From: Collinsella sp. TF06-26
Lineage (GTDB): Bacteria > Actinomycetota > Coriobacteriia > Coriobacteriales > Coriobacteriaceae
NCBI RefSeq assembly: GCF_002232035.1
Contig: NZ_NKXR01000002.1
Location: 124,001 to 188,000, forward strand
Reading direction: 5' to 3'
DNA: 64,000 nt
A model generated the notes under the pieces. The model did not search any database. It worked only from the letters and a program-made list of their open reading frames with translations, and was not told where the DNA came from. The position numbers and the translations under genes were made by a program. How positions within the stretch are numbered: the first letter of the stretch is position 1; every line of letters begins with the position of its first letter. Positions 1 to 64,000 of this stretch are shown here, piece after piece.

Positions 1-256
1 TCAGCGCGTTAACAAACTCCTGGGCCTTCGCACGACTGCTCAGGTTAAAGACACAAGCGGTCAACAGCCTGTTACGCAGGAAAACGTCGCGACCCTTGAT
101 CCTGTTGACCCCCGTGATGTCCTTAAGGTAGACAATCTCGGTGTGCCTGTCGCCAAAAGTGCCCTTCTTGAGCACCTCGATACGATTGGGGTAGATCTTA
201 ACATCTTTAAACCTACCCGAACCTTTGTCCTGGAATAGCAGCGTGTTGTTGTCCAT
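1..256 (-). CDS. PH-like small domain protein, C-terminus outside window
   Basis: The minus-strand frame opens at ATG 254-256 and stays open to the left edge, giving 85 residues without a stop, so the 3' part is missing. It starts MDNNTLLFQDKGSG and continues as alternating hydrophobic strands with TEIVYLKDITGVNRIKGRD, the pattern of small bacterial PH-like or DUF4429-type domains that often end in a SHOCT helix. No signal peptide or membrane segment is visible in the part seen. A second gene with a SHOCT tail lies nearby at 3.1-3.5 kb. The function is unknown; the PH-like assignment is by pattern only. Confidence 0.55.
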   Translation of the reverse strand, partial: MDNNTLLFQDKGSGRFKDVKIYPNRIEVLKKGTFGDRHTEIVYLKDITGVNRIKGRDVFLRNRLLTACVFNLSSRAKAQEFVNAL

Positions 257-424
257 ACGCGTCACTCCCGTGGGGTTCGCTAAAACTGTCTCTATTGCCA
301 CATTTTAGTCACCGCAAGGCTCCCATGCGAAGGTGCCAGACAGCACAGCAATTCGTGTCCGCGCGAGGCTTTAAACTAGATGCGATAAAGATGCATTCCA
401 CAAGAGGAAAGTGGGGCGACAGTG

Positions 425-1473
425 ATGGGCGAACTGGTAAACCGTGGAGAATCGGCAATCGTGCCCGAAGGTTTTTACAAGCAGGTTCCTCGATTCTCAA
501 CGCCGCTCGCGACAAGGCCTATACCGCCATTAACTTTGCGATGGTTGAGGCATATTGGGAGATCGGCAAGAGTATTGTTGATGAACAGGGCGGAGAGGAG
601 CGCGCCAAGTATGGCGATGCACTGATCGACGAACTTGCCGTTAGATTGACTAAGGATTTTGGCAGAGGCTTCAACGCCAGAAGCTTAAGATACATGCGTC
701 AGTTTTATCTTGCGTTCCCAATCCGGAACGCACTGCGTTCCGAATTGAATTGGACACATTACCGCAGGTTATCGCGTATAACCGACCCTAATGCTCGAAC
801 ATGGTACATGAACGAATGCGCCGATTCTCGCTGGAGCACGCGTCAGCTCGAACGCCAGATCAACACCATGTTCCGCGAGCGCCTACTTACCAGCAAGGAC
901 AAAGAGGCCGTCACCCAGGAAATCCAAGAGAGCGCCCCGGCTCGTCGCCCCGAGGATATCATCCGCGACCCATATGTACTGGAGTTTTTAGGTTTCTCGG
1001 ACGATGCTACGTTTCGCGAGAGCGATCTAGAGCAGGCACTCATCACGCATCTTCAGAAGTTCCTGCTGGAGCTTGGTCGTGGCTTCGCTTTCGAGGCGCG
1101 CCAAAAGCGCATCACCTTTGATGGGCGCCATTTCTATATTGACCTTGTGTTTTACAACTATCTGATGCGCTGTTTCGTGCTCATCGACCTTAAGACCGAT
1201 GACCTTACGCATCAGGACCTGGGCCAGATGCAAATGTATGTGAACTACTACACGCGTGAGCTCATGAACGAAGGCGACAATCCGCCCATAGGCATCGTGC
1301 TCTGCGCGGACAAAAGCGATTCGATCGTCGAGTACACGCTGCCCGAAGACAACGACCAAGTGTTTGCCGCCAAATACCTGCCGTATCTTCCAAGCAAGGA
1401 AGAGCTGGCACGCGAGCTGAGTGCCGAGTACCGCGCCATCAACGAAGCGACTAATGGCGAAGTGCAAGGATAG
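425..1473 (+). pseudogene. DUF1016 (YhcG-type) nuclease, N-terminus in another frame
   Basis: The frame ending at 1473 carries a DUF1016 protein: a winged-helix-like N-terminal region with NWTHYRRLSRI and WSTRQLERQI, then a PD-(D/E)XK nuclease-like domain with FYIDLVFYN followed by FVLIDLKTDD. The family N-terminus is not in this frame. ATG 425 in the next frame encodes MGELVNRGESAIVPEGFYKQ, which joins sensibly to SSILNAARDKAYTAINF of the main frame if one base is added near 485-488. Upstream of about 470 the main frame is basic and unlike the family. AAGAGGA at 402-408 is a distant possible ribosome site. The family is found as accessory nucleases, often near restriction or defence loci; none is seen here. 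A sequencing error, a real frameshift mutation, or an alternative start inside the main frame would each explain this. Confidence 0.65.
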
Positions 1474-1536
1474 CAGCACGTTGCGACCGATACCCCCGAC
1501 GGCGCTCCACATCACCCGGGAAAAGAGGAGCTTTCC

Positions 1537-2325
1537 ATGACACACAGACCGAAAACAACACTGCGCGACTGCATCTATGGGCTTGCCGTCGGTGACGCGC
1601 TGGGCGTTCCCTACGAGTTCAGACCTCGTGGCACGTTCGAATGCACCGACATGATCGGCTACGGCACGCACGAGCAGACCGCCGGCACCTGGAGCGACGA
1701 CACATCTATGACGCTCGCCACCTGCGACTCCATCAGAGAGCTCGGCCGCATTGACACCGAGGACATGCGCGACAAATTCGTGAGCTGGATCGCCAACGAC
1801 GAGTACACGATTGATGGCGTCTTCGACTACGGAGGAACGACCGCCCGCGCCCTTCGCTCCGGCAAGGGTGGCTCCGGCGAGCGCGACAACGGCAACGGCT
1901 CGCTCATGCGCATCGCACCCCTGGCGTTTGCCGATGCAACAGACAAAGAGATCCGTGAGGTCTCTGCAATCACCCACGCTCATAGAACATCGACCGAGTC
2001 ATGTGTCAAGTTCATCGAACTGTTGAGGTCCGAGATGGACGGCGCGCTCCCCGAATGGACACTCTGTCTGAAAGATGCACCCGAGCACGAAATCAGATCC
2101 GGCGGCTTCGTGCGCGACACGCTTAAGGCAGCCACTTGGTGCTTCGTCAACACTAACAGCTACGATGATTGTGTGCTTGCCGCCGTCAACCTGGGCGACG
2201 ACACCGACACCACCGCAGCCGTCGCAGGCGCCCTCGCCGGCGCAGCATACGGCATGGACGCAATTCCGCAGAAATGGATCGACACCCTGCGCGGTAAAGA
2301 GTTGATTGAGAGCTGCTTGTTTTAG
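1537..2325 (+). CDS. ADP-ribosylglycohydrolase family protein
   Basis: This 262-residue protein belongs to the DraG/ARH family, which hydrolyses ADP-ribose from proteins or small molecules using two metal ions. The signature metal ligands are visible as GTWSDDTSM (residues 50-58) and LGDDTDTTAA near residue 229, and the family opening GLAVGDALGVPYEF is at residues 15-28. Length is close to the family norm and no signal peptide is seen, so it should be cytoplasmic. AGAGGAG lies just before the ATG. A 73-residue gene follows after 32 nt and is probably co-transcribed. No ADP-ribosyltransferase toxin is adjacent, so a DarTG-like pairing is not supported; the substrate is unknown. Confidence 0.9.
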   Translation: MTHRPKTTLRDCIYGLAVGDALGVPYEFRPRGTFECTDMIGYGTHEQTAGTWSDDTSMTLATCDSIRELGRIDTEDMRDKFVSWIANDEYTIDGVFDYGGTTARALRSGKGGSGERDNGNGSLMRIAPLAFADATDKEIREVSAITHAHRTSTESCVKFIELLRSEMDGALPEWTLCLKDAPEHEIRSGGFVRDTLKAATWCFVNTNSYDDCVLAAVNLGDDTDTTAAVAGALAGAAYGMDAIPQKWIDTLRGKELIESCLF

Positions 2326-2357
2326 GGCGCCATTCAAGAAATAAGGTAGGAGGCATC

Positions 2358-2579
2358 ATGGAGAGGAAGATCGCGAATATCGATGAGTTCCAAATGGGCG
2401 AAAACGAGACCCCGATACTCCCAACGGGACTGATGGAGGAAGAAAACCTTTACGTCCTTCCCGACGGGCGCTACCTCCCCTGCGGGGTCTACCGGACCGA
2501 AGATGGCGGCTCACTCATTTATGAGCCATCCGGGCTCAGCTTCTTCGGGCAGATGCTTGCTCAATTCAAAGAGAGCTAA
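2358..2579 (+). CDS. Small hypothetical protein downstream of the glycohydrolase
   Basis: An acidic 73-residue protein with a strong site (GTAGGAGG) ahead of its ATG. It has no membrane segment and one cysteine. The middle (YVLPDGRYLPCGVYRTEDGG) reads like a short beta-rich unit. It lies 32 nt after the ADP-ribosylglycohydrolase on the same strand, so the two are likely an operon and may work together, but I recognise no family. Confidence 0.6.
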   Translation: MERKIANIDEFQMGENETPILPTGLMEEENLYVLPDGRYLPCGVYRTEDGGSLIYEPSGLSFFGQMLAQFKES

Positions 2580-2722
2580 AGGCTTGATTGCCCGTCAGAT
2601 CGACACTGCTCCAAACCAGGGGGTGGATAGGATGTCTCCCACCGCGGCCTGTGAGGTAAAATCTTGACCGCCGCGGAATCCGCCTGCGGGCAACGCTCCG
2701 ATCTCCGATTGGGGTGAAGCCT

Positions 2723-2815
2723 ATGAACTTGTTTCTTGAAATCCTGCGCCTCTCGATGTATGTGACCGGCATTGCCCGGAACCTCTACTCGATCTGGCGG
2801 GAATATAAGCAGTAA
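2723..2815 (+). CDS. 30-residue peptide gene, type I toxin-like appearance
   Basis: ATG 2723 opens a 30-codon frame starting MNLFLEILRLSMYVTGIARN and ending in the charged tail WREYKQ before TAA. GGGGTGAAG sits 5 nt upstream, a good ribosome site for so short a frame. The peptide is one amphipathic or membrane-seeking helix with a basic, charged end, and a 10-bp hairpin follows 23 nt after the stop. Short ORF, strong site, helical peptide and prompt terminator resemble type I toxin or small membrane peptide genes. I do not recognise a named family, and no antisense RNA promoter could be fixed by eye. Confidence 0.45.
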   Translation: MNLFLEILRLSMYVTGIARNLYSIWREYKQ

Positions 2816-2838
2816 CGGATAGCGAAGGGAGTCATAGA

Positions 2839-2864
2839 AAAGGGTCGGTTGCAGCCGACCCTTT
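2839..2864 (+). terminator. Hairpin after the 30-residue peptide gene
   Basis: AAAGGGTCGG (2839-2848) pairs perfectly with CCGACCCTTT (2855-2864) around a 6-nt loop. The trailing T run is only three bases, so termination strength is uncertain. From here to 3094 no supported gene is visible. Confidence 0.6.
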
Positions 2865-3094
2865 AAGACGATAGCACCTGCGTTGCCCGCGCTTCCAAAG
2901 TTGACCGACTGAGGAGCGGGTTCCGCGGCACATCCTGATTTTACCCAGTGGCAAGGCTCTTTTACAGCCGTTCCACCGTTTATTTACATCTGCCAATCAA
3001 GACGAGACTACTACGCACCTTTATTACACACGATATTTTCAGCCTGGTATAACCAAGTTCAATAATAGAATGCAAATCCAACCACCGTGTCTGA

Positions 3095-3557
3095 TTACAA
3101 AAAGATTTTTGCCTTTTCTGCAGCAAACTCTTCCTCGGTAAGCACTCCACTATCACGCAGCGTTGCAAGCCTCTCAAGCCTTGCAACTACATCAATCACT
3201 ATCCGCCAGCGTCTCAATAGTCTGTGAAACCTGCGGATACCGCTCAAGCTCCTTCGATAGGGCATCGACTATCTCGGCAATATTCTTTGCATTTTTGCCC
3301 CCGTTTAATACGTTTGCCCTGACCTTAGATGACGACTTGACAGTAACGCCAGATCCGCCTTCAACTGGAACAACCGAAATACTGATATTTTCGCCCCAAG
3401 ACCAAAGGCTCATACCAATCTCGGCTGCAACTGTTCTTGTTGTGGGCGATGCACTATCAACTTTTACTTTAGGCAGCTTTTCCATAGCTGCCTTCAAGGC
3501 ATTAAACGTGTCGTCAGGAGAATACGGTACCTGAAGCTGCTGATCCGCAAAACCCAT
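3095..3557 (-). pseudogene. SHOCT-domain protein split by a frameshift
   Basis: The first frame (3557 down to a TGA at 3192-3194) encodes 121 residues of a soluble beta-rich domain starting MGFADQQLQVPYSPDDTF. The next frame continues at once with [20 protein letters not shown] and ends [11 protein letters not shown] at 3095, a typical C-terminal SHOCT helix pair. Removing one T at about 3194 joins the two as ...[14 protein letters not shown], the normal architecture of such proteins. A GTG at 3197-3199 overlaps the stop and could restart a 34-residue SHOCT peptide. Either the gene is broken, it uses frameshifting or coupled reinitiation, or there is a one-base sequence error. Confidence 0.65.
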
Positions 3558-3673
3558 AATCTGGCCTCCGCTTCTTACAAGATTAAGGCTATCGGCAATG
3601 GTAGCACGTTCCCAGCAGTCTTAAATTCGTCTCATGACCTTGCGATGCAGCCCGACGCCCCGGCTCCGCTTCC

Positions 3674-5011
3674 CTACTTCCCAAAGATCGCAGCGAACAA
3701 TCCCTTGCGCTTGGGTTTTTCTTCTCGGTAGGAACCCTCGGCAGCCGCTGCCACCTGACGTGGCTGCTCGTCGCCTCCACGGCGCACAATTTGGTACAGG
3801 AATGGCGATTTGATGTATTTGACCTCGACGGGCGTGGCGTGAACGGTGCTTTCGCCGGACAGATGCAGGCTCGGATTGAGCGGCGCCACAATATGCGTCT
3901 CGCGCTTGTCGCTAAACACCACCGCCGCCGCACGGCCCGTCTGGCCGTTCACGGCAATGCGCACCTGCTCGCCATTACGTCCATCCGACGCGGGACGATC
4001 GACAAAGTAGACCGGCACCATAACCAGGCCGTCCTTGTGCTTGCGGGCCTTGCGCGCCCAGGTGCGGATGCTCTTTTTATTGAGCCCCAGGAAAGTCTCG
4101 GCATCGTTGCCAACAATGTCGAGCGCCAGCTTGTCAATGACCACCTGGTCCTTGGTGGACGCATCGACGGAGACAACGCGGAAGTCGCCTTCCTGCATGG
4201 CCGGGTCGAACGACCCAACCTTGGCAAAGTCCCATGGCTCCAGAATGCCCATAAGGCGAACGTCCAGGTAGTTTGCCCTGGGATATGCCCAGTCGAGCAC
4301 CTCGTAGTACACCAGGGTCTCCTTGCTCAGGCCCTTGCCCGGGAAGGACGCCATCATGCGCAGGTCCGCGAGCGCCATGGGGAAGTAGAAGAGCATCATG
4401 TCGTTTTGAATCGCGTCTTCCACATCGTGACCGGCAAAGGCGTCTGGATATCGGCGCACCAGCTCAAGCGCATTGGCGCGCGCCTGCTGCGGCGTTATCT
4501 CGCAGGGAATACCCTGCTCGGGCACATATTCCGCACCAACGCCCATAGTCAGGCGCTTGCTAAACGTCCCCGGCTTGAGCAGGTCGGCGACACCGATCTT
4601 ATTGCCGCAGGACGGGCACTCAAACACGCGCTGGGTCGACTCGCCCTCAAAGGACGCTCCGCAGAAGGGACAGGGGATGCTCACGTGCGTGGCCTCTTGG
4701 AACTCCTGGGCCGTGCCGCGGTCTTCCCACAGCAGATGCTCCAGAACCGACTGATTGCGCCAGTGCTCATTAAAGAAATACCAGTCGGGGTCCACCGGGC
4801 GCTCGAGCTGCGACACATGCGTGAGCTTAAGCAGCCCATCGACAACCGTCAGTGGCGTATGGCGAATGCCCAGGGCGCTCTTGGGCTCCCCCGCATCGGC
4901 CTGCCACGGAACGACCGTGCCGCAATAGGCGCACTCAAAGCTGCGTTTAGCCTGGTGTGAGTACATAGGGCCGCCGCAGTTTTGGCATTTAATGGCAAAC
5001 ATCTCGTCCAT
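3674..5011 (-). CDS. Double zinc-ribbon protein of unknown function
   Basis: A 445-residue cytoplasmic protein with two TFIIB-like zinc ribbons at its N-terminus: C9-x2-C12 with C27-x2-C30, then CPFC...CPSC near residues 115-135. The rest is a long mixed domain without membrane segments, closing with a basic tail (KPKRKGLFAAIFGK). AAAGGAGGACG stands just ahead of ATG 5011, which fixes the start. Proteins of this kind are usually annotated as TFIIB-type zinc ribbon-containing; the role is not known. It is transcribed away from the cation transporter on its right. Confidence 0.75.
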   Translation of the reverse strand: MDEMFAIKCQNCGGPMYSHQAKRSFECAYCGTVVPWQADAGEPKSALGIRHTPLTVVDGLLKLTHVSQLERPVDPDWYFFNEHWRNQSVLEHLLWEDRGTAQEFQEATHVSIPCPFCGASFEGESTQRVFECPSCGNKIGVADLLKPGTFSKRLTMGVGAEYVPEQGIPCEITPQQARANALELVRRYPDAFAGHDVEDAIQNDMMLFYFPMALADLRMMASFPGKGLSKETLVYYEVLDWAYPRANYLDVRLMGILEPWDFAKVGSFDPAMQEGDFRVVSVDASTKDQVVIDKLALDIVGNDAETFLGLNKKSIRTWARKARKHKDGLVMVPVYFVDRPASDGRNGEQVRIAVNGQTGRAAAVVFSDKRETHIVAPLNPSLHLSGESTVHATPVEVKYIKSPFLYQIVRRGGDEQPRQVAAAAEGSYREEKPKRKGLFAAIFGK

Positions 5012-5229
5012 GAATACGTCCTCCTTTGCACTGGGGCTGTCGACATTAAGTATGTTGGGCAGGTAAGCACGTGCCCATACCCATGTGGCCCAAAATCGAG
5101 CACCCAGGCAGACGAGAAGGCTCGCTCGTTAGCACCGGCAGACTATTGCTGCATTTTCTGAGTATCGGTGCACGGCGCCCCCGCGCGAGCTACACTATCC
5201 CCTTAAACATGATTGTGAGGACGACCGCT

Positions 5230-6411
5230 ATGCTATTTGTAAATCGGCTGGTACATACGCTTGTTCCCGGCAGCGAGGGCGAGCCGGTCGATACCTCCCG
5301 CCGCACCAACGCGGGCTTCGCCGCAAGCCTCATCTGCATTGGCCTCAACATCACCTTGTGCCTGGCCAAGGGCATCGCGGGCCTGCTCGCTGGCTCCGTC
5401 TCCCTCATCGCCGACGCTTTCAACAACCTCTCCGATGCCTCGAGCAACATCGTGAGCCTGCTCGGGTTCCGCCTCGCCAGCCGCCCGGCAGACGAAGGCC
5501 ACCCCTATGGCCACGGCCGCTACGAGTACCTCGCCGGCTTGTTTGTCGCCGTCCTGGTTTGCGCCGTCGGCATCAACCTGATCCTCGAGTCGGTCACCAA
5601 GATCATCAAGCCTTCCCCCACCGCTTACACGCTCGTTTCCCTTGCGGCACTGGCTACATCCATGCTCGTTAAGCTCTGGATGGCCGCATTCAACCGCGCG
5701 CTGGGCAACCGTATCGATTCCGAAACACTCATTGCCACAGCACAGGACTCCAAAAACGACGTCATCACCTCGGGCTCGGTCTTGGTGGCGGCGCTTATTT
5801 CGCAGACGACCGGCTTTGACCTCGATGGCTGGGCAGGCCTGGGTGTGGGCATCTTCATCTGCATCAGCGGCATGGGCCTAGTGCGCGACGCCATCAGCCC
5901 GTTGCTGGGGCAAGCGCCCGACCCCAAGCTCGTCCAGGCAATCCGCGACAAGATCATGTCCTATCCGCAGGTCTTGGGCACACACGACCTGATGGTGCAC
6001 GACTACGGCCCCGGTCGTCAGTTTGCCAGCGCTCACGTGGAGATGCCCGGCGAGGGCGACGCATTTGAGCACCACGAGATCCTGGACACCATCGAGCACG
6101 ACATCAAGCGCCAGATGGGCATTGGCATCACGCTGCACTGCGACCCCATCGCGACAACCGGCGATGATTTGCGCGGCTGGGTCAAGCGCGGCGTTATGCA
6201 GATCGACCCCGCGCTCTCCATCCACGACCTGCACGAGCACGACGGGTTCGTTTCGTTTGACCTGGTGCGCCCCGACGGCTTTGACATATCCGACGAGGAG
6301 CTGCTGGAGCTCGTCACGCGCATCGTGCACGAGCGCCGACCCAATGCCTCATGCGTCGTTACGTTTGACTCGGGCTTTAGCTCGCCCGACCGTCCGGCTG
6401 AACAGCTGTAG
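5230..6411 (+). CDS. Cation diffusion facilitator (divalent metal efflux)
   Basis: A CDF-family inner-membrane transporter that exchanges divalent metal ions such as Zn2+, Fe2+ or Mn2+ for protons. The diagnostic region GSVSLIADAFNNLSDASSNI follows the first helices, then HPYGHGRYEY, further membrane helices and a cytoplasmic ferredoxin-like dimerisation domain with an additional C-terminal segment. The frame is open from 5071, but GAGGA lies 8 nt before ATG 5230, where MLFVNRLVHTLVPG starts, giving 393 residues, a normal length. ATG 5209 is a weaker alternative. The metal cannot be told from sequence alone. Confidence 0.88.
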   Translation: MLFVNRLVHTLVPGSEGEPVDTSRRTNAGFAASLICIGLNITLCLAKGIAGLLAGSVSLIADAFNNLSDASSNIVSLLGFRLASRPADEGHPYGHGRYEYLAGLFVAVLVCAVGINLILESVTKIIKPSPTAYTLVSLAALATSMLVKLWMAAFNRALGNRIDSETLIATAQDSKNDVITSGSVLVAALISQTTGFDLDGWAGLGVGIFICISGMGLVRDAISPLLGQAPDPKLVQAIRDKIMSYPQVLGTHDLMVHDYGPGRQFASAHVEMPGEGDAFEHHEILDTIEHDIKRQMGIGITLHCDPIATTGDDLRGWVKRGVMQIDPALSIHDLHEHDGFVSFDLVRPDGFDISDEELLELVTRIVHERRPNASCVVTFDSGFSSPDRPAEQL

Positions 6412-6423
6412 CCCGCTTAACAG

Positions 6424-7413
6424 CTAGTTTCCCTGCGCGCCCGAGATGCCGTTTTGCAGTGCATTCCAGGCACCCGTCGCCATGTCGCCCAAGTTCTGCG
6501 CGGTGTCGCCCAGGTTTTGTGCCGTATCGCCCAGCTCTTGCGCCTTGTCTCCCAACTCCTGTGCCTTGTTGCTCAAGTCCTCCAGCGTATTGGAACTCGA
6601 GCTGTCGGTACCGCTTTGGCCGTCGGGCGAGTTGCCCGAGCTATTCTTGTGCGTGAGTTGAATTTCGAGGTTGCCGCTGTCGTTATAGTAAGCAGAAGTA
6701 ACGACCCAGTTGGCATCGATGACGGGCGTTGAGCCATCATCAGTCAGGACCACGGCATTCGAAAGATTGGCGCCGCGCGACTTGAGAAGTTTCTTGGCGT
6801 TGGACCAGTACTGCCCCGGGATATCGCTCAGATCGACGGTGCTAGACGAGGCGGACTCGGTTTGCTCGGCAGCGGTATCAGCCGTTGAACTCCCTCGCTT
6901 GTTGAGCATGCCCGACACAATGGCAAACACAACCGACAGCGCAAAGAAGATCGCCAGCACGATGAGGATCTTCTTGATCACGCTCGACGAACGCGACGGC
7001 TTCTTCTCCTCGTCCTCGCCATATTGCGGAATCGACTTGGGGTACTCGCGATACGGCTCGCGCGACTCGTAGCGAGACTGCGCCGTGCGAGGCATATACG
7101 TCGTCTGCTGAGGCTGCGGAATGGGATTTTGCGGCAGGTCATCATAGGGATTCGGCGTCGAGGCGGCATAAGAATCCTGCGGCGCGTAATCAAACGGGTC
7201 CGGAGCTGCGTTGCCATAGGGGCCTTGCGAAGATACAGCATAAGAATCCCGCGCTGTGTCGCCATAGCCCATAACCCGGGTTGGCTCGGCAGAAGGCTGC
7301 GTCGCGGCGGGGTCGGTATAACCGGGGTTGGGAACAACGCGGGTCGCATCGGCGCTATCGCCAGCCTGCGCAGAACCGTAGCCGCCCATCACGGTTGTCT
7401 TGTCCTGATCCAT
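6424..7413 (-). CDS. Single-pass membrane protein with heptad-repeat tail
   Basis: A 329-residue protein in three parts. Residues 1-140 are disordered and rich in Pro, Tyr, Gln, Asp and Ser (repeated blocks such as DSYAVSSQGPYGN). A membrane helix (about 146-168) follows a basic stretch. The outside part has a small domain (DLSDIPGQYWSNAKKLLKSR ... NLEIQLTH) and a Ser/Gly linker ending in four 7-residue repeats: KAQELGD twice, then TAQNLGD twice. The topology suggests a cytoplasmic disordered N-terminus and an extracytoplasmic C-terminus. The middle domain loosely recalls PASTA-like modules of surface proteins. It converges on the CDF gene with a 12-nt gap. Function unknown. Confidence 0.7.
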   Translation of the reverse strand: MDQDKTTVMGGYGSAQAGDSADATRVVPNPGYTDPAATQPSAEPTRVMGYGDTARDSYAVSSQGPYGNAAPDPFDYAPQDSYAASTPNPYDDLPQNPIPQPQQTTYMPRTAQSRYESREPYREYPKSIPQYGEDEEKKPSRSSSVIKKILIVLAIFFALSVVFAIVSGMLNKRGSSTADTAAEQTESASSSTVDLSDIPGQYWSNAKKLLKSRGANLSNAVVLTDDGSTPVIDANWVVTSAYYNDSGNLEIQLTHKNSSGNSPDGQSGTDSSSSNTLEDLSNKAQELGDKAQELGDTAQNLGDTAQNLGDMATGAWNALQNGISGAQGN

Positions 7414-7523
7414 GCAACGATTCCTTTCCGTCGCCCGTAAGCATCAAGTTATCCATGCATTCTACCCGCGCAAAAGCCCGTGACGGACAGAGCCCGTCCA
7501 TATCTACAAGACAAGCGCGGCTA

Positions 7524-7565
7524 GAAAACAAAAGCCCCGCCGGGCCTTGGTAGGCGCGACGGGGC
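7524..7565 (-). terminator. Rho-independent terminator of fhs
   Basis: Read on the minus strand, GCCCCGTCGCGCC pairs with GGCCCGGCGGGGC across a 6-nt loop and is followed by TTTTGTTTT. It lies 25 nt after the fhs stop codon. Confidence 0.85.
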
Positions 7566-7590
7566 GGGCAAGCAGCTATGGGCAACAAGC

Positions 7591-9258
7591 TTAGAACAGG
7601 CCGGTGATGTTGCCGTCGTTGTCGACGTCGATGTTCTCAGCCGCGGGGACCTTGGGCAGGCCCGGCATGGTCAGAACACTGCCGGTCAGTGCGACCACAA
7701 AGTGGGCACCGGCGGAAACCTTGAGCTCACGCACCGTGATGCGGAAGTTCTCGGGAGCGCCCAGGGCCTTGGCGTTGTCGCTAAAGCTGTACTGCGTCTT
7801 GGCCACGCACACCGGCAGGTTGCCAAAGCCGTTCTCGCGCAGCTCGGCGAGCTGGCGCTTGGCGGCCGGCGTAAAGTCAACACCGTCGGCGCGGTAGACC
7901 TTGGTGGCAATGGCCTCAAGAGCGTCGGCCACATCGGCGCCGTCCTCATAGGCAAACTTGAGCTCGCTCGGCTGCTCAATCAGACGCATGACCTCATCGG
8001 CAAGCTCGAGCGCGCCCTCGCCGCCCTTGGCCCAGACCTCGGAAAGCTTAACGTTGACGCCGAGCTTCTGGCACTCGGACTCGATGAGCGCAAGCTCGGC
8101 CTCGGTGTCCGTCGGGAAGCGGTTGATGGCGACTACGCAGGGCAGACCATAAACGTTCTGGATGTTGTCGACGTGACGCAGCAGGTTGGGCATGCCGGCC
8201 TTGAGTGCCTCGAGGTTCTCCTCGTTGAGGTCGGCCTTGGCGACGCCACCGTTGTACTTCAGCGCACGAGCGGTCGCGACGACCACGACGGCGCTGGGGC
8301 GAACGCCCGTCATGCGGCACTTGATGTCGAGGAACTTCTCGGCACCCAGATCGGCACCGAAGCCGGCCTCGGTAATGGCGACATCGCCAAAGCGCATCGC
8401 CATACGCGTGGCCATGATAGAGTTGCAGCCGTGGGCAATGTTGGCGAAGGGACCGCCGTGGACAAACGCGGGCGTGCCCTCGAGCGTTTGCACCAAGTTG
8501 GGCTTGAGCGCGTCCTTAAGCAACGCGGCCATGGCACCCTGGGCCTTAAGGTCGCGGGCACGGACGGGCTCGCCGGCAAAGCTGTAGCCGACGACGATCT
8601 CGCCCAGGCGCTCCTTGAGGTCGTTAATGCTCGTAGACAGGCACAGGATTGCCATGACCTCGGAGGCGACGGTGATATCGAAGCCGTCCTCGCGCGGCAC
8701 GCCCTGGGCCTTACCGCCAATGCCGTCGATGACGTGGCGCAGCTGACGGTCGTTCATATCGACGACGCGCTTCCAAGTGATGCGCTTAACGTCAATACCG
8801 AGCTGGTTGCCCTGTTGAATGTGGTTGTCGAGCATGGCGGCCAGCAGGTTGTTGGCAGCACCGATGGCATGGAAGTCACCGGTAAAGTGCAGGTTGATAT
8901 CCTCCATGGGGATGACCTGAGCCCAGCCGCCGCCGGCAGCACCGCCCTTAACGCCAAAGACGGGGCCAAGCGAAGGCTCGCGCAGGGCCACGGCGCTCTT
9001 GACGCCGCGACGGCGCAGGCCGTCGGCCAGACCGATGGTCGTGGTGGTCTTGCCCTCGCCCGCAGGCGTTGGGTTGATAGCGGTCACGAGGACGAGCTTG
9101 GCCTGGTGATCAGTCGGCTCGTTGAGCAGGGAATAATCGACCTTAGCCTTGTCGAAGCCGTACGGAATCAGGTGCTTAACGTCGACGCCGGCGTTCTTGG
9201 CCACCTCGGTAATAGGCAGCGGCGTGACAGAACGTGCGATTTCGATGTCAGTAGGCAT
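7591..9258 (-). CDS. fhs: Formate-tetrahydrofolate ligase
   Basis: ATP-dependent ligation of formate to tetrahydrofolate, giving 10-formyl-THF for one-carbon metabolism or the methyl branch of acetogenesis. The P-loop [19 protein letters not shown] is near residue 65, and the protein is 555 residues, the usual length. The frame is open 20 codons further upstream, but AAAGGACC lies just before ATG 9258 ([11 protein letters not shown]), which is chosen. A TGCTATGCT extended -10 sits in the 144-nt gap upstream, so it probably has its own promoter although ruvB precedes it on the same strand. I saw no tetrahydrofolate riboswitch in that gap. Confidence 0.96.
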
Positions 9259-9402
9259 GGGCGGTCCTTTCGTTACCGAATGAGAAAAAGACCAATTCAG
9301 CATAGCACGGGCGCGCAATAGTAAAACACCCGTAACCGATGAATGGCGATATGTTTATCCAATGCTCAGCGATAGCTTAACAACCCGCCAAAACAAAGCG
9401 CC

Positions 9403-10470
9403 CTAAACGGTAGGTTCAATCCCCAAGTGCTCAAAGGTGCGAAGCGTTGCCTGGCGGCCCTGGGGCGTGCGAATCATCAACCCGCACTGCAGCAGATACG
9501 GCTCATAGACATCCTCGAGCGTGCCCGGGTCCTCGCCCACCGCGCTGGCAAGGGTCGTAAGTCCCACGGCACGACCGGAGAACGTCTTAGCGAGCGTCTC
9601 CAAAATGCGAATATCCATCCAGTCCAGACCGAGCTCGTCGATCTCGAAGAACTCGAGCGCCTGGCGACAGATATCGAGCTCGATGGGGCCGTTGCCGCGC
9701 ACCTGTGCGTAATCGCGCACGCGCTTGAGCAGGCGGTTGGCAAGACGTGGCGTGCCGCGCGAACGCGAGCCGATCTCGAGTGCACTGGGATGGTCGATCG
9801 TCACGCTCAGGATAGTCGCCGAGCGCGTCACAATCTGCGCGAGTTCCTCGACCGTGTAGTAATCCAGGCGATATGAAATGCCAAAGCGGTCGCGCAACGG
9901 GCCGGTCAACATGCCTGAGCGGGTCGTTGCTGCTACCAGCGTAAACTTGGGGATATCCAGGCGAATCGAGCGCGCCGCCGGACCCTTGCCAATCACGATA
10001 TCGAGGGCAAAGTCCTCCATCGCGGGGTACAGGACTTCCTCGACCGAACGGTTGAGGCGGTGGATCTCGTCGATAAACAGCACATCACCCGGCTGCAAGT
10101 TAGTAAGGATGGCCGCCAGGTCGCCCGTGCGCGCGATGGCGGGGCCACTCGTGGTCTTGATCTGAGCGCCCAGCTCGTTGGCGATAACCGTAGCCAGCGT
10201 GGTCTTGCCCAGACCCGGAGGGCCCGAGAAGATCACGTGGTCGAGCGTCTCGCCACGGCTCTGCGCCGCTTCGATCAACACGCGCAGGCTCTGCTTGATA
10301 TGCTCCTGGCCGCAGTAATCGTCCAGGCGCTGGGGGCGCAAAGTGCGATCGACATCGAGGTCCTCGGCCGTCAGCTCCGAGCCCACCATGCGCTCGCCGT
10401 GCGCCATGGATGCCGCCGGCGAGTTGCCGGGCGTCGCCCACAGGTCCTGAGAGTCATCGGCTTCCCACAT
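9403..10470 (-). CDS. ruvB: Holliday junction branch migration ATPase RuvB
   Basis: Hexameric AAA+ motor that, with RuvA, drives branch migration of Holliday junctions. Walker A is [13 protein letters not shown], Walker B is [13 protein letters not shown], sensor and arginine-finger regions ([17 protein letters not shown]) follow, and the C-terminal winged helix is present. The ATG at 10470 overlaps the ruvA stop by one base (TGATG), implying translational coupling; a GTG one codon upstream is also possible. A poorly conserved N-terminal extension of about 40 residues precedes the core. Confidence 0.96.
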
Positions 10471-11090
10471 CACGCATCCATTCCGAGTCGCTTAAGCGCC
10501 GCGCCGAGCAAATCCTCGACACGCATATCCTGCCCATCATACCCGCTCAGGGCAACATCGGTCTCCTGCGGGCTAAAGCCCATGGAAAGGAGCGCCGCAC
10601 GGGCGTCATCGATGGCCGAGGGAGCGGCAGCGGGCACGGGCATCGCAACCTGGCCGGGAATCACGTCGACCGGCACAAAGCCCTTGTCCTTGGCAAAGGT
10701 GCTCTTGAGCTCCAGGATCAGACGCTGAGCTGTCTTTTTGCCCACACCGGGCACCTTGGCCATGCCCTTGTCGTCCTCGGCCATCACCAGCGAATACAAT
10801 TGCCCCACGGTATAGGTGGAAAGCACGGCGAGCGCCAAGCGCGGGCCAACGCCCGAGACAGACACGAGCCGATCGAACATCGTGCGCTCATCCTTAGAGG
10901 AAAAACCGAAAAGTGTCATGGCGTCCTCGCGCACCTGCATACGCGTGTAGAGGCGGACCTCGCCGCCGGGCGTCGGCAACATGGCCGCAGTGCTGCCCGA
11001 GATGCCGAGCTCAAAGCCAACGCCCGACACATCGACGACAGCAGAGCTCATCGTGGCCTCGACAAGCGTTCCGTGGAGCTGGGAGATCAT
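10470..11090 (-). CDS. ruvA: Holliday junction DNA-binding protein RuvA
   Basis: Tetrameric junction-binding subunit of the RuvAB complex. The 206 residues show the N-terminal OB fold ([12 protein letters not shown]), the helix-hairpin-helix motifs ([13 protein letters not shown] and [16 protein letters not shown]) and the C-terminal domain III that contacts RuvB ([19 protein letters not shown]). Its start overlaps the ruvC stop by one base and its stop overlaps the ruvB start, making a compact ruvC-ruvA-ruvB operon. Confidence 0.96.
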
Positions 11091-11611
11091 CAGTATCCGG
11101 TTCCTCTCTGTTGATAGAACTCGCCGCCGGTAAGCGCCCGGGTGCGGCTGAGGTTAACGTGGCAGATGGCGCAGGCCAGGGCATCGGCGGCATGGTCGGG
11201 ATGCGGGTCGTGATCGAGCTGCGTGAGCGTACGAACCATATACGCGACCTGCCGTTTGTCCGCAGCGCCGGTGCCCACAACAGCCTGCTTAATCTGCATA
11301 GGCGTATACTCGCCAATCTCGAGCGCGCATTCCGAAAGCGCCACGAGCGCGGCGCCACGGGCATGCGCCGTAGGGATGGCCGAGCGAACGTTGGCGCCAA
11401 AGTAAATGCTCTCGATAGCAGCGGTATCGGGTCGATAGCGCTCCACGACACCCTTGAGGTCGCGGGCGATATGCGACAGGCGCACCGCGAGCGGACTGCC
11501 TGCGCTGGTCTCGATGCAGCCATAGGCACGGCAGCGAACCTCGCCACGCCGCTCCTCGATAATCCCCCAACCCGTATGAGCCAAACCGGGGTCGATGCCC
11601 AAAATAACCAA
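11090..11611 (-). CDS. ruvC: Holliday junction resolvase RuvC
   Basis: Dimeric endonuclease that cleaves Holliday junctions. The catalytic acidic residues are in ILGIDPGLAHTGWG (Asp7), the AAIESIYFG segment and the C-terminal DHAADALACAICH. The longest frame starts at a TTG at 11632, but GAGGGGAGG lies 5 nt before TTG 11611, where the protein would begin MVILGIDPG exactly as the family does, so a TTG start giving 173 residues is preferred. It is the first gene of ruvCAB, behind a LexA-type box. Confidence 0.94.
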   Translation of the reverse strand: MVILGIDPGLAHTGWGIIEERRGEVRCRAYGCIETSAGSPLAVRLSHIARDLKGVVERYRPDTAAIESIYFGANVRSAIPTAHARGAALVALSECALEIGEYTPMQIKQAVVGTGAADKRQVAYMVRTLTQLDHDPHPDHAADALACAICHVNLSRTRALTGGEFYQQRGTGY

Positions 11612-11666
11612 GCCAACCTCCCCTCGCCACAAGCGCAGCGCAAGACAAGGCCCCGCGCATCATTCA

Positions 11667-11679
11667 CGAACGTCTGTTC
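11667..11679 (-). promoter_or_regulatory. LexA (SOS) box upstream of ruvCAB
   Basis: CGAACGTCTGTTC on the plus strand fits the Gram-positive LexA/DinR consensus CGAAC-N4-GTTC. It lies 56 nt before the ruvC start, next to the -10-like TATTCT on the minus strand, where bound LexA would block the operon until DNA damage. This is the only such box I noticed beside the repair genes of the window. Confidence 0.75.
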
Positions 11680-11775
11680 TAGAATAACACAACGGGGGCA
11701 AAGTGCTTAAAGCAAGATAGATTCGGCAGAAGCAATGTGTGTAAGAGAATCTCTCCCGCAATGTTTCCGTCTGCC

Positions 11776-13761
11776 CTAGTTCTGGCTAAAGAACGGGAAC
11801 TGCCTCGGATCCACCGGCGGATGCGGCATCGGCGTGCCCTGGGGTCCACCCTGCGGGCCACCCTGGCCGCCCATCATCTTATCGATGGCGTCCTGAACCT
11901 CGCCCTCGAACTTTTTCATGCCCTCGTGCAAACGACGCTGACCGTCCTCAGAGCGCAGCTCCTCCATCTGCTCGGGCGAAATACCCAGCAGCTCACCCAA
12001 AATGCCCATCATCTCACCGCGCATACGGTCACTCGTATCGTCGTCGGCAAAGCGACGCACCTCGGCGCGCGCCAGCGAATCAACCGTCATGCGCTCCTTG
12101 CCGTTGAGCCCCAGATCGGACCACGCAAGCATGTACGGCCAGGCGCGCTCGGCAAACGAACGGGCAGAGACGATCGGCACCGTCGGCAGCATGCGGCGGG
12201 CGGCCTCGCCCTGACGCACGAGCATCAGCAGCAGCGAGCAGGCCTCAGGCTTGCCAGCGGCCATCGGGATGTCGTCGAAAGATCGATTGCGGTCCACGTG
12301 CGACTCGAGCGCACCATCGACCTCACCCGGCTCGAGCCCGCCGAGCAGCTGTGCCGCGCGGTCGAGCATATCGACCGGACCGTCGAGCGTCGAGAGCGCC
12401 TGCGCCAGCACTCGCTCCATACAATCTTCCACCGCGTTGAGCGTCACGAGCTCTTGGGGCACCACGGCAGACGTGCGGTTGCGCACGCGCGCCACAAACT
12501 CAAGCGTCGACAGGTACACATCGCCAAAGGGCGCGTAATCGCCCTGGTAGCCGCCGCAAAGCGCCGGCGCCGCCAGCGCGTACTCGGTTTTGGACAGCGG
12601 ACTCAACGCCATCGCACCCAGCTCGAGCGCCGTGTCCTCCAGCATGAGGCCCAGCGTGCGAGAGCGCAGGCGCTCGGCGTCGCCCGCCGACACATCGCGG
12701 TCGAGCACGCGCGCGGCATCCGGCGCATCGCGCTCAACCGTGCGAATATGCAGGCGCTCGGCAATGGCGCGAACGGCGGCACAGCGAGCAGCCTCGGCCT
12801 CCTCCTGCGCCGGCGTAAAGATGCGGTTGCGCCCCAGCACCAGGCCAATCACATTACGTGGGCCCAGAGCGTCGACGGCCAGCGCCGCCAGCAGGGACGA
12901 CGGCAAGTCGCCCTCGAGTGCCACCACGGCGCGCGACGCACCGTGGGCCCGGGCGTTGTCGCGCACGGCGAGCACCAGCGCCTGCCACAGCCACTCCTCG
13001 GAACGGAACTCGGGCAGTTCGTGATCTTCCAGGGCATCGAGCATCACGCCGCGCTGAATCTCCTGAACCAGCAGGCTCTCCTCAAAACACGGCGCTTGGG
13101 CCACCACGCGACCGCAGTCGTCGAGCACAAACGAACCGCCGGTATACACCGACTCGTCATAGGCACCGACCGGCGCCATACAGGCAAACCACACGCTGCG
13201 CTTGGATGCGATCTTGCGGTAGGCGCCGCTGCGAACGGCGGCAATGGCGGCAGTCTCGCGGTCGGTCATGTCAAACGCATTGAATTGGAAATACGCAATG
13301 AGGTCAACACCGGTCGGCAACATCTCGAGTTCGCGGTCCAAGTCAAAAATCACGGCGATGCGCACGCCGTCCACGTCGAACACCGGCGGCGCCCAACGCG
13401 TGTCGTTGTTCTCGCCACGCTGCAGGGCAATGCTCGAACGCGCCGGCACCACATGACCGTCCTTGAGCATCATGTAGTCGAGCAGCGGCTGACCCTCAAA
13501 CGAAACCGCCGCGGGCACGATGCAGATCATGTCAAGCTCCTGGATGCGCTCGGCGACACCAGTCAAGCCGGCAAGCATGTCGTGCTCAAAGTCGGCAGCG
13601 CCCACCAGGCCACCGGGCATGGCGCCCATAAAGAGCGGAGCCGGAACGCACAGCACGCGCGCCCCGCGCTCGTGGGCCAGACGAGCCTGGTCCTCGATGC
13701 GGCCGCAAATGCCCTCAATATCACCCAGGCGCATATCGATCTGTGCAAGCGCGAGCTTCAT
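11776..13761 (-). CDS. Catalytically dead NAD synthetase (NadE) homologue
   Basis: The 661 residues follow glutamine-dependent NAD synthetase end to end: nitrilase-like domain (1-250), synthetase domain (270-520) and an additional C-terminal 140 residues ending in a Gly/Pro-rich tail. Landmarks remain (YTGGSFVLDDCG at 206-217, LAALAVDALGPRNV near 291-304, SPLSKTEYAL). The active sites do not. The nitrilase Glu is Ala (PAPLF, residues 40-44), the Cys of the usual CED is Phe139, the Lys is not found, and the ATP-pyrophosphatase loop SGGIDS reads EGDLPS (283-288). It can hardly make NAD. A regulatory or scaffold role is an inference. The frame is intact and long, so it is maintained as a protein. 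It is transcribed alone, between ruvCAB and the superoxide reductase. Confidence 0.8.
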   Translation of the reverse strand: MKLALAQIDMRLGDIEGICGRIEDQARLAHERGARVLCVPAPLFMGAMPGGLVGAADFEHDMLAGLTGVAERIQELDMICIVPAAVSFEGQPLLDYMMLKDGHVVPARSSIALQRGENNDTRWAPPVFDVDGVRIAVIFDLDRELEMLPTGVDLIAYFQFNAFDMTDRETAAIAAVRSGAYRKIASKRSVWFACMAPVGAYDESVYTGGSFVLDDCGRVVAQAPCFEESLLVQEIQRGVMLDALEDHELPEFRSEEWLWQALVLAVRDNARAHGASRAVVALEGDLPSSLLAALAVDALGPRNVIGLVLGRNRIFTPAQEEAEAARCAAVRAIAERLHIRTVERDAPDAARVLDRDVSAGDAERLRSRTLGLMLEDTALELGAMALSPLSKTEYALAAPALCGGYQGDYAPFGDVYLSTLEFVARVRNRTSAVVPQELVTLNAVEDCMERVLAQALSTLDGPVDMLDRAAQLLGGLEPGEVDGALESHVDRNRSFDDIPMAAGKPEACSLLLMLVRQGEAARRMLPTVPIVSARSFAERAWPYMLAWSDLGLNGKERMTVDSLARAEVRRFADDDTSDRMRGEMMGILGELLGISPEQMEELRSEDGQRRLHEGMKKFEGEVQDAIDKMMGGQGGPQGGPQGTPMPHPPVDPRQFPFFSQN

Positions 13762-13800
13762 GGCTCAGCCCTTTCCGTCGTAAACCATCGAAATCGTAGT

Positions 13801-13833
13801 AAAAGCGCCGGCCGCATGATGCAGTCGGCGCTC
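13801..13833 (-). terminator. Terminator after the superoxide reductase gene
   Basis: On the minus strand AGCGCCGACTGCAT pairs imperfectly with ATGCGGCCGGCGCT and is followed by TTTT, between the superoxide reductase stop and the NadE-like gene. Confidence 0.65.
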
Positions 13834-13878
13834 GCATGTGCATATGCTAGCTATGATACCCCGAGCGGGGGCGCGCTC

Positions 13879-14241
13879 CTAGAACGTCGCGGACCACAGC
13901 CCGTGCAGGTTGCAGTAGGCATAGACGGTACCGGTCTTGGAACCGCCGGCAAAAAACGTCGCGGGCTTCATGCCGGGCTCAAGGTAATGGACCTCTAAGC
14001 GGCCCTCGGCCTCAAGGGCGATCCACTCAATATAGTGCTCGGGCAGGCTGGGGTGCTCGACCGAGCCAACGCGTGCGCGAATCACGTGACCGTCGCGCTC
14101 GGTCTCGACAACAGGCACGTGCTTCTCGTGCGCCGCGTCCTCAGTGTTTGCGGTCAGTTCCGTGCAACCGGCAGGGGTTGCAACGTCGTTGCCAAGGGCG
14201 GCAATGAGCTTACCGTCGGGGTCCTTAAAGAATTTCGCCAT
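13879..14241 (-). CDS. Superoxide reductase, class III type (desulfoferrodoxin family)
   Basis: Reduces superoxide to hydrogen peroxide at a non-haem Fe(His)4Cys centre. All five ligands are visible: H41 in EKHVPVVE, H63 and H69 in SVEHPSLPEHYIEW, and C110 and H113 in CNLHGLW. The N-terminal desulforedoxin-like domain is still there (MAKFFKDPDGKLIAAL) but has lost the Cys-x2-Cys pair, and only C26 remains of the adjacent Cys pair, so it cannot hold the second iron. This matches class III superoxide reductases such as that of Treponema. GGAG stands just before ATG 14241, which gives 120 residues; the longer frame upstream has no support. It protects an anaerobe during oxygen exposure. Confidence 0.9.
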   Translation of the reverse strand: MAKFFKDPDGKLIAALGNDVATPAGCTELTANTEDAAHEKHVPVVETERDGHVIRARVGSVEHPSLPEHYIEWIALEAEGRLEVHYLEPGMKPATFFAGGSKTGTVYAYCNLHGLWSATF

Positions 14242-14391
14242 GATGTTCTCCTTTGCTGACGTGCCAATGTTCTTGATGGTTCTTATGCCCAAAGGCAGAC
14301 AAACCATCCACGGCATTGCAAATGAACACATAACGGGCGGGGACGATGGGGCAGCGTGCGCTATCCGCCCTGGCGGCCCCACCCGAGCGGG

Positions 14392-17300
14392 TTAGCGCCC
14401 GTCGCCGCCCAGCAGCGCCAGAACATCTTCGCGGGTAAACAGCGCCGACGAGATGCCGTCGCCGCCGAGCACGCTGTTGACCAGGTCGCGCTTGGACTCC
14501 TGCATCTGCATAATGCGCTCCTCGATCGTGTCCTTGGCGATGAGCTTGTACACGGTCACGGTATGTTGCTGGCCAATACGGTGCGCGCGGTCGGTCGCCT
14601 GGTCCTGCGCCGCCACGTTCCACCACGGGTCGTAGTGGATGACCACGTCGGCCGCCGTCAGGTTAAGGCCCACGCCGCCCGCCTTGAGCGAAATCAAAAA
14701 GACCGGAACCTCGCCCGCTTGGAACTGCGCGACCATCTTGGCGCGGCTCTCCTTAGACGAAGCGCCCGTGAGCTTAAGGAAGGCGATGTCCTCCTTGGCC
14801 AAGCGCTTACCGATGATATCGAGCATACCTGTAAACTGGCTGAACAACAGGATGCGATGCCCGCCGTCGAGTGCGCCGTGCACGAGCTCCATACACGTAT
14901 CGAGCTTGGCGCTCCCCGCCTTGTAATCCTCGTAGTGTAGACGCGGGTCGCAGCAGATCTGGCGCAGCTTGGTGAGCTCGGCGAGCACCTTGAGCTTGTC
15001 CTTCTTAAACTCCCCAGCCTCGCGGTGCTGCACCTGCTGGGCGATGCGGTCCTGGTTGGCCAGGTAGAGCTTGCGTTGCTCGCCGGTAAGCTGTGCCATG
15101 ACGGTGTCCTCGATCTTCTCGGGCAGGTCGGCCACCACGTCTTCCTTAACACGGCGCAGCACAAACGGCGACACGAGCGCCTGCAGGCGAGCGGCGCTAT
15201 CGCCCTCGGCATGCTCGACGGGGCTCTCAAAGCGCTTGGCAAACGACTCGCGCGTCCCCAAAAGGCCCGGCATCAAAAAGTCGAAGATGCTCCAAAGCTC
15301 GGACAAGCGGTTTTCGATGGGCGTGCCCGTCAGGGCAAAGCGCACGCCGGCAGGCAGGCGCTTTGCGGCGCGCGCCACCTGCGTGAGCGGGTTTTTAATG
15401 TACTGGGCCTCATCGAGCACCACGCGGGCAAAATCCTGCTCGACGTACTCGTCGATATCGCGCCGCATAAGATCATACGACGTCACAACCACGCTATGCT
15501 CGGCCACGCCGGCAATCTGTACACGACGTTGAGCTTTGGCGCCCACGATGGCGCACACATCGAGCGACGGGGCAAAGCGCTCCAGCTCGGCGGTCCAGTT
15601 GTACACGAGTGAGGCCGGGCATACCACGAGCGTGGGCTTGGTGTCCCCCGCCTCCACGCGCGCCAGAATATGCGCAATCATCTGGAGCGTTTTGCCCAGG
15701 CCCATGTCGTCGGCCAAGATGCCGCCAAGGCCCAGGTGTTCGAGCGAGCCGAGCCACTGGTATCCGTCGACCTGGTAGCCGCGCATCGTTGCCTTGAGCG
15801 AGGCGGGTACCGTAAAGTCCATCTTGCCGAGCGTGTCCAGGCGCTCGACGGTGCGGCGGAACGCGGCGTCGCGATCGGCCTCGAGCGCCGGCGTGCGCGC
15901 GAGCATGCTATCGACAAAAAGGGTGCTCGACGCGGGAAGCGACACGCCGTCGAGCAGGTCGACGGCATCGACACCCAGATCTTCGGCAAGGCCAAACGCG
16001 GCGCGCGCTCCCTCATCCAGGCGCACGATGTCGCCGGACGTCAGGCGCGCAAACGTCTGGTGGCGCTTGTACGAATCGAGATAGACGGCAAGGTCCGCGG
16101 CCGAAAGCCCGCTCGCGCCCAGCTCGACGTCGAGCAGGTTACTCTTGACGGTCGCACGCACCGAAAGCTTGGGCGCAGGGCGGACCGAGACCTGGCGCAG
16201 ACGGTCACTGAGCATGACCTCACCCAGCTCGGACAGGGCGGACAGACCCTCGGTCAGCAGACAGAACAGGCTCTCATCATCGCGCTCCTCAAACGCCAGA
16301 CCGCCCTTGTAGAAATCGAAGTACAGGGCCGCTGTATCCATAACGCGAAACTCCGCCACCTCGTCGCGGGGTGGCACACCGGGGCGCTGCTCTTCGAAGG
16401 GGCTGCCCGGAGCGCCCAGGCTAAAGAGATCCGCCGACCAATCGCCGTAGGTAACCGTAATTATGCAGGTCACGAGCCCATCGTCGACACCGATCGCCAT
16501 AGCAAAGCTCGGCTCGGGTGCCACGGTATCGAGCGCGGCGGGCGCGGTGAGGTCGGTGTAGTCGCGCAAAATGGGCAGCGCCATACGGCAGAACTCACCC
16601 ACCTGCTCGGCGGCAATATGGGCGGGCGTGCGGCACGGCAGCAAGCGCGACAAAAAAGGTGCGGCATGCTGAGCAAATGCAGCGTCGGTACGGCGCGCGC
16701 GGCGCGTGTCAACCAAGTAGGCGGCATCGCCCGACGCAAAGCAGTACATATCGGCGGGCAGGCGCAGGTCATAGCTACCACCAGCCGCCGGCGCGATTTT
16801 GGCGGCAAGCAGCGGTGGGCGCTTAGCGGATGCCTCGTCCTCCCCTTGCGGAGACAGCTCAACCGCCACGTCGTAGGTGCGATGCGTCGTCATCCCCCGC
16901 GACCAGGCGGGCTCAAAGGAGATGGTCTGGCCGCGCAGTAGGTCCAGCACATATACGATGCTATGCTCGGACAGCGGCAACTGACGCTCGGCAACAAAAC
17001 CGCTGCGGGCAAAGTCGTACGACGCCGAACGCGAGCTTGTGATGTCATCGAGATAGGCAACTGTCGTCACAACAAGGTTGAGCAGCTTTGCCGATGTTTC
17101 GTCAAAGGCCTCAGGTGAATGGACAAACGTGAGCTTCTTGCCATAGGAGAACGTGCCGCCGCGCACGTAGGCATCGGCCATGCCGTCGATGTCCTTGACC
17201 ACGTAGGAGACCGATCCACAGCGAATGCGGAACTCGAGCGCCCAGCTAAAGCGGTCAGCGAACAGCGGATTGTAGTACGGCACCAACGAGGGCTCCAATG

Positions 17301-17856
17301 CCGCTTTGGGGGCGTCGGGATCAACGGCACCGGCAAGCTTGCGGCGCATGCTCGCCAGCTCATCCATGCGCGCGTCCGAAAGATCGGAGAGCGCCGCCAC
17401 AAGGCTCGGGCTCGTGGGGACGGGCGCCGGAAAGGGAAAGTTGGGGTTGACGGCCGGCGCTTTGGGTGCGGTGCGCGCGGGCTGTTTCGACTGCGCCGTA
17501 AACGTGCGAACCGGCGTGCGCAAACCTTCGACGGGCTCGGCGCCGCTGGCATCCAAATACGCCAGAGCCGTGGCAATAGCGTGCTTGCACATACCGGGGT
17601 AACGATAGGCGGCGGGGCAATCGCAGTCGTAGTCGATCACCTCGTGCTCGTCCATGTCGAGCGCCACGTGCGTCTTGTACAGGTCGCCACGCGAACCGCG
17701 CACCGAGCCCTCGACCGTCACGTTTTTGGAGAAGCGCGAGCCGCTGTCCTCGATCGACAGCACGGCGCCGTTGAGCATGAGCGAACGCCCCTTCATAAAG
17801 GTGCCGCTCAACGCCGCCTCTTTGCGAAGCGCCTGCACAAACGTCCCCTGCGCCAT
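14392..17856 (-). CDS. SNF2-family helicase with SWIM zinc finger
   Basis: A 1154-residue Swi2/Snf2 ATPase of the bacterial RapA/HepA-like branch. An N-terminal SWIM zinc finger (CDCPAAYRYPGMCKH) is followed by a long middle region, then the two RecA-like domains: DDMGLGKTLQMIAHIL (Walker A), VVLDEAQYIKNP (Walker B), LTGTPIENRLSELW (motif III) and TDRAHRIGQQHTVTVYK (motif VI). Such proteins translocate on double-stranded DNA and remodel nucleoprotein complexes; the partner is unknown. GGAGGAAG directly before ATG 17856 fixes the start six codons inside the longest frame. It lies 28 nt after dnaE on the same strand and is probably co-transcribed. Confidence 0.92.
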   Translation of the reverse strand: MAQGTFVQALRKEAALSGTFMKGRSLMLNGAVLSIEDSGSRFSKNVTVEGSVRGSRGDLYKTHVALDMDEHEVIDYDCDCPAAYRYPGMCKHAIATALAYLDASGAEPVEGLRTPVRTFTAQSKQPARTAPKAPAVNPNFPFPAPVPTSPSLVAALSDLSDARMDELASMRRKLAGAVDPDAPKAALEPSLVPYYNPLFADRFSWALEFRIRCGSVSYVVKDIDGMADAYVRGGTFSYGKKLTFVHSPEAFDETSAKLLNLVVTTVAYLDDITSSRSASYDFARSGFVAERQLPLSEHSIVYVLDLLRGQTISFEPAWSRGMTTHRTYDVAVELSPQGEDEASAKRPPLLAAKIAPAAGGSYDLRLPADMYCFASGDAAYLVDTRRARRTDAAFAQHAAPFLSRLLPCRTPAHIAAEQVGEFCRMALPILRDYTDLTAPAALDTVAPEPSFAMAIGVDDGLVTCIITVTYGDWSADLFSLGAPGSPFEEQRPGVPPRDEVAEFRVMDTAALYFDFYKGGLAFEERDDESLFCLLTEGLSALSELGEVMLSDRLRQVSVRPAPKLSVRATVKSNLLDVELGASGLSAADLAVYLDSYKRHQTFARLTSGDIVRLDEGARAAFGLAEDLGVDAVDLLDGVSLPASSTLFVDSMLARTPALEADRDAAFRRTVERLDTLGKMDFTVPASLKATMRGYQVDGYQWLGSLEHLGLGGILADDMGLGKTLQMIAHILARVEAGDTKPTLVVCPASLVYNWTAELERFAPSLDVCAIVGAKAQRRVQIAGVAEHSVVVTSYDLMRRDIDEYVEQDFARVVLDEAQYIKNPLTQVARAAKRLPAGVRFALTGTPIENRLSELWSIFDFLMPGLLGTRESFAKRFESPVEHAEGDSAARLQALVSPFVLRRVKEDVVADLPEKIEDTVMAQLTGEQRKLYLANQDRIAQQVQHREAGEFKKDKLKVLAELTKLRQICCDPRLHYEDYKAGSAKLDTCMELVHGALDGGHRILLFSQFTGMLDIIGKRLAKEDIAFLKLTGASSKESRAKMVAQFQAGEVPVFLISLKAGGVGLNLTAADVVIHYDPWWNVAAQDQATDRAHRIGQQHTVTVYKLIAKDTIEERIMQMQESKRDLVNSVLGGDGISSALFTREDVLALLGGDGR

Positions 17857-17884
17857 CACTTCCTCCAATCTCACCCGGGGTAGC

Positions 17885-20800
17885 TTAGATCACCGTCACG
17901 CGACCCTGGTTACCCACAATGGCCTTGGCCTCGGCCAGCAGCGGAATCGAGCGCGCGTTGACCTTGGCAGGCACCTCGGCGCGCAGCACGCGCCCGTCCA
18001 CCTGCTCGATAAAGATCTCCACGCGGTCGCCGCCCGGGTTAGCGGTGAGCACCGTGGCAAGACGCGCCATATTGCCCTGGCTAAAGCGGCTGTTGGGCAC
18101 CATGACCTCAAACACCTTGGGCTTGTTGTTCTCCTCGTTGAGCTCCAGCGGCACAATCTCCTGCGCGATGATCTGGTCGCCGCGGTCCGAGCGCTCGAGC
18201 TTGCCCTTGATGCGCACAAAGGCGTCGGACAGCTGCGCGCCGGTCTCGGGATCGACCTCGCCGTACAGATACCCCTCGGCCTCCTTGTAGGTCTTGGGGA
18301 ACACCACGACCGTGGCCTCGCCTTCCATGTCCTCGAGCTGCACGATGCCCATGGGGTCACCGTTTTTGGTCACGCGCTTGGACACGCTCGAGACCATGCC
18401 GGCCCACCACAGCGCCTTGCCCTCGGGAATCTCCTGGTTGATGGTGCCGCCCGTAGGATTCTGAACTTCGTAGCCGGTATCGATCTGCGAGAACGAGAAG
18501 TCGCGCGCCTTGGCTAGTGCATACTCAAACGGGCGCAGCGGGTGGTCCGAGACATAGATGCCCAGAACCTCCTTCTCCTGGCTCAGCTTAAGGTGGCGGT
18601 CCCACTCCTGGCCGTCCGGATCGGGCACGCTCACCTCAAAGCCCGAGCCCTCAACGTCGCCAAACATGTCGAAGAACGAGGTCTGGCCGCTCGCGCGGTC
18701 CTTCTGGCGCTTTATCGCGGCGTCGATGATGTTCTCGGGGTTGTTCTTGTCCACAAAGTGCATCATCTGACGACGCGGATACCCCGTGGAGTCGAAGGCG
18801 CCTGCCTTGATCAGCGATTCGATTACGCGACGGTTGGCCTGGCTCGAGTCCACGCGCTCGACAAAGTCGTGCAGTGTCTTAAACGGACCGCCCGCCTCGC
18901 GCTCGGCGATAATCGCCTGCGCCACGCCGGTGCCCACGCCGCGGATGCCGGCCAGACCAAAGCGCACGCCCTCCTTGGTAGCCGTGAACTCGGTGCCGGA
19001 CTCGTTGACATCTGGCGACAGCACGGGGATGCCGTCGTGACGGCACGCCGAGACGTAGTGCACGATCTTGTCGGTCTTGCCCGTATAGGACGTCAGAACG
19101 GCCGCCATGTACTCGTGCGGATAGTGCGCCTTGAGCCACGCCGTCTGCATAACCAGGATGGCGTAGCCGGCGGAGTGCGACTTGTTGAAGGCGTAGGATG
19201 CGAACTCGAGAACATCGTCCCAAATCTTCTGGGCGACCTCGCGCGTGTAGTTGTTCTTGATAGCGCCGTTCATCCAGTGGTCGTAGGTGGTCTCGTCCGA
19301 TCCATCCTCCCAGTGCAGCACCGTCGACGTGAGCAGCTTGATCTTTTTCTTAGCCACGGGCTTACGGATACGCGAGTCCGATTCGCCCTTGGAGAAGCCG
19401 CACATCTCGACGGAGATGAGCATAACCTGTTCCTGGTAGACCATGGTGCCGTAGGTTTCGCCCAGGATGTCGTCCAGGCGGTCGTCGTAGGAGACGGCCG
19501 GCTCCTTGCCGTTCATACGGTTGATGTAGGACGAAACCATGCCGGCGCCCAGCGGGCCCGGGCGGTACAGGGCGATCAATGCCACGACGTGCTTGTACTC
19601 GGTGGGCTTCATGTTCTTGATCGTGGCCGTCATGCCGGCGGACTCGACCTGGAAGACGCCGGCGGTATGGCCGGAGCCCATGAGCTTAAAGATCTCGGGG
19701 TCGTCAAAGGGGATCTCTTCCTCTTTGATGTCGATGCCGAAGTTCTTTTTGATGTTTGCCTTGGCCTTGGAGATAACCGTCAGCGTGCGCAGGCCCAAGA
19801 AGTCCATCTTGAGCAGGCCCATGTCGGCAACGGTATGACCTTCGTACTGGGTAATCTCGACGCCGCCCTTGGTGTCGAGCTTGGTGGGCACGTGCTCGTT
19901 GACGGGGTCGCGGCAGATCAGAACGGCGCACGCGTGCACACCCTCGCCACGGGTAAGGCCCTCAATCGAGAGCGCCGTGTCGATGATGCGGCGGGCGTCG
20001 TCGTCCTTTTTATAGGCCTCGGCAAAATCGGGGTTAAACAGGTCCTCTTTGCCGGGTTGCTTTTCGAGCACCTGCTTGAGCTTGACCTTGGGGTCGCTCG
20101 AGACCATCTTGGACAGACGCTGGCCCATGTAGACCGGGTAGTCCAGGACGCGCGCAGCGTCGTTGATGGCCTGCTTGGCCTTAATGGTCGAGTAGGTGAT
20201 GACGTGGGTGACCTTCTCGGGGCCGTAGAGCTGGCGAACGTGCTCCACGACCTCGAGGCGCCGCTCATCGTCGAAGTCCATATCGATATCGGGCATCTCG
20301 GTACGCTGCGGGGACAGGAACCTCTCGAACATCAGACCGTTCTCGAGCGGGTCGAACGCGGTGATGTTCATGGCGTAGGCGACGATAGCGCCGGCGGCCG
20401 AGCCACGGCCGGGGCCGACGCCGATGCCGTTGTCCTTGGCCCATTGCACGTACTCGGCAACGATCAAGAAGTAGGCGGCAAAGCCCTTGTCGCAGATGAC
20501 TTTGTATTCGTACTCAAAGCGCTCTTTGATGTTGACGCCACCAATCTCGCGCGTGGCCCAGTCGTCGCCGTAGTGCTGGCGCAGGCCCTTCTCGCACTCG
20601 CGGCGGAACTGGCTCTCGTGCGTCTCGCCGGGATCGAGCAGCGGGAAGCGCGGCAGGATGATGGAGTCCCAGTCCAGCTCAACGTAGCACTTGTCGGCGA
20701 TCTCGAGCGTGTTGTCGCAGGCCTCGGGGCAATACGGGAACATCGCCCGCATCTCCTCCTCGGTCTTCATGTAAAACTCCGAGCCAGTCATGCGCATGCG

Positions 20801-21688
20801 GTTGGGGTCGTCGACCTTGGCGTTCATGCCGATGCACATGATGACGTCCTGCACGGGAGCGTCCTCGCGGCGCAGGTAGTGGAAGTCGTTGGTGGCGATG
20901 ACCTTGACGCCTACCTGCTTGGCGATGTCGATGAGCGTGCGGTCCATCTGCTCATCGGTCAGGCCGTTGTCGGTGGTGATGCCGTGTTCCTGGATCTCGA
21001 TATAAAAGTCGCCAGGTTCGAAGGTATCACGGAAGGTCTCGGCCCACTTGATGGCGCCCTCCATGTCACCGCGGTCGATGTATTTGGGAATGATGCCCGC
21101 GATGCAGGCGCTGGTGCAGATCATGCCCTTGGCGTGGCGGCGCAGGTTGTCGAGCGTCACGCGGGGCTTGTAGTAAAAGCCCTGCACGGCTGCCTCGGAG
21201 ACCGTCTGCATCAGGTTGACGTAGCCCTCCTGGTCCTTGGCCAGAAGGATCATGTGGTAGAGCTCAGGCTTATGGTCGCGGGCAAGGGTCTCGTCCGGCG
21301 TAAAGTAGACCTCGCAGCCAAAGATGGGCTTGATGACCAGGGGCGGCTTGAGCTCGTCGATGTTGCCCTTCTCGTCCCACATGGCCATGTCCTTCACATA
21401 CTGGGCATGCTCGCGCGGGTTTTCCTCGGGATCGGGCTCCACCAGCTCGTCGCGGCGATCCTTTTCCAAGAAGGCCTTGTCGTGGCTCCAGGTTTTGTAC
21501 TCGGGCGTGTTGTGGTTGACGGCGTCGCAGGCCAGCGCCAGGTCGGGCACGCCATACATGTAGCCGTGGTCGGTAATGGCGACGGCGGGCATGCCCAGCT
21601 CTACGGCACGGTTGACCATATCCTGGATACGGGTTGCGCCGTCGAGCATGGAGAAAACGGTGTGGTTGTGCAGATGGACGAATGCCAT
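17885..21688 (-). CDS. dnaE: DNA polymerase III alpha subunit
   Basis: Replicative DNA polymerase catalytic subunit (C-family). It begins with the PHP domain (MAFVHLHNHTVFSMLDG), followed by palm and fingers with GPGRGSAAGAIVAY and the catalytic PDIDMDFDDERR, a helix-hairpin-helix region, and a C-terminal OB fold (GIVQLEDMEGEATVVVF). At 1267 residues it is longer than the usual 1100-1180, largely because of a charged insertion of about 65 residues inside the PHP domain (about 58-122) before GCEVYFTPDETL. The gene opens the dnaE-SNF2 helicase unit. Confidence 0.96.
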   Translation of the reverse strand: MAFVHLHNHTVFSMLDGATRIQDMVNRAVELGMPAVAITDHGYMYGVPDLALACDAVNHNTPEYKTWSHDKAFLEKDRRDELVEPDPEENPREHAQYVKDMAMWDEKGNIDELKPPLVIKPIFGCEVYFTPDETLARDHKPELYHMILLAKDQEGYVNLMQTVSEAAVQGFYYKPRVTLDNLRRHAKGMICTSACIAGIIPKYIDRGDMEGAIKWAETFRDTFEPGDFYIEIQEHGITTDNGLTDEQMDRTLIDIAKQVGVKVIATNDFHYLRREDAPVQDVIMCIGMNAKVDDPNRMRMTGSEFYMKTEEEMRAMFPYCPEACDNTLEIADKCYVELDWDSIILPRFPLLDPGETHESQFRRECEKGLRQHYGDDWATREIGGVNIKERFEYEYKVICDKGFAAYFLIVAEYVQWAKDNGIGVGPGRGSAAGAIVAYAMNITAFDPLENGLMFERFLSPQRTEMPDIDMDFDDERRLEVVEHVRQLYGPEKVTHVITYSTIKAKQAINDAARVLDYPVYMGQRLSKMVSSDPKVKLKQVLEKQPGKEDLFNPDFAEAYKKDDDARRIIDTALSIEGLTRGEGVHACAVLICRDPVNEHVPTKLDTKGGVEITQYEGHTVADMGLLKMDFLGLRTLTVISKAKANIKKNFGIDIKEEEIPFDDPEIFKLMGSGHTAGVFQVESAGMTATIKNMKPTEYKHVVALIALYRPGPLGAGMVSSYINRMNGKEPAVSYDDRLDDILGETYGTMVYQEQVMLISVEMCGFSKGESDSRIRKPVAKKKIKLLTSTVLHWEDGSDETTYDHWMNGAIKNNYTREVAQKIWDDVLEFASYAFNKSHSAGYAILVMQTAWLKAHYPHEYMAAVLTSYTGKTDKIVHYVSACRHDGIPVLSPDVNESGTEFTATKEGVRFGLAGIRGVGTGVAQAIIAEREAGGPFKTLHDFVERVDSSQANRRVIESLIKAGAFDSTGYPRRQMMHFVDKNNPENIIDAAIKRQKDRASGQTSFFDMFGDVEGSGFEVSVPDPDGQEWDRHLKLSQEKEVLGIYVSDHPLRPFEYALAKARDFSFSQIDTGYEVQNPTGGTINQEIPEGKALWWAGMVSSVSKRVTKNGDPMGIVQLEDMEGEATVVVFPKTYKEAEGYLYGEVDPETGAQLSDAFVRIKGKLERSDRGDQIIAQEIVPLELNEENNKPKVFEVMVPNSRFSQGNMARLATVLTANPGGDRVEIFIEQVDGRVLRAEVPAKVNARSIPLLAEAKAIVGNQGRVTVI

Positions 21689-21928
21689 GTGATGAGCTCC
21701 GATGCGGGTTCGTGTTCTGACTGAACGATTTTACCGCACGGCGCGGATAGCACCCGAACCTAGCCAAACCCACACGGGCAGTCTTTTTGGGACCTTCAAA
21801 AAGGGGAATGAGGGCATCCAGATATATCGAGTATTACTGGGACCCCGGCGATGCGCGGAATGATTTGTGACGAATAGTCATGTCCATCAAGAAGGCTCGA
21901 CGCTTCGGATAGCTCGTCAATCGATATA

Positions 21929-23128
21929 TCAATTCTTGGAGACCTGTATTCCAACCATTTTTAATGAAACAACGGCGGTAATTGCTATCGCGATTGCACC
22001 AATAATACCGAGCGCTATCTGAATGGGATATAACCCCAACACATGTCCAAATATGGAGAAAAACACTGCAGAAAAGAGAGCCCTTACCAGAGACGCGACG
22101 GAAAGGATCGTCGCGCGGAGATCGTCCGCTATAGCGTCTTGGATTAAGTTTTCCGAAGTGATGTACACCACTTCTGGGAGAAAACAAAGCACCATGCTAA
22201 GGCCAAACAAACACAGCGGATTTGAAGCGAACCACGGAAGAATCATGAAAAGGCCAGCCTCGATTAGCATCGAGCCGAGCATGGTATTTCTTTTCCCGAA
22301 ACGCAATGAGAAGAAATCTGCTGCAATGTAGGCCGTCGCATTTACTGCATAGGATGCCCCGAAAAAGATTCCTATTATGGAGACGGGAGCATCAAATGCG
22401 TCGAATACCAACTGATTCAAGTTGTAATAACTCCCATAGAATCCATCGAGCATGCTTGTGCCGATTAGAAGAAGCAACACCGCAAAAGCGGATTCTCCAA
22501 TGCACCAGGTTTCGCGTCTGAAGATCTTGGCTACGTCAAACCTTCCCTTTTCAGAGCTTTCAGAACGGGTCGCTTCCGTCCTCTCAATGGGATACAGAAG
22601 GAAAAGCTGCAGGAGATAGAAAACGGAGACACATACGTAGAGGGCGCTCCAAGATACTTGGGCAATGAAAGATCCGAGCACAATTGCCATTCCCGTAGCG
22701 ATTGATTGTGCGGCAAGCAGCCGAGCATTGATGGTGAGGAAGCGCTCTCCTTGACCGGCATTCCGGGCAATTTCATATAAAAGTGCTTGTTCGGATCCCG
22801 ATTGAAGGGAGTAGGCGAGTGCCTCAACAAGGGAAAGCACGACAAGAAAGGGGCCTGAGAGCAACAGCATGCCAGCCGTATGGAAGAAAAGCAGCAGCAC
22901 GCCCACTTGAATCGAAAACTTCTTTCCAAAGAAATCGCCTATCAGCCCTGTTGGCAGCTCGAGGACGACCGTTGCAATGTTAAACAGGGCTTGATAAAGC
23001 GCGATTTCCGTGACAGGCATTCCTTTCTCCGCAAGGAAAAGTAGAAACACTCCCCGATTTAAAACAAATCCCGCGAGAACGAAAAAGGCGGAATAGATGT
23101 GCAGTTGCGTAGCGGCATTCTTATTCAT
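21929..23128 (-). CDS. MFS transporter, low-GC and probably acquired
   Basis: A 399-residue major facilitator with about twelve membrane helices. The cytoplasmic loop after helix 2 carries LPTGLIGDFFGKK, the MFS loop signature in modified form. The substrate cannot be inferred; similar proteins are annotated as drug or unknown-solute exporters. The gene is visibly richer in A and T than dnaE and addA on either side, and codon use differs (many ATA, AGA and TTT codons), indicating transfer. No transposase or integrase is beside it. A truncated DUF3284 gene abuts its upstream side. GGAAG lies 7 nt before the ATG. The 240 nt between it and dnaE hold no supported gene. Confidence 0.85.
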   Translation of the reverse strand: MNKNAATQLHIYSAFFVLAGFVLNRGVFLLFLAEKGMPVTEIALYQALFNIATVVLELPTGLIGDFFGKKFSIQVGVLLLFFHTAGMLLLSGPFLVVLSLVEALAYSLQSGSEQALLYEIARNAGQGERFLTINARLLAAQSIATGMAIVLGSFIAQVSWSALYVCVSVFYLLQLFLLYPIERTEATRSESSEKGRFDVAKIFRRETWCIGESAFAVLLLLIGTSMLDGFYGSYYNLNQLVFDAFDAPVSIIGIFFGASYAVNATAYIAADFFSLRFGKRNTMLGSMLIEAGLFMILPWFASNPLCLFGLSMVLCFLPEVVYITSENLIQDAIADDLRATILSVASLVRALFSAVFFSIFGHVLGLYPIQIALGIIGAIAIAITAVVSLKMVGIQVSKN

Positions 23129-23214
23129 TTGGCACTTCCAACAACATTTTTTGTCGGGCTGTTCGCTACTGACTCGAAACCCGAAGCGTTCACGGTTTCC
23201 GATGAAGAGTCACC

Positions 23215-23373
23215 TTACCTTTTGCGGTATGGGCGCTTCTCGTACTTATAGCCGTTGAGCTTGTTGCGGCTGGGACACTTGCCCGTGGCGTTCTCGATAT
23301 CCTGCATGATGGACCCCGCCAGAGCGTCAAAAAGCTCCTCCGGCGTCACCTTAAGCGTTTTGGTGAGCTGCAT
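23215..23373 (-). pseudogene. Truncated DUF3284 protein (52 residues)
   Basis: A short frame with AAGGGG before ATG 23373. It starts MQLTKTLKVTPEELFDALAG and matches the N-terminus of DUF3284 proteins (SRPBCC-like fold, normally about 140 residues). It stops after NGYKYEKRPYRKR, where the family continues for another 90 residues. The low-GC MFS gene begins 87 nt beyond the stop, so arrival of that segment may have removed the rest. Whether the short protein is still made is not known. Confidence 0.5.
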
Positions 23374-23509
23374 GATGGCCCCTTATTCGTTTGAACCGTT
23401 CGGGCCATTGTACCGCCCCAAGCTCTCCCATGCGTTGCGGTGCCATTTGGACGATTGAGGGCCTTACGGCCGCAAAACCAACCAAATAGCACCATAAAGC
23501 CTGAGGTGG

Positions 23510-26500
23510 CTAGAGGCTGTAGGTGACTACTTGAGGCTCGCAGGGGTTGGCGGGGTCGACTTGCTCCACGCGGACGAACTTGACGGTCACGGCCTCAAAG
23601 CCCGCCTTGTGCAACACATCGGAGTAGACGCGCGCCTGCAGGGCGTGCTTCTCCTGCAGCTGTTCCGGCGTCTCGTCCGGCGTCCCGCCCGTCTTGTAGT
23701 CGATGACCAGCGCGCATGACGAATCCGCCGGGTTCGTCGCCAAAGCGTCGATGGCGCCCTCGGCATATGCACCGTAGCGGGCGATGTCCTCGTCCTCGCA
23801 GCCCAGCGAGAAGAACGGCACCTCGGCGCGAACGCACGGCCACGCGAGCAGGTCGGCACGAGCAGCCGACTTGAGCCAGCGGTCCAGGGCAACGTCGAAG
23901 CGTTCGCGCTGCTCCGGCGTCAGGCACCACAGGCGCGCCAGCGCATCGGCACGCTCAGCGGGCAGCGCATCGGCACCCATCTCGATCAGCCACTGGCAGG
24001 CGGCATGGAACGCCGAGCCCAGCGCCATGGGGTTGCCGGCGGGCTCAACGGCGGCCACGTCTGCATCGGCCATCTCCGAGCCATCCGACTCCGCATCATC
24101 GCCGGACTCGTCCATGGGCACACGCGCCTCGGCGGCACGGTCTTCTGTCTCGGCATGGAGCGCCGCGGCGATTGACGAGTAGCTATACGAGTCACGCGCC
24201 GGGAACGGACAGGCGCCCATGCGCACGCCCACTGCCTGGGGATACACAAGCTCAAACGAATCGGGCTCGGGGTCGGCAGGACCGGGCACAGTTGAGTGCG
24301 CAGCATTATCAGCAACATCGACATCGCCGCGAACAAGCCTACCCTCGGCATCCAGCGAAGCGTTAGCCTCAAACGCCTGCTCGCCAAAGGTAAAGTCCGC
24401 CAGCGAGATGAGCTCGTAATCGCCCGGCTTGGAGTTGTCGAACACCAAACGGTCGCTATCGAGCTGCGGCATGTCCAGACTGTCGGTCGGCAGGATGCGA
24501 CGCAGCACGTCGTAGGTCAGATCGGTCTCGGCATCGAAGGTCGGCGCACACACCTTGCCGCGGCTCACGCCGGCATCCATCGCCAGAATGACCAACTCGC
24601 GCGCTCGCGTCATGGCGACGTAGAGCAAGCGGGCCCGCTCCTCGAGCGAGAGCCGCAGGTCATCGTTGCGCAGGCGAACGAATGCCTCGGCGGGAGAACC
24701 TGTCGCGCAGACATCCTCCATGAGCTCCGGCGACAGCCACAGCGACGTGCCCTTGCCCTTAAACGCATGCTCAAACTGCTTTTTGACGTCGTCGCCCTTC
24801 ACAAAGGTTCCGTCGGCGAGCTTAACGCCGTCGAAGCGTGCCGGCAGCGCCACGACCTGCGCCCCGCCGTCGACGCGACCCATCTGTGCCGCACCGGACG
24901 ATTTGCGCACGCCAAAACACTCGGCGACCGCCACGACCGGATATTCCAGACCCTTGGAGGCGTGCACCGTCATGATGCGTACCGCGCCGTCGCCCTCCTC
25001 GTTGAGGGCACCCGGGGCTTCCTTGCCCGCCAAAAAGCGGTCGAAGGCCAGCGCGATGGAACGCGGCGAGTTACCGAACTCGGCCTCGGCCTCAACCACA
25101 GCATCAAGCGCCTTGAGCACGTTGGCGGCGATGGCCTTGCCCTCGGGGCCACGCTGTGCCAGACGCACAAACCAACCGGAGGCGTTGACCACGTCGCGCG
25201 CGATGGCAGCGAACGAATCGCGGCCCACGCGACGAAGCGCATACCGCAGCACCTCGCGGGCGCGCGTCACGAGCGGCAAGTCTTGCAAACCCGGCACGTC
25301 GAAATCGCTCATGATGCCCGCGTCGATATTCCGGCGCGAGGTCTCCCCCGTCTCGCTATCGAGCTTGGTCGCCAGCGCCAGGAACTCCTGGGCGCCGAGC
25401 GCAAACATCGGCGAGGCGAGCAGCGGCATAAGGCCCTGCGCCGTATCGGCCGGGTTGGCGAGCGCGCAGACTAGGGCGCGCACCGTCTGCACCTCGGCTG
25501 CCTGGGCAAAGACCGAGCCACCCGCGATCACGCAGTCGAGCCCCTGGTCGCGGAAAGCCTGGGCATAAACGTCGGCGTTTGTCATGCGGCCCAGCAGCAG
25601 CACCATGCCGCCCTGGGGCTGGCCGGCATCGGCAAGCGCGCGGAACCGCTCCGCGATCGCGCGGGCCTTGGCCTGTGTGCGCTCCTGCGTACTGCCGCCG
25701 GCAACAAAGAGCGCCTGGCGACGCGAGGCGTCCGCTACCAGCGTGTCCTTGCGGCCGTCGCTCGCCTCAAGATCCAAAAAGCCCTGCATGAGGCCGCCGT
25801 CATCGCCGTCGAAGACGCGTGCCACGTAACGCAGCACCTCGTCATGGCTGCGGAAGTTGCGCACGAGCTTGACGAGCTCGCCGGCGGGGACATCGGCAGC
25901 AGCGCCAGCGACGGCCGCCGCCTCGGCCGTCCCCGAGGCGTCCACTTTGCGCTCCTGGCGGCGGAAGACCTCGACCTCGGCGCCGCGGAAACGATAGATC
26001 GACTGCTGTGCATCGCCCACGGTACACAGCGCACGCTCGCCCGCGCCGGTCAGGTAACGGATCAGGTCGACCTGCATCTGGTCGGTATCCTGAAACTCAT
26101 CGATCATGACCATCTTAAAGCGGCCCTCGTATGCCTCTCGGATGGCCGGGTAATCGCGCAGGGCCTCGTAGGCCATGCGCAGCAGGTCGTTGTTGTCGAG
26201 GGCAGACTGGGCAGCCTTGAGCGCGCGGTACTCAGCCTCTACAGAGCGGGCCAAGCCCACCAGCGCATCGAGCGCCGGACCGCCGCAGGCAAGCACGATA
26301 TTGATAAACGCATCGGCAGCCTCGGCCTTGAGCAGCTCGACCTGCTCCTTGGGGAACGCCTTGCTCGCGCGCGGCATGGTGCACGACATCATGAGTCGTG
26401 CCGCATCGGCCATGGTCTTGCCGCTCGCCTCGAACGCGTCGATGGCATCGAGCGCCATCTGCGCTTTCTCGGTCGCGGCCTTGCTCGCACCCAACGCCGC

Positions 26501-27139
26501 GCGATAGGCGTCGGCAAGCGCAGAGGTGTCGGCCTGGCCGCGCGCCACGCACACATCGTCCATGCCGCCCGGCAGCTGGCTCGATAGCTCCAGCAGGTCG
26601 CGCACCAGACCTTTGATGGTGGTACCGGCGCCAAACGGCCCGCCCTCGCCCGCCATGGGATACCAAGCGTAGAGGGCCTTAAGCGAGGCGGCGAGCTCAG
26701 GCGCGGCATCGGGCGCCGTCGCGCGCCCCAGCACATGCTCGACAGCCTGATCCATAAGCTCATCGGTATCGGTGAGCACCGTGAATTCGGGATCGATGCC
26801 CAGCTCCAGCGCGTGCGTGCGCAGGATACGCGAGCACATACCGTGAATGGTCGAAATCCAAGCGTCGTCGACGGTCAGGGCCTCTTCGTCCATACCCTCT
26901 TCGATAAGCGCGCGGCGCACACGGTCGCGAATCTCGGCCGCGGCGTCTTTGGTAAAGGTAATGGCGAGCACCTGGTCCAGGTGCTCGACAAACGGACCGG
27001 ATTCGGGCGAGAGCGCGTAGACGATGCGGCGCGTGAGGGTAAAGGTCTTGCCCGAGCCGGCGCCCGCCGAGACAAACAGCGGACGGTCGAGCGTTTTGAC
27101 GATCTGCAGCTGTTGCGGCATCAAAGTCGAAAGATCCAT
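23510..27139 (-). CDS. addA: AddA-type helicase-nuclease subunit
   Basis: The 1209-residue UvrD/Rep-family helicase subunit of the AddAB/RecBCD-like complex, which resects double-strand breaks for RecA loading. Motifs run in order: SAGAGSGKTFTLTRRI (Walker A), MVMIDEFQDTDQMQ (Walker B), VGDAQQSIYRFRGAE, RIMTVHASKGLEYPVV and RLLYVAMTRARELV. A C-terminal PD-(D/E)XK nuclease has ALVIDYKTGG. It begins 3 nt after the addB stop, so the two are one transcription unit. Confidence 0.92.
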   Translation of the reverse strand: MDLSTLMPQQLQIVKTLDRPLFVSAGAGSGKTFTLTRRIVYALSPESGPFVEHLDQVLAITFTKDAAAEIRDRVRRALIEEGMDEEALTVDDAWISTIHGMCSRILRTHALELGIDPEFTVLTDTDELMDQAVEHVLGRATAPDAAPELAASLKALYAWYPMAGEGGPFGAGTTIKGLVRDLLELSSQLPGGMDDVCVARGQADTSALADAYRAALGASKAATEKAQMALDAIDAFEASGKTMADAARLMMSCTMPRASKAFPKEQVELLKAEAADAFINIVLACGGPALDALVGLARSVEAEYRALKAAQSALDNNDLLRMAYEALRDYPAIREAYEGRFKMVMIDEFQDTDQMQVDLIRYLTGAGERALCTVGDAQQSIYRFRGAEVEVFRRQERKVDASGTAEAAAVAGAAADVPAGELVKLVRNFRSHDEVLRYVARVFDGDDGGLMQGFLDLEASDGRKDTLVADASRRQALFVAGGSTQERTQAKARAIAERFRALADAGQPQGGMVLLLGRMTNADVYAQAFRDQGLDCVIAGGSVFAQAAEVQTVRALVCALANPADTAQGLMPLLASPMFALGAQEFLALATKLDSETGETSRRNIDAGIMSDFDVPGLQDLPLVTRAREVLRYALRRVGRDSFAAIARDVVNASGWFVRLAQRGPEGKAIAANVLKALDAVVEAEAEFGNSPRSIALAFDRFLAGKEAPGALNEEGDGAVRIMTVHASKGLEYPVVAVAECFGVRKSSGAAQMGRVDGGAQVVALPARFDGVKLADGTFVKGDDVKKQFEHAFKGKGTSLWLSPELMEDVCATGSPAEAFVRLRNDDLRLSLEERARLLYVAMTRARELVILAMDAGVSRGKVCAPTFDAETDLTYDVLRRILPTDSLDMPQLDSDRLVFDNSKPGDYELISLADFTFGEQAFEANASLDAEGRLVRGDVDVADNAAHSTVPGPADPEPDSFELVYPQAVGVRMGACPFPARDSYSYSSIAAALHAETEDRAAEARVPMDESGDDAESDGSEMADADVAAVEPAGNPMALGSAFHAACQWLIEMGADALPAERADALARLWCLTPEQRERFDVALDRWLKSAARADLLAWPCVRAEVPFFSLGCEDEDIARYGAYAEGAIDALATNPADSSCALVIDYKTGGTPDETPEQLQEKHALQARVYSDVLHKAGFEAVTVKFVRVEQVDPANPCEPQVVTYSL

Positions 27140-27142
27140 GGT

Positions 27143-30100
27143 CTACACGTCCCTCCTTACAAACGTTCCTTCGTGGTTATACGAGCAGCGCGCATGCGCG
27201 GCCTGAGCCGACGTCGGGTCGACGGCGGCAACGTTGCCCGCCTCGAGCTCGCGCAGACGCTCGGCAATGCCGGTCTCCACGCGATCGAGCAGCGCATCGA
27301 AGTCCATGTTGCCGCCCTCGCCGGGAAAGCCCTTCTTAAGGCCTGGGATGCGGCCGTCGCCGCGCTCTTCCTCAAGCAACTCGGCGCTCGCCGCACCGCG
27401 CAGCGCGGGCTTGCCGCCCTTGGTCGAAAAATAGAGTGCGGCGCGGGTATCCAGATCCAGAGCCCGGCGCATGGCCTGCGCGTAGATGAGTGTCTGAGTA
27501 TGGGGCGGCAACCAGCGCGGGTCGTCGATGGGGGCCTCGCCCGACTCCTCGTCGCGCACCGTGGGATCGGCGAGCTTAAACTCCTCGACACCCGAACGAT
27601 GCTTGTAGTCGATTACCACGGCGCGATTCTCGGCATCCACATCCACGCGGTCGATGCGCCCGCCGAGCGGCCAGCCGGCATACTCGACCTGGAGCTCGTT
27701 GAACGCAAACTCCAGGTAGCGCGGCGCGAAGGGCGCGAGCGCCTCGGACTCGTAGGCAAGCACACCCTCCAGCTGCGGCAAAATCTCGGCCACCTGGCGC
27801 TCCTCCACTGGAGAGAGCGGCACCAGCGGGCCCTCGGTACCGCGCTTGCCGGCGTGCTCGGCCAGGGTCTCGGCAAAGACCTCGTGCAGCAGCTCCTTCG
27901 CGCGCGGCAGATTCATGGGCGTCACGCGCTCCATGCCCTCCTGGGGCAGACGGGCATGCAAGTGCTCCAGCATGTCATGGACAAAGTTGCCCTTCTCCAT
28001 GTTGCCAAAGCCCGCATCGATGGACTGAGGTTTGACGCGATACGAGACGAACCAGCATAACGGGCAGGCGGAATAGGCCTCGATCTGCGAGGCGGACGTC
28101 AGGCGCGGCACGAGTGGCGCGTCCTCGCCCTCGCCATCGCGACGACGCAGGACCAAATACGGCACGGCCTCGGCACTCAGATGCTGAGGGGCTTCACAGG
28201 CCACGCGCTCGCGCTTGAGACCTTCGCCCGCCGCGGGATCGAAGTCCCTTACGATATCACCCTCACCCACGCACTTCGCCTTGTCGGCGCCAGCGGTCTT
28301 AGCGTCGTCAGCTGCTTTAGCAGCTTCAGCGGCCTCGGCAGCGCCAGCGGCCTCGGCATGCGCCCGCAACTCAGTCCACACGGCAGCCGGGTAGCACTCG
28401 CGCGCCTGGCGATCGTGCGTCACGCGGGCAAGCGTAACCGGACCGCGCGCGGCCTGCATCGCGCGACCAAAGCGTACGCGCAACAAGGCGGCAGGCTCAA
28501 GCGTCACACCGCTGCGATCTAACTCTGCCGTCAGCGTGGCCAGCGGGCCCTCCTCATGTGAGAGCGGATAACTGTCCAGGTCGACGTCGGCAAGCAGCAC
28601 GGCATCGTAGCTATCGGGGCGCAGGCCTGCCGCATCGGCAAGCGATGCAAAGCGCACTTGGGCGCGCGGCGCGCGGTCGACCTCGTAGGTCTCGTAATCG
28701 TAGGCGGTGCTACGCTTGTCTACCTTGGTGCGAATGCCATCGAGCACGGGCACGGTCGCGGCCTGCGATACGTCGAGCGCGCGAGCATCGTTCATAAGGA
28801 TGTCGATGACGTGGCGCAGCAGAGCCACCTCCGCCTGGCGACGGGCTTGGCCATCCAAGCTGCCCAGCGAGCGATCGGGCAACCCCTCGGCAACGGCAAG
28901 CATGGCCTTGAGCGCCGTCACGGGCTTGTCACGCCACAGCGCCTGGAACACGTCCGAGACCACGCACGGCACGTTCTTAAACCAGTTCTCGTCGCTCGCC
29001 GCCTTGCGCGCGCCCCTCACCTGGCCTTGGACGCTCTGCAGCAGGCTCTTAACGCCCGCGGTAGTCTTGCTGCGCGAGAGACGCATATTCTTATCGAAGG
29101 TACGGGCATTGACGGCATCAGCGCCCGAAAGCGGACTGTAAATCCAGTCGGTAAGCTCCGGCGCGGGCCACCACTCAGTCTTAGAAGCTGCCCCTTCGTC
29201 GGCGGCCTTCATACGCTCGATCAGGTTGGCGAGCGCCGTGAACTGCCTGCCCGCAATGGATTGAGAAAACGCCGTGAACTCAACTGTCTCGGCAGCGATA
29301 TGACGAGCCGCCAGACGAGAGGCGAGCTCACCGAACAGCTGGGGTGCCCGGGCAGAAACAACGAGCACGCGTACGGGGTCGGCGGGCGTTGCAGCAGCCT
29401 TATCGTCCTTGGACTCCTTGTGCGTTTTCACCAACTTATCGATGGCGTCCGCATAAGCATGGGCACGGGCATGGGGGCCGGCGACCTCAATAAAGGCAGG
29501 CTGAGCGGCGGTCCCGCAAGCGGCATCAGACGCGACGGCGTCCTCCCTCAGCGGCGCGGCCTCGAACAGCACACCGCGGGCATCAAATGCCGCGGCAAGC
29601 TCCTCGCGCATCGCCGCCTGCTCGCAGGCAAGCAGTACGACGACCTCTCCCCCATTGTTCGCCACGGCAGACAGCAGCTCGAGCAGGCCGTGCGTAAACG
29701 ACGTGATACCGCGCACGCATACGGCGCGGGTGCACGCCGGCAGGTTATCGGCCAGGGCATCGGCCATAATGTCAGCCGCCTCGCAGGGCTCGACCATATC
29801 TCGACGGTCCAAACCACCCGCGTAGGCACGCAAAAGCTCGAACACACGAGCCTCGGCATCGCTTTTTGGCTCAGGCTGGCAATTGTTACCACGGCATCGC
29901 TCGGTACCCGTCCCTGCAACGCCCGGCAACACGTCGCGGGCCATGCGCGCAAGCATGCGCACTGTGCCCTGGCTGCGCGAAAGCGGCTGCAGGTCGGCAT
30001 CGTCGAGACGCGTGACCATGTCCGAAAACAGCATCTGACGCTGCAGGTTGTCGACGAAACCGCGCCCGTCGCCCAAAAGCTCCCACAGCGAGCGAAGCCA

Positions 30101-30295
30101 CGATGTAGGCGTCTTGTAGTCAATACCCAGCGAAACGCCGGCTTCCGCCGCATCATGACGGCACAGGTCGAGCTCAGCAAACGTTGGCGCCAGCAGCACG
30201 GCACGCCCGTGGCGGGCAATAAGGTCGGCAAGCAGCGCCGCCTCGGCATCGCTCAAATCCGCGCCGGCGTTGGTGGTATAGATTCGAACAGGCAT
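27143..30295 (-). CDS. addB: AddB-type nuclease subunit
   Basis: A 1050-residue partner of AddA. The helicase-like N-terminal half has no recognisable Walker A (RAVLLAPTFAELDL in its place), as is common for the inactive motor of AddB. The C-terminal RecB-like nuclease is clear: LGGRIDRVDVDAENRAVVID followed by YKHRSG, and QTLIYAQAMRRAL. Of the cysteines that hold an iron-sulfur cluster in AddB, only CPLC near the start of the nuclease and one near the C-terminus (HARCSYN) are visible, so the cluster may be absent or altered. First gene of the addB-addA operon. Confidence 0.85.
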   Translation of the reverse strand: MPVRIYTTNAGADLSDAEAALLADLIARHGRAVLLAPTFAELDLCRHDAAEAGVSLGIDYKTPTSWLRSLWELLGDGRGFVDNLQRQMLFSDMVTRLDDADLQPLSRSQGTVRMLARMARDVLPGVAGTGTERCRGNNCQPEPKSDAEARVFELLRAYAGGLDRRDMVEPCEAADIMADALADNLPACTRAVCVRGITSFTHGLLELLSAVANNGGEVVVLLACEQAAMREELAAAFDARGVLFEAAPLREDAVASDAACGTAAQPAFIEVAGPHARAHAYADAIDKLVKTHKESKDDKAAATPADPVRVLVVSARAPQLFGELASRLAARHIAAETVEFTAFSQSIAGRQFTALANLIERMKAADEGAASKTEWWPAPELTDWIYSPLSGADAVNARTFDKNMRLSRSKTTAGVKSLLQSVQGQVRGARKAASDENWFKNVPCVVSDVFQALWRDKPVTALKAMLAVAEGLPDRSLGSLDGQARRQAEVALLRHVIDILMNDARALDVSQAATVPVLDGIRTKVDKRSTAYDYETYEVDRAPRAQVRFASLADAAGLRPDSYDAVLLADVDLDSYPLSHEEGPLATLTAELDRSGVTLEPAALLRVRFGRAMQAARGPVTLARVTHDRQARECYPAAVWTELRAHAEAAGAAEAAEAAKAADDAKTAGADKAKCVGEGDIVRDFDPAAGEGLKRERVACEAPQHLSAEAVPYLVLRRRDGEGEDAPLVPRLTSASQIEAYSACPLCWFVSYRVKPQSIDAGFGNMEKGNFVHDMLEHLHARLPQEGMERVTPMNLPRAKELLHEVFAETLAEHAGKRGTEGPLVPLSPVEERQVAEILPQLEGVLAYESEALAPFAPRYLEFAFNELQVEYAGWPLGGRIDRVDVDAENRAVVIDYKHRSGVEEFKLADPTVRDEESGEAPIDDPRWLPPHTQTLIYAQAMRRALDLDTRAALYFSTKGGKPALRGAASAELLEEERGDGRIPGLKKGFPGEGGNMDFDALLDRVETGIAERLRELEAGNVAAVDPTSAQAAHARCSYNHEGTFVRRDV

Positions 30296-30384
30296 GGTCC
30301 TCCACTCAAACCGTTCGCAATATTCAATGTTTCCATCCTACCCGCCCGCGCGGACAGATTTGCCCCACGCCAACAGATTTGACC

Positions 30385-30460
30385 CCTTGGAGACGGAGGA
30401 AAATGGATCACCGAGGAGGTCAGTCTAACCCAGCGATCCGTTTTCCTCCGTCCCCAAAGG
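30385..30460. repeat. Inverted repeat with GACGGAGGAAAA arms
   Basis: The left arm (30385-30409, core GACGGAGGAAAATGGATC) and right arm (30435-30460, core GATCCGTTTTCCTCCGTC) are complementary apart from a few bases, around a 25-nt loop. The right arm ends in GTCCCC. It lies between divergent-looking gene ends with no ORF and resembles the other GGGGAC-tipped elements of the window. Confidence 0.8.
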
Positions 30461-30464
30461 ATCA

Positions 30465-30489
30465 AAAAACCGCCCCCGAAGGGACGGTT
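30465..30489 (-). terminator. Terminator of the YerC-like gene
   Basis: Minus-strand AACCGTCCC, loop TTCG, GGGGCGGTT, then TTTT, 27 nt after the stop codon. Confidence 0.8.
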
Positions 30490-30516
30490 CTGCGCAATTC
30501 GTTTGTTGCCGCTGGC

Positions 30517-30816
30517 CTACTCGCCATCCTCCAGTTTGATGAGGATCTTGCGATAGCCGCCGTACTCGCCGTTGAGTGCCTTTGAAACGCGGCTCACCGT
30601 AGTGGACGAAGCGCCGGTGCGGGCCTGAACCTCAACATAAGGCTCGCCCTCATCCAGATAACGCGCAACCTGCAGACGTTGCGAAAGATCGCAGATCTCG
30701 CGCGGCGTGCAGATATCGGTCAAAAACGCCTGGATATCCTTCTCGTCATCCAAAAGACTAAATGCGTGGACCAGCTGCTTGACATCAGGCTTGTCAAACA
30801 TGTTCTCGATATTCAT
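30517..30816 (-). CDS. YerC/YecD family TrpR-like DNA-binding protein
   Basis: A 99-residue helical protein of the YerC/YecD family, related to the Trp repressor fold. The recognition part is visible as CTPREICDLSQRLQVARYLD followed by GASSTTVSRVSKAL, a helix-turn-helix. It has its own terminator. The regulated genes are not known from the sequence; in other bacteria the gene often sits near helicase or purine genes. Here it lies upstream of, but separate from, addBA. Confidence 0.9.
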   Translation of the reverse strand: MNIENMFDKPDVKQLVHAFSLLDDEKDIQAFLTDICTPREICDLSQRLQVARYLDEGEPYVEVQARTGASSTTVSRVSKALNGEYGGYRKILIKLEDGE

Positions 30817-31140
30817 CGATCACCGCCAAACCCGCCAAAAGGCATCGAAGTTGATACTGACATCGGGCATCGTTCGCCCGTTCTATGCAATAGGGCAACG
30901 CGTGTGGCTTTTGCCCGTAGCAGTTTAGCACACCACCAAACTAAAGCGACAAAACTCTCTGCCAGCGGCGCGTTTTTCAGGACGAACGCCGTTTTGAAAC
31001 CGAATGCGCACGTAAGCTCCACGAATATCTGAGACAATGGGCGGCCGAACAAGGCGGCACACCCGAGCGGCCGTCCAAGCTGCCGCAGCAAACCGCTTCA
31101 CGCGACACCGACGCACCCTGCGCAAGAAAGGATTCACACC
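30817..31140. other. Gene-free interval between yerC-like and holin-like genes
   Basis: The 324 nt between these divergent genes hold no ORF with a ribosome site. The minus-strand TTGCCCTATTGCATAGA stretch could contain the yerC-like promoter. The small hairpin CGGGCATCGTTCGCCCG near 30865 is the only structure noted. Confidence 0.5.
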
Positions 31141-31506
31141 ATGCGCTTTATGCTTAACTGGCTCTTTACCTCGATCGCCATCGCGATTGCCACGTTCCTC
31201 GTCCCCGGCATCCAGCCCTTCGGTTTTGCCGAGGCCTGGGTCTGTTTCGCCTTCGTGGGACTGTTCCTGAACATCGTCGATTCGCTCGTCAAGCCGTTTC
31301 TGACGGTTATCTCGCTGCCGCTCACGATCATTACGCTGGGTATTTTTCAGCTCGTAGTCAACAGCTTTATGCTCGAGCTGGCCAGCTATCTGTCGGTCAA
31401 TCTGCTGGGCGCGGGTATCTCCATCGCCAGCTTTGGATCGGCCTTTATGGGCAGCATCCTGGTGTCCATCATGCGCAGCATTCTCGATAGCATCGCCGAG
31501 GGCTAA
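31141..31506 (+). CDS. Phage holin family / DUF360-type membrane protein
   Basis: A 121-residue protein with four membrane helices filling almost its whole length (the first is LNWLFTSIAIAIATFLVPGI). It has the conserved NIVDSLVKPFLTVISLPLTI stretch, typical of the small membrane proteins annotated as phage holin family (PF04020). No phage genes are nearby, so this is the chromosomal, non-lytic type with unknown role. AGAAAGGA precedes the ATG, and a strong terminator follows. Confidence 0.88.
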   Translation: MRFMLNWLFTSIAIAIATFLVPGIQPFGFAEAWVCFAFVGLFLNIVDSLVKPFLTVISLPLTIITLGIFQLVVNSFMLELASYLSVNLLGAGISIASFGSAFMGSILVSIMRSILDSIAEG

Positions 31507-31546
31507 AACGGCCATTCCGGCCGCGCCCGTCTCAACAGCCCAAAAC

Positions 31547-31585
31547 GAAGGCCGCCCATCGCAAAAATGGGCGGCCTTCTTATTT
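31547..31585 (+). terminator. Terminator of the holin-like gene
   Basis: GAAGGCCGCCCAT pairs perfectly with ATGGGCGGCCTTC around a 7-nt loop, followed by TTATTT. Confidence 0.9.
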
Positions 31586-31648
31586 GCCAAGTCTCAAAGG
31601 GCGAGAGAATCTGCCATTTCCACCCTGTCCCCACATGGCAGGTGTGGG

Positions 31649-32077
31649 TTAGATGACGTAATCGTAGCCTTCATTGGGAGCGACAAGTTGATCGAGCGTC
31701 ACACCGTCGAGGTAGTCGTTGATGAGCTTGTCAAGGTTCTTCCACACGTCGAGCGTGGGGCACTCATCAGATCGCGAGCAACCCTTGCAGTCGCCATCCA
31801 GGCAGGCGACCGGCGCCAGGCTGCCCTCGGTCAGGCGCAAGATCTCGCCCACCGTGTACTGCTCGGGCGGGCGCGTAAGCACGTAGCCGCCGCCCTTGCC
31901 GCGCATGCCCGAGAGCATATTGGCGCGCACGAGCGTCGCCAGAATATTCTCGAGGTACTTCTCCGAAATCCCCTGGCGCGCCGCGATCTCTTTGAGCGGG
32001 ATGCGACCGGCCGCCTGATGCTCGGCCAGGTCGACCATAACGCGCAGGGCATATCTGCCCTTTGTGGAAACCAACAT
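31649..32077 (-). CDS. Rrf2 family regulator (IscR/CymR type)
   Basis: A 142-residue winged-helix regulator. The DNA-binding part is MLVSTKGRYALRVMVDLAEH with ISEKYLENILATL and the wing GKGGGYVL. A cysteine cluster near residues 92-106 (CLDGDCKGCSRSDEC) resembles the iron-sulfur site of IscR. It is divergent from cysK across a 253-nt gap, so a link to cysteine or Fe-S supply, as for CymR or IscR, is likely. Minus-strand TAGAAT at about 32115 is a probable -10 for this gene. Confidence 0.9.
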   Translation of the reverse strand: MLVSTKGRYALRVMVDLAEHQAAGRIPLKEIAARQGISEKYLENILATLVRANMLSGMRGKGGGYVLTRPPEQYTVGEILRLTEGSLAPVACLDGDCKGCSRSDECPTLDVWKNLDKLINDYLDGVTLDQLVAPNEGYDYVI

Positions 32078-32194
32078 ATATAGTGCTGCCTTTCGGTCTT
32101 TTAGTCCGTTGAAATTCTAGCCGAAAAATTGGCTTTGAAAATACCCGTTCCGGTCAAGATGGTTAATCAACTTGCAATAATCTCCTATTTCCTA

Positions 32195-32272
32195 TTGCAT
32201 TACTAGGCTTTGGTGTCTACTATGCTTCCCAACAGCTAAACGAACAACCTATAAGGTTTATGGGTTTAGCTG
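32195..32272 (+). promoter_or_regulatory. cysK promoter and 40-bp interrupted palindrome
   Basis: TTGCAT (32195-32200), 17 nt, and TACTAT (32218-32223) form a plausible promoter. Just after the expected start site, CAGCTAAAC (32233-32241) pairs with GTTTAGCTG (32264-32272), and between them AACCT pairs with AGGTT. The structure could be the operator of the divergent Rrf2 regulator or a leader hairpin. No T-box or SAM-riboswitch core was recognised. Confidence 0.55.
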
Positions 32273-32330
32273 CTAGACACACCGTAAAACCACACGGTAT
32301 CCAGTCATTTGAACACTTTGGAGGTTCATC

Positions 32331-33269
32331 ATGAGCAAGGTTTACACGTCCATCGATCAGCTTATCGGCCACACCCCGCTCCTGGAGCTCACCCACTTTG
32401 AGGCCGATGAGGACCTCAAGGCCCGCGTGCTCGTCAAGCTGGAATACTTCAACCCCGCCGGATCCGTTAAAGACCGCGTCGCCAAGAACATGATTGACGA
32501 GGCCGAGAAGGCAGGCAAGCTCGTGCGTGGCGGCGACTACACCATCATCGAGCCCACGAGCGGCAACACCGGCGTCGGCATCGCCTCGGTGGCGGCCGCC
32601 CGCGGCTACAAGGTGATCATCACCATGCCCGAGACCATGTCCGTCGAGCGCCGCAAGCTGATGCAGGCATACGGTGCGCAGCTCGTGCTCACCGACGGCT
32701 CCAAAGGCATGAAGGGCGCTATCGCCAAGGCCGAAGAGTTGCAGAAGGAGACCCCCAACAGCATCATCGCCGGCCAGTTTGTGAACCCCGCGAACCCGGC
32801 CATTCACAAGGCCACGACCGGCCCCGAGATCTGGGACGACACCGACGGCAAGGTCGACATCTTCGTCGCCGGCGTCGGCACCGGCGGCACCGTGACCGGC
32901 GTGGGCGAGTTCCTCAAGGAGCAAAACCCCGAGATTCAGGTCGTCGCCGTCGAGCCCGCCACCTCCCCGGTGCTCTCTAAGGGCCAGGCCGGCCCGCACA
33001 AGATCCAGGGTATCGGTGCCGGCTTTGTGCCCGACGTCCTCGACACCCAGGTCTACGACGAGATCATCCCCGTCGAGAACGACGACGCCTTTGCCACCGG
33101 CCGCGCCGTGGGCCACAAGGAGGGCGTGCTCGTGGGCATTTCGTCCGGCGCCGCCGTGTGGGCCGCACTGCAGCTGGCCAAGCGCCCCGAGAACGAGGGC
33201 AAGACCATCGTGGCGCTGCTCGCCGACACCGGCGAGCGCTACCTGTCCACGGCACTCTTCCAGGACTAG
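32331..33269 (+). CDS. cysK: Cysteine synthase A (O-acetylserine sulfhydrylase)
   Basis: PLP enzyme making cysteine from O-acetylserine and sulfide. The PLP lysine is in [14 protein letters not shown], the substrate loop is [12 protein letters not shown], and the phosphate-binding loop is [12 protein letters not shown]. At 312 residues it has the CysK length and no CBS domain, and the C-terminus carries [18 protein letters not shown] lies before the ATG. It is divergent from the Rrf2-type regulator. Confidence 0.96.
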
Positions 33270-33370
33270 AGCTCTCGTTCTTAGAACGAGTCCAAGGCAC
33301 GCCGGTCTCCCCTCTCTTCTGGCAGCCTGAGCTCATCCCAACAGGGTGTCCCACAGGACGCCCGAACTTG

Positions 33371-33448
33371 CTACAATGTCTGCGGCGCGGAACCAGCCTC
33401 CCGCGCCGCTTTTCTTTTTTGGCCACATGCCACCAAGGAGAACCTCCT
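33371..33448 (+). promoter_or_regulatory. mnmA promoter, start-proximal hairpin and masked ribosome site
   Basis: TGCTACAAT (33371-33379) is an extended -10. From about the first transcribed base GCGGCGCGG (33384-33392) pairs with CCGCGCCGC (33403-33411), followed by TTTTCTTTTTT, a full terminator shape that could also end cysK transcripts. Further on AAGGAG, the ribosome site, faces CTCCTC three bases later in a small hairpin next to the ATG. Confidence 0.6.
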
Positions 33449-33449
33449 C

Positions 33450-34550
33450 ATGCACAACAAGCGCGTGCTCGTCGCCATGAGCGGCGGCGTCGATTCCAGC
33501 GTGACCGCGTATCTGCTCAAAAGCCAGGGCTACGAATGTGTCGGCGCCACCATGCGCCTCACCTGCCCCGCACCCGACCCCGCCACGGGCATGAGTAAGG
33601 TCGACCGCGACATCGCCGACGCAGAGGCCGTCGCCGAGCGCATAGGCATTCCCCACCATGTGCTCGACTTGCAGCAAACCTTCGACCGTAACGTAATCGA
33701 GCGCTTTGTGAACGCCTACCAGGAGGGGCTGACGCCCAATCCGTGCATTATCTGCAACCGCCACATTAAGTTTGGCGCGCTGCTCGATGCAGCGCTGGAC
33801 ATGGGCTGCGACTACATCGCCACGGGCCATTACGCCAAAACAAGCCAGGCGGCAGACGGCACCTGGCAGCTGCATCGCGGCGAGGACCCCAAAAAGGACC
33901 AGAGTTACTTTTTGTATTCGCTTACGCAGGAGCGTCTGGCGCGCACGATTTTTCCGCTGGCGGGTCTGGACAAGGAGCGCAACGTGCGCCGGATTGCCGC
34001 CGAGCAGGGCTTCATCAACGCCAAGAAGGCCGAAAGCGAGGATATCTGCTTTATTCCAGACGGTAACTACGCGGGCTATATCGAGCGCCGCTGCGGACAT
34101 CCCGCTGCACCGGGCGACATTGTGTGGCGCGACGGCAGCGTGGTCGGGCGCCACAACGGCGCGCTGCGCTACACCATCGGCCAGCGCAAAGGCCTGGGCG
34201 TCGCGATGGCGCATCCCGTGTACGTAACGGGTGTCGACGCCGTCAACAACACCGTGCATCTGGGCGAGGCCGAGGACCTGACGGCCACGGCGCTCACGGC
34301 CAACGACTGGATTTGGAGCGCCCCTGCCGACCACATGGAAGCCGAGCTGGATGCCGGCGGCATCCGCGTGGGCGCCAAGTACCGCTACCGACAGAAAGAC
34401 CAGGCAGCGATCCTTACGCACGGCGAAGACGGGCAAATGTTGCTGACCTTTGACGAGCCGCAGCGCGCCATCGCCCCCGGCCAGGCTGTCGTTATATACC
34501 GCGGCGACATCGTCCTGGGCGGCGGCACCGTGACCGGCGCACTTAAGTAG
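33450..34550 (+). CDS. mnmA: tRNA-specific 2-thiouridylase MnmA
   Basis: Adds sulfur to U34 of the tRNAs for Lys, Glu and Gln. The ATP-binding PP-loop is AMSGGVDSSVTAYLL at the N-terminus. The two catalytic cysteines are in NPCIICNRHIKFG and EDICFIPDGNY, and the tRNA-binding middle and C-terminal beta-barrel (IGQRKGLGVAM) are complete. 366 residues is normal. It sits 3' of cysK, and a cysteine desulfurase that would feed it sulfur is not in the window. Confidence 0.96.
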   Translation: MHNKRVLVAMSGGVDSSVTAYLLKSQGYECVGATMRLTCPAPDPATGMSKVDRDIADAEAVAERIGIPHHVLDLQQTFDRNVIERFVNAYQEGLTPNPCIICNRHIKFGALLDAALDMGCDYIATGHYAKTSQAADGTWQLHRGEDPKKDQSYFLYSLTQERLARTIFPLAGLDKERNVRRIAAEQGFINAKKAESEDICFIPDGNYAGYIERRCGHPAAPGDIVWRDGSVVGRHNGALRYTIGQRKGLGVAMAHPVYVTGVDAVNNTVHLGEAEDLTATALTANDWIWSAPADHMEAELDAGGIRVGAKYRYRQKDQAAILTHGEDGQMLLTFDEPQRAIAPGQAVVIYRGDIVLGGGTVTGALK

Positions 34551-34558
34551 CCGCGGGT

Positions 34559-35932
34559 TTATCGCTGCACGTGTCGAAGTACCTCAACAGCGGCACCAAC
34601 CTCGATTATGCGACGCTCGAGGCCGCGGCGGATGGCCTCGAGTCGACCCTCCGCCGTGGCCCATTCGCTCTGCGAAAGAATCTCGATCGCCTCATCAACA
34701 AATCCGTTGAGCCGCGATGAATCGAACCAATCGAGCGAGTCCGCAAGCGCCAGCTGGACGGAAGGGTCGGGCCCAAACGGCTTAGCGGAAAACCCAAACT
34801 CCCCAGCTGCGAGCACGGCAGTTGGTACGTTATACCACAGGCAGTTGCCGCTATCGAACAGCGGAGCAGGTTTTATCTCCAGGGTGTCGACATTGCGGAT
34901 GATGCCGAAGTTTCGCCAATGGCGGTCGCTGTTGGCCAAAAGGGCATCGCAGACAATCATCTGCGACATAGACCTTCTCACAGCGGCCTCACCGACACCA
35001 TGCTTGCCGAGGTAGCAACAGTACCGGTCGTACGTCGAGTTTCCCCGCTGACTACCAAGTACGCCCTTAACGTAAACAGCCGGAACGTATTCCTCGCGGC
35101 CGTCAAGAAAGTCGTCGCACAGACACACAGGGCCATCGAATATGCGCTCAACCGCGTAAGGAACAAACTCCCCCTTGGAAAGCAAGCGACGATGTAGAGC
35201 CGTTGCAACCGCCTCGTTAAAGGGACGCTGATCGTCCATCCCGCACCCTTTAGCCAAAACGCGAATGCCGTTTCGGATCATCCACGATTTAGGGAGCTCG
35301 CCCTCGGACGTGTTATCCGGATTTTTTAGACCGATGCCTTCCAGCCAACCCGAACGCTCTTCGGGCGCCGATCGCTCAAATTCGTTCTCAAAGTAATTGA
35401 TGCTTTGCCATTTGAGTTCGACGCAATCGGCCGGCCGCAGCCAATAACAATCCGAAAGCGATAAGCCCAGGCACCGAACCGGAACCTCGATGCCATTGGC
35501 AATTCCCAGTTCACGATAGCGCGAGACGAGTCCAGGGCGGACGTCAGGCACCGACCGATGGCTCCACCACACGTTGAGCTCCCGTTTATTCACCGTAGGA
35601 GAAGAGCTCGAGCATGTGCCAAACGGCATTCGTTGCGCATCGAGGACCTCGGCGATTTCGAAGGGAAACTCACGCGTCGGATCAAATGAGACATGCGCGA
35701 TCTCATGGTCGGCCGACATCAGCGTAAACTTGCGTCCCACATCAGCCGCAGGACGGCGTCCTCGCTTGCGGACCTTTTGGTAGGCGGTCGCAGAATTGTA
35801 CTCGACCATCTTCCGGCCGCCCACAATATCGCACACAAGCGTCCCCGATGCGGCAAGTTGCGATATGCGGGCTTTCGTAACGCCCAACAGGCGGGCGGCA
35901 TCACCCATAGATAAGTACTCAGACGTATCCAT
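34559..35932 (-). CDS. HTH-HipA-like kinase fusion protein
   Basis: The 457 residues join an N-terminal MerR/excisionase-like helix-turn-helix (YLSMGDAARLLGVTKARISQ) to a HipA/CtkA-like kinase domain. The kinase half keeps an ATP lysine in IRVLAKG, a helix with NEAVATALHRR, the catalytic NSDRHWRNFG (334-343) and the metal Asp in APLFDSG (Asp360), so it looks active. HipA toxins normally pair with a separate HTH antitoxin HipB; here none is adjacent and the HTH is in the same chain. GAGGTG lies 10 nt before ATG 35932. The upstream A/T-rich stretch contains GTTTAGT ... ACTAAAC, a possible self-operator. The gene converges on mnmA with 8 nt between stops. Confidence 0.75.
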   Translation of the reverse strand: MDTSEYLSMGDAARLLGVTKARISQLAASGTLVCDIVGGRKMVEYNSATAYQKVRKRGRRPAADVGRKFTLMSADHEIAHVSFDPTREFPFEIAEVLDAQRMPFGTCSSSSPTVNKRELNVWWSHRSVPDVRPGLVSRYRELGIANGIEVPVRCLGLSLSDCYWLRPADCVELKWQSINYFENEFERSAPEERSGWLEGIGLKNPDNTSEGELPKSWMIRNGIRVLAKGCGMDDQRPFNEAVATALHRRLLSKGEFVPYAVERIFDGPVCLCDDFLDGREEYVPAVYVKGVLGSQRGNSTYDRYCCYLGKHGVGEAAVRRSMSQMIVCDALLANSDRHWRNFGIIRNVDTLEIKPAPLFDSGNCLWYNVPTAVLAAGEFGFSAKPFGPDPSVQLALADSLDWFDSSRLNGFVDEAIEILSQSEWATAEGRLEAIRRGLERRIIEVGAAVEVLRHVQR

Positions 35933-36011
35933 ACACCGCATCACCTCGTTAAGTAATTTACACGTTTAGTTAATAGATTACATACATCATAATACTAAAC
36001 AGCCCAAAGCG

Positions 36012-36036
36012 AAAAAAGGCCCGAAAAACGGGCCTT
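36012..36036 (-). terminator. Terminator of the M42 peptidase gene
   Basis: Minus-strand AAGGCCCG, loop TTTT, CGGGCCTT, followed by TTTT. It could work in both directions. Confidence 0.8.
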
Positions 36037-36069
36037 AGTGATTGGTCAGCCGAGTCGCAAGCTGCTCCC

Positions 36070-37098
36070 CTAGCGCTGCACGTAGGCGCGGACGAGCTCG
36101 TAGGTGTTGCGCACGCCGTCAATGTGGCTGCGCTCGTAGTTGTGGCTCGCGTACACGCCGGGGCCGATCAGGCCGTGACGGATATCGTAACCGGCCGAAA
36201 GCGTGGCCTCGACGTCGGAACCGTAATGCGGGTACACATCGATGGCGTAATCGAGCTCCAGCTCGCGCGCGATGTTGGACAGCGTGGTTACCAGGTCGTA
36301 GTTGTACGGACCGCCCGAATCCTTGGCGCAAATCGACACCATGCGCTCGGTGCAGCCCAGGTCGTCGCCCACGCAGCCCATGTCAACGCTGATCATCTCG
36401 CGCGTGTCGGCCGGCACAAAGGCACCGCCGTGGCCGACCTCCTCGTACACGGTAAAGAGCAGCGACACCTTACGCGAGAGGGTCACCTCGCCGTCGGCAA
36501 CGGCGCGAGCCAAACCCAGCAGAATCGACGCCGACAGCTTGTCATCCAGGAAGCGGCTCTTGATGTAGCCACTCTCCGTCACCGTGGTGCGCGGATCCAT
36601 AGCGATGATATCGCCCGTCTGAATACCCAGCTCGAGCACATCGTCTTTGCTGTCAACGTTCTCGTCGAGCAAGATCTCCATGTTCTTCTCGATGGTCTTG
36701 ACCGGTTCATCGGCCACGTGCGCCGAAGGCTCGGTGTTGAGGACCACACCCGTATACACATTGCCGTCACGCGTGTAGACGGTGCAGTTCTCGCCATCGG
36801 CCGTAGACCACTGGTGCCCGCCGAGCGTCGTGGGACGCAAGCGACCATTGTCCTTAATGGAGCGCACCATGGCGCCCAGGGTATCGACATGGCTCGCCAA
36901 TACGAGCGGCTCGCCCTCGCCGCCAAGTTCAACCAGCACGTTACCCTTATTAGAACGCTCAGGCCCAAAGCCCATATCGCGCAGGGTCTCCATTAGATAA
37001 TCAGTCGCCGCACGGGTATAGCCCGTAGGCGAAGCAATCGAGGTAAGCGCCTTCAACTGCTCAGCAATATAGGAGAGCGTAGAATCCATCTGGGACAC
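36070..37098 (-). CDS. M42 family metallopeptidase
   Basis: A dinuclear-zinc aminopeptidase of the M42 (glutamyl/cellulase-associated) family, cytoplasmic, working on peptides. Zinc ligands are seen in LVLASHVDTLGAMV, SRFLDDKLSASILLGL and FTVYEEVGHGGA, with VDMGCVGD and a late ligand region HGLIGPGVYASHNYERSH. The longest frame starts far upstream without a site. GTG 37098 has AAAGGG 8 nt before it and gives 342 residues, the family norm; ATG 37089 (MDSTLSYIAEQ) is the alternative. Confidence 0.9.
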   Translation of the reverse strand: MSQMDSTLSYIAEQLKALTSIASPTGYTRAATDYLMETLRDMGFGPERSNKGNVLVELGGEGEPLVLASHVDTLGAMVRSIKDNGRLRPTTLGGHQWSTADGENCTVYTRDGNVYTGVVLNTEPSAHVADEPVKTIEKNMEILLDENVDSKDDVLELGIQTGDIIAMDPRTTVTESGYIKSRFLDDKLSASILLGLARAVADGEVTLSRKVSLLFTVYEEVGHGGAFVPADTREMISVDMGCVGDDLGCTERMVSICAKDSGGPYNYDLVTTLSNIARELELDYAIDVYPHYGSDVEATLSAGYDIRHGLIGPGVYASHNYERSHIDGVRNTYELVRAYVQR

Positions 37099-37221
37099 CA
37101 AAGTCACCCTTTCATATCGAATTAAACCCACAGCAACAATACCACCACGCACATTTATTTACCCAGAGAGACAACCCATCGAGCTCCCCAGAGCTGCGCC
37201 CGTCACGATAACGAGCCGGCA

Positions 37222-37341
37222 GGCCCCTGCCCGTTAGCCCCACAATCTTTCCGCAGGACGGAGGAAGCCCCCGCCGCACGAAGTGCGCAGCGGGGGCTTC
37301 CGACATGTCCGAGGACGATTCTGGGGCTAACGGGCGGGGCC
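37222..37341. repeat. 120-bp nested palindrome
   Basis: Outer arms of about 25 nt (left core CCCGTTAGCCCCA, right core TGGGGCTAACGGG) enclose an inner hairpin with GGAAGCCCCCGC against GCGGGGGCTTCC. It lies between the M42 peptidase and the alcohol dehydrogenase genes, 13 nt after the dehydrogenase stop, and may act as its terminator; no ORF is inside. Confidence 0.75.
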
Positions 37342-37353
37342 CGCCGAACCAGG

Positions 37354-38520
37354 TTAAGCAGCCGGGCAGATCTTCTTGAAGAGCTCGATAACGTCGTCGA
37401 GCGTCGCCTCGCGCGGGTTACCCGGGAAGCAGGCGTCGGCCATGGCGTCCTTGGCCAGGACCTCGATCTCGTCGGCCTTCATGGCCTCGCAGACGTGCGG
37501 GATGTTCACGTCGGCAGAGAGCTGCTTAACGGCGGCGATGGCGGCGTCGGCGGCCTCGTCGGTGCTCATGCCCGTGGTGTCAACGCCCATGGCGACGGCG
37601 ACCTTGGCCAGGCGCTCGGCGCAAACCGGCTTGTTGAACTCCATGGCGATCGGCAGCAGCATGGCGCAAGCGACGCCGTGCGGAGTGTCGTAGTGAGCGG
37701 ACAGGGTGTGAGCCATGGCGTGGTCGATGCCCAGGCCAACGTTGGAGAAGCCCATGCCGGCGACATACTGACCAAGAGCCATGCCCTCGCGGCCGGAGCC
37801 GGGCTGGCCGAACTTGGCCTCGGCAACGGAGTCGCGCAGGTTCTCGCTGATCAGCTTAATAGCCTCAAAGTGGAACATGTCGGAGAGCTCCCAAGCGCCC
37901 TTGGTGGTGTAGCCCTCGATGGCGTGGGTCAGAGCGTCCATGCCAGTGGAAGCGGTCAGGCCGGCGGGCATGGAAGCCATCATGTCGGGGTCGACGACGG
38001 CGACCTCAGGGGCGTCGTTGGTGTCGACGCACACGAACTTGCGGACCTTCTCGGGGTCGGTGATGACGTAGTTGATGGTTACCTCGGCAGCGGTACCGGC
38101 GGTCGTCGGCACGGCGATGGTGAACACAGCGTGGTTCTTAGTCGGAGCAACGCCCTCGAGGCTGCGGACATCGGCGAACTCGGGGTTGTTGATGATGATG
38201 CCGATAGCCTTGGCGGTGTCCATGGAGGAGCCACCACCGATGGTCACGATAGCGTCAGCCTCGGCGGCCTTAAAGGCCTCGACGCCGTCCTTGACGTTCT
38301 GGATGGTGGGGTTGGGCTTAATCTCGGAGTAGAGGCTCCAAGCAATACCGGCGGCGTCGAGCTCGTCGGTTACCTTGGCGGTAACGCCAAACTTGACCAG
38401 GTCGGGGTCGGAGCAGACGAAGATCTTCTTGTAGCCACGACGCTGGAGCTCGCCGGGGATCTCCTTGATGGCGCCAGAACCATGATAAGAAATGGTGTTG
38501 AGAACGAAACGATTAGCCAT
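37354..38520 (-). CDS. Iron-containing alcohol dehydrogenase, FucO-like
   Basis: NAD-dependent group III alcohol dehydrogenase. It aligns along its length with lactaldehyde reductase (FucO): IGGGSSMDTAKAIGIIINNP for nucleotide binding, IPTTAGTAAEVT, and iron ligands in STGMDALTHAIEGY and GIDHAMAHTLSAHYDTPHG. GGGAGG stands before ATG 38520 (MANRFVLNTIS), giving 388 residues; the longer frame is not needed. The likely role is reduction of an aldehyde from deoxy-sugar or glycerol fermentation, reoxidising NADH. A cre-like site upstream suggests carbon catabolite control. Confidence 0.93.
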   Translation of the reverse strand: MANRFVLNTISYHGSGAIKEIPGELQRRGYKKIFVCSDPDLVKFGVTAKVTDELDAAGIAWSLYSEIKPNPTIQNVKDGVEAFKAAEADAIVTIGGGSSMDTAKAIGIIINNPEFADVRSLEGVAPTKNHAVFTIAVPTTAGTAAEVTINYVITDPEKVRKFVCVDTNDAPEVAVVDPDMMASMPAGLTASTGMDALTHAIEGYTTKGAWELSDMFHFEAIKLISENLRDSVAEAKFGQPGSGREGMALGQYVAGMGFSNVGLGIDHAMAHTLSAHYDTPHGVACAMLLPIAMEFNKPVCAERLAKVAVAMGVDTTGMSTDEAADAAIAAVKQLSADVNIPHVCEAMKADEIEVLAKDAMADACFPGNPREATLDDVIELFKKICPAA

Positions 38521-38618
38521 TGATAGCCTCCCATCGTGTGCGGGGCGCCCATTACGCCCCACGCTATGTGTCCCATCCTAACGCTTTTGAAACAAAAAAT
38601 TCATGAGAACGTCAAAAG

Positions 38619-38636
38619 TGTTAAAGCGTTTCAACA
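38619..38636 (-). promoter_or_regulatory. cre-like catabolite control site
   Basis: TGTTAAAGCGTTTCAACA is a near-palindrome fitting the CcpA-type cre pattern, about 100 nt upstream of the FucO-like dehydrogenase start. A related ACGCTTTTGAAAC lies at 38581. The regulator is not in the window. Confidence 0.5.
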
Positions 38637-38755
38637 TAATAACGGAGCCCCAGTCCTTCCCTCCCGACTGCAGCGAAGGCTAGATTATAGGAGCAATTGC
38701 CCAAAGAATACGACCAACTCAGTCTATAAATTGTTTCTGTTTTAGCAATATATGT

Positions 38756-38784
38756 TTGACAATACGTTTATAAAAGGATACTTT
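38756..38784 (+). promoter_or_regulatory. Promoter in A/T-rich gap ahead of the LURP-one-like gene
   Basis: TTGACA (38756-38761) and TACTTT (38779-38784) are 17 nt apart in a strongly A/T-rich stretch. The 415 nt between 38521 and 38935 otherwise hold only the cre-like site and a cysteine-rich 66-codon frame without a ribosome site. Confidence 0.5.
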
Positions 38785-38935
38785 ATAGTAATTAATATGC
38801 ATGCAGCAAATAGTGTCATTCATTTTGTTAGAAATTGCCCATGCGGTTATTGCAGCTGCATGTACTGCAACATACAGCGTAATTCTCCGCACGAAGCAGA
38901 AGACGGTTCCAATTCGATCGAGGCGATGACGCGTG

Positions 38936-39472
38936 ATGGCTACTGGTCCTAAATCGAGCAAGACGGCTACAAACGAATATCGAATCTCAATTGAAGGTAA
39001 CCCTTATCCGCATGCTCTGGCTCTCGTCAACCCAGCGGGAGACAACCTCAACATCAAAAGACATGGGTTCACGGGTCCACTAGGACAGCTATTGAGTCTT
39101 AAATACACCGTTTATGACGATGCAAATGAAAAGCTCTTTACTGTCGTCGACGGTGGTTTTAGTAACATGCCCAGGGTTGCGCTCATCATCGAACACAAGG
39201 AAGTTGCGGTGTTCGATTATGGCCTAAACAGACTTGAGATGAAGTGCGTAACGAACATACCGAATTACACAATAAAAGGTAACTTCCTATTTGGAGATTA
39301 CGATATATTCAGTCAACGGGAAGTGAAGCTATCTTCAGTTAACGTCCTTCAATGTGATAAACAATCGTGCTTTAACATACAGGTTTTGGATAAAGCCGAA
39401 TTAGCCGCCGCAATTGGAATACCCACAGCCATTGCCCTTCTGAGGGCTCGGATTGAAGAGCATCTCGAATAA
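38936..39472 (+). CDS. LURP-one-related / tubby-like domain protein
   Basis: A 178-residue protein with the all-beta pattern of LURP-one-related (YxjI/tubby C-terminal-like) proteins: LLSLKYTVYDDANEKLFTVV, a middle repeat YTIKGNFLFGDYDIFSQ, and a closing hydrophobic helix AAIGIPTAIALLRARIEE. These bind membranes or phosphoinositides in eukaryotes; in bacteria the role is unknown. ATG 38936 follows GAGG, with a GTG one codon upstream. The gene is lower in GC than its neighbours, suggesting transfer. Confidence 0.65.
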   Translation: MATGPKSSKTATNEYRISIEGNPYPHALALVNPAGDNLNIKRHGFTGPLGQLLSLKYTVYDDANEKLFTVVDGGFSNMPRVALIIEHKEVAVFDYGLNRLEMKCVTNIPNYTIKGNFLFGDYDIFSQREVKLSSVNVLQCDKQSCFNIQVLDKAELAAAIGIPTAIALLRARIEEHLE

Positions 39473-39498
39473 ATTGCAAAAAGCAGTTCGTAACAACA

Positions 39499-39532
39499 TT
39501 CAGGAGCTAGATAGTTTTTTCTGGCTCCTGAA
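39499..39532 (+). terminator. Hairpin after the LURP-one-like gene
   Basis: TTCAGGAGC pairs with GCTCCTGAA, 26 nt after the stop. The T run is in the loop rather than after the stem, so it may be weak. Confidence 0.5.
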
Positions 39533-39550
39533 GCTGTACTACATAGAGAT

Positions 39551-39590
39551 GAAAAATAATGCGGCAAAGGGGCTGTCCCTTTGCCGCATT
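39551..39590 (-). terminator. Terminator of the DUF1275 gene
   Basis: Minus-strand AATGCGGCAAAGGGA pairs with CCCTTTGCCGCATT and is followed by ATTTTTC. Confidence 0.85.
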
Positions 39591-39593
39591 CGG

Positions 39594-40310
39594 TTACTTT
39601 CGGCAGCCCTCTTTCCAAGCCTCGGCCGCAACCTTCCAGCGAAAACGCAAGTCGCGCTCGCGGTCGATAAACATGATGGCAAACGCGACAAACAGCAGCA
39701 CGCTCGCCACGACGATGGCGTGCAGGCCCATGCGCTCAATACACCAGTTGCCCAACACAGCGCCAAACACAAAGGTAAAGATCACGCCAAAGTACAGCAG
39801 GCCGTTTTCCAAAAAGCCACGCTTATGGGTAATGATGTAGTCGTCCACGTTTTGCAAGGCATTACGGAGGTTGCCGATACACATGGTCGTGGCGATGCCG
39901 TGTCCATGAATCTTGCGGAAACTCTCGACCTGCATACCGCAGGCAAACGAAGTAAGGCAGTTGGCGAGCAGGTTGAAATCGCCGCCCGGGATAAAGCTCA
40001 CGCCCAGCAAGATAACAGCTTCAAAAAACACCGTCACCTGGCGCCAGTGAATCACGCTGCCAAAACGCTCGTGTACCAGGTCGGCAAGCATAATGCCCAC
40101 GGCAAACGACACCACGGGGAAGAAATAGCGTCCCGCGAGCGCCCAATTACCCTCCGAGATGCTCACGCCCACCAACAAGATGTTGCCTGTCTGCGCGTTG
40201 GCGAAAACATGATCGCGCCCAATGTACGAATACACGTCCATAAAGCCACCGGCGAGCGCCAGAATGATGCCCAGCTCGATGGACTCCGATATCTGCTTGG
40301 CACGCTGCAT
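39594..40310 (-). CDS. DUF1275 (YoaK-type) membrane protein
   Basis: A 238-residue membrane protein with six predicted helices and the DUF1275 opening GIILALAGGFMDVYSYIGRD followed by FANAQTGNILLVG. The family is of unknown transport function. AAGGAGG lies 10 nt before ATG 40310 (MQRAKQISESIE); the longer frame upstream runs across the ygiQ promoter and is not coding. A paired terminator follows the stop. Confidence 0.88.
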   Translation of the reverse strand: MQRAKQISESIELGIILALAGGFMDVYSYIGRDHVFANAQTGNILLVGVSISEGNWALAGRYFFPVVSFAVGIMLADLVHERFGSVIHWRQVTVFFEAVILLGVSFIPGGDFNLLANCLTSFACGMQVESFRKIHGHGIATTMCIGNLRNALQNVDDYIITHKRGFLENGLLYFGVIFTFVFGAVLGNWCIERMGLHAIVVASVLLFVAFAIMFIDRERDLRFRWKVAAEAWKEGCRK

Positions 40311-40506
40311 CGTCGTGCGGCCTCCTTGTTGACGACCCTCTCGTGCGTTGGCGGAGACATGGCCGCCGTTCATACTGTAACCCATTGACAACATGGCGTG
40401 CGCGCGAGACGGGCTCCCCAACGCGCAGATACACAGTCTGGAAACAAACGGCGGGCGCGGCGCCACACCCGCATCGACACGCCGATCCGCCAGCCCATGT
40501 ACTCCA

Positions 40507-40546
40507 CCAGTCTTTTTAGCCCCGTCCCAAAAAGACTGGTTACAAT
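40507..40546 (+). promoter_or_regulatory. Inverted repeat abutting the YgiQ gene promoter
   Basis: CCAGTCTTTTT (40507-40517) and AAAAAGACTGG (40529-40539) are perfect 11-bp arms. TACAAT (40541-40546) follows after one base, and the GTG start is at 40578. The repeat covers the -35 region, so it may be an operator. Confidence 0.5.
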
Positions 40547-40577
40547 TACGTGCAGCATACAAACACCGGGAGGGATC

Positions 40578-42719
40578 GTGGCAAATAAGCCTCAGCACGC
40601 TCAGAACAACCAGCGCAGTCAGCAGGGCAAACAGGGCCAGCAGCAAAAGCGCGGCAGCAAGGCGCAGGGTGGGCACACCACTCATGCTCCAGCAGCGCCC
40701 TCACGCCCCTGGCGACCGGGCCGCGACAAGTTCCTCCCCGTCAGCCGCGCCGACATGGATGCGCGTGGCTGGGACCAGTGCGACTTCGTCTATATCTGCG
40801 GCGACGCCTATGTGGATCACCCCAGCTTTGGCATGGCCATCATCAGCCGCGTGCTCGATGCGCATGGCTACAAGGTGGGTATCATCTGCCAGCCCGACTG
40901 GACCGACCCCGCCAGCATCACGGTGCTCGGCGAGCCGCGCCTGGGCTTTCTCGTCAGCGCCGGCAACATGGACTCCATGGTCAACCACTATTCGGTGACC
41001 AAGCACCGCCGCCACACCGACGCCTATACCCCTGGTGGCGAGGAGGGGCGCCGTCCCAATCGTGCCGTCACGGTCTACGGCAACCTCATCCGTCAGACGT
41101 TTAAGGATACCCCCATCATCATCGGCGGCATCGAGGCAAGCCTGCGCCGCCTGGCCCACTACGACTACTGGCAGGACAAGCTCAAGCGCTCGGTACTGCT
41201 CGACTCGGGCGCCGACATCCTCATCTACGGCATGGGCGAGCACGCGATTGTCGAGATCGCCGACGCGCTCGATGCCGGGCTGCCCGTCGACCAGATTTCT
41301 TATATCAACGGCACCGTCTACCGCACCAACTCGCTCGACGAGGTCTACGACTACGACCTGCTGCCCAGCTGGGACGACCTTGCCGCCGACAAGCTCAACT
41401 ACGCACGCAGCTTTAACGTGCAGCAGCAGAACATGGACCCCATCACCGGTCATCGCCTGGTAGAGCCCTACCCCAACAGCGTCTATGTGGTGCAAAACCC
41501 GCCGTCGGCGACGCTCACCACAGACGAGATGGACGAGGTGGCCGAGCTCCCCTACGCACGCGATTGGCATCCCGACTACGACGCAGCGGGCGGCGTGCCG
41601 GCCTTTGCCGAGATCAAGTTTTCCATTAGTTCCAACCGCGGCTGTTTTGGCGAGTGCTCGTTTTGCGCCCTCACCTTCCACCAGGGCCGCGTGTTGCAGA
41701 TGCGCAGCCACGACTCGATCATGCGCGAGGCCGAGCTGCTCACGCGCGATCCCGAGTTTAAGGGCTATATCAACGACGTGGGCGGACCGACGGCAAACTT
41801 TAGCCGTCCCGCCTGCGACAAGCAGATCAAGCACGGCGTGTGCAAGAACAAGCGCTGCCTATGGCCGAGCGTGTGCAAGAACATGGTGGTCGACGAAAGC
41901 GGCTACACGCAGCTGTTGCGCGATCTGCGCCAGTTGCCGGGCGTCAAAAAGGTCTTCGTCCGCAGCGGCATCCGCTTTGACTACACCATGGCCGACGCCT
42001 CGGACGAGTTTTTGCGCGAGCTGTTGGAGCACCATGTCTCGGGCCAGCTACGCGTGGCACCCGAGCACGTGAGCGATGCGGTGCTCTCCGTAATGGGCAA
42101 ACCGAGCCGCGCCGTCTACGATGCGTTCTGTCGTAAATTTGAACGCTTGAACCGCGAATACGGACTCAAGCAGTACGTGGTGCCGTATCTGATCTCGAGC
42201 CACCCCGGCTCGACGATGAAGGAAGCTGTGGACCTTGCCGAGGCCGTGCGCGACATGGGCTACATGCCCGAGCAGGTGCAGGACTTCTACCCCACCCCGT
42301 CCACCATGTCGACCTGCATGTACTACACCGGCGTGGACCCACGCACCATGCAGCCGATCTACGTGGCACGCGACCCGCACGAGAAGGCCATGCAGCGTGC
42401 GCTCATCCAATACCGCAAGCCCGAGAACTACAAGCTCGTACGCGAGGCACTGGAAAAGGCCGGCCGCCGCGATCTGATTGGCTACACCAAGCATTGCCTG
42501 ATTCGCCCCGTGCCCCCGCGCCCGGGCGAGACGTCTGCTGGCGGGGGGCATGGCACCGGCAAGAAGGGCGGCAAGGCCCACGGTGGCGTTGGCGGCGCTG
42601 GCAAGGGACCCAAAGGCAGCAAGGGTCACGGCGGCATGTCGCGTGCGCAGAACACCGCAGGCCGCAACCGTGCAGCCCAGGGGCGCCAGGGCGCTAACGG
42701 AGGCGGACGCCGCAATTAG
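40578..42719 (+). CDS. YgiQ family radical SAM protein
   Basis: A 713-residue B12-binding-like plus radical SAM protein of the YgiQ (UPF0313) family. The iron-sulfur cluster binds at NRGCFGECSFCALTFHQGR (C-x3-C-x2-C), preceded by the family N-terminal domain (MAIISRVLDAHGYKVGIICQ). The C-terminal 70 residues are a Gly/Lys/Arg-rich low-complexity tail and the first 45 are Gln-rich, both probably disordered. GGGAGGG lies 4 nt before GTG 40578. The reaction is unknown. Its last 4 nt overlap the end of the convergent CPBP gene. Confidence 0.9.
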   Translation: MANKPQHAQNNQRSQQGKQGQQQKRGSKAQGGHTTHAPAAPSRPWRPGRDKFLPVSRADMDARGWDQCDFVYICGDAYVDHPSFGMAIISRVLDAHGYKVGIICQPDWTDPASITVLGEPRLGFLVSAGNMDSMVNHYSVTKHRRHTDAYTPGGEEGRRPNRAVTVYGNLIRQTFKDTPIIIGGIEASLRRLAHYDYWQDKLKRSVLLDSGADILIYGMGEHAIVEIADALDAGLPVDQISYINGTVYRTNSLDEVYDYDLLPSWDDLAADKLNYARSFNVQQQNMDPITGHRLVEPYPNSVYVVQNPPSATLTTDEMDEVAELPYARDWHPDYDAAGGVPAFAEIKFSISSNRGCFGECSFCALTFHQGRVLQMRSHDSIMREAELLTRDPEFKGYINDVGGPTANFSRPACDKQIKHGVCKNKRCLWPSVCKNMVVDESGYTQLLRDLRQLPGVKKVFVRSGIRFDYTMADASDEFLRELLEHHVSGQLRVAPEHVSDAVLSVMGKPSRAVYDAFCRKFERLNREYGLKQYVVPYLISSHPGSTMKEAVDLAEAVRDMGYMPEQVQDFYPTPSTMSTCMYYTGVDPRTMQPIYVARDPHEKAMQRALIQYRKPENYKLVREALEKAGRRDLIGYTKHCLIRPVPPRPGETSAGGGHGTGKKGGKAHGGVGGAGKGPKGSKGHGGMSRAQNTAGRNRAAQGRQGANGGGRRN

Positions 42720-43627
42720 GGCAGCGATGCGCTCGCTGCGTCCATCCCACACGCTTGGCGCAGCGAGCGCATTGCCTCAACGAGGATGACGCCGGCGATA
42801 GCGACCGTGATTGCCACGTCGAGCGGCGTGTTCACAAACCACAACAGGCCCATGAGGTACGACCCGGCGTTAAAGGCAAAATGCAGCAGAATCGTATAGC
42901 GAAGCTTTCCGGTCGTAACGAGCACCCAGCCAAAGATGAGGCCGGCGGCGCCCGCGTAGCAACCCTGCACCCAATTCATGTGCATAAAACCGAAGATCGC
43001 CGCCTGCAGCACAATCGCCGCGGCGATGCCCCAGGTACTCGGGGCCGCCCAGGGCACTATGGCGCTGTCTTGCGCGTTCGCGCGACGCCGGCGCTTCCAA
43101 AGTGGGCGGCACTGCGGATTAAACGCTCGGAGCGAAAACTCAAAAATAATGCCGCGTACCAGCAGCTCTTCGCAAAATGGGGCGCCGAGCACCGTAGTCA
43201 GTACGGCGAGATAGCTGGTGTCGCCCATGCCCGTCTCCTCGACAAGCTCGCTGTAGTCGGCCGCAGCATCGGGCAACAGCGACAGCACGGCATCGGTCAC
43301 GTAGCCAACGACCACCTGCAGGGCCAGGCCAATCACGATAACGCAGGCGATGCGCTTCCATGCCCCACGCGCTCCCCCGCCGAGCGGATGCTCGCTTTGC
43401 CGGCGTGCCATAAATGAACGCGGCCAAAGATAACGCCACCACAGCAGCGCCATCAAAAACGATGCCGTCTGCGCGACGGCCTGAAGCAATTGAATGTCGA
43501 GGTCATCGATCGAAAAACCCATGAACACCGATGCGACGCCAAGGGCGGAGAACAAAACGACGCTCAGGGCAATATCGGCAGCGACGACGCCAAAACAGGC
43601 AAGCGCCCAAATCATCGCATTGAGCAT
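42716..43627 (-). CDS. CPBP family intramembrane metalloprotease
   Basis: A 303-residue multi-pass membrane protein of the CPBP (Abi, PF02517) family. The catalytic motifs are EELLVRGIIFE, FGFMHMNWVQG and the third-motif HFAFNAGSYLMG. Family members process prenylated or peptide substrates, or act in bacteriocin self-immunity; no bacteriocin genes are near. GAGGAGG lies 5 nt before ATG 43627. Confidence 0.88.
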   Translation of the reverse strand: MLNAMIWALACFGVVAADIALSVVLFSALGVASVFMGFSIDDLDIQLLQAVAQTASFLMALLWWRYLWPRSFMARRQSEHPLGGGARGAWKRIACVIVIGLALQVVVGYVTDAVLSLLPDAAADYSELVEETGMGDTSYLAVLTTVLGAPFCEELLVRGIIFEFSLRAFNPQCRPLWKRRRRANAQDSAIVPWAAPSTWGIAAAIVLQAAIFGFMHMNWVQGCYAGAAGLIFGWVLVTTGKLRYTILLHFAFNAGSYLMGLLWFVNTPLDVAITVAIAGVILVEAMRSLRQACGMDAASASLP

Positions 43628-43644
43628 GCCAACCTCCTCAAAAC

Positions 43645-43702
43645 CCGGCACTTAGGGACGTTCCTTAACTGCCGGCAGAAAAGGAACGTCCCCAAGTGCC
43701 GG
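43645..43702. repeat. Inverted repeat with GGGACGTTCCTT arms
   Basis: CCGGCACTTAGGGACGTTCC (43645-43664) and GGAACGTCCCCAAGTGCCGG (43683-43702) are complementary but for one base, around an 18-nt loop that itself contains CTGCCGGCAG. The right arm contains GTCCCC like other elements of the window. Confidence 0.85.
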
Positions 43703-43715
43703 CAGTTTGGGACAG

Positions 43716-43919
43716 TCATTCTTGATGAGAATCGGGCGCAGTGCCAAAAGCCCCGTTGGGCGAGATGTCGAACGGGAAGGTGCCGCAGCGATTGAACGCA
43801 GCGATAAACATGCGGATGGCGTTGGACGGCGTGGTACCCACGAGCTGGGTTGCCGCCGCGAAGGCTGCCTTCTCCTCGGGCAAGACCTTCGCGACTACAG
43901 GGGTCATGTGTTCTGCCAT
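43716..43919 (-). CDS. Orphan RelB/DinJ-type antitoxin
   Basis: A 67-residue protein with the ribbon-helix-helix pattern of RelB/DinJ antitoxins: short strand VVAKVLPEEKAAF, helix and LVGTTPSNAIRMFIAAFN, then the toxin-wrapping tail CGTFPFDI. AAAGGAAG lies before ATG 43919. No RelE/YafQ-like toxin gene is on either side, so it is an orphan or regulates a distant toxin. A run of GGTATTAC-like half sites lies upstream (44029-44080), possibly its operator. Confidence 0.7.
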   Translation of the reverse strand: MAEHMTPVVAKVLPEEKAAFAAATQLVGTTPSNAIRMFIAAFNRCGTFPFDISPNGAFGTAPDSHQE

Positions 43920-44238
43920 GGCGCTTCCTTTTTGAAACGACGGTAGTGCGGATAGATGCGGGCCACGCGGCTGGGCGACGGGCTGTGAAGGCAACCCGAT
44001 TGGCCCGCATCCGGAGTTTGTTTCTGCGGCGTTGGTATTACTTGGTATTCCTAAGTATTACCCCGCAGATAGAATACCACATCTGCTCCACTCCAAAGGT
44101 AGATTTCTACCAAGTTGGTGCATATGAACCTGTCGCCCTTCTCACCAAACGGCAATGCCCCGTCCACGCAAATACGCGAACGGGGCATTGTTCAAATTGT
44201 GCCGTCAGTGACTCTTTTGCGCCAGCGGCCTTCTAGCT
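43920..44238. other. Gene-free interval with operator-like and repeat remnants
   Basis: No supported ORF. GGTATTCCTAAGTATTACC (44049-44067) is an imperfect palindrome flanked by more TATTAC/GAATACC half sites. Near 44114-44140 the words GTTGGTGCA and AACCTGTCGCCC match half of the GGGGACAGGT/TGCACCA element seen at 49.0 and 55.2 kb. AATGCCCCGT ... AACGGGGCATT (44154-44189) is a terminator-like stem after the GH4 gene. Confidence 0.55.
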
Positions 44239-45621
44239 CTAGCTAAGCTCGGGCCAGTAACCCTTGTTAGCCTCGATCATGTCGTCGAGGACTTCCTTGG
44301 CAACCTTCATCGAAGGCACGGTCTTGTTGAGCGTAAAGGCCTTGAGCGCCTTCTCGTACGAACCCTCGATCGTGGCCTCGACCACGAGCTTCTCGGAGTT
44401 CAGCTGCTGCATCATAAGACCCTGCTGGAACAGCGGAATGTTGTCGCGGCTGATGACCTCGGGGCCGTTCTTGCCAATGTAGGCAGGCAGCTCGACCATG
44501 GCGTCGTAGGGCATGTTGGGGATAGCGCCCTTGTTCTCGCAAATGACCAGGAAGCGCTGCTTGGTGTCGTTCTTCAGAGCGATGGCCAGGTCGGCAATCC
44601 AGTCGCCGTGGCTGCCCGCATAGAACGTGCTCTCGTCGATCTCGCCCGTCTTCTCGTAATGGTCGATGCCGTCAAAGAGGTTCTTCTCGCGCGTCTCCTC
44701 AACCTCGTTTGCACGAGTGCGCTCGGGGTTGGAATGCTCGACGAACTCCTTCTGCTGCAGGTAGTAGTTCAGGTACGTGTTGGGCAGGTACTCCGGGAAG
44801 CACTCCATGATCTCGTACTCGCCCTTCCAGACGTAGTACCAGCTGCCCTTGGTGTGGCGGTTCTGCTCGGGGTGCTCGTCGGTGGCTTCCTCGGGCTTCT
44901 TGGACATCAGCGAGCTCATGCCCTTGAGGTACGAATCGGGCAGCAGGATCTCATGCTCCTTGATGTACTCGCGCAGCTGCGGGAGCACCTCCTCGCCCTT
45001 GTGGCGAATCGAGGTGAACCAACCAAAGTGGTTGAGGCCAAAGTAATCGTACTCGACATCCTTCTTGTCGATATCGAGTGCGGCGCAAACCACGTCGATG
45101 ATCGCGATCGGCATGTCGCAGATGTTGATGATGCGAGCGTTGGGACGCAGCACGCGGCAGCCCTCGGAGACGATGGCAGCGGGGTTGGAGTAGTTGAGAA
45201 TCCAGTAGTCCTTCTTGGCGTACTTCTCAACGTCATCGATCAGCTCGACCATGGGGAAGATGGTGCGCATGCCGTAGGCAAGGCCGCCGCAGCCGCAGGT
45301 CTCCTGACCAACGCAGCCGTGACGCAGCGGAATCTTCTCGTCCTGCTCGCGCATGGCATAGCCGCCCACGCGCATCTGGGCAAACACGAAGCTCGCGTCG
45401 GTAAAAGCCGTCTCCTTGTCGGTGGTCACCGTGAGCTTGATGTCCAGGCCAAGGTCCTCGTGCAAAATCCAGTCCACGAGCACGCCGATCTTGCGCTGGC
45501 GCTCCTCGTTGATGTCGTACAGACGAATCTCGTCAACGTCGAGCTCGTCCTTGCGCAGGGCGATGGACTTGACGATGCCGGGGGTAAAGGTGGATCCGCC
45601 ACCACACAGAGTAATGATCAT
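44239..45621 (-). CDS. 6-phospho-alpha-glucosidase, glycosidase family 4
   Basis: NAD- and metal-dependent hydrolysis of maltose-6'-phosphate or related phospho-alpha-glucosides. The Rossmann start is IITLCGGGSTFTPGIVKSI, the metal-binding cysteine motif is NICDMP (CDMP is typical of the alpha-glucoside branch, as in MalH/GlvA), and YFGLNHFGWF carries the catalytic region. 460 residues is normal. It starts 3 nt after the EIICB stop and is last in the EIIA-LicT-EIICB-GH4 operon, where it cleaves the imported phosphorylated sugar. Confidence 0.92.
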   Translation of the reverse strand: MIITLCGGGSTFTPGIVKSIALRKDELDVDEIRLYDINEERQRKIGVLVDWILHEDLGLDIKLTVTTDKETAFTDASFVFAQMRVGGYAMREQDEKIPLRHGCVGQETCGCGGLAYGMRTIFPMVELIDDVEKYAKKDYWILNYSNPAAIVSEGCRVLRPNARIINICDMPIAIIDVVCAALDIDKKDVEYDYFGLNHFGWFTSIRHKGEEVLPQLREYIKEHEILLPDSYLKGMSSLMSKKPEEATDEHPEQNRHTKGSWYYVWKGEYEIMECFPEYLPNTYLNYYLQQKEFVEHSNPERTRANEVEETREKNLFDGIDHYEKTGEIDESTFYAGSHGDWIADLAIALKNDTKQRFLVICENKGAIPNMPYDAMVELPAYIGKNGPEVISRDNIPLFQQGLMMQQLNSEKLVVEATIEGSYEKALKAFTLNKTVPSMKVAKEVLDDMIEANKGYWPELS

Positions 45622-45624
45622 TGT

Positions 45625-47241
45625 TTACTGCTCCTTCTCAATTGCGTTTTCGACCTTGTCGCGCATCTCGGCAACCTTCATGCCAAAGATGATCTGGATA
45701 TTGTTGCCGTTGCGGTTGATGCCGCTGTTGGGCACGTGGTTGATGAGGCTCTCATCGATGAGGTCCGGGTTCTTAACGTTCACGCGGAGACGCGTAAAGC
45801 AGTTCTCGAGCTCCTCGATGTTGTCCTTGCCGCCAAGACCTGCGACCAGGTCGGCAATGCCCGCATCGACGCCCTCTGCGGGAGCCGCGGCAACAGCGCC
45901 CTGCTTCACCGCGACAGACGCGGCGGCCTCGCCCTCGGCAACGGACTCGGCGAGCTCGGACTCCTCCTCGCGACCAGGCGTGTGGAGGTTGAGCTTCTTA
46001 ATGAGGAAGGTAAAGAGGAAGAAGTACAGAGCGGCGTTGACGACTCCGAGCACGAGCATCATCGGCCAGTTGGTCTTATCGACACCGAGGACCAGGTTGG
46101 AAACCACGATGTTGATGATGCCGCCTGCAGTCGAAGCGGGCACGGAGAGGACCTTGAGCAGGACCAGGAAGATGCCGGAAAGAACCGAGTGAACGACAAA
46201 GAGCACGGGAGCGGCAAAGACAAAGAGGAAGTCCATGGGCTCGGTGACACAGGAGAGCACAGCGGTGATGATCAGCGGGATGATAACGGCCTTGGTCTTA
46301 TCCTTGTTCCCCTTGTAAGCGGTGAAGATAAAGGCGAGACCGATACCGATGTAGGGCCACAGGTTGTTGAAGGTGTAGCTGTTGAAGTAGGTGCTATCGG
46401 AGAAGGGCTGGCCCGTCATTGCCATCTCGGCGACACGGATGGGATAGGCGCCGGCGATAACCTGATCACCCAGCGTAAGGGTGCCGCCCACATCGGAGAA
46501 CTGGAACGGGGTGTAGATGAGGTGGTGCAGACCGGTGGGAACGAGCAGCTTGTTGAGCATGCCGTAGATAAACAGACCAATGTTGCCCGACTCCTTAATG
46601 ATGCCGGCAACGGAGGAGATGGCACCCTGAACCGGAGGCCAAACGATGCAGAAGCCAGCGCCCATGATCCAGGAGATGATGATCATGATCAGGAACGGAA
46701 AGCGAACGCCCGAGAACATCGAAAGGGCAATGGGGAACTGCTTATTCGAGTACTTGTTGAACACGGCACCGGTGATGCAACCAAGAATGATGCCGCCAAA
46801 CACGCCGGTATCGAGCACCTGAATGCCCATAACGGTGCTCTGGCCGGTTCCGGTAAGGCCGAGCATGCCGCTCGCTTCGGCAAGAGAGCCAGTGGCGTTG
46901 AGCACGATGTTATTGGCCTGCAGGAACAGGAAGAACGACATCAGGGCGATCAGCGAAGCATGGCCCTTGTTCTTCTTTGCCATGGCGCCGGCGATGCCCA
47001 CGCAGAACAGAATCGAGAGGTTGTTGATGATAAACATCAGCGACTGATAGACAACGGCGCCCACAAGCTGGAACGGACCGGAGCCCAGCACGGGAATCAC
47101 GGCGCAGATGGTCTTGTTGGTCAGAATGATGCCCACGATGAGCAGAATGCCGGCAACCGAGAGATACATCATCGGCTGAACGATCGACTTCGCGAACACC
47201 TCCAACGGCGCTTTGAAATTGAACTTCTTTTTTGCGGTCAT
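45625..47241 (-). CDS. PTS EIICB, alpha-glucoside/maltose type
   Basis: A 538-residue membrane permease of the glucose superfamily PTS. About ten helices of EIIC (KSIVQPMMYLSVAGILLIVG to the HHLIYTPFQF and VTEPMDFLFVF signatures) are followed by a linker and an EIIB domain whose phosphorylated Cys is in ELENCFTRLRV. It lacks an EIIA domain, supplied by the crr-like gene of the same operon. GGGGAG lies before ATG 47241. With the GH4 enzyme downstream, a disaccharide such as maltose is the likely substrate. Confidence 0.92.
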   Translation of the reverse strand: MTAKKKFNFKAPLEVFAKSIVQPMMYLSVAGILLIVGIILTNKTICAVIPVLGSGPFQLVGAVVYQSLMFIINNLSILFCVGIAGAMAKKNKGHASLIALMSFFLFLQANNIVLNATGSLAEASGMLGLTGTGQSTVMGIQVLDTGVFGGIILGCITGAVFNKYSNKQFPIALSMFSGVRFPFLIMIIISWIMGAGFCIVWPPVQGAISSVAGIIKESGNIGLFIYGMLNKLLVPTGLHHLIYTPFQFSDVGGTLTLGDQVIAGAYPIRVAEMAMTGQPFSDSTYFNSYTFNNLWPYIGIGLAFIFTAYKGNKDKTKAVIIPLIITAVLSCVTEPMDFLFVFAAPVLFVVHSVLSGIFLVLLKVLSVPASTAGGIINIVVSNLVLGVDKTNWPMMLVLGVVNAALYFFLFTFLIKKLNLHTPGREEESELAESVAEGEAAASVAVKQGAVAAAPAEGVDAGIADLVAGLGGKDNIEELENCFTRLRVNVKNPDLIDESLINHVPNSGINRNGNNIQIIFGMKVAEMRDKVENAIEKEQ

Positions 47242-47340
47242 AGCGGTACTCCCCTTCCTTTTCCGCAAATTAAGACAGATGTGCCCTGGACAAGGCCATA
47301 AGCCCTGCCTTATATCAATCGATGTGTGGGCACGTTATGC

Positions 47341-48195
47341 CTAGAGACCAGGTTCTCCAAGCAGGTTAACAATGTGATATGCGAGATAACTCTTCTCGGC
47401 ATCGGTAACGACAACGTTATAGGCAGACGACAAGTGGGCGGCTATGGCGTCCGCGCACGAGAACGCGCACGGATACTTAGTTTCATCGATTCGGAACAGC
47501 GCATCGTCATTGATCTGCCCGGCCGCGGGGTCAAGCGCCCGCTGTGCGAAAAACTGCAGGTGGCGGACGAAACGCTCATAGGGCAACGAGGTGTCGTCGA
47601 GGGTCGCAGCGTAACGATCGGAAACAATCGCGAGTACGTCGCGAACAAGCTGGACCGAGATGATGAGACGGTCGGAGCGTTGCGGCATGGTGGCGTTGAC
47701 GATATGCAGCGTAATAAAACCCTGCTCTTCTTCGCTCATCTGGATGCCCATATACTCCTTGACAATCTGCAGCGCACGGCCCGCAAGCGCATACTCCTTG
47801 CGATAGAACTGTTGGATCTCGAGCAGCAACGGATTCTCACAGGGGACGCCCTTGCGCTCGCGCTCCAAAGCAAGGCCGATATGGTCTGCGAGAGCAATGA
47901 GGATCTTGTCGTTGATATCAACATTGAGCTCTCGACGGAGCATCTGAACAATGTCCTCGGCAATCACGAGGTTGACGGTGGGAATGGACTCCAAAAGATG
48001 TGCCAAGCGGTCAATCGTACGCGAATCCTGAGAAGTACCCTCCTGCAGCGCATAGGTCTTTTCGACCGATGTTTCATCGATAGCGTCGCCGGCATGACGG
48101 CCAAAGCAGAGACCTCGACCGATGACAATGAGCTCGGAGCCATCGTCCGAAGTGACCATTGCGACGTTATTGTTAAAAACTCGCTTGATAACCAC
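47341..48195 (-). CDS. licT: BglG/LicT-family transcriptional antiterminator
   Basis: An RNA-binding antiterminator with an N-terminal CAT domain (VIKRVFNNNVAMV) and two PTS regulation domains (HLLESIPTVNL and the second with HIVNLLG), whose histidines are phosphorylated by the PTS. The longest frame begins at GTG 48207; GTG 48195 is preferred because the family starts directly at the CAT strand and GGTGGG precedes it. It lies in the sugar operon whose leader it probably controls. Confidence 0.9.
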   Translation of the reverse strand: MVIKRVFNNNVAMVTSDDGSELIVIGRGLCFGRHAGDAIDETSVEKTYALQEGTSQDSRTIDRLAHLLESIPTVNLVIAEDIVQMLRRELNVDINDKILIALADHIGLALERERKGVPCENPLLLEIQQFYRKEYALAGRALQIVKEYMGIQMSEEEQGFITLHIVNATMPQRSDRLIISVQLVRDVLAIVSDRYAATLDDTSLPYERFVRHLQFFAQRALDPAAGQINDDALFRIDETKYPCAFSCADAIAAHLSSAYNVVVTDAEKSYLAYHIVNLLGEPGL

Positions 48196-48213
48196 GGTAC
48201 CCACCACAAGAAT

Positions 48214-48726
48214 TTACTCGGAAAGCCAGACGACAGGCTCTTTAACAGCAACAGGGCCGGAAGCATGCTCACGAAGAGTCGAGTTCTCCGAGCGCTCGCA
48301 CACGATAACGAAGACCGTAGGATCGAAGCCGGCGGCGCGAACCACGTCGAAATCGACCTCGACGAGGGGCTGGCCCGCGTCGACATGGTCACCCTGGGCA
48401 ACAAGCGCATGGAAGCCCTTGCCCTCAAGCTTAACAGTATCGATTCCGATATGCAGCATCACCTGAGCAGAGCTGTCGTCGGGCATGATGCCCAGCGCGT
48501 GCTCAGTCGGGAACAGCGCCGCGATGGTACCGGAGACAGGAGCGCACACCGTTCCCTCTTGGGGAACCACGGCAACGCCATCGCCCACTGCACGGCTGCT
48601 AAAAGCGGGGTCCTTGGTATTTTCTAGATGAACAAGCTCGCCGGAAACAGGGGCGAGGATTTCGAACTCGGAAGCCGCAGTCGTCTGCTTATCCGAGCCA
48701 CCCATCAGGCGAGAAAAGAAACCCAT
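48214..48726 (-). CDS. crr: PTS EIIA, glucose type
   Basis: The 170-residue soluble EIIA(Glc)-like phosphocarrier. The phosphorylated histidine is in VMLHIGIDTVKLEG and the second conserved one in TEHALGIM. It starts at ATG 48726 (MGFFSRLMGG) with AAGGGA upstream; the frame is open six codons further. First gene of the operon, it would pass phosphate to the EIICB and may also serve other systems. Confidence 0.92.
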   Translation of the reverse strand: MGFFSRLMGGSDKQTTAASEFEILAPVSGELVHLENTKDPAFSSRAVGDGVAVVPQEGTVCAPVSGTIAALFPTEHALGIMPDDSSAQVMLHIGIDTVKLEGKGFHALVAQGDHVDAGQPLVEVDFDVVRAAGFDPTVFVIVCERSENSTLREHASGPVAVKEPVVWLSE

Positions 48727-48751
48727 GGTGGCATGTCCCTTCATAAATATA

Positions 48752-48880
48752 GCCCAACCAAAATCAATCGAATGCGCCCATTGAGACGCGCGCGATCAAA
48801 GACTTTGGTTAGGCCCACGTCCGAGGGGACTCGGTAACCTTCCGCATTTCTTTTTACGGGGGTTATTGTAGACAAGCCCA
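48752..48880 (-). promoter_or_regulatory. Antiterminator leader (RAT-like) and terminator ahead of crr
   Basis: On the minus strand TTGTTC, 16 nt and TACAAT form the promoter (TACAAT near 48866-48871). In the leader, GGTTACCGAG pairs with CTCGG and TAACC (48807-48839), a LicT/SacT-like antiterminator shape. Its 3' half CCTAACCAAA also pairs with TTTGGTTGGG (48752-48814) to make a long stem followed by TATATTTAT. The two structures exclude each other, as in bgl/lic operons. The element departs from the textbook RAT in its bulge. Confidence 0.6.
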
Positions 48881-48950
48881 AAGCCGGAACAATCATTATG
48901 ACCGGCGAACGGTATTTTTTCTCCGATAAACGGTATTTAGGCAGCACCTA

Positions 48951-49103
48951 GGGACACTCCTTGTTTGCTGCATTGAGGACAGGTAACTTTGCACCAATCA
49001 TGAGTTGCGGTGAAATAGGGACTGAAAAGCCGCCCAAAAGGCCAAAACAGTCCGTATTCCACCGCAACTTCAAGACGTTGGTGCAGATTAACCTGACCTC
49101 TTT
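48951..49103. repeat. Composite nested inverted repeat
   Basis: An outer pair GGACAGGTAACTTTGCACCA (from 48976) and TTGGTGCAGATTAACCTG (to 49095) encloses a second pair AGTTGCGGTGAAATAGGGAC (about 49003-49022) and GTCCGTATTCCACCGCAACT (about 49049-49068). A half copy GGGACACTCCTTG precedes it (48951-48963). Both component families recur singly at 54.75 and 55.18 kb. No ORF is inside. Confidence 0.8.
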
Positions 49104-49107
49104 GCAC

Positions 49108-49145
49108 CAAAAAGGGCCCCGAGCATAGTCTGCTCGGGGCCCCTT
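49108..49145 (-). terminator. Terminator of the DEAD-box helicase gene
   Basis: Minus-strand GGGGCCCCGAGCA and TGCTCGGGGCCC form a strong stem followed by TTTTT, 33 nt after the stop codon. Confidence 0.9.
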
Positions 49146-49177
49146 GGTTCACCTCGCTCTAGCGGGCGATGCGTGTG

Positions 49178-51427
<2,250 letters not shown>

Positions 51428-51699
51428 ATGTTGTTGTTCCTTATCTGCACGCGCAATGGGCACGGCATGCGGCCGCGCGGGCGTGCTTGGTAGTGCGCTA
51501 ATACATACAAAAACGGGTGCGCACAGAGAGGACGTTGCTCAGCACGCTGGCGATCGCTTTGGCAGCCCTATCACGCGCCGTCCAGACGCAGCGGCCCTAA
51601 GCGATGGAGCAGATTCGCCGCGGGTTAGTATACCCGTACTCCGTATGCCCCCACGTAAACCACAGATGACGGAGCGGACGAGGCGGGCCTGGGCCGATT

Positions 51700-51836
51700 G
51701 TCTCAATCTGTAACAGTTACGAGACAAAACCGGGTCTACACGTTACAGATTGAGACGAACTCAAACATCGCAAAACATAATCTCGATCTGTAACAGTTAG
51801 AGGTCATTTTCCCCGCTAGATGTTACAGATCGAGAT
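51700..51836. repeat. Palindrome array A: two 57-nt units, 80-nt period
   Basis: Units at 51700-51756 and 51780-51836. The first has perfect 15-bp arms GTCTCAATCTGTAAC / GTTACAGATTGAGAC; the second has perfect 16-bp arms ATCTCGATCTGTAACA / TGTTACAGATCGAGAT. The spacer is 23 nt. A lone half unit (ATCTGTAAC) follows near 51873. The array sits between the DEAD-box gene and the copA promoter. Confidence 0.9.
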
Positions 51837-51909
51837 GTTTGACATGAGCTGCCAACGATTGAGCAGCCACCCTCATCTGTAACGAAATGTCATACATTTC
51901 TTTCTATAC

Positions 51910-51940
51910 TGGACACCCCCAGGGGGTATGGGTGTATAGT
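51910..51940 (+). promoter_or_regulatory. copA promoter with CsoR-type operator
   Basis: TGGACA (51910-51915), 19 nt and TATAGT (51935-51940) form the promoter. Between them ACCCCCAGGGGGT (51915-51927) is a perfect palindrome of the C-tract/G-tract type bound by CsoR, and csoR is the third gene of the operon. The long spacer would make the promoter weak without correction. Confidence 0.7.
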
Positions 51941-51987
51941 ATCGGCAGGTTAACAATTCCAACACCGAACCACGGAAAGGAGAAGCC

Positions 51988-54330
51988 ATGGCTCAAGATA
52001 AGTTCGACGTGGGCGGCATGACATGCGCCGCCTGCCAGGCACATGTGGACCGCGCCGTGAGCAAGCTCGACGGCGTCCAAAGTGTCGCGGTCAACCTACT
52101 CGCCGGTTCCATGATGGTCGACTACGACCCCGCGCAGGTCTCCCCCGACGATATCTGCACCGCCGTCGACCGCGCGGGCTATTCGGCCTCGCCCGTCAGC
52201 ACGGGCACCGATGCCGCCAACTCAAACGGCAACGCGCAAGCCAGGTCCGGCGCCGCCCATATGGAGTCGCCGACCAAAAAGCTGGAGGCCGCCGCCTCTG
52301 CCATGCGCACCCGCCTCATCGTCTCGATTGCCTTCCTCATTCCGCTGTTCTACATAGGCATGGGACACATGCTCGGCTGGCCGCTGCCCGGCATCTTCAC
52401 CGACCACATCCACAGCATGACGCTCGCCCTCACCGAGCTTGTCCTGCTCATCCCCATCGTCTATGTCAACGACGCGTACTTTATCAACGGGTTTAAATCG
52501 CTCGTTCACGGCGCGCCCACCATGGACGCTCTCATCGCCGTCGGCGCCACCGCTTCCGTCGCCTGGTCGCTCTATGCCATGTTCATCATAGCCGACCAGT
52601 TAGCCGCGGGTCAGGTCCACGAGGCCATGATGACGGGCATGGACAATCTGTATTTTGAGAGCGCCGGCACGATCCTGTCGCTCGTCACCGTGGGTAAATA
52701 CCTCGAGACGCGCAGCAAATCCAAGACCGGCGGCGCGATCGAAGCGCTCATCGACCTGGCGCCCAAGACCGCGACCGTCGTTGCCGATGACGGCAGCGAG
52801 GCCACTGTGGACGTCGACGCCATCCTTCCCGGCCAGGTCCTGCGCGTGCGCCCCGGCGAGTCCGTCCCCGTCGATGGCGTGGTGCTCGAGGGCAGCTCGG
52901 CCGTGGACGAGAGCGCGCTCACCGGCGAGTCCATCCCCGTGGAAAAAGCCGCCGGCGACACCGTCAACGCCGCCACCGTCAACCGCACCGGATCGTTTAC
53001 CTTCCGCGCCACACGCGTGGGCGCCGACACGTCGCTCGCCAAGATCATCCAGCTCGTCGAGGACGCCAACGCCACCAAGGCGCCTATCGCCCGCCTGGCC
53101 GACAAGGTCGCCGGCGTGTTTGTGCCCGTGGTGTTTGCGATCTCGGCCGTGACCTTTGTGACGTGGATGGCGCTGACCGGCAGCGTGAACGAGGCGCTCA
53201 CCTCCGCCGTGGCCGTGTTGGTGATCAGCTGCCCGTGCGCGCTGGGCCTGGCCACGCCCGTCGCCATCATGGTGAGCACCGGCAAGGGCGCCGAGATGGG
53301 CATTCTGTTTAAGAGCGCCGAGGCGTTGGAGAATCTGCGCAGCGTGGGCACCGTGGTGCTCGATAAGACGGGCACCGTCACCCGCGGCAAGCCGGCCGTG
53401 ACCGATATTGTGGTTGCCGCGCGCGCCGACGGCTCGCCTGTTATGAGCGAAAAGGCGCTGCTCAAGCTTGCCGCCGCACTAGAGCGCCAGAGTGAGCACC
53501 CACTGGCCGAGGCGATTATGGCCGAGTGCGAGACGCGCGGAATCGCCGCACGCATGGTCGAGGACTTTGCCGCCGTGCCCGGGCGAGGCGTCACGGCGCG
53601 CGAGGGGCAGAATGTCATCGCAGCCGGCAACGTGCGCTTCATGGGCGAGTTGGGCGCTGCCGTGCCTACGGACCTTGCCGAGCAATTTGCCACCGAGGGC
53701 AAAACGCCGCTGTTCTTTGCCAAGAACGGTGAGCTTGTCGGCACCATTGCCGTGGCCGACGAGGTCAAGGAGACGAGTGCTGCTGCCATTGCCGCGCTGC
53801 GCTCGCTTGGCGTCGACGTGCGCATGCTCACCGGCGACAACCGCGTGACGGCCGAGGCCATCGCCCGCCGCGTGGGACTGAACAGCAAGGAGGTCATCGC
53901 CGACGTTCTGCCCGCCGACAAGGAGCGCCACGTGCGCGAATTGCAGGATGCGGGCGACAAGGTCGCCATGGTGGGCGACGGCATCAACGACTCCCCCGCC
54001 CTAGCGCGCGCCGACGTGGGCCTTGCGATCGGCACCGGAGCCGACATCGCCAAGGAGGGGGCAGATGTGGTGCTCATGCGCAGCGACCTCATGGACGTCG
54101 CCCGCGCCATCGAACTTTCGCGCGCCACGATCCGCAACATCAAGCAGGACCTGTTCTGGGCGCTGTTCTATAACGGCATCGGCATTCCGCTCGCCGCAGG
54201 CGTGTTCTTCCCCCTCACCGGCTGGCAGCTCTCGCCGATGTTTGGCGCCGCGGCCATGAGCCTGTCGAGCGTGTGCGTCGTGTCCAACGCTTTGCGCCTG
54301 CGAACCTTTAAGCCCAAGACGGCACGCTGA
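51988..54330 (+). CDS. copA: Copper-exporting P-type ATPase
   Basis: Cu(I) efflux P1B-ATPase of 780 residues. One heavy-metal-associated domain ([11 protein letters not shown], Cys-x2-Cys) is at the N-terminus, followed by eight membrane helices. The transmembrane copper site is [12 protein letters not shown], the phosphorylated Asp is in [11 protein letters not shown], the hinge is [13 protein letters not shown], and the SEHPLAEAI histidine-proline motif is present. AAAGGAG precedes the ATG. It heads copA-copZ-csoR, induced by copper through the CsoR operator. Confidence 0.96.
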
Positions 54331-54415
54331 GGCACCCGACCTTGCCCCTCAAACCGTCGCTCGCGTACCCAAGTACGCTTCGCTCCTCTTTCGGGGCAAT
54401 CTCGGGCACCTCAGC
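54326..54415 (+). promoter_or_regulatory. Large hairpin between copA and copZ
   Basis: GCTGAGGCACCCGACCTTGC overlaps the copA stop and pairs with a right arm ending TCGGGCACCTCAGC, enclosing GCGTACCCAAGTACGC. It may terminate or process the transcript so that copA and copZ are made at different levels. Confidence 0.7.
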
Positions 54416-54482
54416 GCACCTTTAAGATGACTCTGTTCACGACTAAACTGTCAGAAAACCTCAATCGATAAGGAGTACAACC

Positions 54483-54704
54483 ATGAACTACACGATCAAA
54501 ACCTCGGGCCTTATGTGCGGCCACTGCGACGCTACTGTCGAGACGGCACTGCTCAACGTTGCCGGCGTGACCGACGCCGATGCCGATCACGAGACTCAGA
54601 CCGTACAGGTGGAGTGCGCCGACACCGTGACCGCCGAGCAGCTCGCCGCCGCCGTCGAAGCCGCGGGCGAGAAGTTCCACGCCCTGTCCGTGACCGCCGC
54701 GTAG
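54483..54704 (+). CDS. copZ: Copper chaperone (HMA domain)
   Basis: A 73-residue single HMA-fold protein with the metal site MCGHC (Cys12, Cys15), delivering Cu(I) to CopA. AAGGAG lies before the ATG. It lies 150 nt downstream of copA beyond a hairpin. Confidence 0.93.
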   Translation: MNYTIKTSGLMCGHCDATVETALLNVAGVTDADADHETQTVQVECADTVTAEQLAAAVEAAGEKFHALSVTAA

Positions 54705-54749
54705 CAGCTGCCGCACCAACAGACACCGCTGCCCAACCAGCCCCTCAGA

Positions 54750-54816
54750 AGTTGCGGTGAAATAGTTCCGGTTTAAACGCTTTAAGCCTTCAATCAGGAA
54801 CTATTTCACCGCAACT
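54750..54816. repeat. Inverted repeat with AGTTGCGGTGAAATAG arms
   Basis: AGTTGCGGTGAAATAGTTCC (54750-54769) and GGAACTATTTCACCGCAACT (54797-54816) are perfectly complementary over 20 bp with a 27-nt loop. The same arm word occurs inside the composite repeat at 49.0 kb. It lies between copZ and csoR. Confidence 0.9.
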
Positions 54817-54860
54817 GAGGGTGAGGCATTTGAAGGATTGACCAGAAACGAGGACCCGCC

Positions 54861-55133
54861 ATGATGGCAGACCATAAATCGGTGACCCGCATGCTCAAAA
54901 CGGCACGTGGTCAGATCGACGGCATCCTGCGGATGGTCGAGGAGGACCGCTACTGCGTCGATATTTCTACGCAGCTCATGGCAACGCAGGCGCTCATTGC
55001 GCGCATCAACGCCGACGTGCTCAAGGCGCATATCGAGGGCTGCGTGACTTCGGCAATCGAATCGGGCGACGAGGAGCTCAAGGCCGCCAAGCTTGCCGAG
55101 ATTGAACGCGTCGTCGACAAGCTCTCCAAGTAA
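54861..55133 (+). CDS. csoR: Copper-sensing repressor of the CsoR family
   Basis: A 90-residue all-helical repressor. The Cu(I) ligands of CsoR are all in place: Cys32, His57 and Cys61 (RYC ... HIEGC). Copper binding would release it from the palindrome upstream of copA. GAGG lies before the ATG pair at 54861. Confidence 0.93.
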   Translation: MMADHKSVTRMLKTARGQIDGILRMVEEDRYCVDISTQLMATQALIARINADVLKAHIEGCVTSAIESGDEELKAAKLAEIERVVDKLSK

Positions 55134-55177
55134 TTGGGGCATTGGGAACAATCTTCTTTGCACCGTCTTGGTGTTCT

Positions 55178-55224
55178 GGGGACAGGTATGCTTGCACCAC
55201 ACTGGTGCAGATTAACCTGTCCCC
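55178..55224. repeat. Inverted repeat with GGGGACAGGT and TGCACCA arms
   Basis: GGGGACAGGT ... TGCACCA (55178-55199) faces TGGTGCA ... ACCTGTCCCC (55203-55224). The same words form the outer pair of the composite repeat at 49.0 kb and a half copy at 44.1 kb. Confidence 0.85.
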
Positions 55225-55279
55225 CTTGCTCTAAATCGGGTATAAAGGCGTGCAGCATATCGAACGAAAGGCAATGTGC

Positions 55280-55753
55280 ATGAATGACTTTATGAAGGGT
55301 CGCAATGGCGCCGATGAACTCACCGTCGTGTTGGGCTTCGCAGGCATTATCATCGCGATGATCGGGTCGATGGCCCGTATCCAGTGGCTCAGCTGGATCG
55401 CCATCGCCGTGATCGCGCTCGGCGTGCTGCGCGGTCTGTCCAAAAACATCGACGCGCGCCGCAAGGAGAACGATGCCTTTGTCACGGCGACCGCAAACGT
55501 CCCCGGCCTAGGTAAGTTCGTCGCCAGCTTGGGTGGCGGCGCCGCGGCTGCCAACGCCTCGCGCGCGGCCGGCACCAGCAAGGAAGACTTTGAGCGCGCC
55601 AAGCGAACGGCCAAGAAGATGTGGAAGGGCCGCAAGACCACGGCCTACCTTAAGTGCCCTAACTGCGGTCAGATGCTGTCCGTCCCCAAGGGCAAGGGCA
55701 AGATCCGCGTCACCTGCCCCAAGTGCCACGCCAAGATGGAAACACGCTCCTAG
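55280..55753 (+). CDS. Two-helix membrane protein with C-terminal zinc ribbon
   Basis: A 157-residue protein. Two membrane helices near the N-terminus (VVLGFAGIIIAMIGSMARI and WLSWIAIAVIALGVL) are followed by a basic region and a zinc ribbon CPNCGQMLSVP ... CPKCHAKMETRS. The ribbon would face the cytoplasm. AAAGG lies 8 nt before ATG 55280. Function unknown; a strong terminator follows. Confidence 0.75.
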   Translation: MNDFMKGRNGADELTVVLGFAGIIIAMIGSMARIQWLSWIAIAVIALGVLRGLSKNIDARRKENDAFVTATANVPGLGKFVASLGGGAAAANASRAAGTSKEDFERAKRTAKKMWKGRKTTAYLKCPNCGQMLSVPKGKGKIRVTCPKCHAKMETRS

Positions 55754-55816
55754 GCATCGCGCCGTGGGGCAAATGAATCAGTAGTGTTTGTCTCAAATCT
55801 GAAGCATTTATTCGAT

Positions 55817-55855
55817 AAAAAAGCCGAGGCCTCTTGCTGAGACCTCGGCTTTTTT
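55817..55855. terminator. Bidirectional terminator
   Basis: AAAAAAGCCGAGG and CCTCGGCTTTTTT form a perfect stem serving the zinc-ribbon gene and the convergent amidohydrolase gene. Confidence 0.9.
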
Positions 55856-55906
55856 GTATAAGGCGGCGGCGTTCGACGAGCCGACTGTCCCCCGTCACAC
55901 CGGCGC

Positions 55907-57277
55907 TTACGCCACGCCGTCGCGGGCGAGCTCCTCGGCCAGCGCTTCGGCGGGCATGGCCATAATCGCGTCGAGCTCGGCGTCCACCTCAGGTATGCGC
56001 TTCACCTTGAGCTTTCGCGCCAGGTTGCCGCGGCACATCACGTGCATTGGCTCACGCAGAGCGCGCAGGTCATCGAGCGGGTTCTCGCGCGTCACCAGGA
56101 TATCGGCGGCCTTACCGCACTCAATCTTGCCGGTCTCGCCGCCCAGCCCCAGCAGCTCGGCGTTGACCTGCGTGGCCGTATGCAGCGCAAACGCATTGCT
56201 CACGCCCACGTACTTGGCAAAATAGGCCACCTCGCGCCACATGTCGTACTGGGTCACGAACGGGCAGCTCGAGTCCGTGCCCAGGCCCACCTTAACGCCT
56301 GCATCCAGGGCGACGCGAGCGCTCTCGATAATGCCCGAGCACACGATGTCGCCGTTCTTCTTTTGCGTGTCGGTCGAATGGGTCTTTTCCGGATCGAGCA
56401 ACACAAACGGCAGCGCCGGACTAATCGTACAGGTCACACTCGGCGCACGTCCCTCGAGCTGTGTTCCCGCGGCGCCGCGGTACAGCTCCAGAATCTCAGG
56501 CGTCATCGGAGCGCCGTGCTCGATTGTGTCGACGCCGGCCTGGAGCGCGGCCTTCACACCTTCGGTGCTCTCGACATGGGCCATGACCGAAAGGCCAACC
56601 TCGTGCGCCGCCTTGCACGCCGCCGCGGCGACATCGATCGGCATGCGCAGCACGCCCGGCTCGCCCACTTCGGTCGCGTCGAACACGCCACCCGTCACGA
56701 ACAACTTGATGACATCGGCACCGCGCGCATACAGATCGCGCACCTGTTCGGCCGCCTCGTCGGGGGTATTGGCGACCTGCGCGAACAGCCCCGCGCCGTG
56801 GCCACCCGGCACCGTGACGCCCGTCCCCGGCGCCACCAGACGCGGACCCTGATACTTGCCGGCGTCGATGGCGTTGCGCACGGCCAGATCGGCAAGCAGC
56901 GGGTCGCCCGCGCCGCGCACCGTGGTCACGCCACTTGCCAGCTGCTGCTGCGCGCTGCCTTTGAGAATGTGGCGCACGATGGCGCGCCCCACGGGATTAT
57001 CGAGCTTCTTCATCAGCGCGCCCGCATCGCCCGCCGAAACCGGCTTGCCCGAGCCGCACAAATGCACATGCATATTGATGAGGCCTGGCATGAGATACGC
57101 CCCTGCCAGGTCGATGACCTCGGCCCCCGCCGGAGCCTGCGCCACAGCACTCGGCCCCATCCACGTGATGACGCCGCGCTCAACAGCCACGGCCATATCG
57201 GGCTGCGGCTCCATATGTTCCGAACCATCCAGGACGGTCGCATTGATAAACAACGTGGAACGATCAGCAGACGCCAT
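55907..57277 (-). CDS. Amidohydrolase family protein
   Basis: A 456-residue TIM-barrel metal hydrolase of the imidazolonepropionase-like branch. The metal ligands are HVH in INMHVHLCG, a candidate Lys in DVIKLFVTGG, His in VMAHVESTEG and TIEHGAPM, and Asp in GLGTDSSCPF. Related enzymes act on cyclic amides, dipeptides or carbamates; the substrate is not predictable here. GGAGGAG lies before ATG 57277. No transporter or pathway partner is adjacent. Confidence 0.88.
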   Translation of the reverse strand: MASADRSTLFINATVLDGSEHMEPQPDMAVAVERGVITWMGPSAVAQAPAGAEVIDLAGAYLMPGLINMHVHLCGSGKPVSAGDAGALMKKLDNPVGRAIVRHILKGSAQQQLASGVTTVRGAGDPLLADLAVRNAIDAGKYQGPRLVAPGTGVTVPGGHGAGLFAQVANTPDEAAEQVRDLYARGADVIKLFVTGGVFDATEVGEPGVLRMPIDVAAAACKAAHEVGLSVMAHVESTEGVKAALQAGVDTIEHGAPMTPEILELYRGAAGTQLEGRAPSVTCTISPALPFVLLDPEKTHSTDTQKKNGDIVCSGIIESARVALDAGVKVGLGTDSSCPFVTQYDMWREVAYFAKYVGVSNAFALHTATQVNAELLGLGGETGKIECGKAADILVTRENPLDDLRALREPMHVMCRGNLARKLKVKRIPEVDAELDAIMAMPAEALAEELARDGVA

Positions 57278-57425
57278 ATCGAGCTCCTCCCCCTTAGAAA
57301 CTTCAACATTTGTCCATTATTACCCAGTTCGGCAGGATTGCTGCGGACATATCGGTTAACGGAGAAAGGAGGAGATGCGGAGAATGGAATGCGTTGCAGC
57401 CCCATCCCAGCGACATCCGGGAAAT

Positions 57426-57723
57426 GTCTAGATCTGTAACAGGTGGACCGTCTTTAACCTTCCAAATGTTACAGATCGAGATCTTTCGGCACCGCGTCCA
57501 ACCTTTGTCTCGATCTGTAACAGTTAGAGCGGTTTTTGGCCGTTAGATGTTACAGATTAAGATATTCTCCAGCCCTGTCGTCAAACGTCTAAATCTGTAA
57601 CAGTTAGACAGGTTTTCGGCCTCTAGATGTTACAGATTGAGAACTTTCACCAGGCGCCAACCTTCTGTCTCGATCTGTAACAGTTACGAGACCAAACGGC
57701 CCCCTGTTGTTACAGATCAAGAC
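57426..57723. repeat. Palindrome array B: four 57-nt units, 80-nt period
   Basis: Units start at 57426, 57507, 57587 and 57667, each 57 nt, with spacers of 24, 23 and 23 nt that share no sequence. The left side is close to GTCTCGATCTGTAACAGTTA, the right side to TAGATGTTACAGATTGAGA, and the 12-15 nt centre varies. Each unit can fold into one long hairpin. Covers most of the 487-nt gap between the amidohydrolase start and the nuclease gene stop. Confidence 0.9.
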
Positions 57724-57764
57724 AAACTCGGCAGGAACAACCACATCCGCGTCAGTTGCACCCC

Positions 57765-58841
57765 TCAGCGCCCATACCACTGCCGCCTCCACTGCTCAGC
57801 CAAATCGGCCCACTGCGGAATGCCCGCCAGTCTCATCTTTTCAGCCAGCTTCCCCGGATTCTTGAGCTCATCAAACGTAAACCTCAGCACCTTATGCCCG
57901 AGCATCGTCAGATGAGACTCTCGCTGACGTTCTGCCACGAACGGGTCGACCGACTCCCGACCCTCGTCGTTCTGTAAGGCGTACTTTCCCTTTCCATCGA
58001 GCTCGCCAATCACGCACGTCCCGTCCTCGAGCCTCCAGAAATAATCAACGCGAAACACTTGGCTCGAATCAAGCGGGTCACGAAACTTCACCTGCAACTC
58101 TGGCACCGGAAAACCGTATGCAATAAAGAACGCCCGGAACCGAGACTCGCCACCGTTTTCGGACAGCCCGTCCGCATGCGACGCAATCACCTGAGCTCTG
58201 CGATACCCGTGTCTGCCCTCGCAATCGGCCTGGAGCCGTTCGCAGAGGTCGTCGCGCGATATGCCCTTCGCCCGCAGCGCAGAATCGGCGATCGCCAGAC
58301 CATACGAAAACGGCGCACGCAGCAGACAATCCTCTACCGTGCGCCAAAACGGCGTCACTCGCACGCCGTCGACGCGCTCAAGCGCACCCGCCGCCTGCGG
58401 ACGCAACAGCCGGCATCCCGCACTCAGCGGCACCGAGCAACCTGTCTTAACAAGAAATCGCGGTCCAAGCAGATCATTCGGCACCTCCAGACCCCACAAA
58501 AGTGCCGCGTCATAACCCCAAAACGCCCAATCGGGATGAAATTCTGCAAGCCCTTTGATGGTCCGCAGTGCTCGCTCCGCCGGCGTCAGTACAACCCAAT
58601 CATGTTGCAAGCAGAACAAATACGGCTCGGGCTCCGCAATATCATCAGTTCCCACATGACGCCGCAGCCACATGAGCTCGGCATTGTCGTGTGTCGCAAG
58701 CAGCACGCCTTGTTCAGCCGCCTCCGTGAGCCTGGCAAGCATCCTATTCCGCGCCAACGTGTTACGTGTTGCATGCTTGTGTTTGAAAACGGTATTAGAC
58801 ACTTCCATCACCGCCACATCGGAGAAATGGACCTTTGTCAC
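57765..58841 (-). CDS. AbiEi-like / DUF559 nuclease-domain protein
   Basis: A 358-residue protein. The N-terminal part resembles AbiEi-type antitoxin-like domains common in Actinobacteria. The C-terminal 110 residues match the DUF559/Vsr-like PD-(D/E)XK fold: GGESRFRAFF, FRVDYFWRLEDG, then IGELDGKGKYAL with the catalytic E-x-D-G-K pattern, and HKVLRFTFDELKNP. It is probably a DNA nuclease or nuclease-derived regulator. GGAGG lies 5 nt before the GTG start. It is bracketed by palindrome arrays B and C, the latter ending 20 nt from its start codon. Confidence 0.75.
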   Translation of the reverse strand: MTKVHFSDVAVMEVSNTVFKHKHATRNTLARNRMLARLTEAAEQGVLLATHDNAELMWLRRHVGTDDIAEPEPYLFCLQHDWVVLTPAERALRTIKGLAEFHPDWAFWGYDAALLWGLEVPNDLLGPRFLVKTGCSVPLSAGCRLLRPQAAGALERVDGVRVTPFWRTVEDCLLRAPFSYGLAIADSALRAKGISRDDLCERLQADCEGRHGYRRAQVIASHADGLSENGGESRFRAFFIAYGFPVPELQVKFRDPLDSSQVFRVDYFWRLEDGTCVIGELDGKGKYALQNDEGRESVDPFVAERQRESHLTMLGHKVLRFTFDELKNPGKLAEKMRLAGIPQWADLAEQWRRQWYGR

Positions 58842-58861
58842 CGTTGCCTCCGCTGATAAAC

Positions 58862-58998
58862 GTCTTGATATGTAACAGTTAGACGTTCTCCAGGCCCCTA
58901 AACGTTACAGATTTAGACAAACCAGCGGCGCCCAAGTATTCGTCTCGATCTGTACCAGGTAGACCGGTTTTTTGTCCCTAAACGTTACAGATCGAGAC
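58862..58998. repeat. Palindrome array C: two 57-nt units, 80-nt period
   Basis: Units at 58862-58918 and 58942-58998 with a 23-nt spacer. Both have the right half AACGTTACAGAT; the second unit's left half (GTCTCGATCTGTACCAGGTA) is the most diverged of the set. It fills most of the 197-nt gap ahead of the DUF559-type gene. Confidence 0.88.
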
Positions 58999-59038
58999 AT
59001 AAAGGCAGAAGGCAAGGCAGGCGACAACCGTCCATCCC

Positions 59039-59746
59039 CTACTCCCATTCCTGTTCGTAGATGTTGAGCGACTTCACATACCGCCCCTGGGCACCCATGA
59101 TGTCGCGGACCAGACGCAAGAAGAAGCTGATGCACGAGGTGTCAAAGCCGTCCTGCAGATCCTCGGGATGCACCGCACCAGGCCCATCGACCGCCGTGTC
59201 GTTCAGGCGCGCGATGTCATACAGGTAGAGCTGTCCCGCCGTAAGCCAGGCATCGTCGACGCAGGCGAGGCGCACCGCAATCGCGCCGTCGTTCCAATGC
59301 TCCTTCTGCACGATATGCGGGTCGTAGACATCAAAGCGATGATCGGTGCGCGTGTCCTTCAGCACGACCATGCCGGACGCAGGATTCTTGTCCAAAATGC
59401 CAAAGCGCGAGAAATACTGCGTGTCGCGTACCTGCTCGAGCCGCTTGAGCGAGGCAGGCGAAAGCGATGCCGGCGGCTCGTCAACATATAGCTCGAGCAG
59501 CGTTTTGCCATGGCGATAGGGGCGCTCAAACAGCAGCCAATCGGTAAACGCCATGTTGTAGGCCATGATTTCGTTTTGCGAAGGCTCGGCGCAATAGCTG
59601 AGCCACGGGTCGACAATGATCTCGAACTGTTCGCGCGCCGGCTCCAGGAATTGAAACTTCCGCAGCATCCAAAAGTGAGCCATGTCGGCAATATCGTTGC
59701 CGACGGCTTCAGCCAGCTCTGCTCGGTCAAAAACTTGGTCAGTCAT
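59039..59746 (-). CDS. Hypothetical protein, 235 residues
   Basis: A soluble acidic protein starting MTDQVFDRAELAEAVGNDIA, with GAGGAGG ahead of its ATG. Coding is supported by ribosome site, codon use and length. I recognise no family. It is aromatic-rich (FWMLRKFQFLEP, NMAFTDWLLFERPYRHG) with a mixed alpha/beta look and no membrane segment. It lies upstream of the DUF559-type nuclease gene on the same strand but is separated from it by array C. Confidence 0.7.
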   Translation of the reverse strand: MTDQVFDRAELAEAVGNDIADMAHFWMLRKFQFLEPAREQFEIIVDPWLSYCAEPSQNEIMAYNMAFTDWLLFERPYRHGKTLLELYVDEPPASLSPASLKRLEQVRDTQYFSRFGILDKNPASGMVVLKDTRTDHRFDVYDPHIVQKEHWNDGAIAVRLACVDDAWLTAGQLYLYDIARLNDTAVDGPGAVHPEDLQDGFDTSCISFFLRLVRDIMGAQGRYVKSLNIYEQEWE

Positions 59747-60100
59747 GGCATCCTCCTCAAACTGATGGACCTCAATTTGAGCTTACGGGGAGGGTGGGCA
59801 ACCGAGGCAAGCGCGGGCAAAATAGGCCTTCGACTGCAAACCAGATGCTAACCAAACACTTGACGGGACACTTGACCGAATGAGTCCACCGCAACAAAAC
59901 CGCAGGTAGACATAGACAGCCAACCCGCCCTTTTGAGCCAGATGCCCGCAGCCACCACAGAAACAACAGGTGACCACAGCCCAAGAAGTCGACAAATGAA
60001 CACCCGTACGTCGACAAACGAGCAAATCGCTCGCAAAGAGTGTCCCCAACGACTAGACAAAAAAATGACTAGTCATTGAGGACGTTCTTAAATGACTACT
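59747..60100. other. Intergenic region with an inverted repeat
   Basis: The 354 nt hold three overlapping short minus-strand frames without ribosome sites, which I do not call. GTCCCCAACGACTAG (60042-60056) pairs with CTAGTCATTGAGGAC (60069-60083) except at two positions, and ATGACTAGTCAT inside is itself a palindrome. AAGAGTGTCCCC here matches in reverse the GGGGACACTC-like half copy at 48.95 kb. Confidence 0.6.
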
Positions 60101-61582
<1,482 letters not shown>

Positions 61583-61587
61583 GGCAC

Positions 61588-64000
61588 TTACGCCTCCTTC
61601 TTGGTCGAAGCAACAGAGCTGGCAGCCACGGACGCAGCACCCGCAGCACCGCCCGCAACATCGAAGCGAGCGACATCCGCGGCACTCGCGCGACCGGTCA
61701 CGATGTCAAACGCCAGCTCCTCGGCCTGCGCATGCGTCTTGCCGGCAGCCTCGCCCGCGGAGACAATCGCCAGCACGCGCTCGTACTCGGTCGGAATGAC
61801 CTTCACAAAGTGCTTGCTCATCGTCTCAAAGCTGTAGAGCAGCTTAATGCCGCGCGGGCTCTGCGTCGCGTCCACGTGCTCCTGGATGAGCTCGCGAATC
61901 TGCGCCAGCTCGCCGGCCGTCGGGGCCTTGAGCTCAACGCTCTCGTGGTTCACGCGGGCACTGAGCGTGCCGTACTGGTCAAAGACATAGGCCACGCCGC
62001 CTGTCATGCCGGCAGCAAAATTCTGCCCGACCTCGCCCAGGATGAGCGCCAGACCGCCCGTCATGTACTCGCAGCCATGGTTGCCGCAGCCCTCGACCAC
62101 CACGGTGGCACCGGAGTTGCGCACGGCAAAACGCTGGCCGGCAAGACCGTTAATGAAGCCGCGGCCGCTCGTGGCGCCAAAGAACGCAACGTTGCCCACG
62201 ATGATGTTCTCGTCGAACTTGTAGGTCGCATGCGGGTTGGGGCGCACCGACACCTCGCCGCCCGAAAGGCCCTTGCCAAAGTAGTCGTTGGCGTCGCCGC
62301 ACACGTTGAGCGTAATGCCACGCGGCAGGAAGGCGCCAAAGCTCTGACCAGCCGAGCCATCGCAATCGATGGTGATGGAGCCGGCGGGCAGGCCCTCGGG
62401 ATGCGCCTTGGTCACCGCGTTGCCCAGGATGGTGCCCACGCAGCGGTTGACGTTGGCGATATCGGCGCGGAAGCGAATCGGACGCAGGTGCGCACGGGCA
62501 TCGGCCGTATAGGGCACAAACAACGTGGAGTCGAGCGTCTTGTCGAGCTCACTGTCCGCGGCCATCTGCGGCAGGAAGTGGCGACCGTCGGCACCCGGGA
62601 TATGAGCACCGAACTCGCAGGTCGCGCTCGCCAGCACGGGCGACAGATCGAGCAGGTTGGCCTTGCGGTTGCCCGGGACCTCGATCTGGCGCAGGCACTC
62701 GGGATGGCCAACCATCTCGTCGACGGTGCGGAAGCCCAGGCTCGCCATGACCTCGCGCAGCTGCTCGGCAACAAAGAGCATAAAGTGCTCAACGTGCTCG
62801 GGCTTACCGCGGAAGCCGCGACGCAGACGGCAGTTTTGCGTGGCGATGCCGGCCGGGCAGGTATCCTGCTGGCAGTCGCGCTGCATGAGGCAGCCCATGG
62901 AGATGAGCGGCATGGTCGCAAAGCCAAACTCCTCGGCGCCCAGCAAGCAGGCGACGGCAACATCGGTGCCGTCCATGAGCTTGCCGTCGGCCTCGAGCAC
63001 CACGCGTGAGCGCAGACCGTTTTGCAGCAGCGTCTGCTGGGCCTCGGCAAGACCAAGCTCCAGCGGCAGACCCGCATGCCAGATGGAGTCGCGCGCCGCG
63101 GCACCCGAGCCGCCATTGTGGCCGCTGATCAAGATCTTGTCGGCAGCACCCTTGGCCACACCGGTGGCGATGGTGCCGACGCCGGCCTCGCTGACCAGCT
63201 TGACCGACACGCGCGCGCCGGGGTTGGCGTTCTTAAGGTCAAAGATCAGCTCTGCCAGGTCCTCGATGGAGTAGATGTCGTGGTGCGGCGGAGGCGAGAT
63301 CAGGCCAATGCCGGGCGTGGACTGACGGACCTCGGCGATCCAGGGATAGACCTTCTTGCCGGGCAGGTGGCCGCCCTCGCCGGGCTTGGCGCCCTGGGCC
63401 ATCTTGATCTGAATCTCGAAGGCGCTGCAAAGATAGCGGCTCGTCACGCCAAAGCGCGCACTTGCCACCTGCTTGATGGCGGAGTTCTTTGAGTCACCGT
63501 TAGCCAGCGGGGTCTCGCGACGCGGATCCTCACCGCCCTCGCCCGAGTTGGAGCGTCCATGCAGGCGGTTCATGGCGATGGCCATGCACTCATGCGCCTC
63601 TTTGCTGATGGAGCCATACGACATGGCGCCGGTGTTAAAGCGGCGGACGATGTTGAGCGCGGGCTCCACCTCGTCGAGCGAAACCGGCGTGCGGCCGCTG
63701 GCATTAAAGTCGAGCAAGTCGCGCAGGCGCACGGCACGGCCGGTGCGGTGCAGGCGGGCGCTGTACTCCTTAAAGGTGTCGTAGCTGTCCTCACGGCAGG
63801 CGGTCTGCAGCAGGTAGACAGTCTGCGGATCGATGAGGTGATCCTCGCCGCCGAGCGGGCGCCACTTGGTCAGACCCAGCGTGGGCAACTGATCAGGAGC
63901 CGGGCTCTTAAGGATAGCGAGCGCGGCGTCGTAGCGCTCGTTTTGCTCGCGCTCAACGTCCTCGACACCCATACCGCCCACACGGCTCACCGTGCCGGCG
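61588..64000 (-). CDS. gltB: Glutamate synthase large subunit, N-terminus outside window
   Basis: The frame is open to the right edge; 804 residues are visible and the amidotransferase domain lies beyond. What remains is the end of the central domain (AGTVSRVGGMGVEDVERE), the FMN-binding synthase domain (GEGGEDPRRE, GAKPGEGGHLPGKKV, ISGHNGGSGAAARDS), the 3Fe-4S cysteines C-x5-C-x4-C in CLMQRDCQQDTCPAG, and the C-terminal beta-helix GXGXG domain (VEGCGNHGCEYMTGG). It produces two glutamates from 2-oxoglutarate and glutamine. Confidence 0.95.
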   Translation of the reverse strand, partial: AGTVSRVGGMGVEDVEREQNERYDAALAILKSPAPDQLPTLGLTKWRPLGGEDHLIDPQTVYLLQTACREDSYDTFKEYSARLHRTGRAVRLRDLLDFNASGRTPVSLDEVEPALNIVRRFNTGAMSYGSISKEAHECMAIAMNRLHGRSNSGEGGEDPRRETPLANGDSKNSAIKQVASARFGVTSRYLCSAFEIQIKMAQGAKPGEGGHLPGKKVYPWIAEVRQSTPGIGLISPPPHHDIYSIEDLAELIFDLKNANPGARVSVKLVSEAGVGTIATGVAKGAADKILISGHNGGSGAAARDSIWHAGLPLELGLAEAQQTLLQNGLRSRVVLEADGKLMDGTDVAVACLLGAEEFGFATMPLISMGCLMQRDCQQDTCPAGIATQNCRLRRGFRGKPEHVEHFMLFVAEQLREVMASLGFRTVDEMVGHPECLRQIEVPGNRKANLLDLSPVLASATCEFGAHIPGADGRHFLPQMAADSELDKTLDSTLFVPYTADARAHLRPIRFRADIANVNRCVGTILGNAVTKAHPEGLPAGSITIDCDGSAGQSFGAFLPRGITLNVCGDANDYFGKGLSGGEVSVRPNPHATYKFDENIIVGNVAFFGATSGRGFINGLAGQRFAVRNSGATVVVEGCGNHGCEYMTGGLALILGEVGQNFAAGMTGGVAYVFDQYGTLSARVNHESVELKAPTAGELAQIRELIQEHVDATQSPRGIKLLYSFETMSKHFVKVIPTEYERVLAIVSAGEAAGKTHAQAEELAFDIVTGRASAADVARFDVAGGAAGAASVAASSVASTKKEA

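Follow-up and report, generated by a model that had tools for sequence, protein, structure and literature searches.

Regularly spaced palindromic arrays at shared intergenic loci of Collinsella aerofaciens and its close relatives: candidate tandem recognition sites for a DNA-binding protein

The closest described kind of element to the arrays reported here is that of the REP, REPIN and BIME repeats with their RAYTs (PMC3116915, PMC2817692, PMC6006769), for which a 5' hairpin foot bearing the tetranucleotide GT[AG]G serves as a REP/RAYT criterion (PMC6006769). Most REPINs are singlets, and their ordered clusters consist of copies that include the flanks (PMC3116915). Like REPINs and BIMEs with a RAYT (TnpA-REP), the Collinsella arrays are made of intergenic, hairpin-capable inverted repeat pairs with a variable loop and a variable copy number per cluster, but they differ in that linkers and loops are unrelated, the period is a single exact one, and there is no exact isolated arm, no associated RAYT and no GT[AG]G foot, the outer flank consensus before TCTC being W W T/C R without GTAG or GTGG. 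With tandem arrays of operators or nucleoid-protein sites, taken as a general kind, they share sequence-constrained, dyad-symmetric half-sites, constant spacing and selection as DNA sequence, while differing in that about 20 loci next to unrelated genes carry 2-5 long dyads (about 63 bp) spaced by 80-81 bp, with no known protein. A published description of these arrays was not found in the literature searched, in which few subscription journals were covered, and they are rated as related in kind to interspersed palindromic or tandem binding-site arrays. Among bacterial palindromic repeats it is rare for a family to combine a single exact period and a single exact loop length with arms that are strongly selected and never occur as exact isolated copies.

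The reported array lies in a window of 64,000 nucleotides, the whole stretch of DNA analyzed, from a Collinsella genome of 2.26 Mb in 41 contigs, and consists of four units in which ATCTGTAACA begins at 57432, 57513, 57593 and 57673 (Table 1). Each unit, 55 nt long, has two inverted 15-bp arms (TCTCRATCTGTAACA and its mirror) on either side of a 25-nt loop, with an additional TAG/CTA and an A/T centre. Linkers in this array are 25 or 26 nt long, and arms consequently recur every ~40 bp in alternating orientation. The initial annotation had described four 57-nt palindromes at a strict 80-nt period with spacers of 24, 23 and 23 nt; the four units are real, while the period is 80-81 (intervals of 81, 80 and 80) and the units are better drawn as 55 nt with linkers of 25/26 nt. 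Two further arrays in the window, at 51701-51835 and 58863-58997, had been missed. A near-arm, TCTGTAACG, at window positions 51876-51884, 89 bp past the last unit of the copA-side array, is possibly the remnant of a third unit.

Table 1. Array units and the intervening gene, in window coordinates.
Feature	Coordinates	Strand	Remark
Unit 1, third array	51701..51755	.	between DEAD-box helicase gene and copA
Unit 2, third array	51781..51835	.	80 from unit 1 of third array
Unit 1, reported array	57427..57481	.	arm-25 nt loop-arm
Unit 2, reported array	57508..57562	.	81 from unit 1
Unit 3, reported array	57588..57642	.	80 from unit 2
Unit 4, reported array	57668..57722	.	80 from unit 3
358-aa protein gene	57765..58841	-	between first and second arrays; DUF559/PD-(D/E)XK-like C-terminus
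Unit 1, second array	58863..58917	.	arms carry 2 mismatches
Unit 2, second array	58943..58997	.	80 from unit 1 of second array

A pattern search for perfect units, in which loops of 10-40 nt were allowed, returned 38 from this genome, all with a 25-nt loop, as compared to 0 for the reversed pattern used as control, and hence the units are not due to chance. With mismatches permitted, 52 units could be assigned to 19 arrays of 2-5 units each, with a loop of 25 nt in 51 of them and 26 nt in one, and the 33 within-array intervals measure 80 in 21 cases and 81 in the other 12. The 10-nt arm core ATCTGTAACA has 84 exact copies in the genome, every one of them inside an array. The 114 stretches examined from other Collinsella show a 25-nt loop in 352/355 units and spacings of 78-81, with 217/218 intervals at 79-81. 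The period and loop length noted for the reported array thus persist genome-wide and genus-wide, the contrast with REP scatter drawn from it holds, and neither random spacing nor constant copy number, named in the initial annotation as the outcome to count against it, was seen.

Arrays are present in 24 of 45 Collinsella genomes, with 18-48 perfect units each, while G038 contains a single perfect unit and the other 22 genomes of the family that were searched contain none. A sequence model was run over 199 genomes of the order, with no match outside the genus, and then with laxer filters over ten genomes of the genus; it revealed single sites in G018, G030, G038 and G039, Collinsella that are otherwise array-free. 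The array-bearing genomes fall into a single group on a tree of the gene neighbouring the reported array, and the arrays are confined to C. aerofaciens and close relatives. The reported locus holds an array of 1 to 5 units in all 24 array-bearing genomes and none in six relatives without arrays, and 120 of the 137 arrays sampled from other Collinsella map to one of the 19 loci found here, with 1 to 8 units across the sampled loci and a recent tandem duplication of one unit in L177. Unit number varies between species, and even without an assembling protein the arrays constitute natural variable-number markers. In G039 (L266:7284-10748) and G018 (L267) a single unit with partly decayed arm positions lies upstream of clpB, and in G039 homology to C. 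aerofaciens, at 87%, sets in with the unit and extends across clpB. The single units in G018, G030, G038 and G039 are likely imports from the C. aerofaciens group by recombination, which is not proven because clpB is well conserved.

The symmetrised profile of 151 nonredundant units reads TCTC-R-ATCTGTAACA-nn-TAG, followed by an A/T-rich centre. Comparison of orthologue-like units gives substitution frequencies of 0.2-2% at many arm positions, 0.3-1.8% at positions 25-27, which played no part in unit detection, and 2-4% in the A/T centre, as against means of 12% in the loop and ~21% (range 20-27%) in the linker; arm positions 23 and 24 are free, at 28% and 21%. Part of this conservation could come from shared ancestry and from exchange between arrays. 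Purifying selection on the dyad is evident from these comparisons, and the arm constraint acts on sequence rather than on pairing, since the variable arm pairs do not covary, with no more compensatory change than in shuffles, and all 15 arm pairs are Watson-Crick in just 35/151 nonredundant units. Single-base length changes in the linker occur at a per-substitution rate about equal to that of the flank, and despite such gains and losses the linker is 25 or 26 nt long in 237/246 cases, which suggests stabilising selection on spacing, although less strongly than the substitution rates argue for selection on the arms.

Invariant blocks (TCT, ATCTGTAACA and TAG) with free positions between them and symmetry about an A/T centre point to sequence-specific binding by a dimer or tetramer. 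It is proposed that a putative, sequence-specific and probably architectural DNA-binding protein recognises the arrays at the DNA level as tandem sites, a proposal we regard as about equally likely to be right or wrong; tandem protein-binding sites also fit best among the three roles that had been suggested for the reported array. Each unit would represent a dyad of two half-sites of about 20 bp (TCT..ATCTGTAACA..TAG), about 40 bp apart from centre to centre and flanking the A/T-rich midpoint, and with two or more dyads at 80-81 bp neighbouring complexes would be able to touch and to assemble cooperatively. No candidate for such a protein emerged from those examined, namely ParB, the Y1 transposase and the adjacent 358-aa protein. 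Nucleosome-like phasing of A/T at 10.4 bp would have spoken for wrapping but does not reach significance (p = 0.23), and units give no signal of directionality within arrays, with 17/31 neighbours sharing centre polarity.

Each unit folds well beyond its dinucleotide shuffles on both strands (z of -4.2 to -7.6), which for single units follows from their being palindromic. Pairing is reliable in the arms alone and not in the loops. Complementarity within loops amounts to 1.89 of 9 positions as compared to 3.07 +/- 0.12 when loop halves are re-dealt, 499 of 500 shuffles pair better than real loops, and position 12, next to the stem, is paired in 19 units versus about 49 expected; this avoidance persists when units are oriented by centre polarity. 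Long perfect palindromes are unstable, and selection against them is the likeliest source of the avoidance, which goes beyond simple protein binding and needs an extra reason of this kind. That the arrays are structured RNA, or bidirectional hairpins that end or stabilise transcripts, would agree with the good folding of every unit on both strands, but it is a very improbable account, given that arms lack covariation, loops avoid pairing, no terminator-like site was found, Rfam gave only sub-threshold matches, none of them on the array, and arrays often lie between divergent genes. A structured RNA family was likewise set aside, there being no compensatory helix changes and no match to a curated family, and the structured non-coding RNA array suggested at the outset is disfavoured, as placement between divergent genes is as common as elsewhere. 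The units do not appear to be a conserved RNA hairpin, because compensatory change is lacking at the variable arm positions and self-pairing is avoided in the loops.

All 19 arrays in the genome are intergenic, 9 between divergent, 5 between convergent and 5 between tandem genes, contexts that are approximate as genes were called by a simple codon model. The neighbours include clpB, glmS, a gene for an EF-Tu-like GTPase, glycosidase genes, copA, a gltD-like gene and dxs, and since they are functionally unrelated a single regulon is unlikely. Arrays in G002 are mostly origin-side, with weak avoidance of the terminus, although the counts are too few. Operators of a global transcription regulator, each controlling one or both adjacent promoters, would show the dyad symmetry observed, and the arrays between divergent genes lie mostly about 95-355 bp from both starts; however, the five arrays between convergent genes have no adjacent gene start, the neighbours are unrelated and a fixed spacing of 80-81 bp exceeds what operators need, and hence this alternative is considered distinctly unlikely. 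Position at operon boundaries beside unrelated genes suggests instead an architectural or insulating role for the proposed binding protein, and the fixed 80-81 bp between dyads suggests contact between neighbouring complexes. From these features we infer protein binding, neighbour contact and a role in local chromosome organisation or in insulation between operons, rather than in control of one regulon, with complexes assembling at operon boundaries. In its fullest form, this reading would have the putative protein build nucleoprotein arrays with a regular spacing of 80-81 bp at about 20 fixed operon boundaries in each genome, as a clade-specific chromatin or insulator system whose array length evolves by gain and loss of units, an extension that is offered tentatively and may well not hold. 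If such a protein assembles, C. aerofaciens, a common human gut bacterium, would have about 20 genetically fixed, regular nucleoprotein platforms, and chromosome organisation at operon boundaries would become directly testable.

A mobile origin was also considered, in which the arrays are domesticated relics of a REP/REPIN-like non-autonomous element, spread by a transposase as inverted pairs at the base of the C. aerofaciens clade and afterwards fixed in place at about 20 loci, recombination altering the number of units. REPIN-like anatomy (inverted arms and a variable loop), a burst limited to one clade, at least one Y1-domain protein in every array-bearing genome and the recent duplication in L177 are consistent with it. 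However, for ten Y1 genes examined in the array-bearing genomes, arms were absent to a distance of about 500 bp and the fetched loci contained no unit, so copies do not flank a RAYT gene; Y1 types differ, with a single type with a degraded HUH motif in G000 and only another type in G032; dispersed copies, common singlets and insertion differences are not found, most loci being shared; and arm constraint remains strong long after the spread. We consider such relics unlikely, and a RAYT/Y1 transposase was discarded as the cognate factor following the family search and the ten loci without adjoining arms. The statement that no cas or RAYT gene is adjacent to the reported array was borne out, while the suggestion that it is the substrate of an unknown element is weakened by the fixed orthologous loci. 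The genome itself encodes, at L226:7266-8300 on contig C12, a Y1 (IS200/RAYT-like) protein whose HUH motif, NHVHL in relatives, has degraded to SDCVD and which has a helix-turn-helix-like C-terminal segment.

CRISPR arrays resemble the present ones in their short conserved repeats and unique spacers of fixed length, but here repeats alternate in orientation, and loops and linkers have been passed down with their orthologous loci instead of being acquired; with alternating arms and no cas among the flanking proteins tested, a CRISPR array was rejected. Integron attC arrays likewise consist of imperfect palindromes whose variable centre avoids full pairing. The attC R''/R' boxes have the consensus RYYYAAC and GTTRRRY, which the arm core TGTAACA/TGTTACA does not fit, and boxes, cassettes and an adjacent integrase are all absent here. 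The parS consensus is a contiguous palindrome, whereas the arms offer only a half-like TGTTACA in halves that are not contiguous, and a single canonical ParB occurs in genomes with and without arrays alike, so that ParB/Noc sites were dismissed. Weak ParB-HTH matches in several array-bearing genomes correspond to a gene at window 389-1470 for a protein of about 361 aa in relatives, which we take to be DUF1016/YhcG-like and of nuclease type.

The 358-aa protein has conserved D..ExDGK residues and paralogues at about 35-44% identity in most Collinsella. Its orthologue is found in 21/24 array genomes, as a pseudogene in one of those (G025), and is deleted in G001, G004 and G005, where one or two units connect the left-hand flank of array 1 with the right-hand flank of array 2. 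Arrays therefore recombine with each other, and the gene was lost three times independently, while the arrays persist in genomes where it is broken or deleted, which argues against the protein as cognate factor. Even without an assembling protein, the arrays are recombination hot spots at which a gene was deleted at least three times. The 15-bp stem and open 25-nt loop could alternatively be read as structure, in a single-strand or cruciform substrate for recombination or replication, in keeping with the fixed loop length, the avoided pairing at the stem-loop border and the deletion of the intervening gene; but uncompensated mismatches at positions 23-24 of the stem are frequent, an adjacent recombinase and cassette exchange are absent, and ordinary homologous recombination accounts for the deletions, making this reading extremely improbable. 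An array as prophage attachment site was also rejected, with L155 looking like a chance case. In L154:1-1130, from a viral-collection contig, a Collinsella chromosomal segment of about 1.1 kb that contains an array is followed by a tyrosine integrase. Host homology does not stop at the array but extends as far as the end of pdxK, so the prophage in L154 is integrated there, next to the array, and the array itself does not form the junction.
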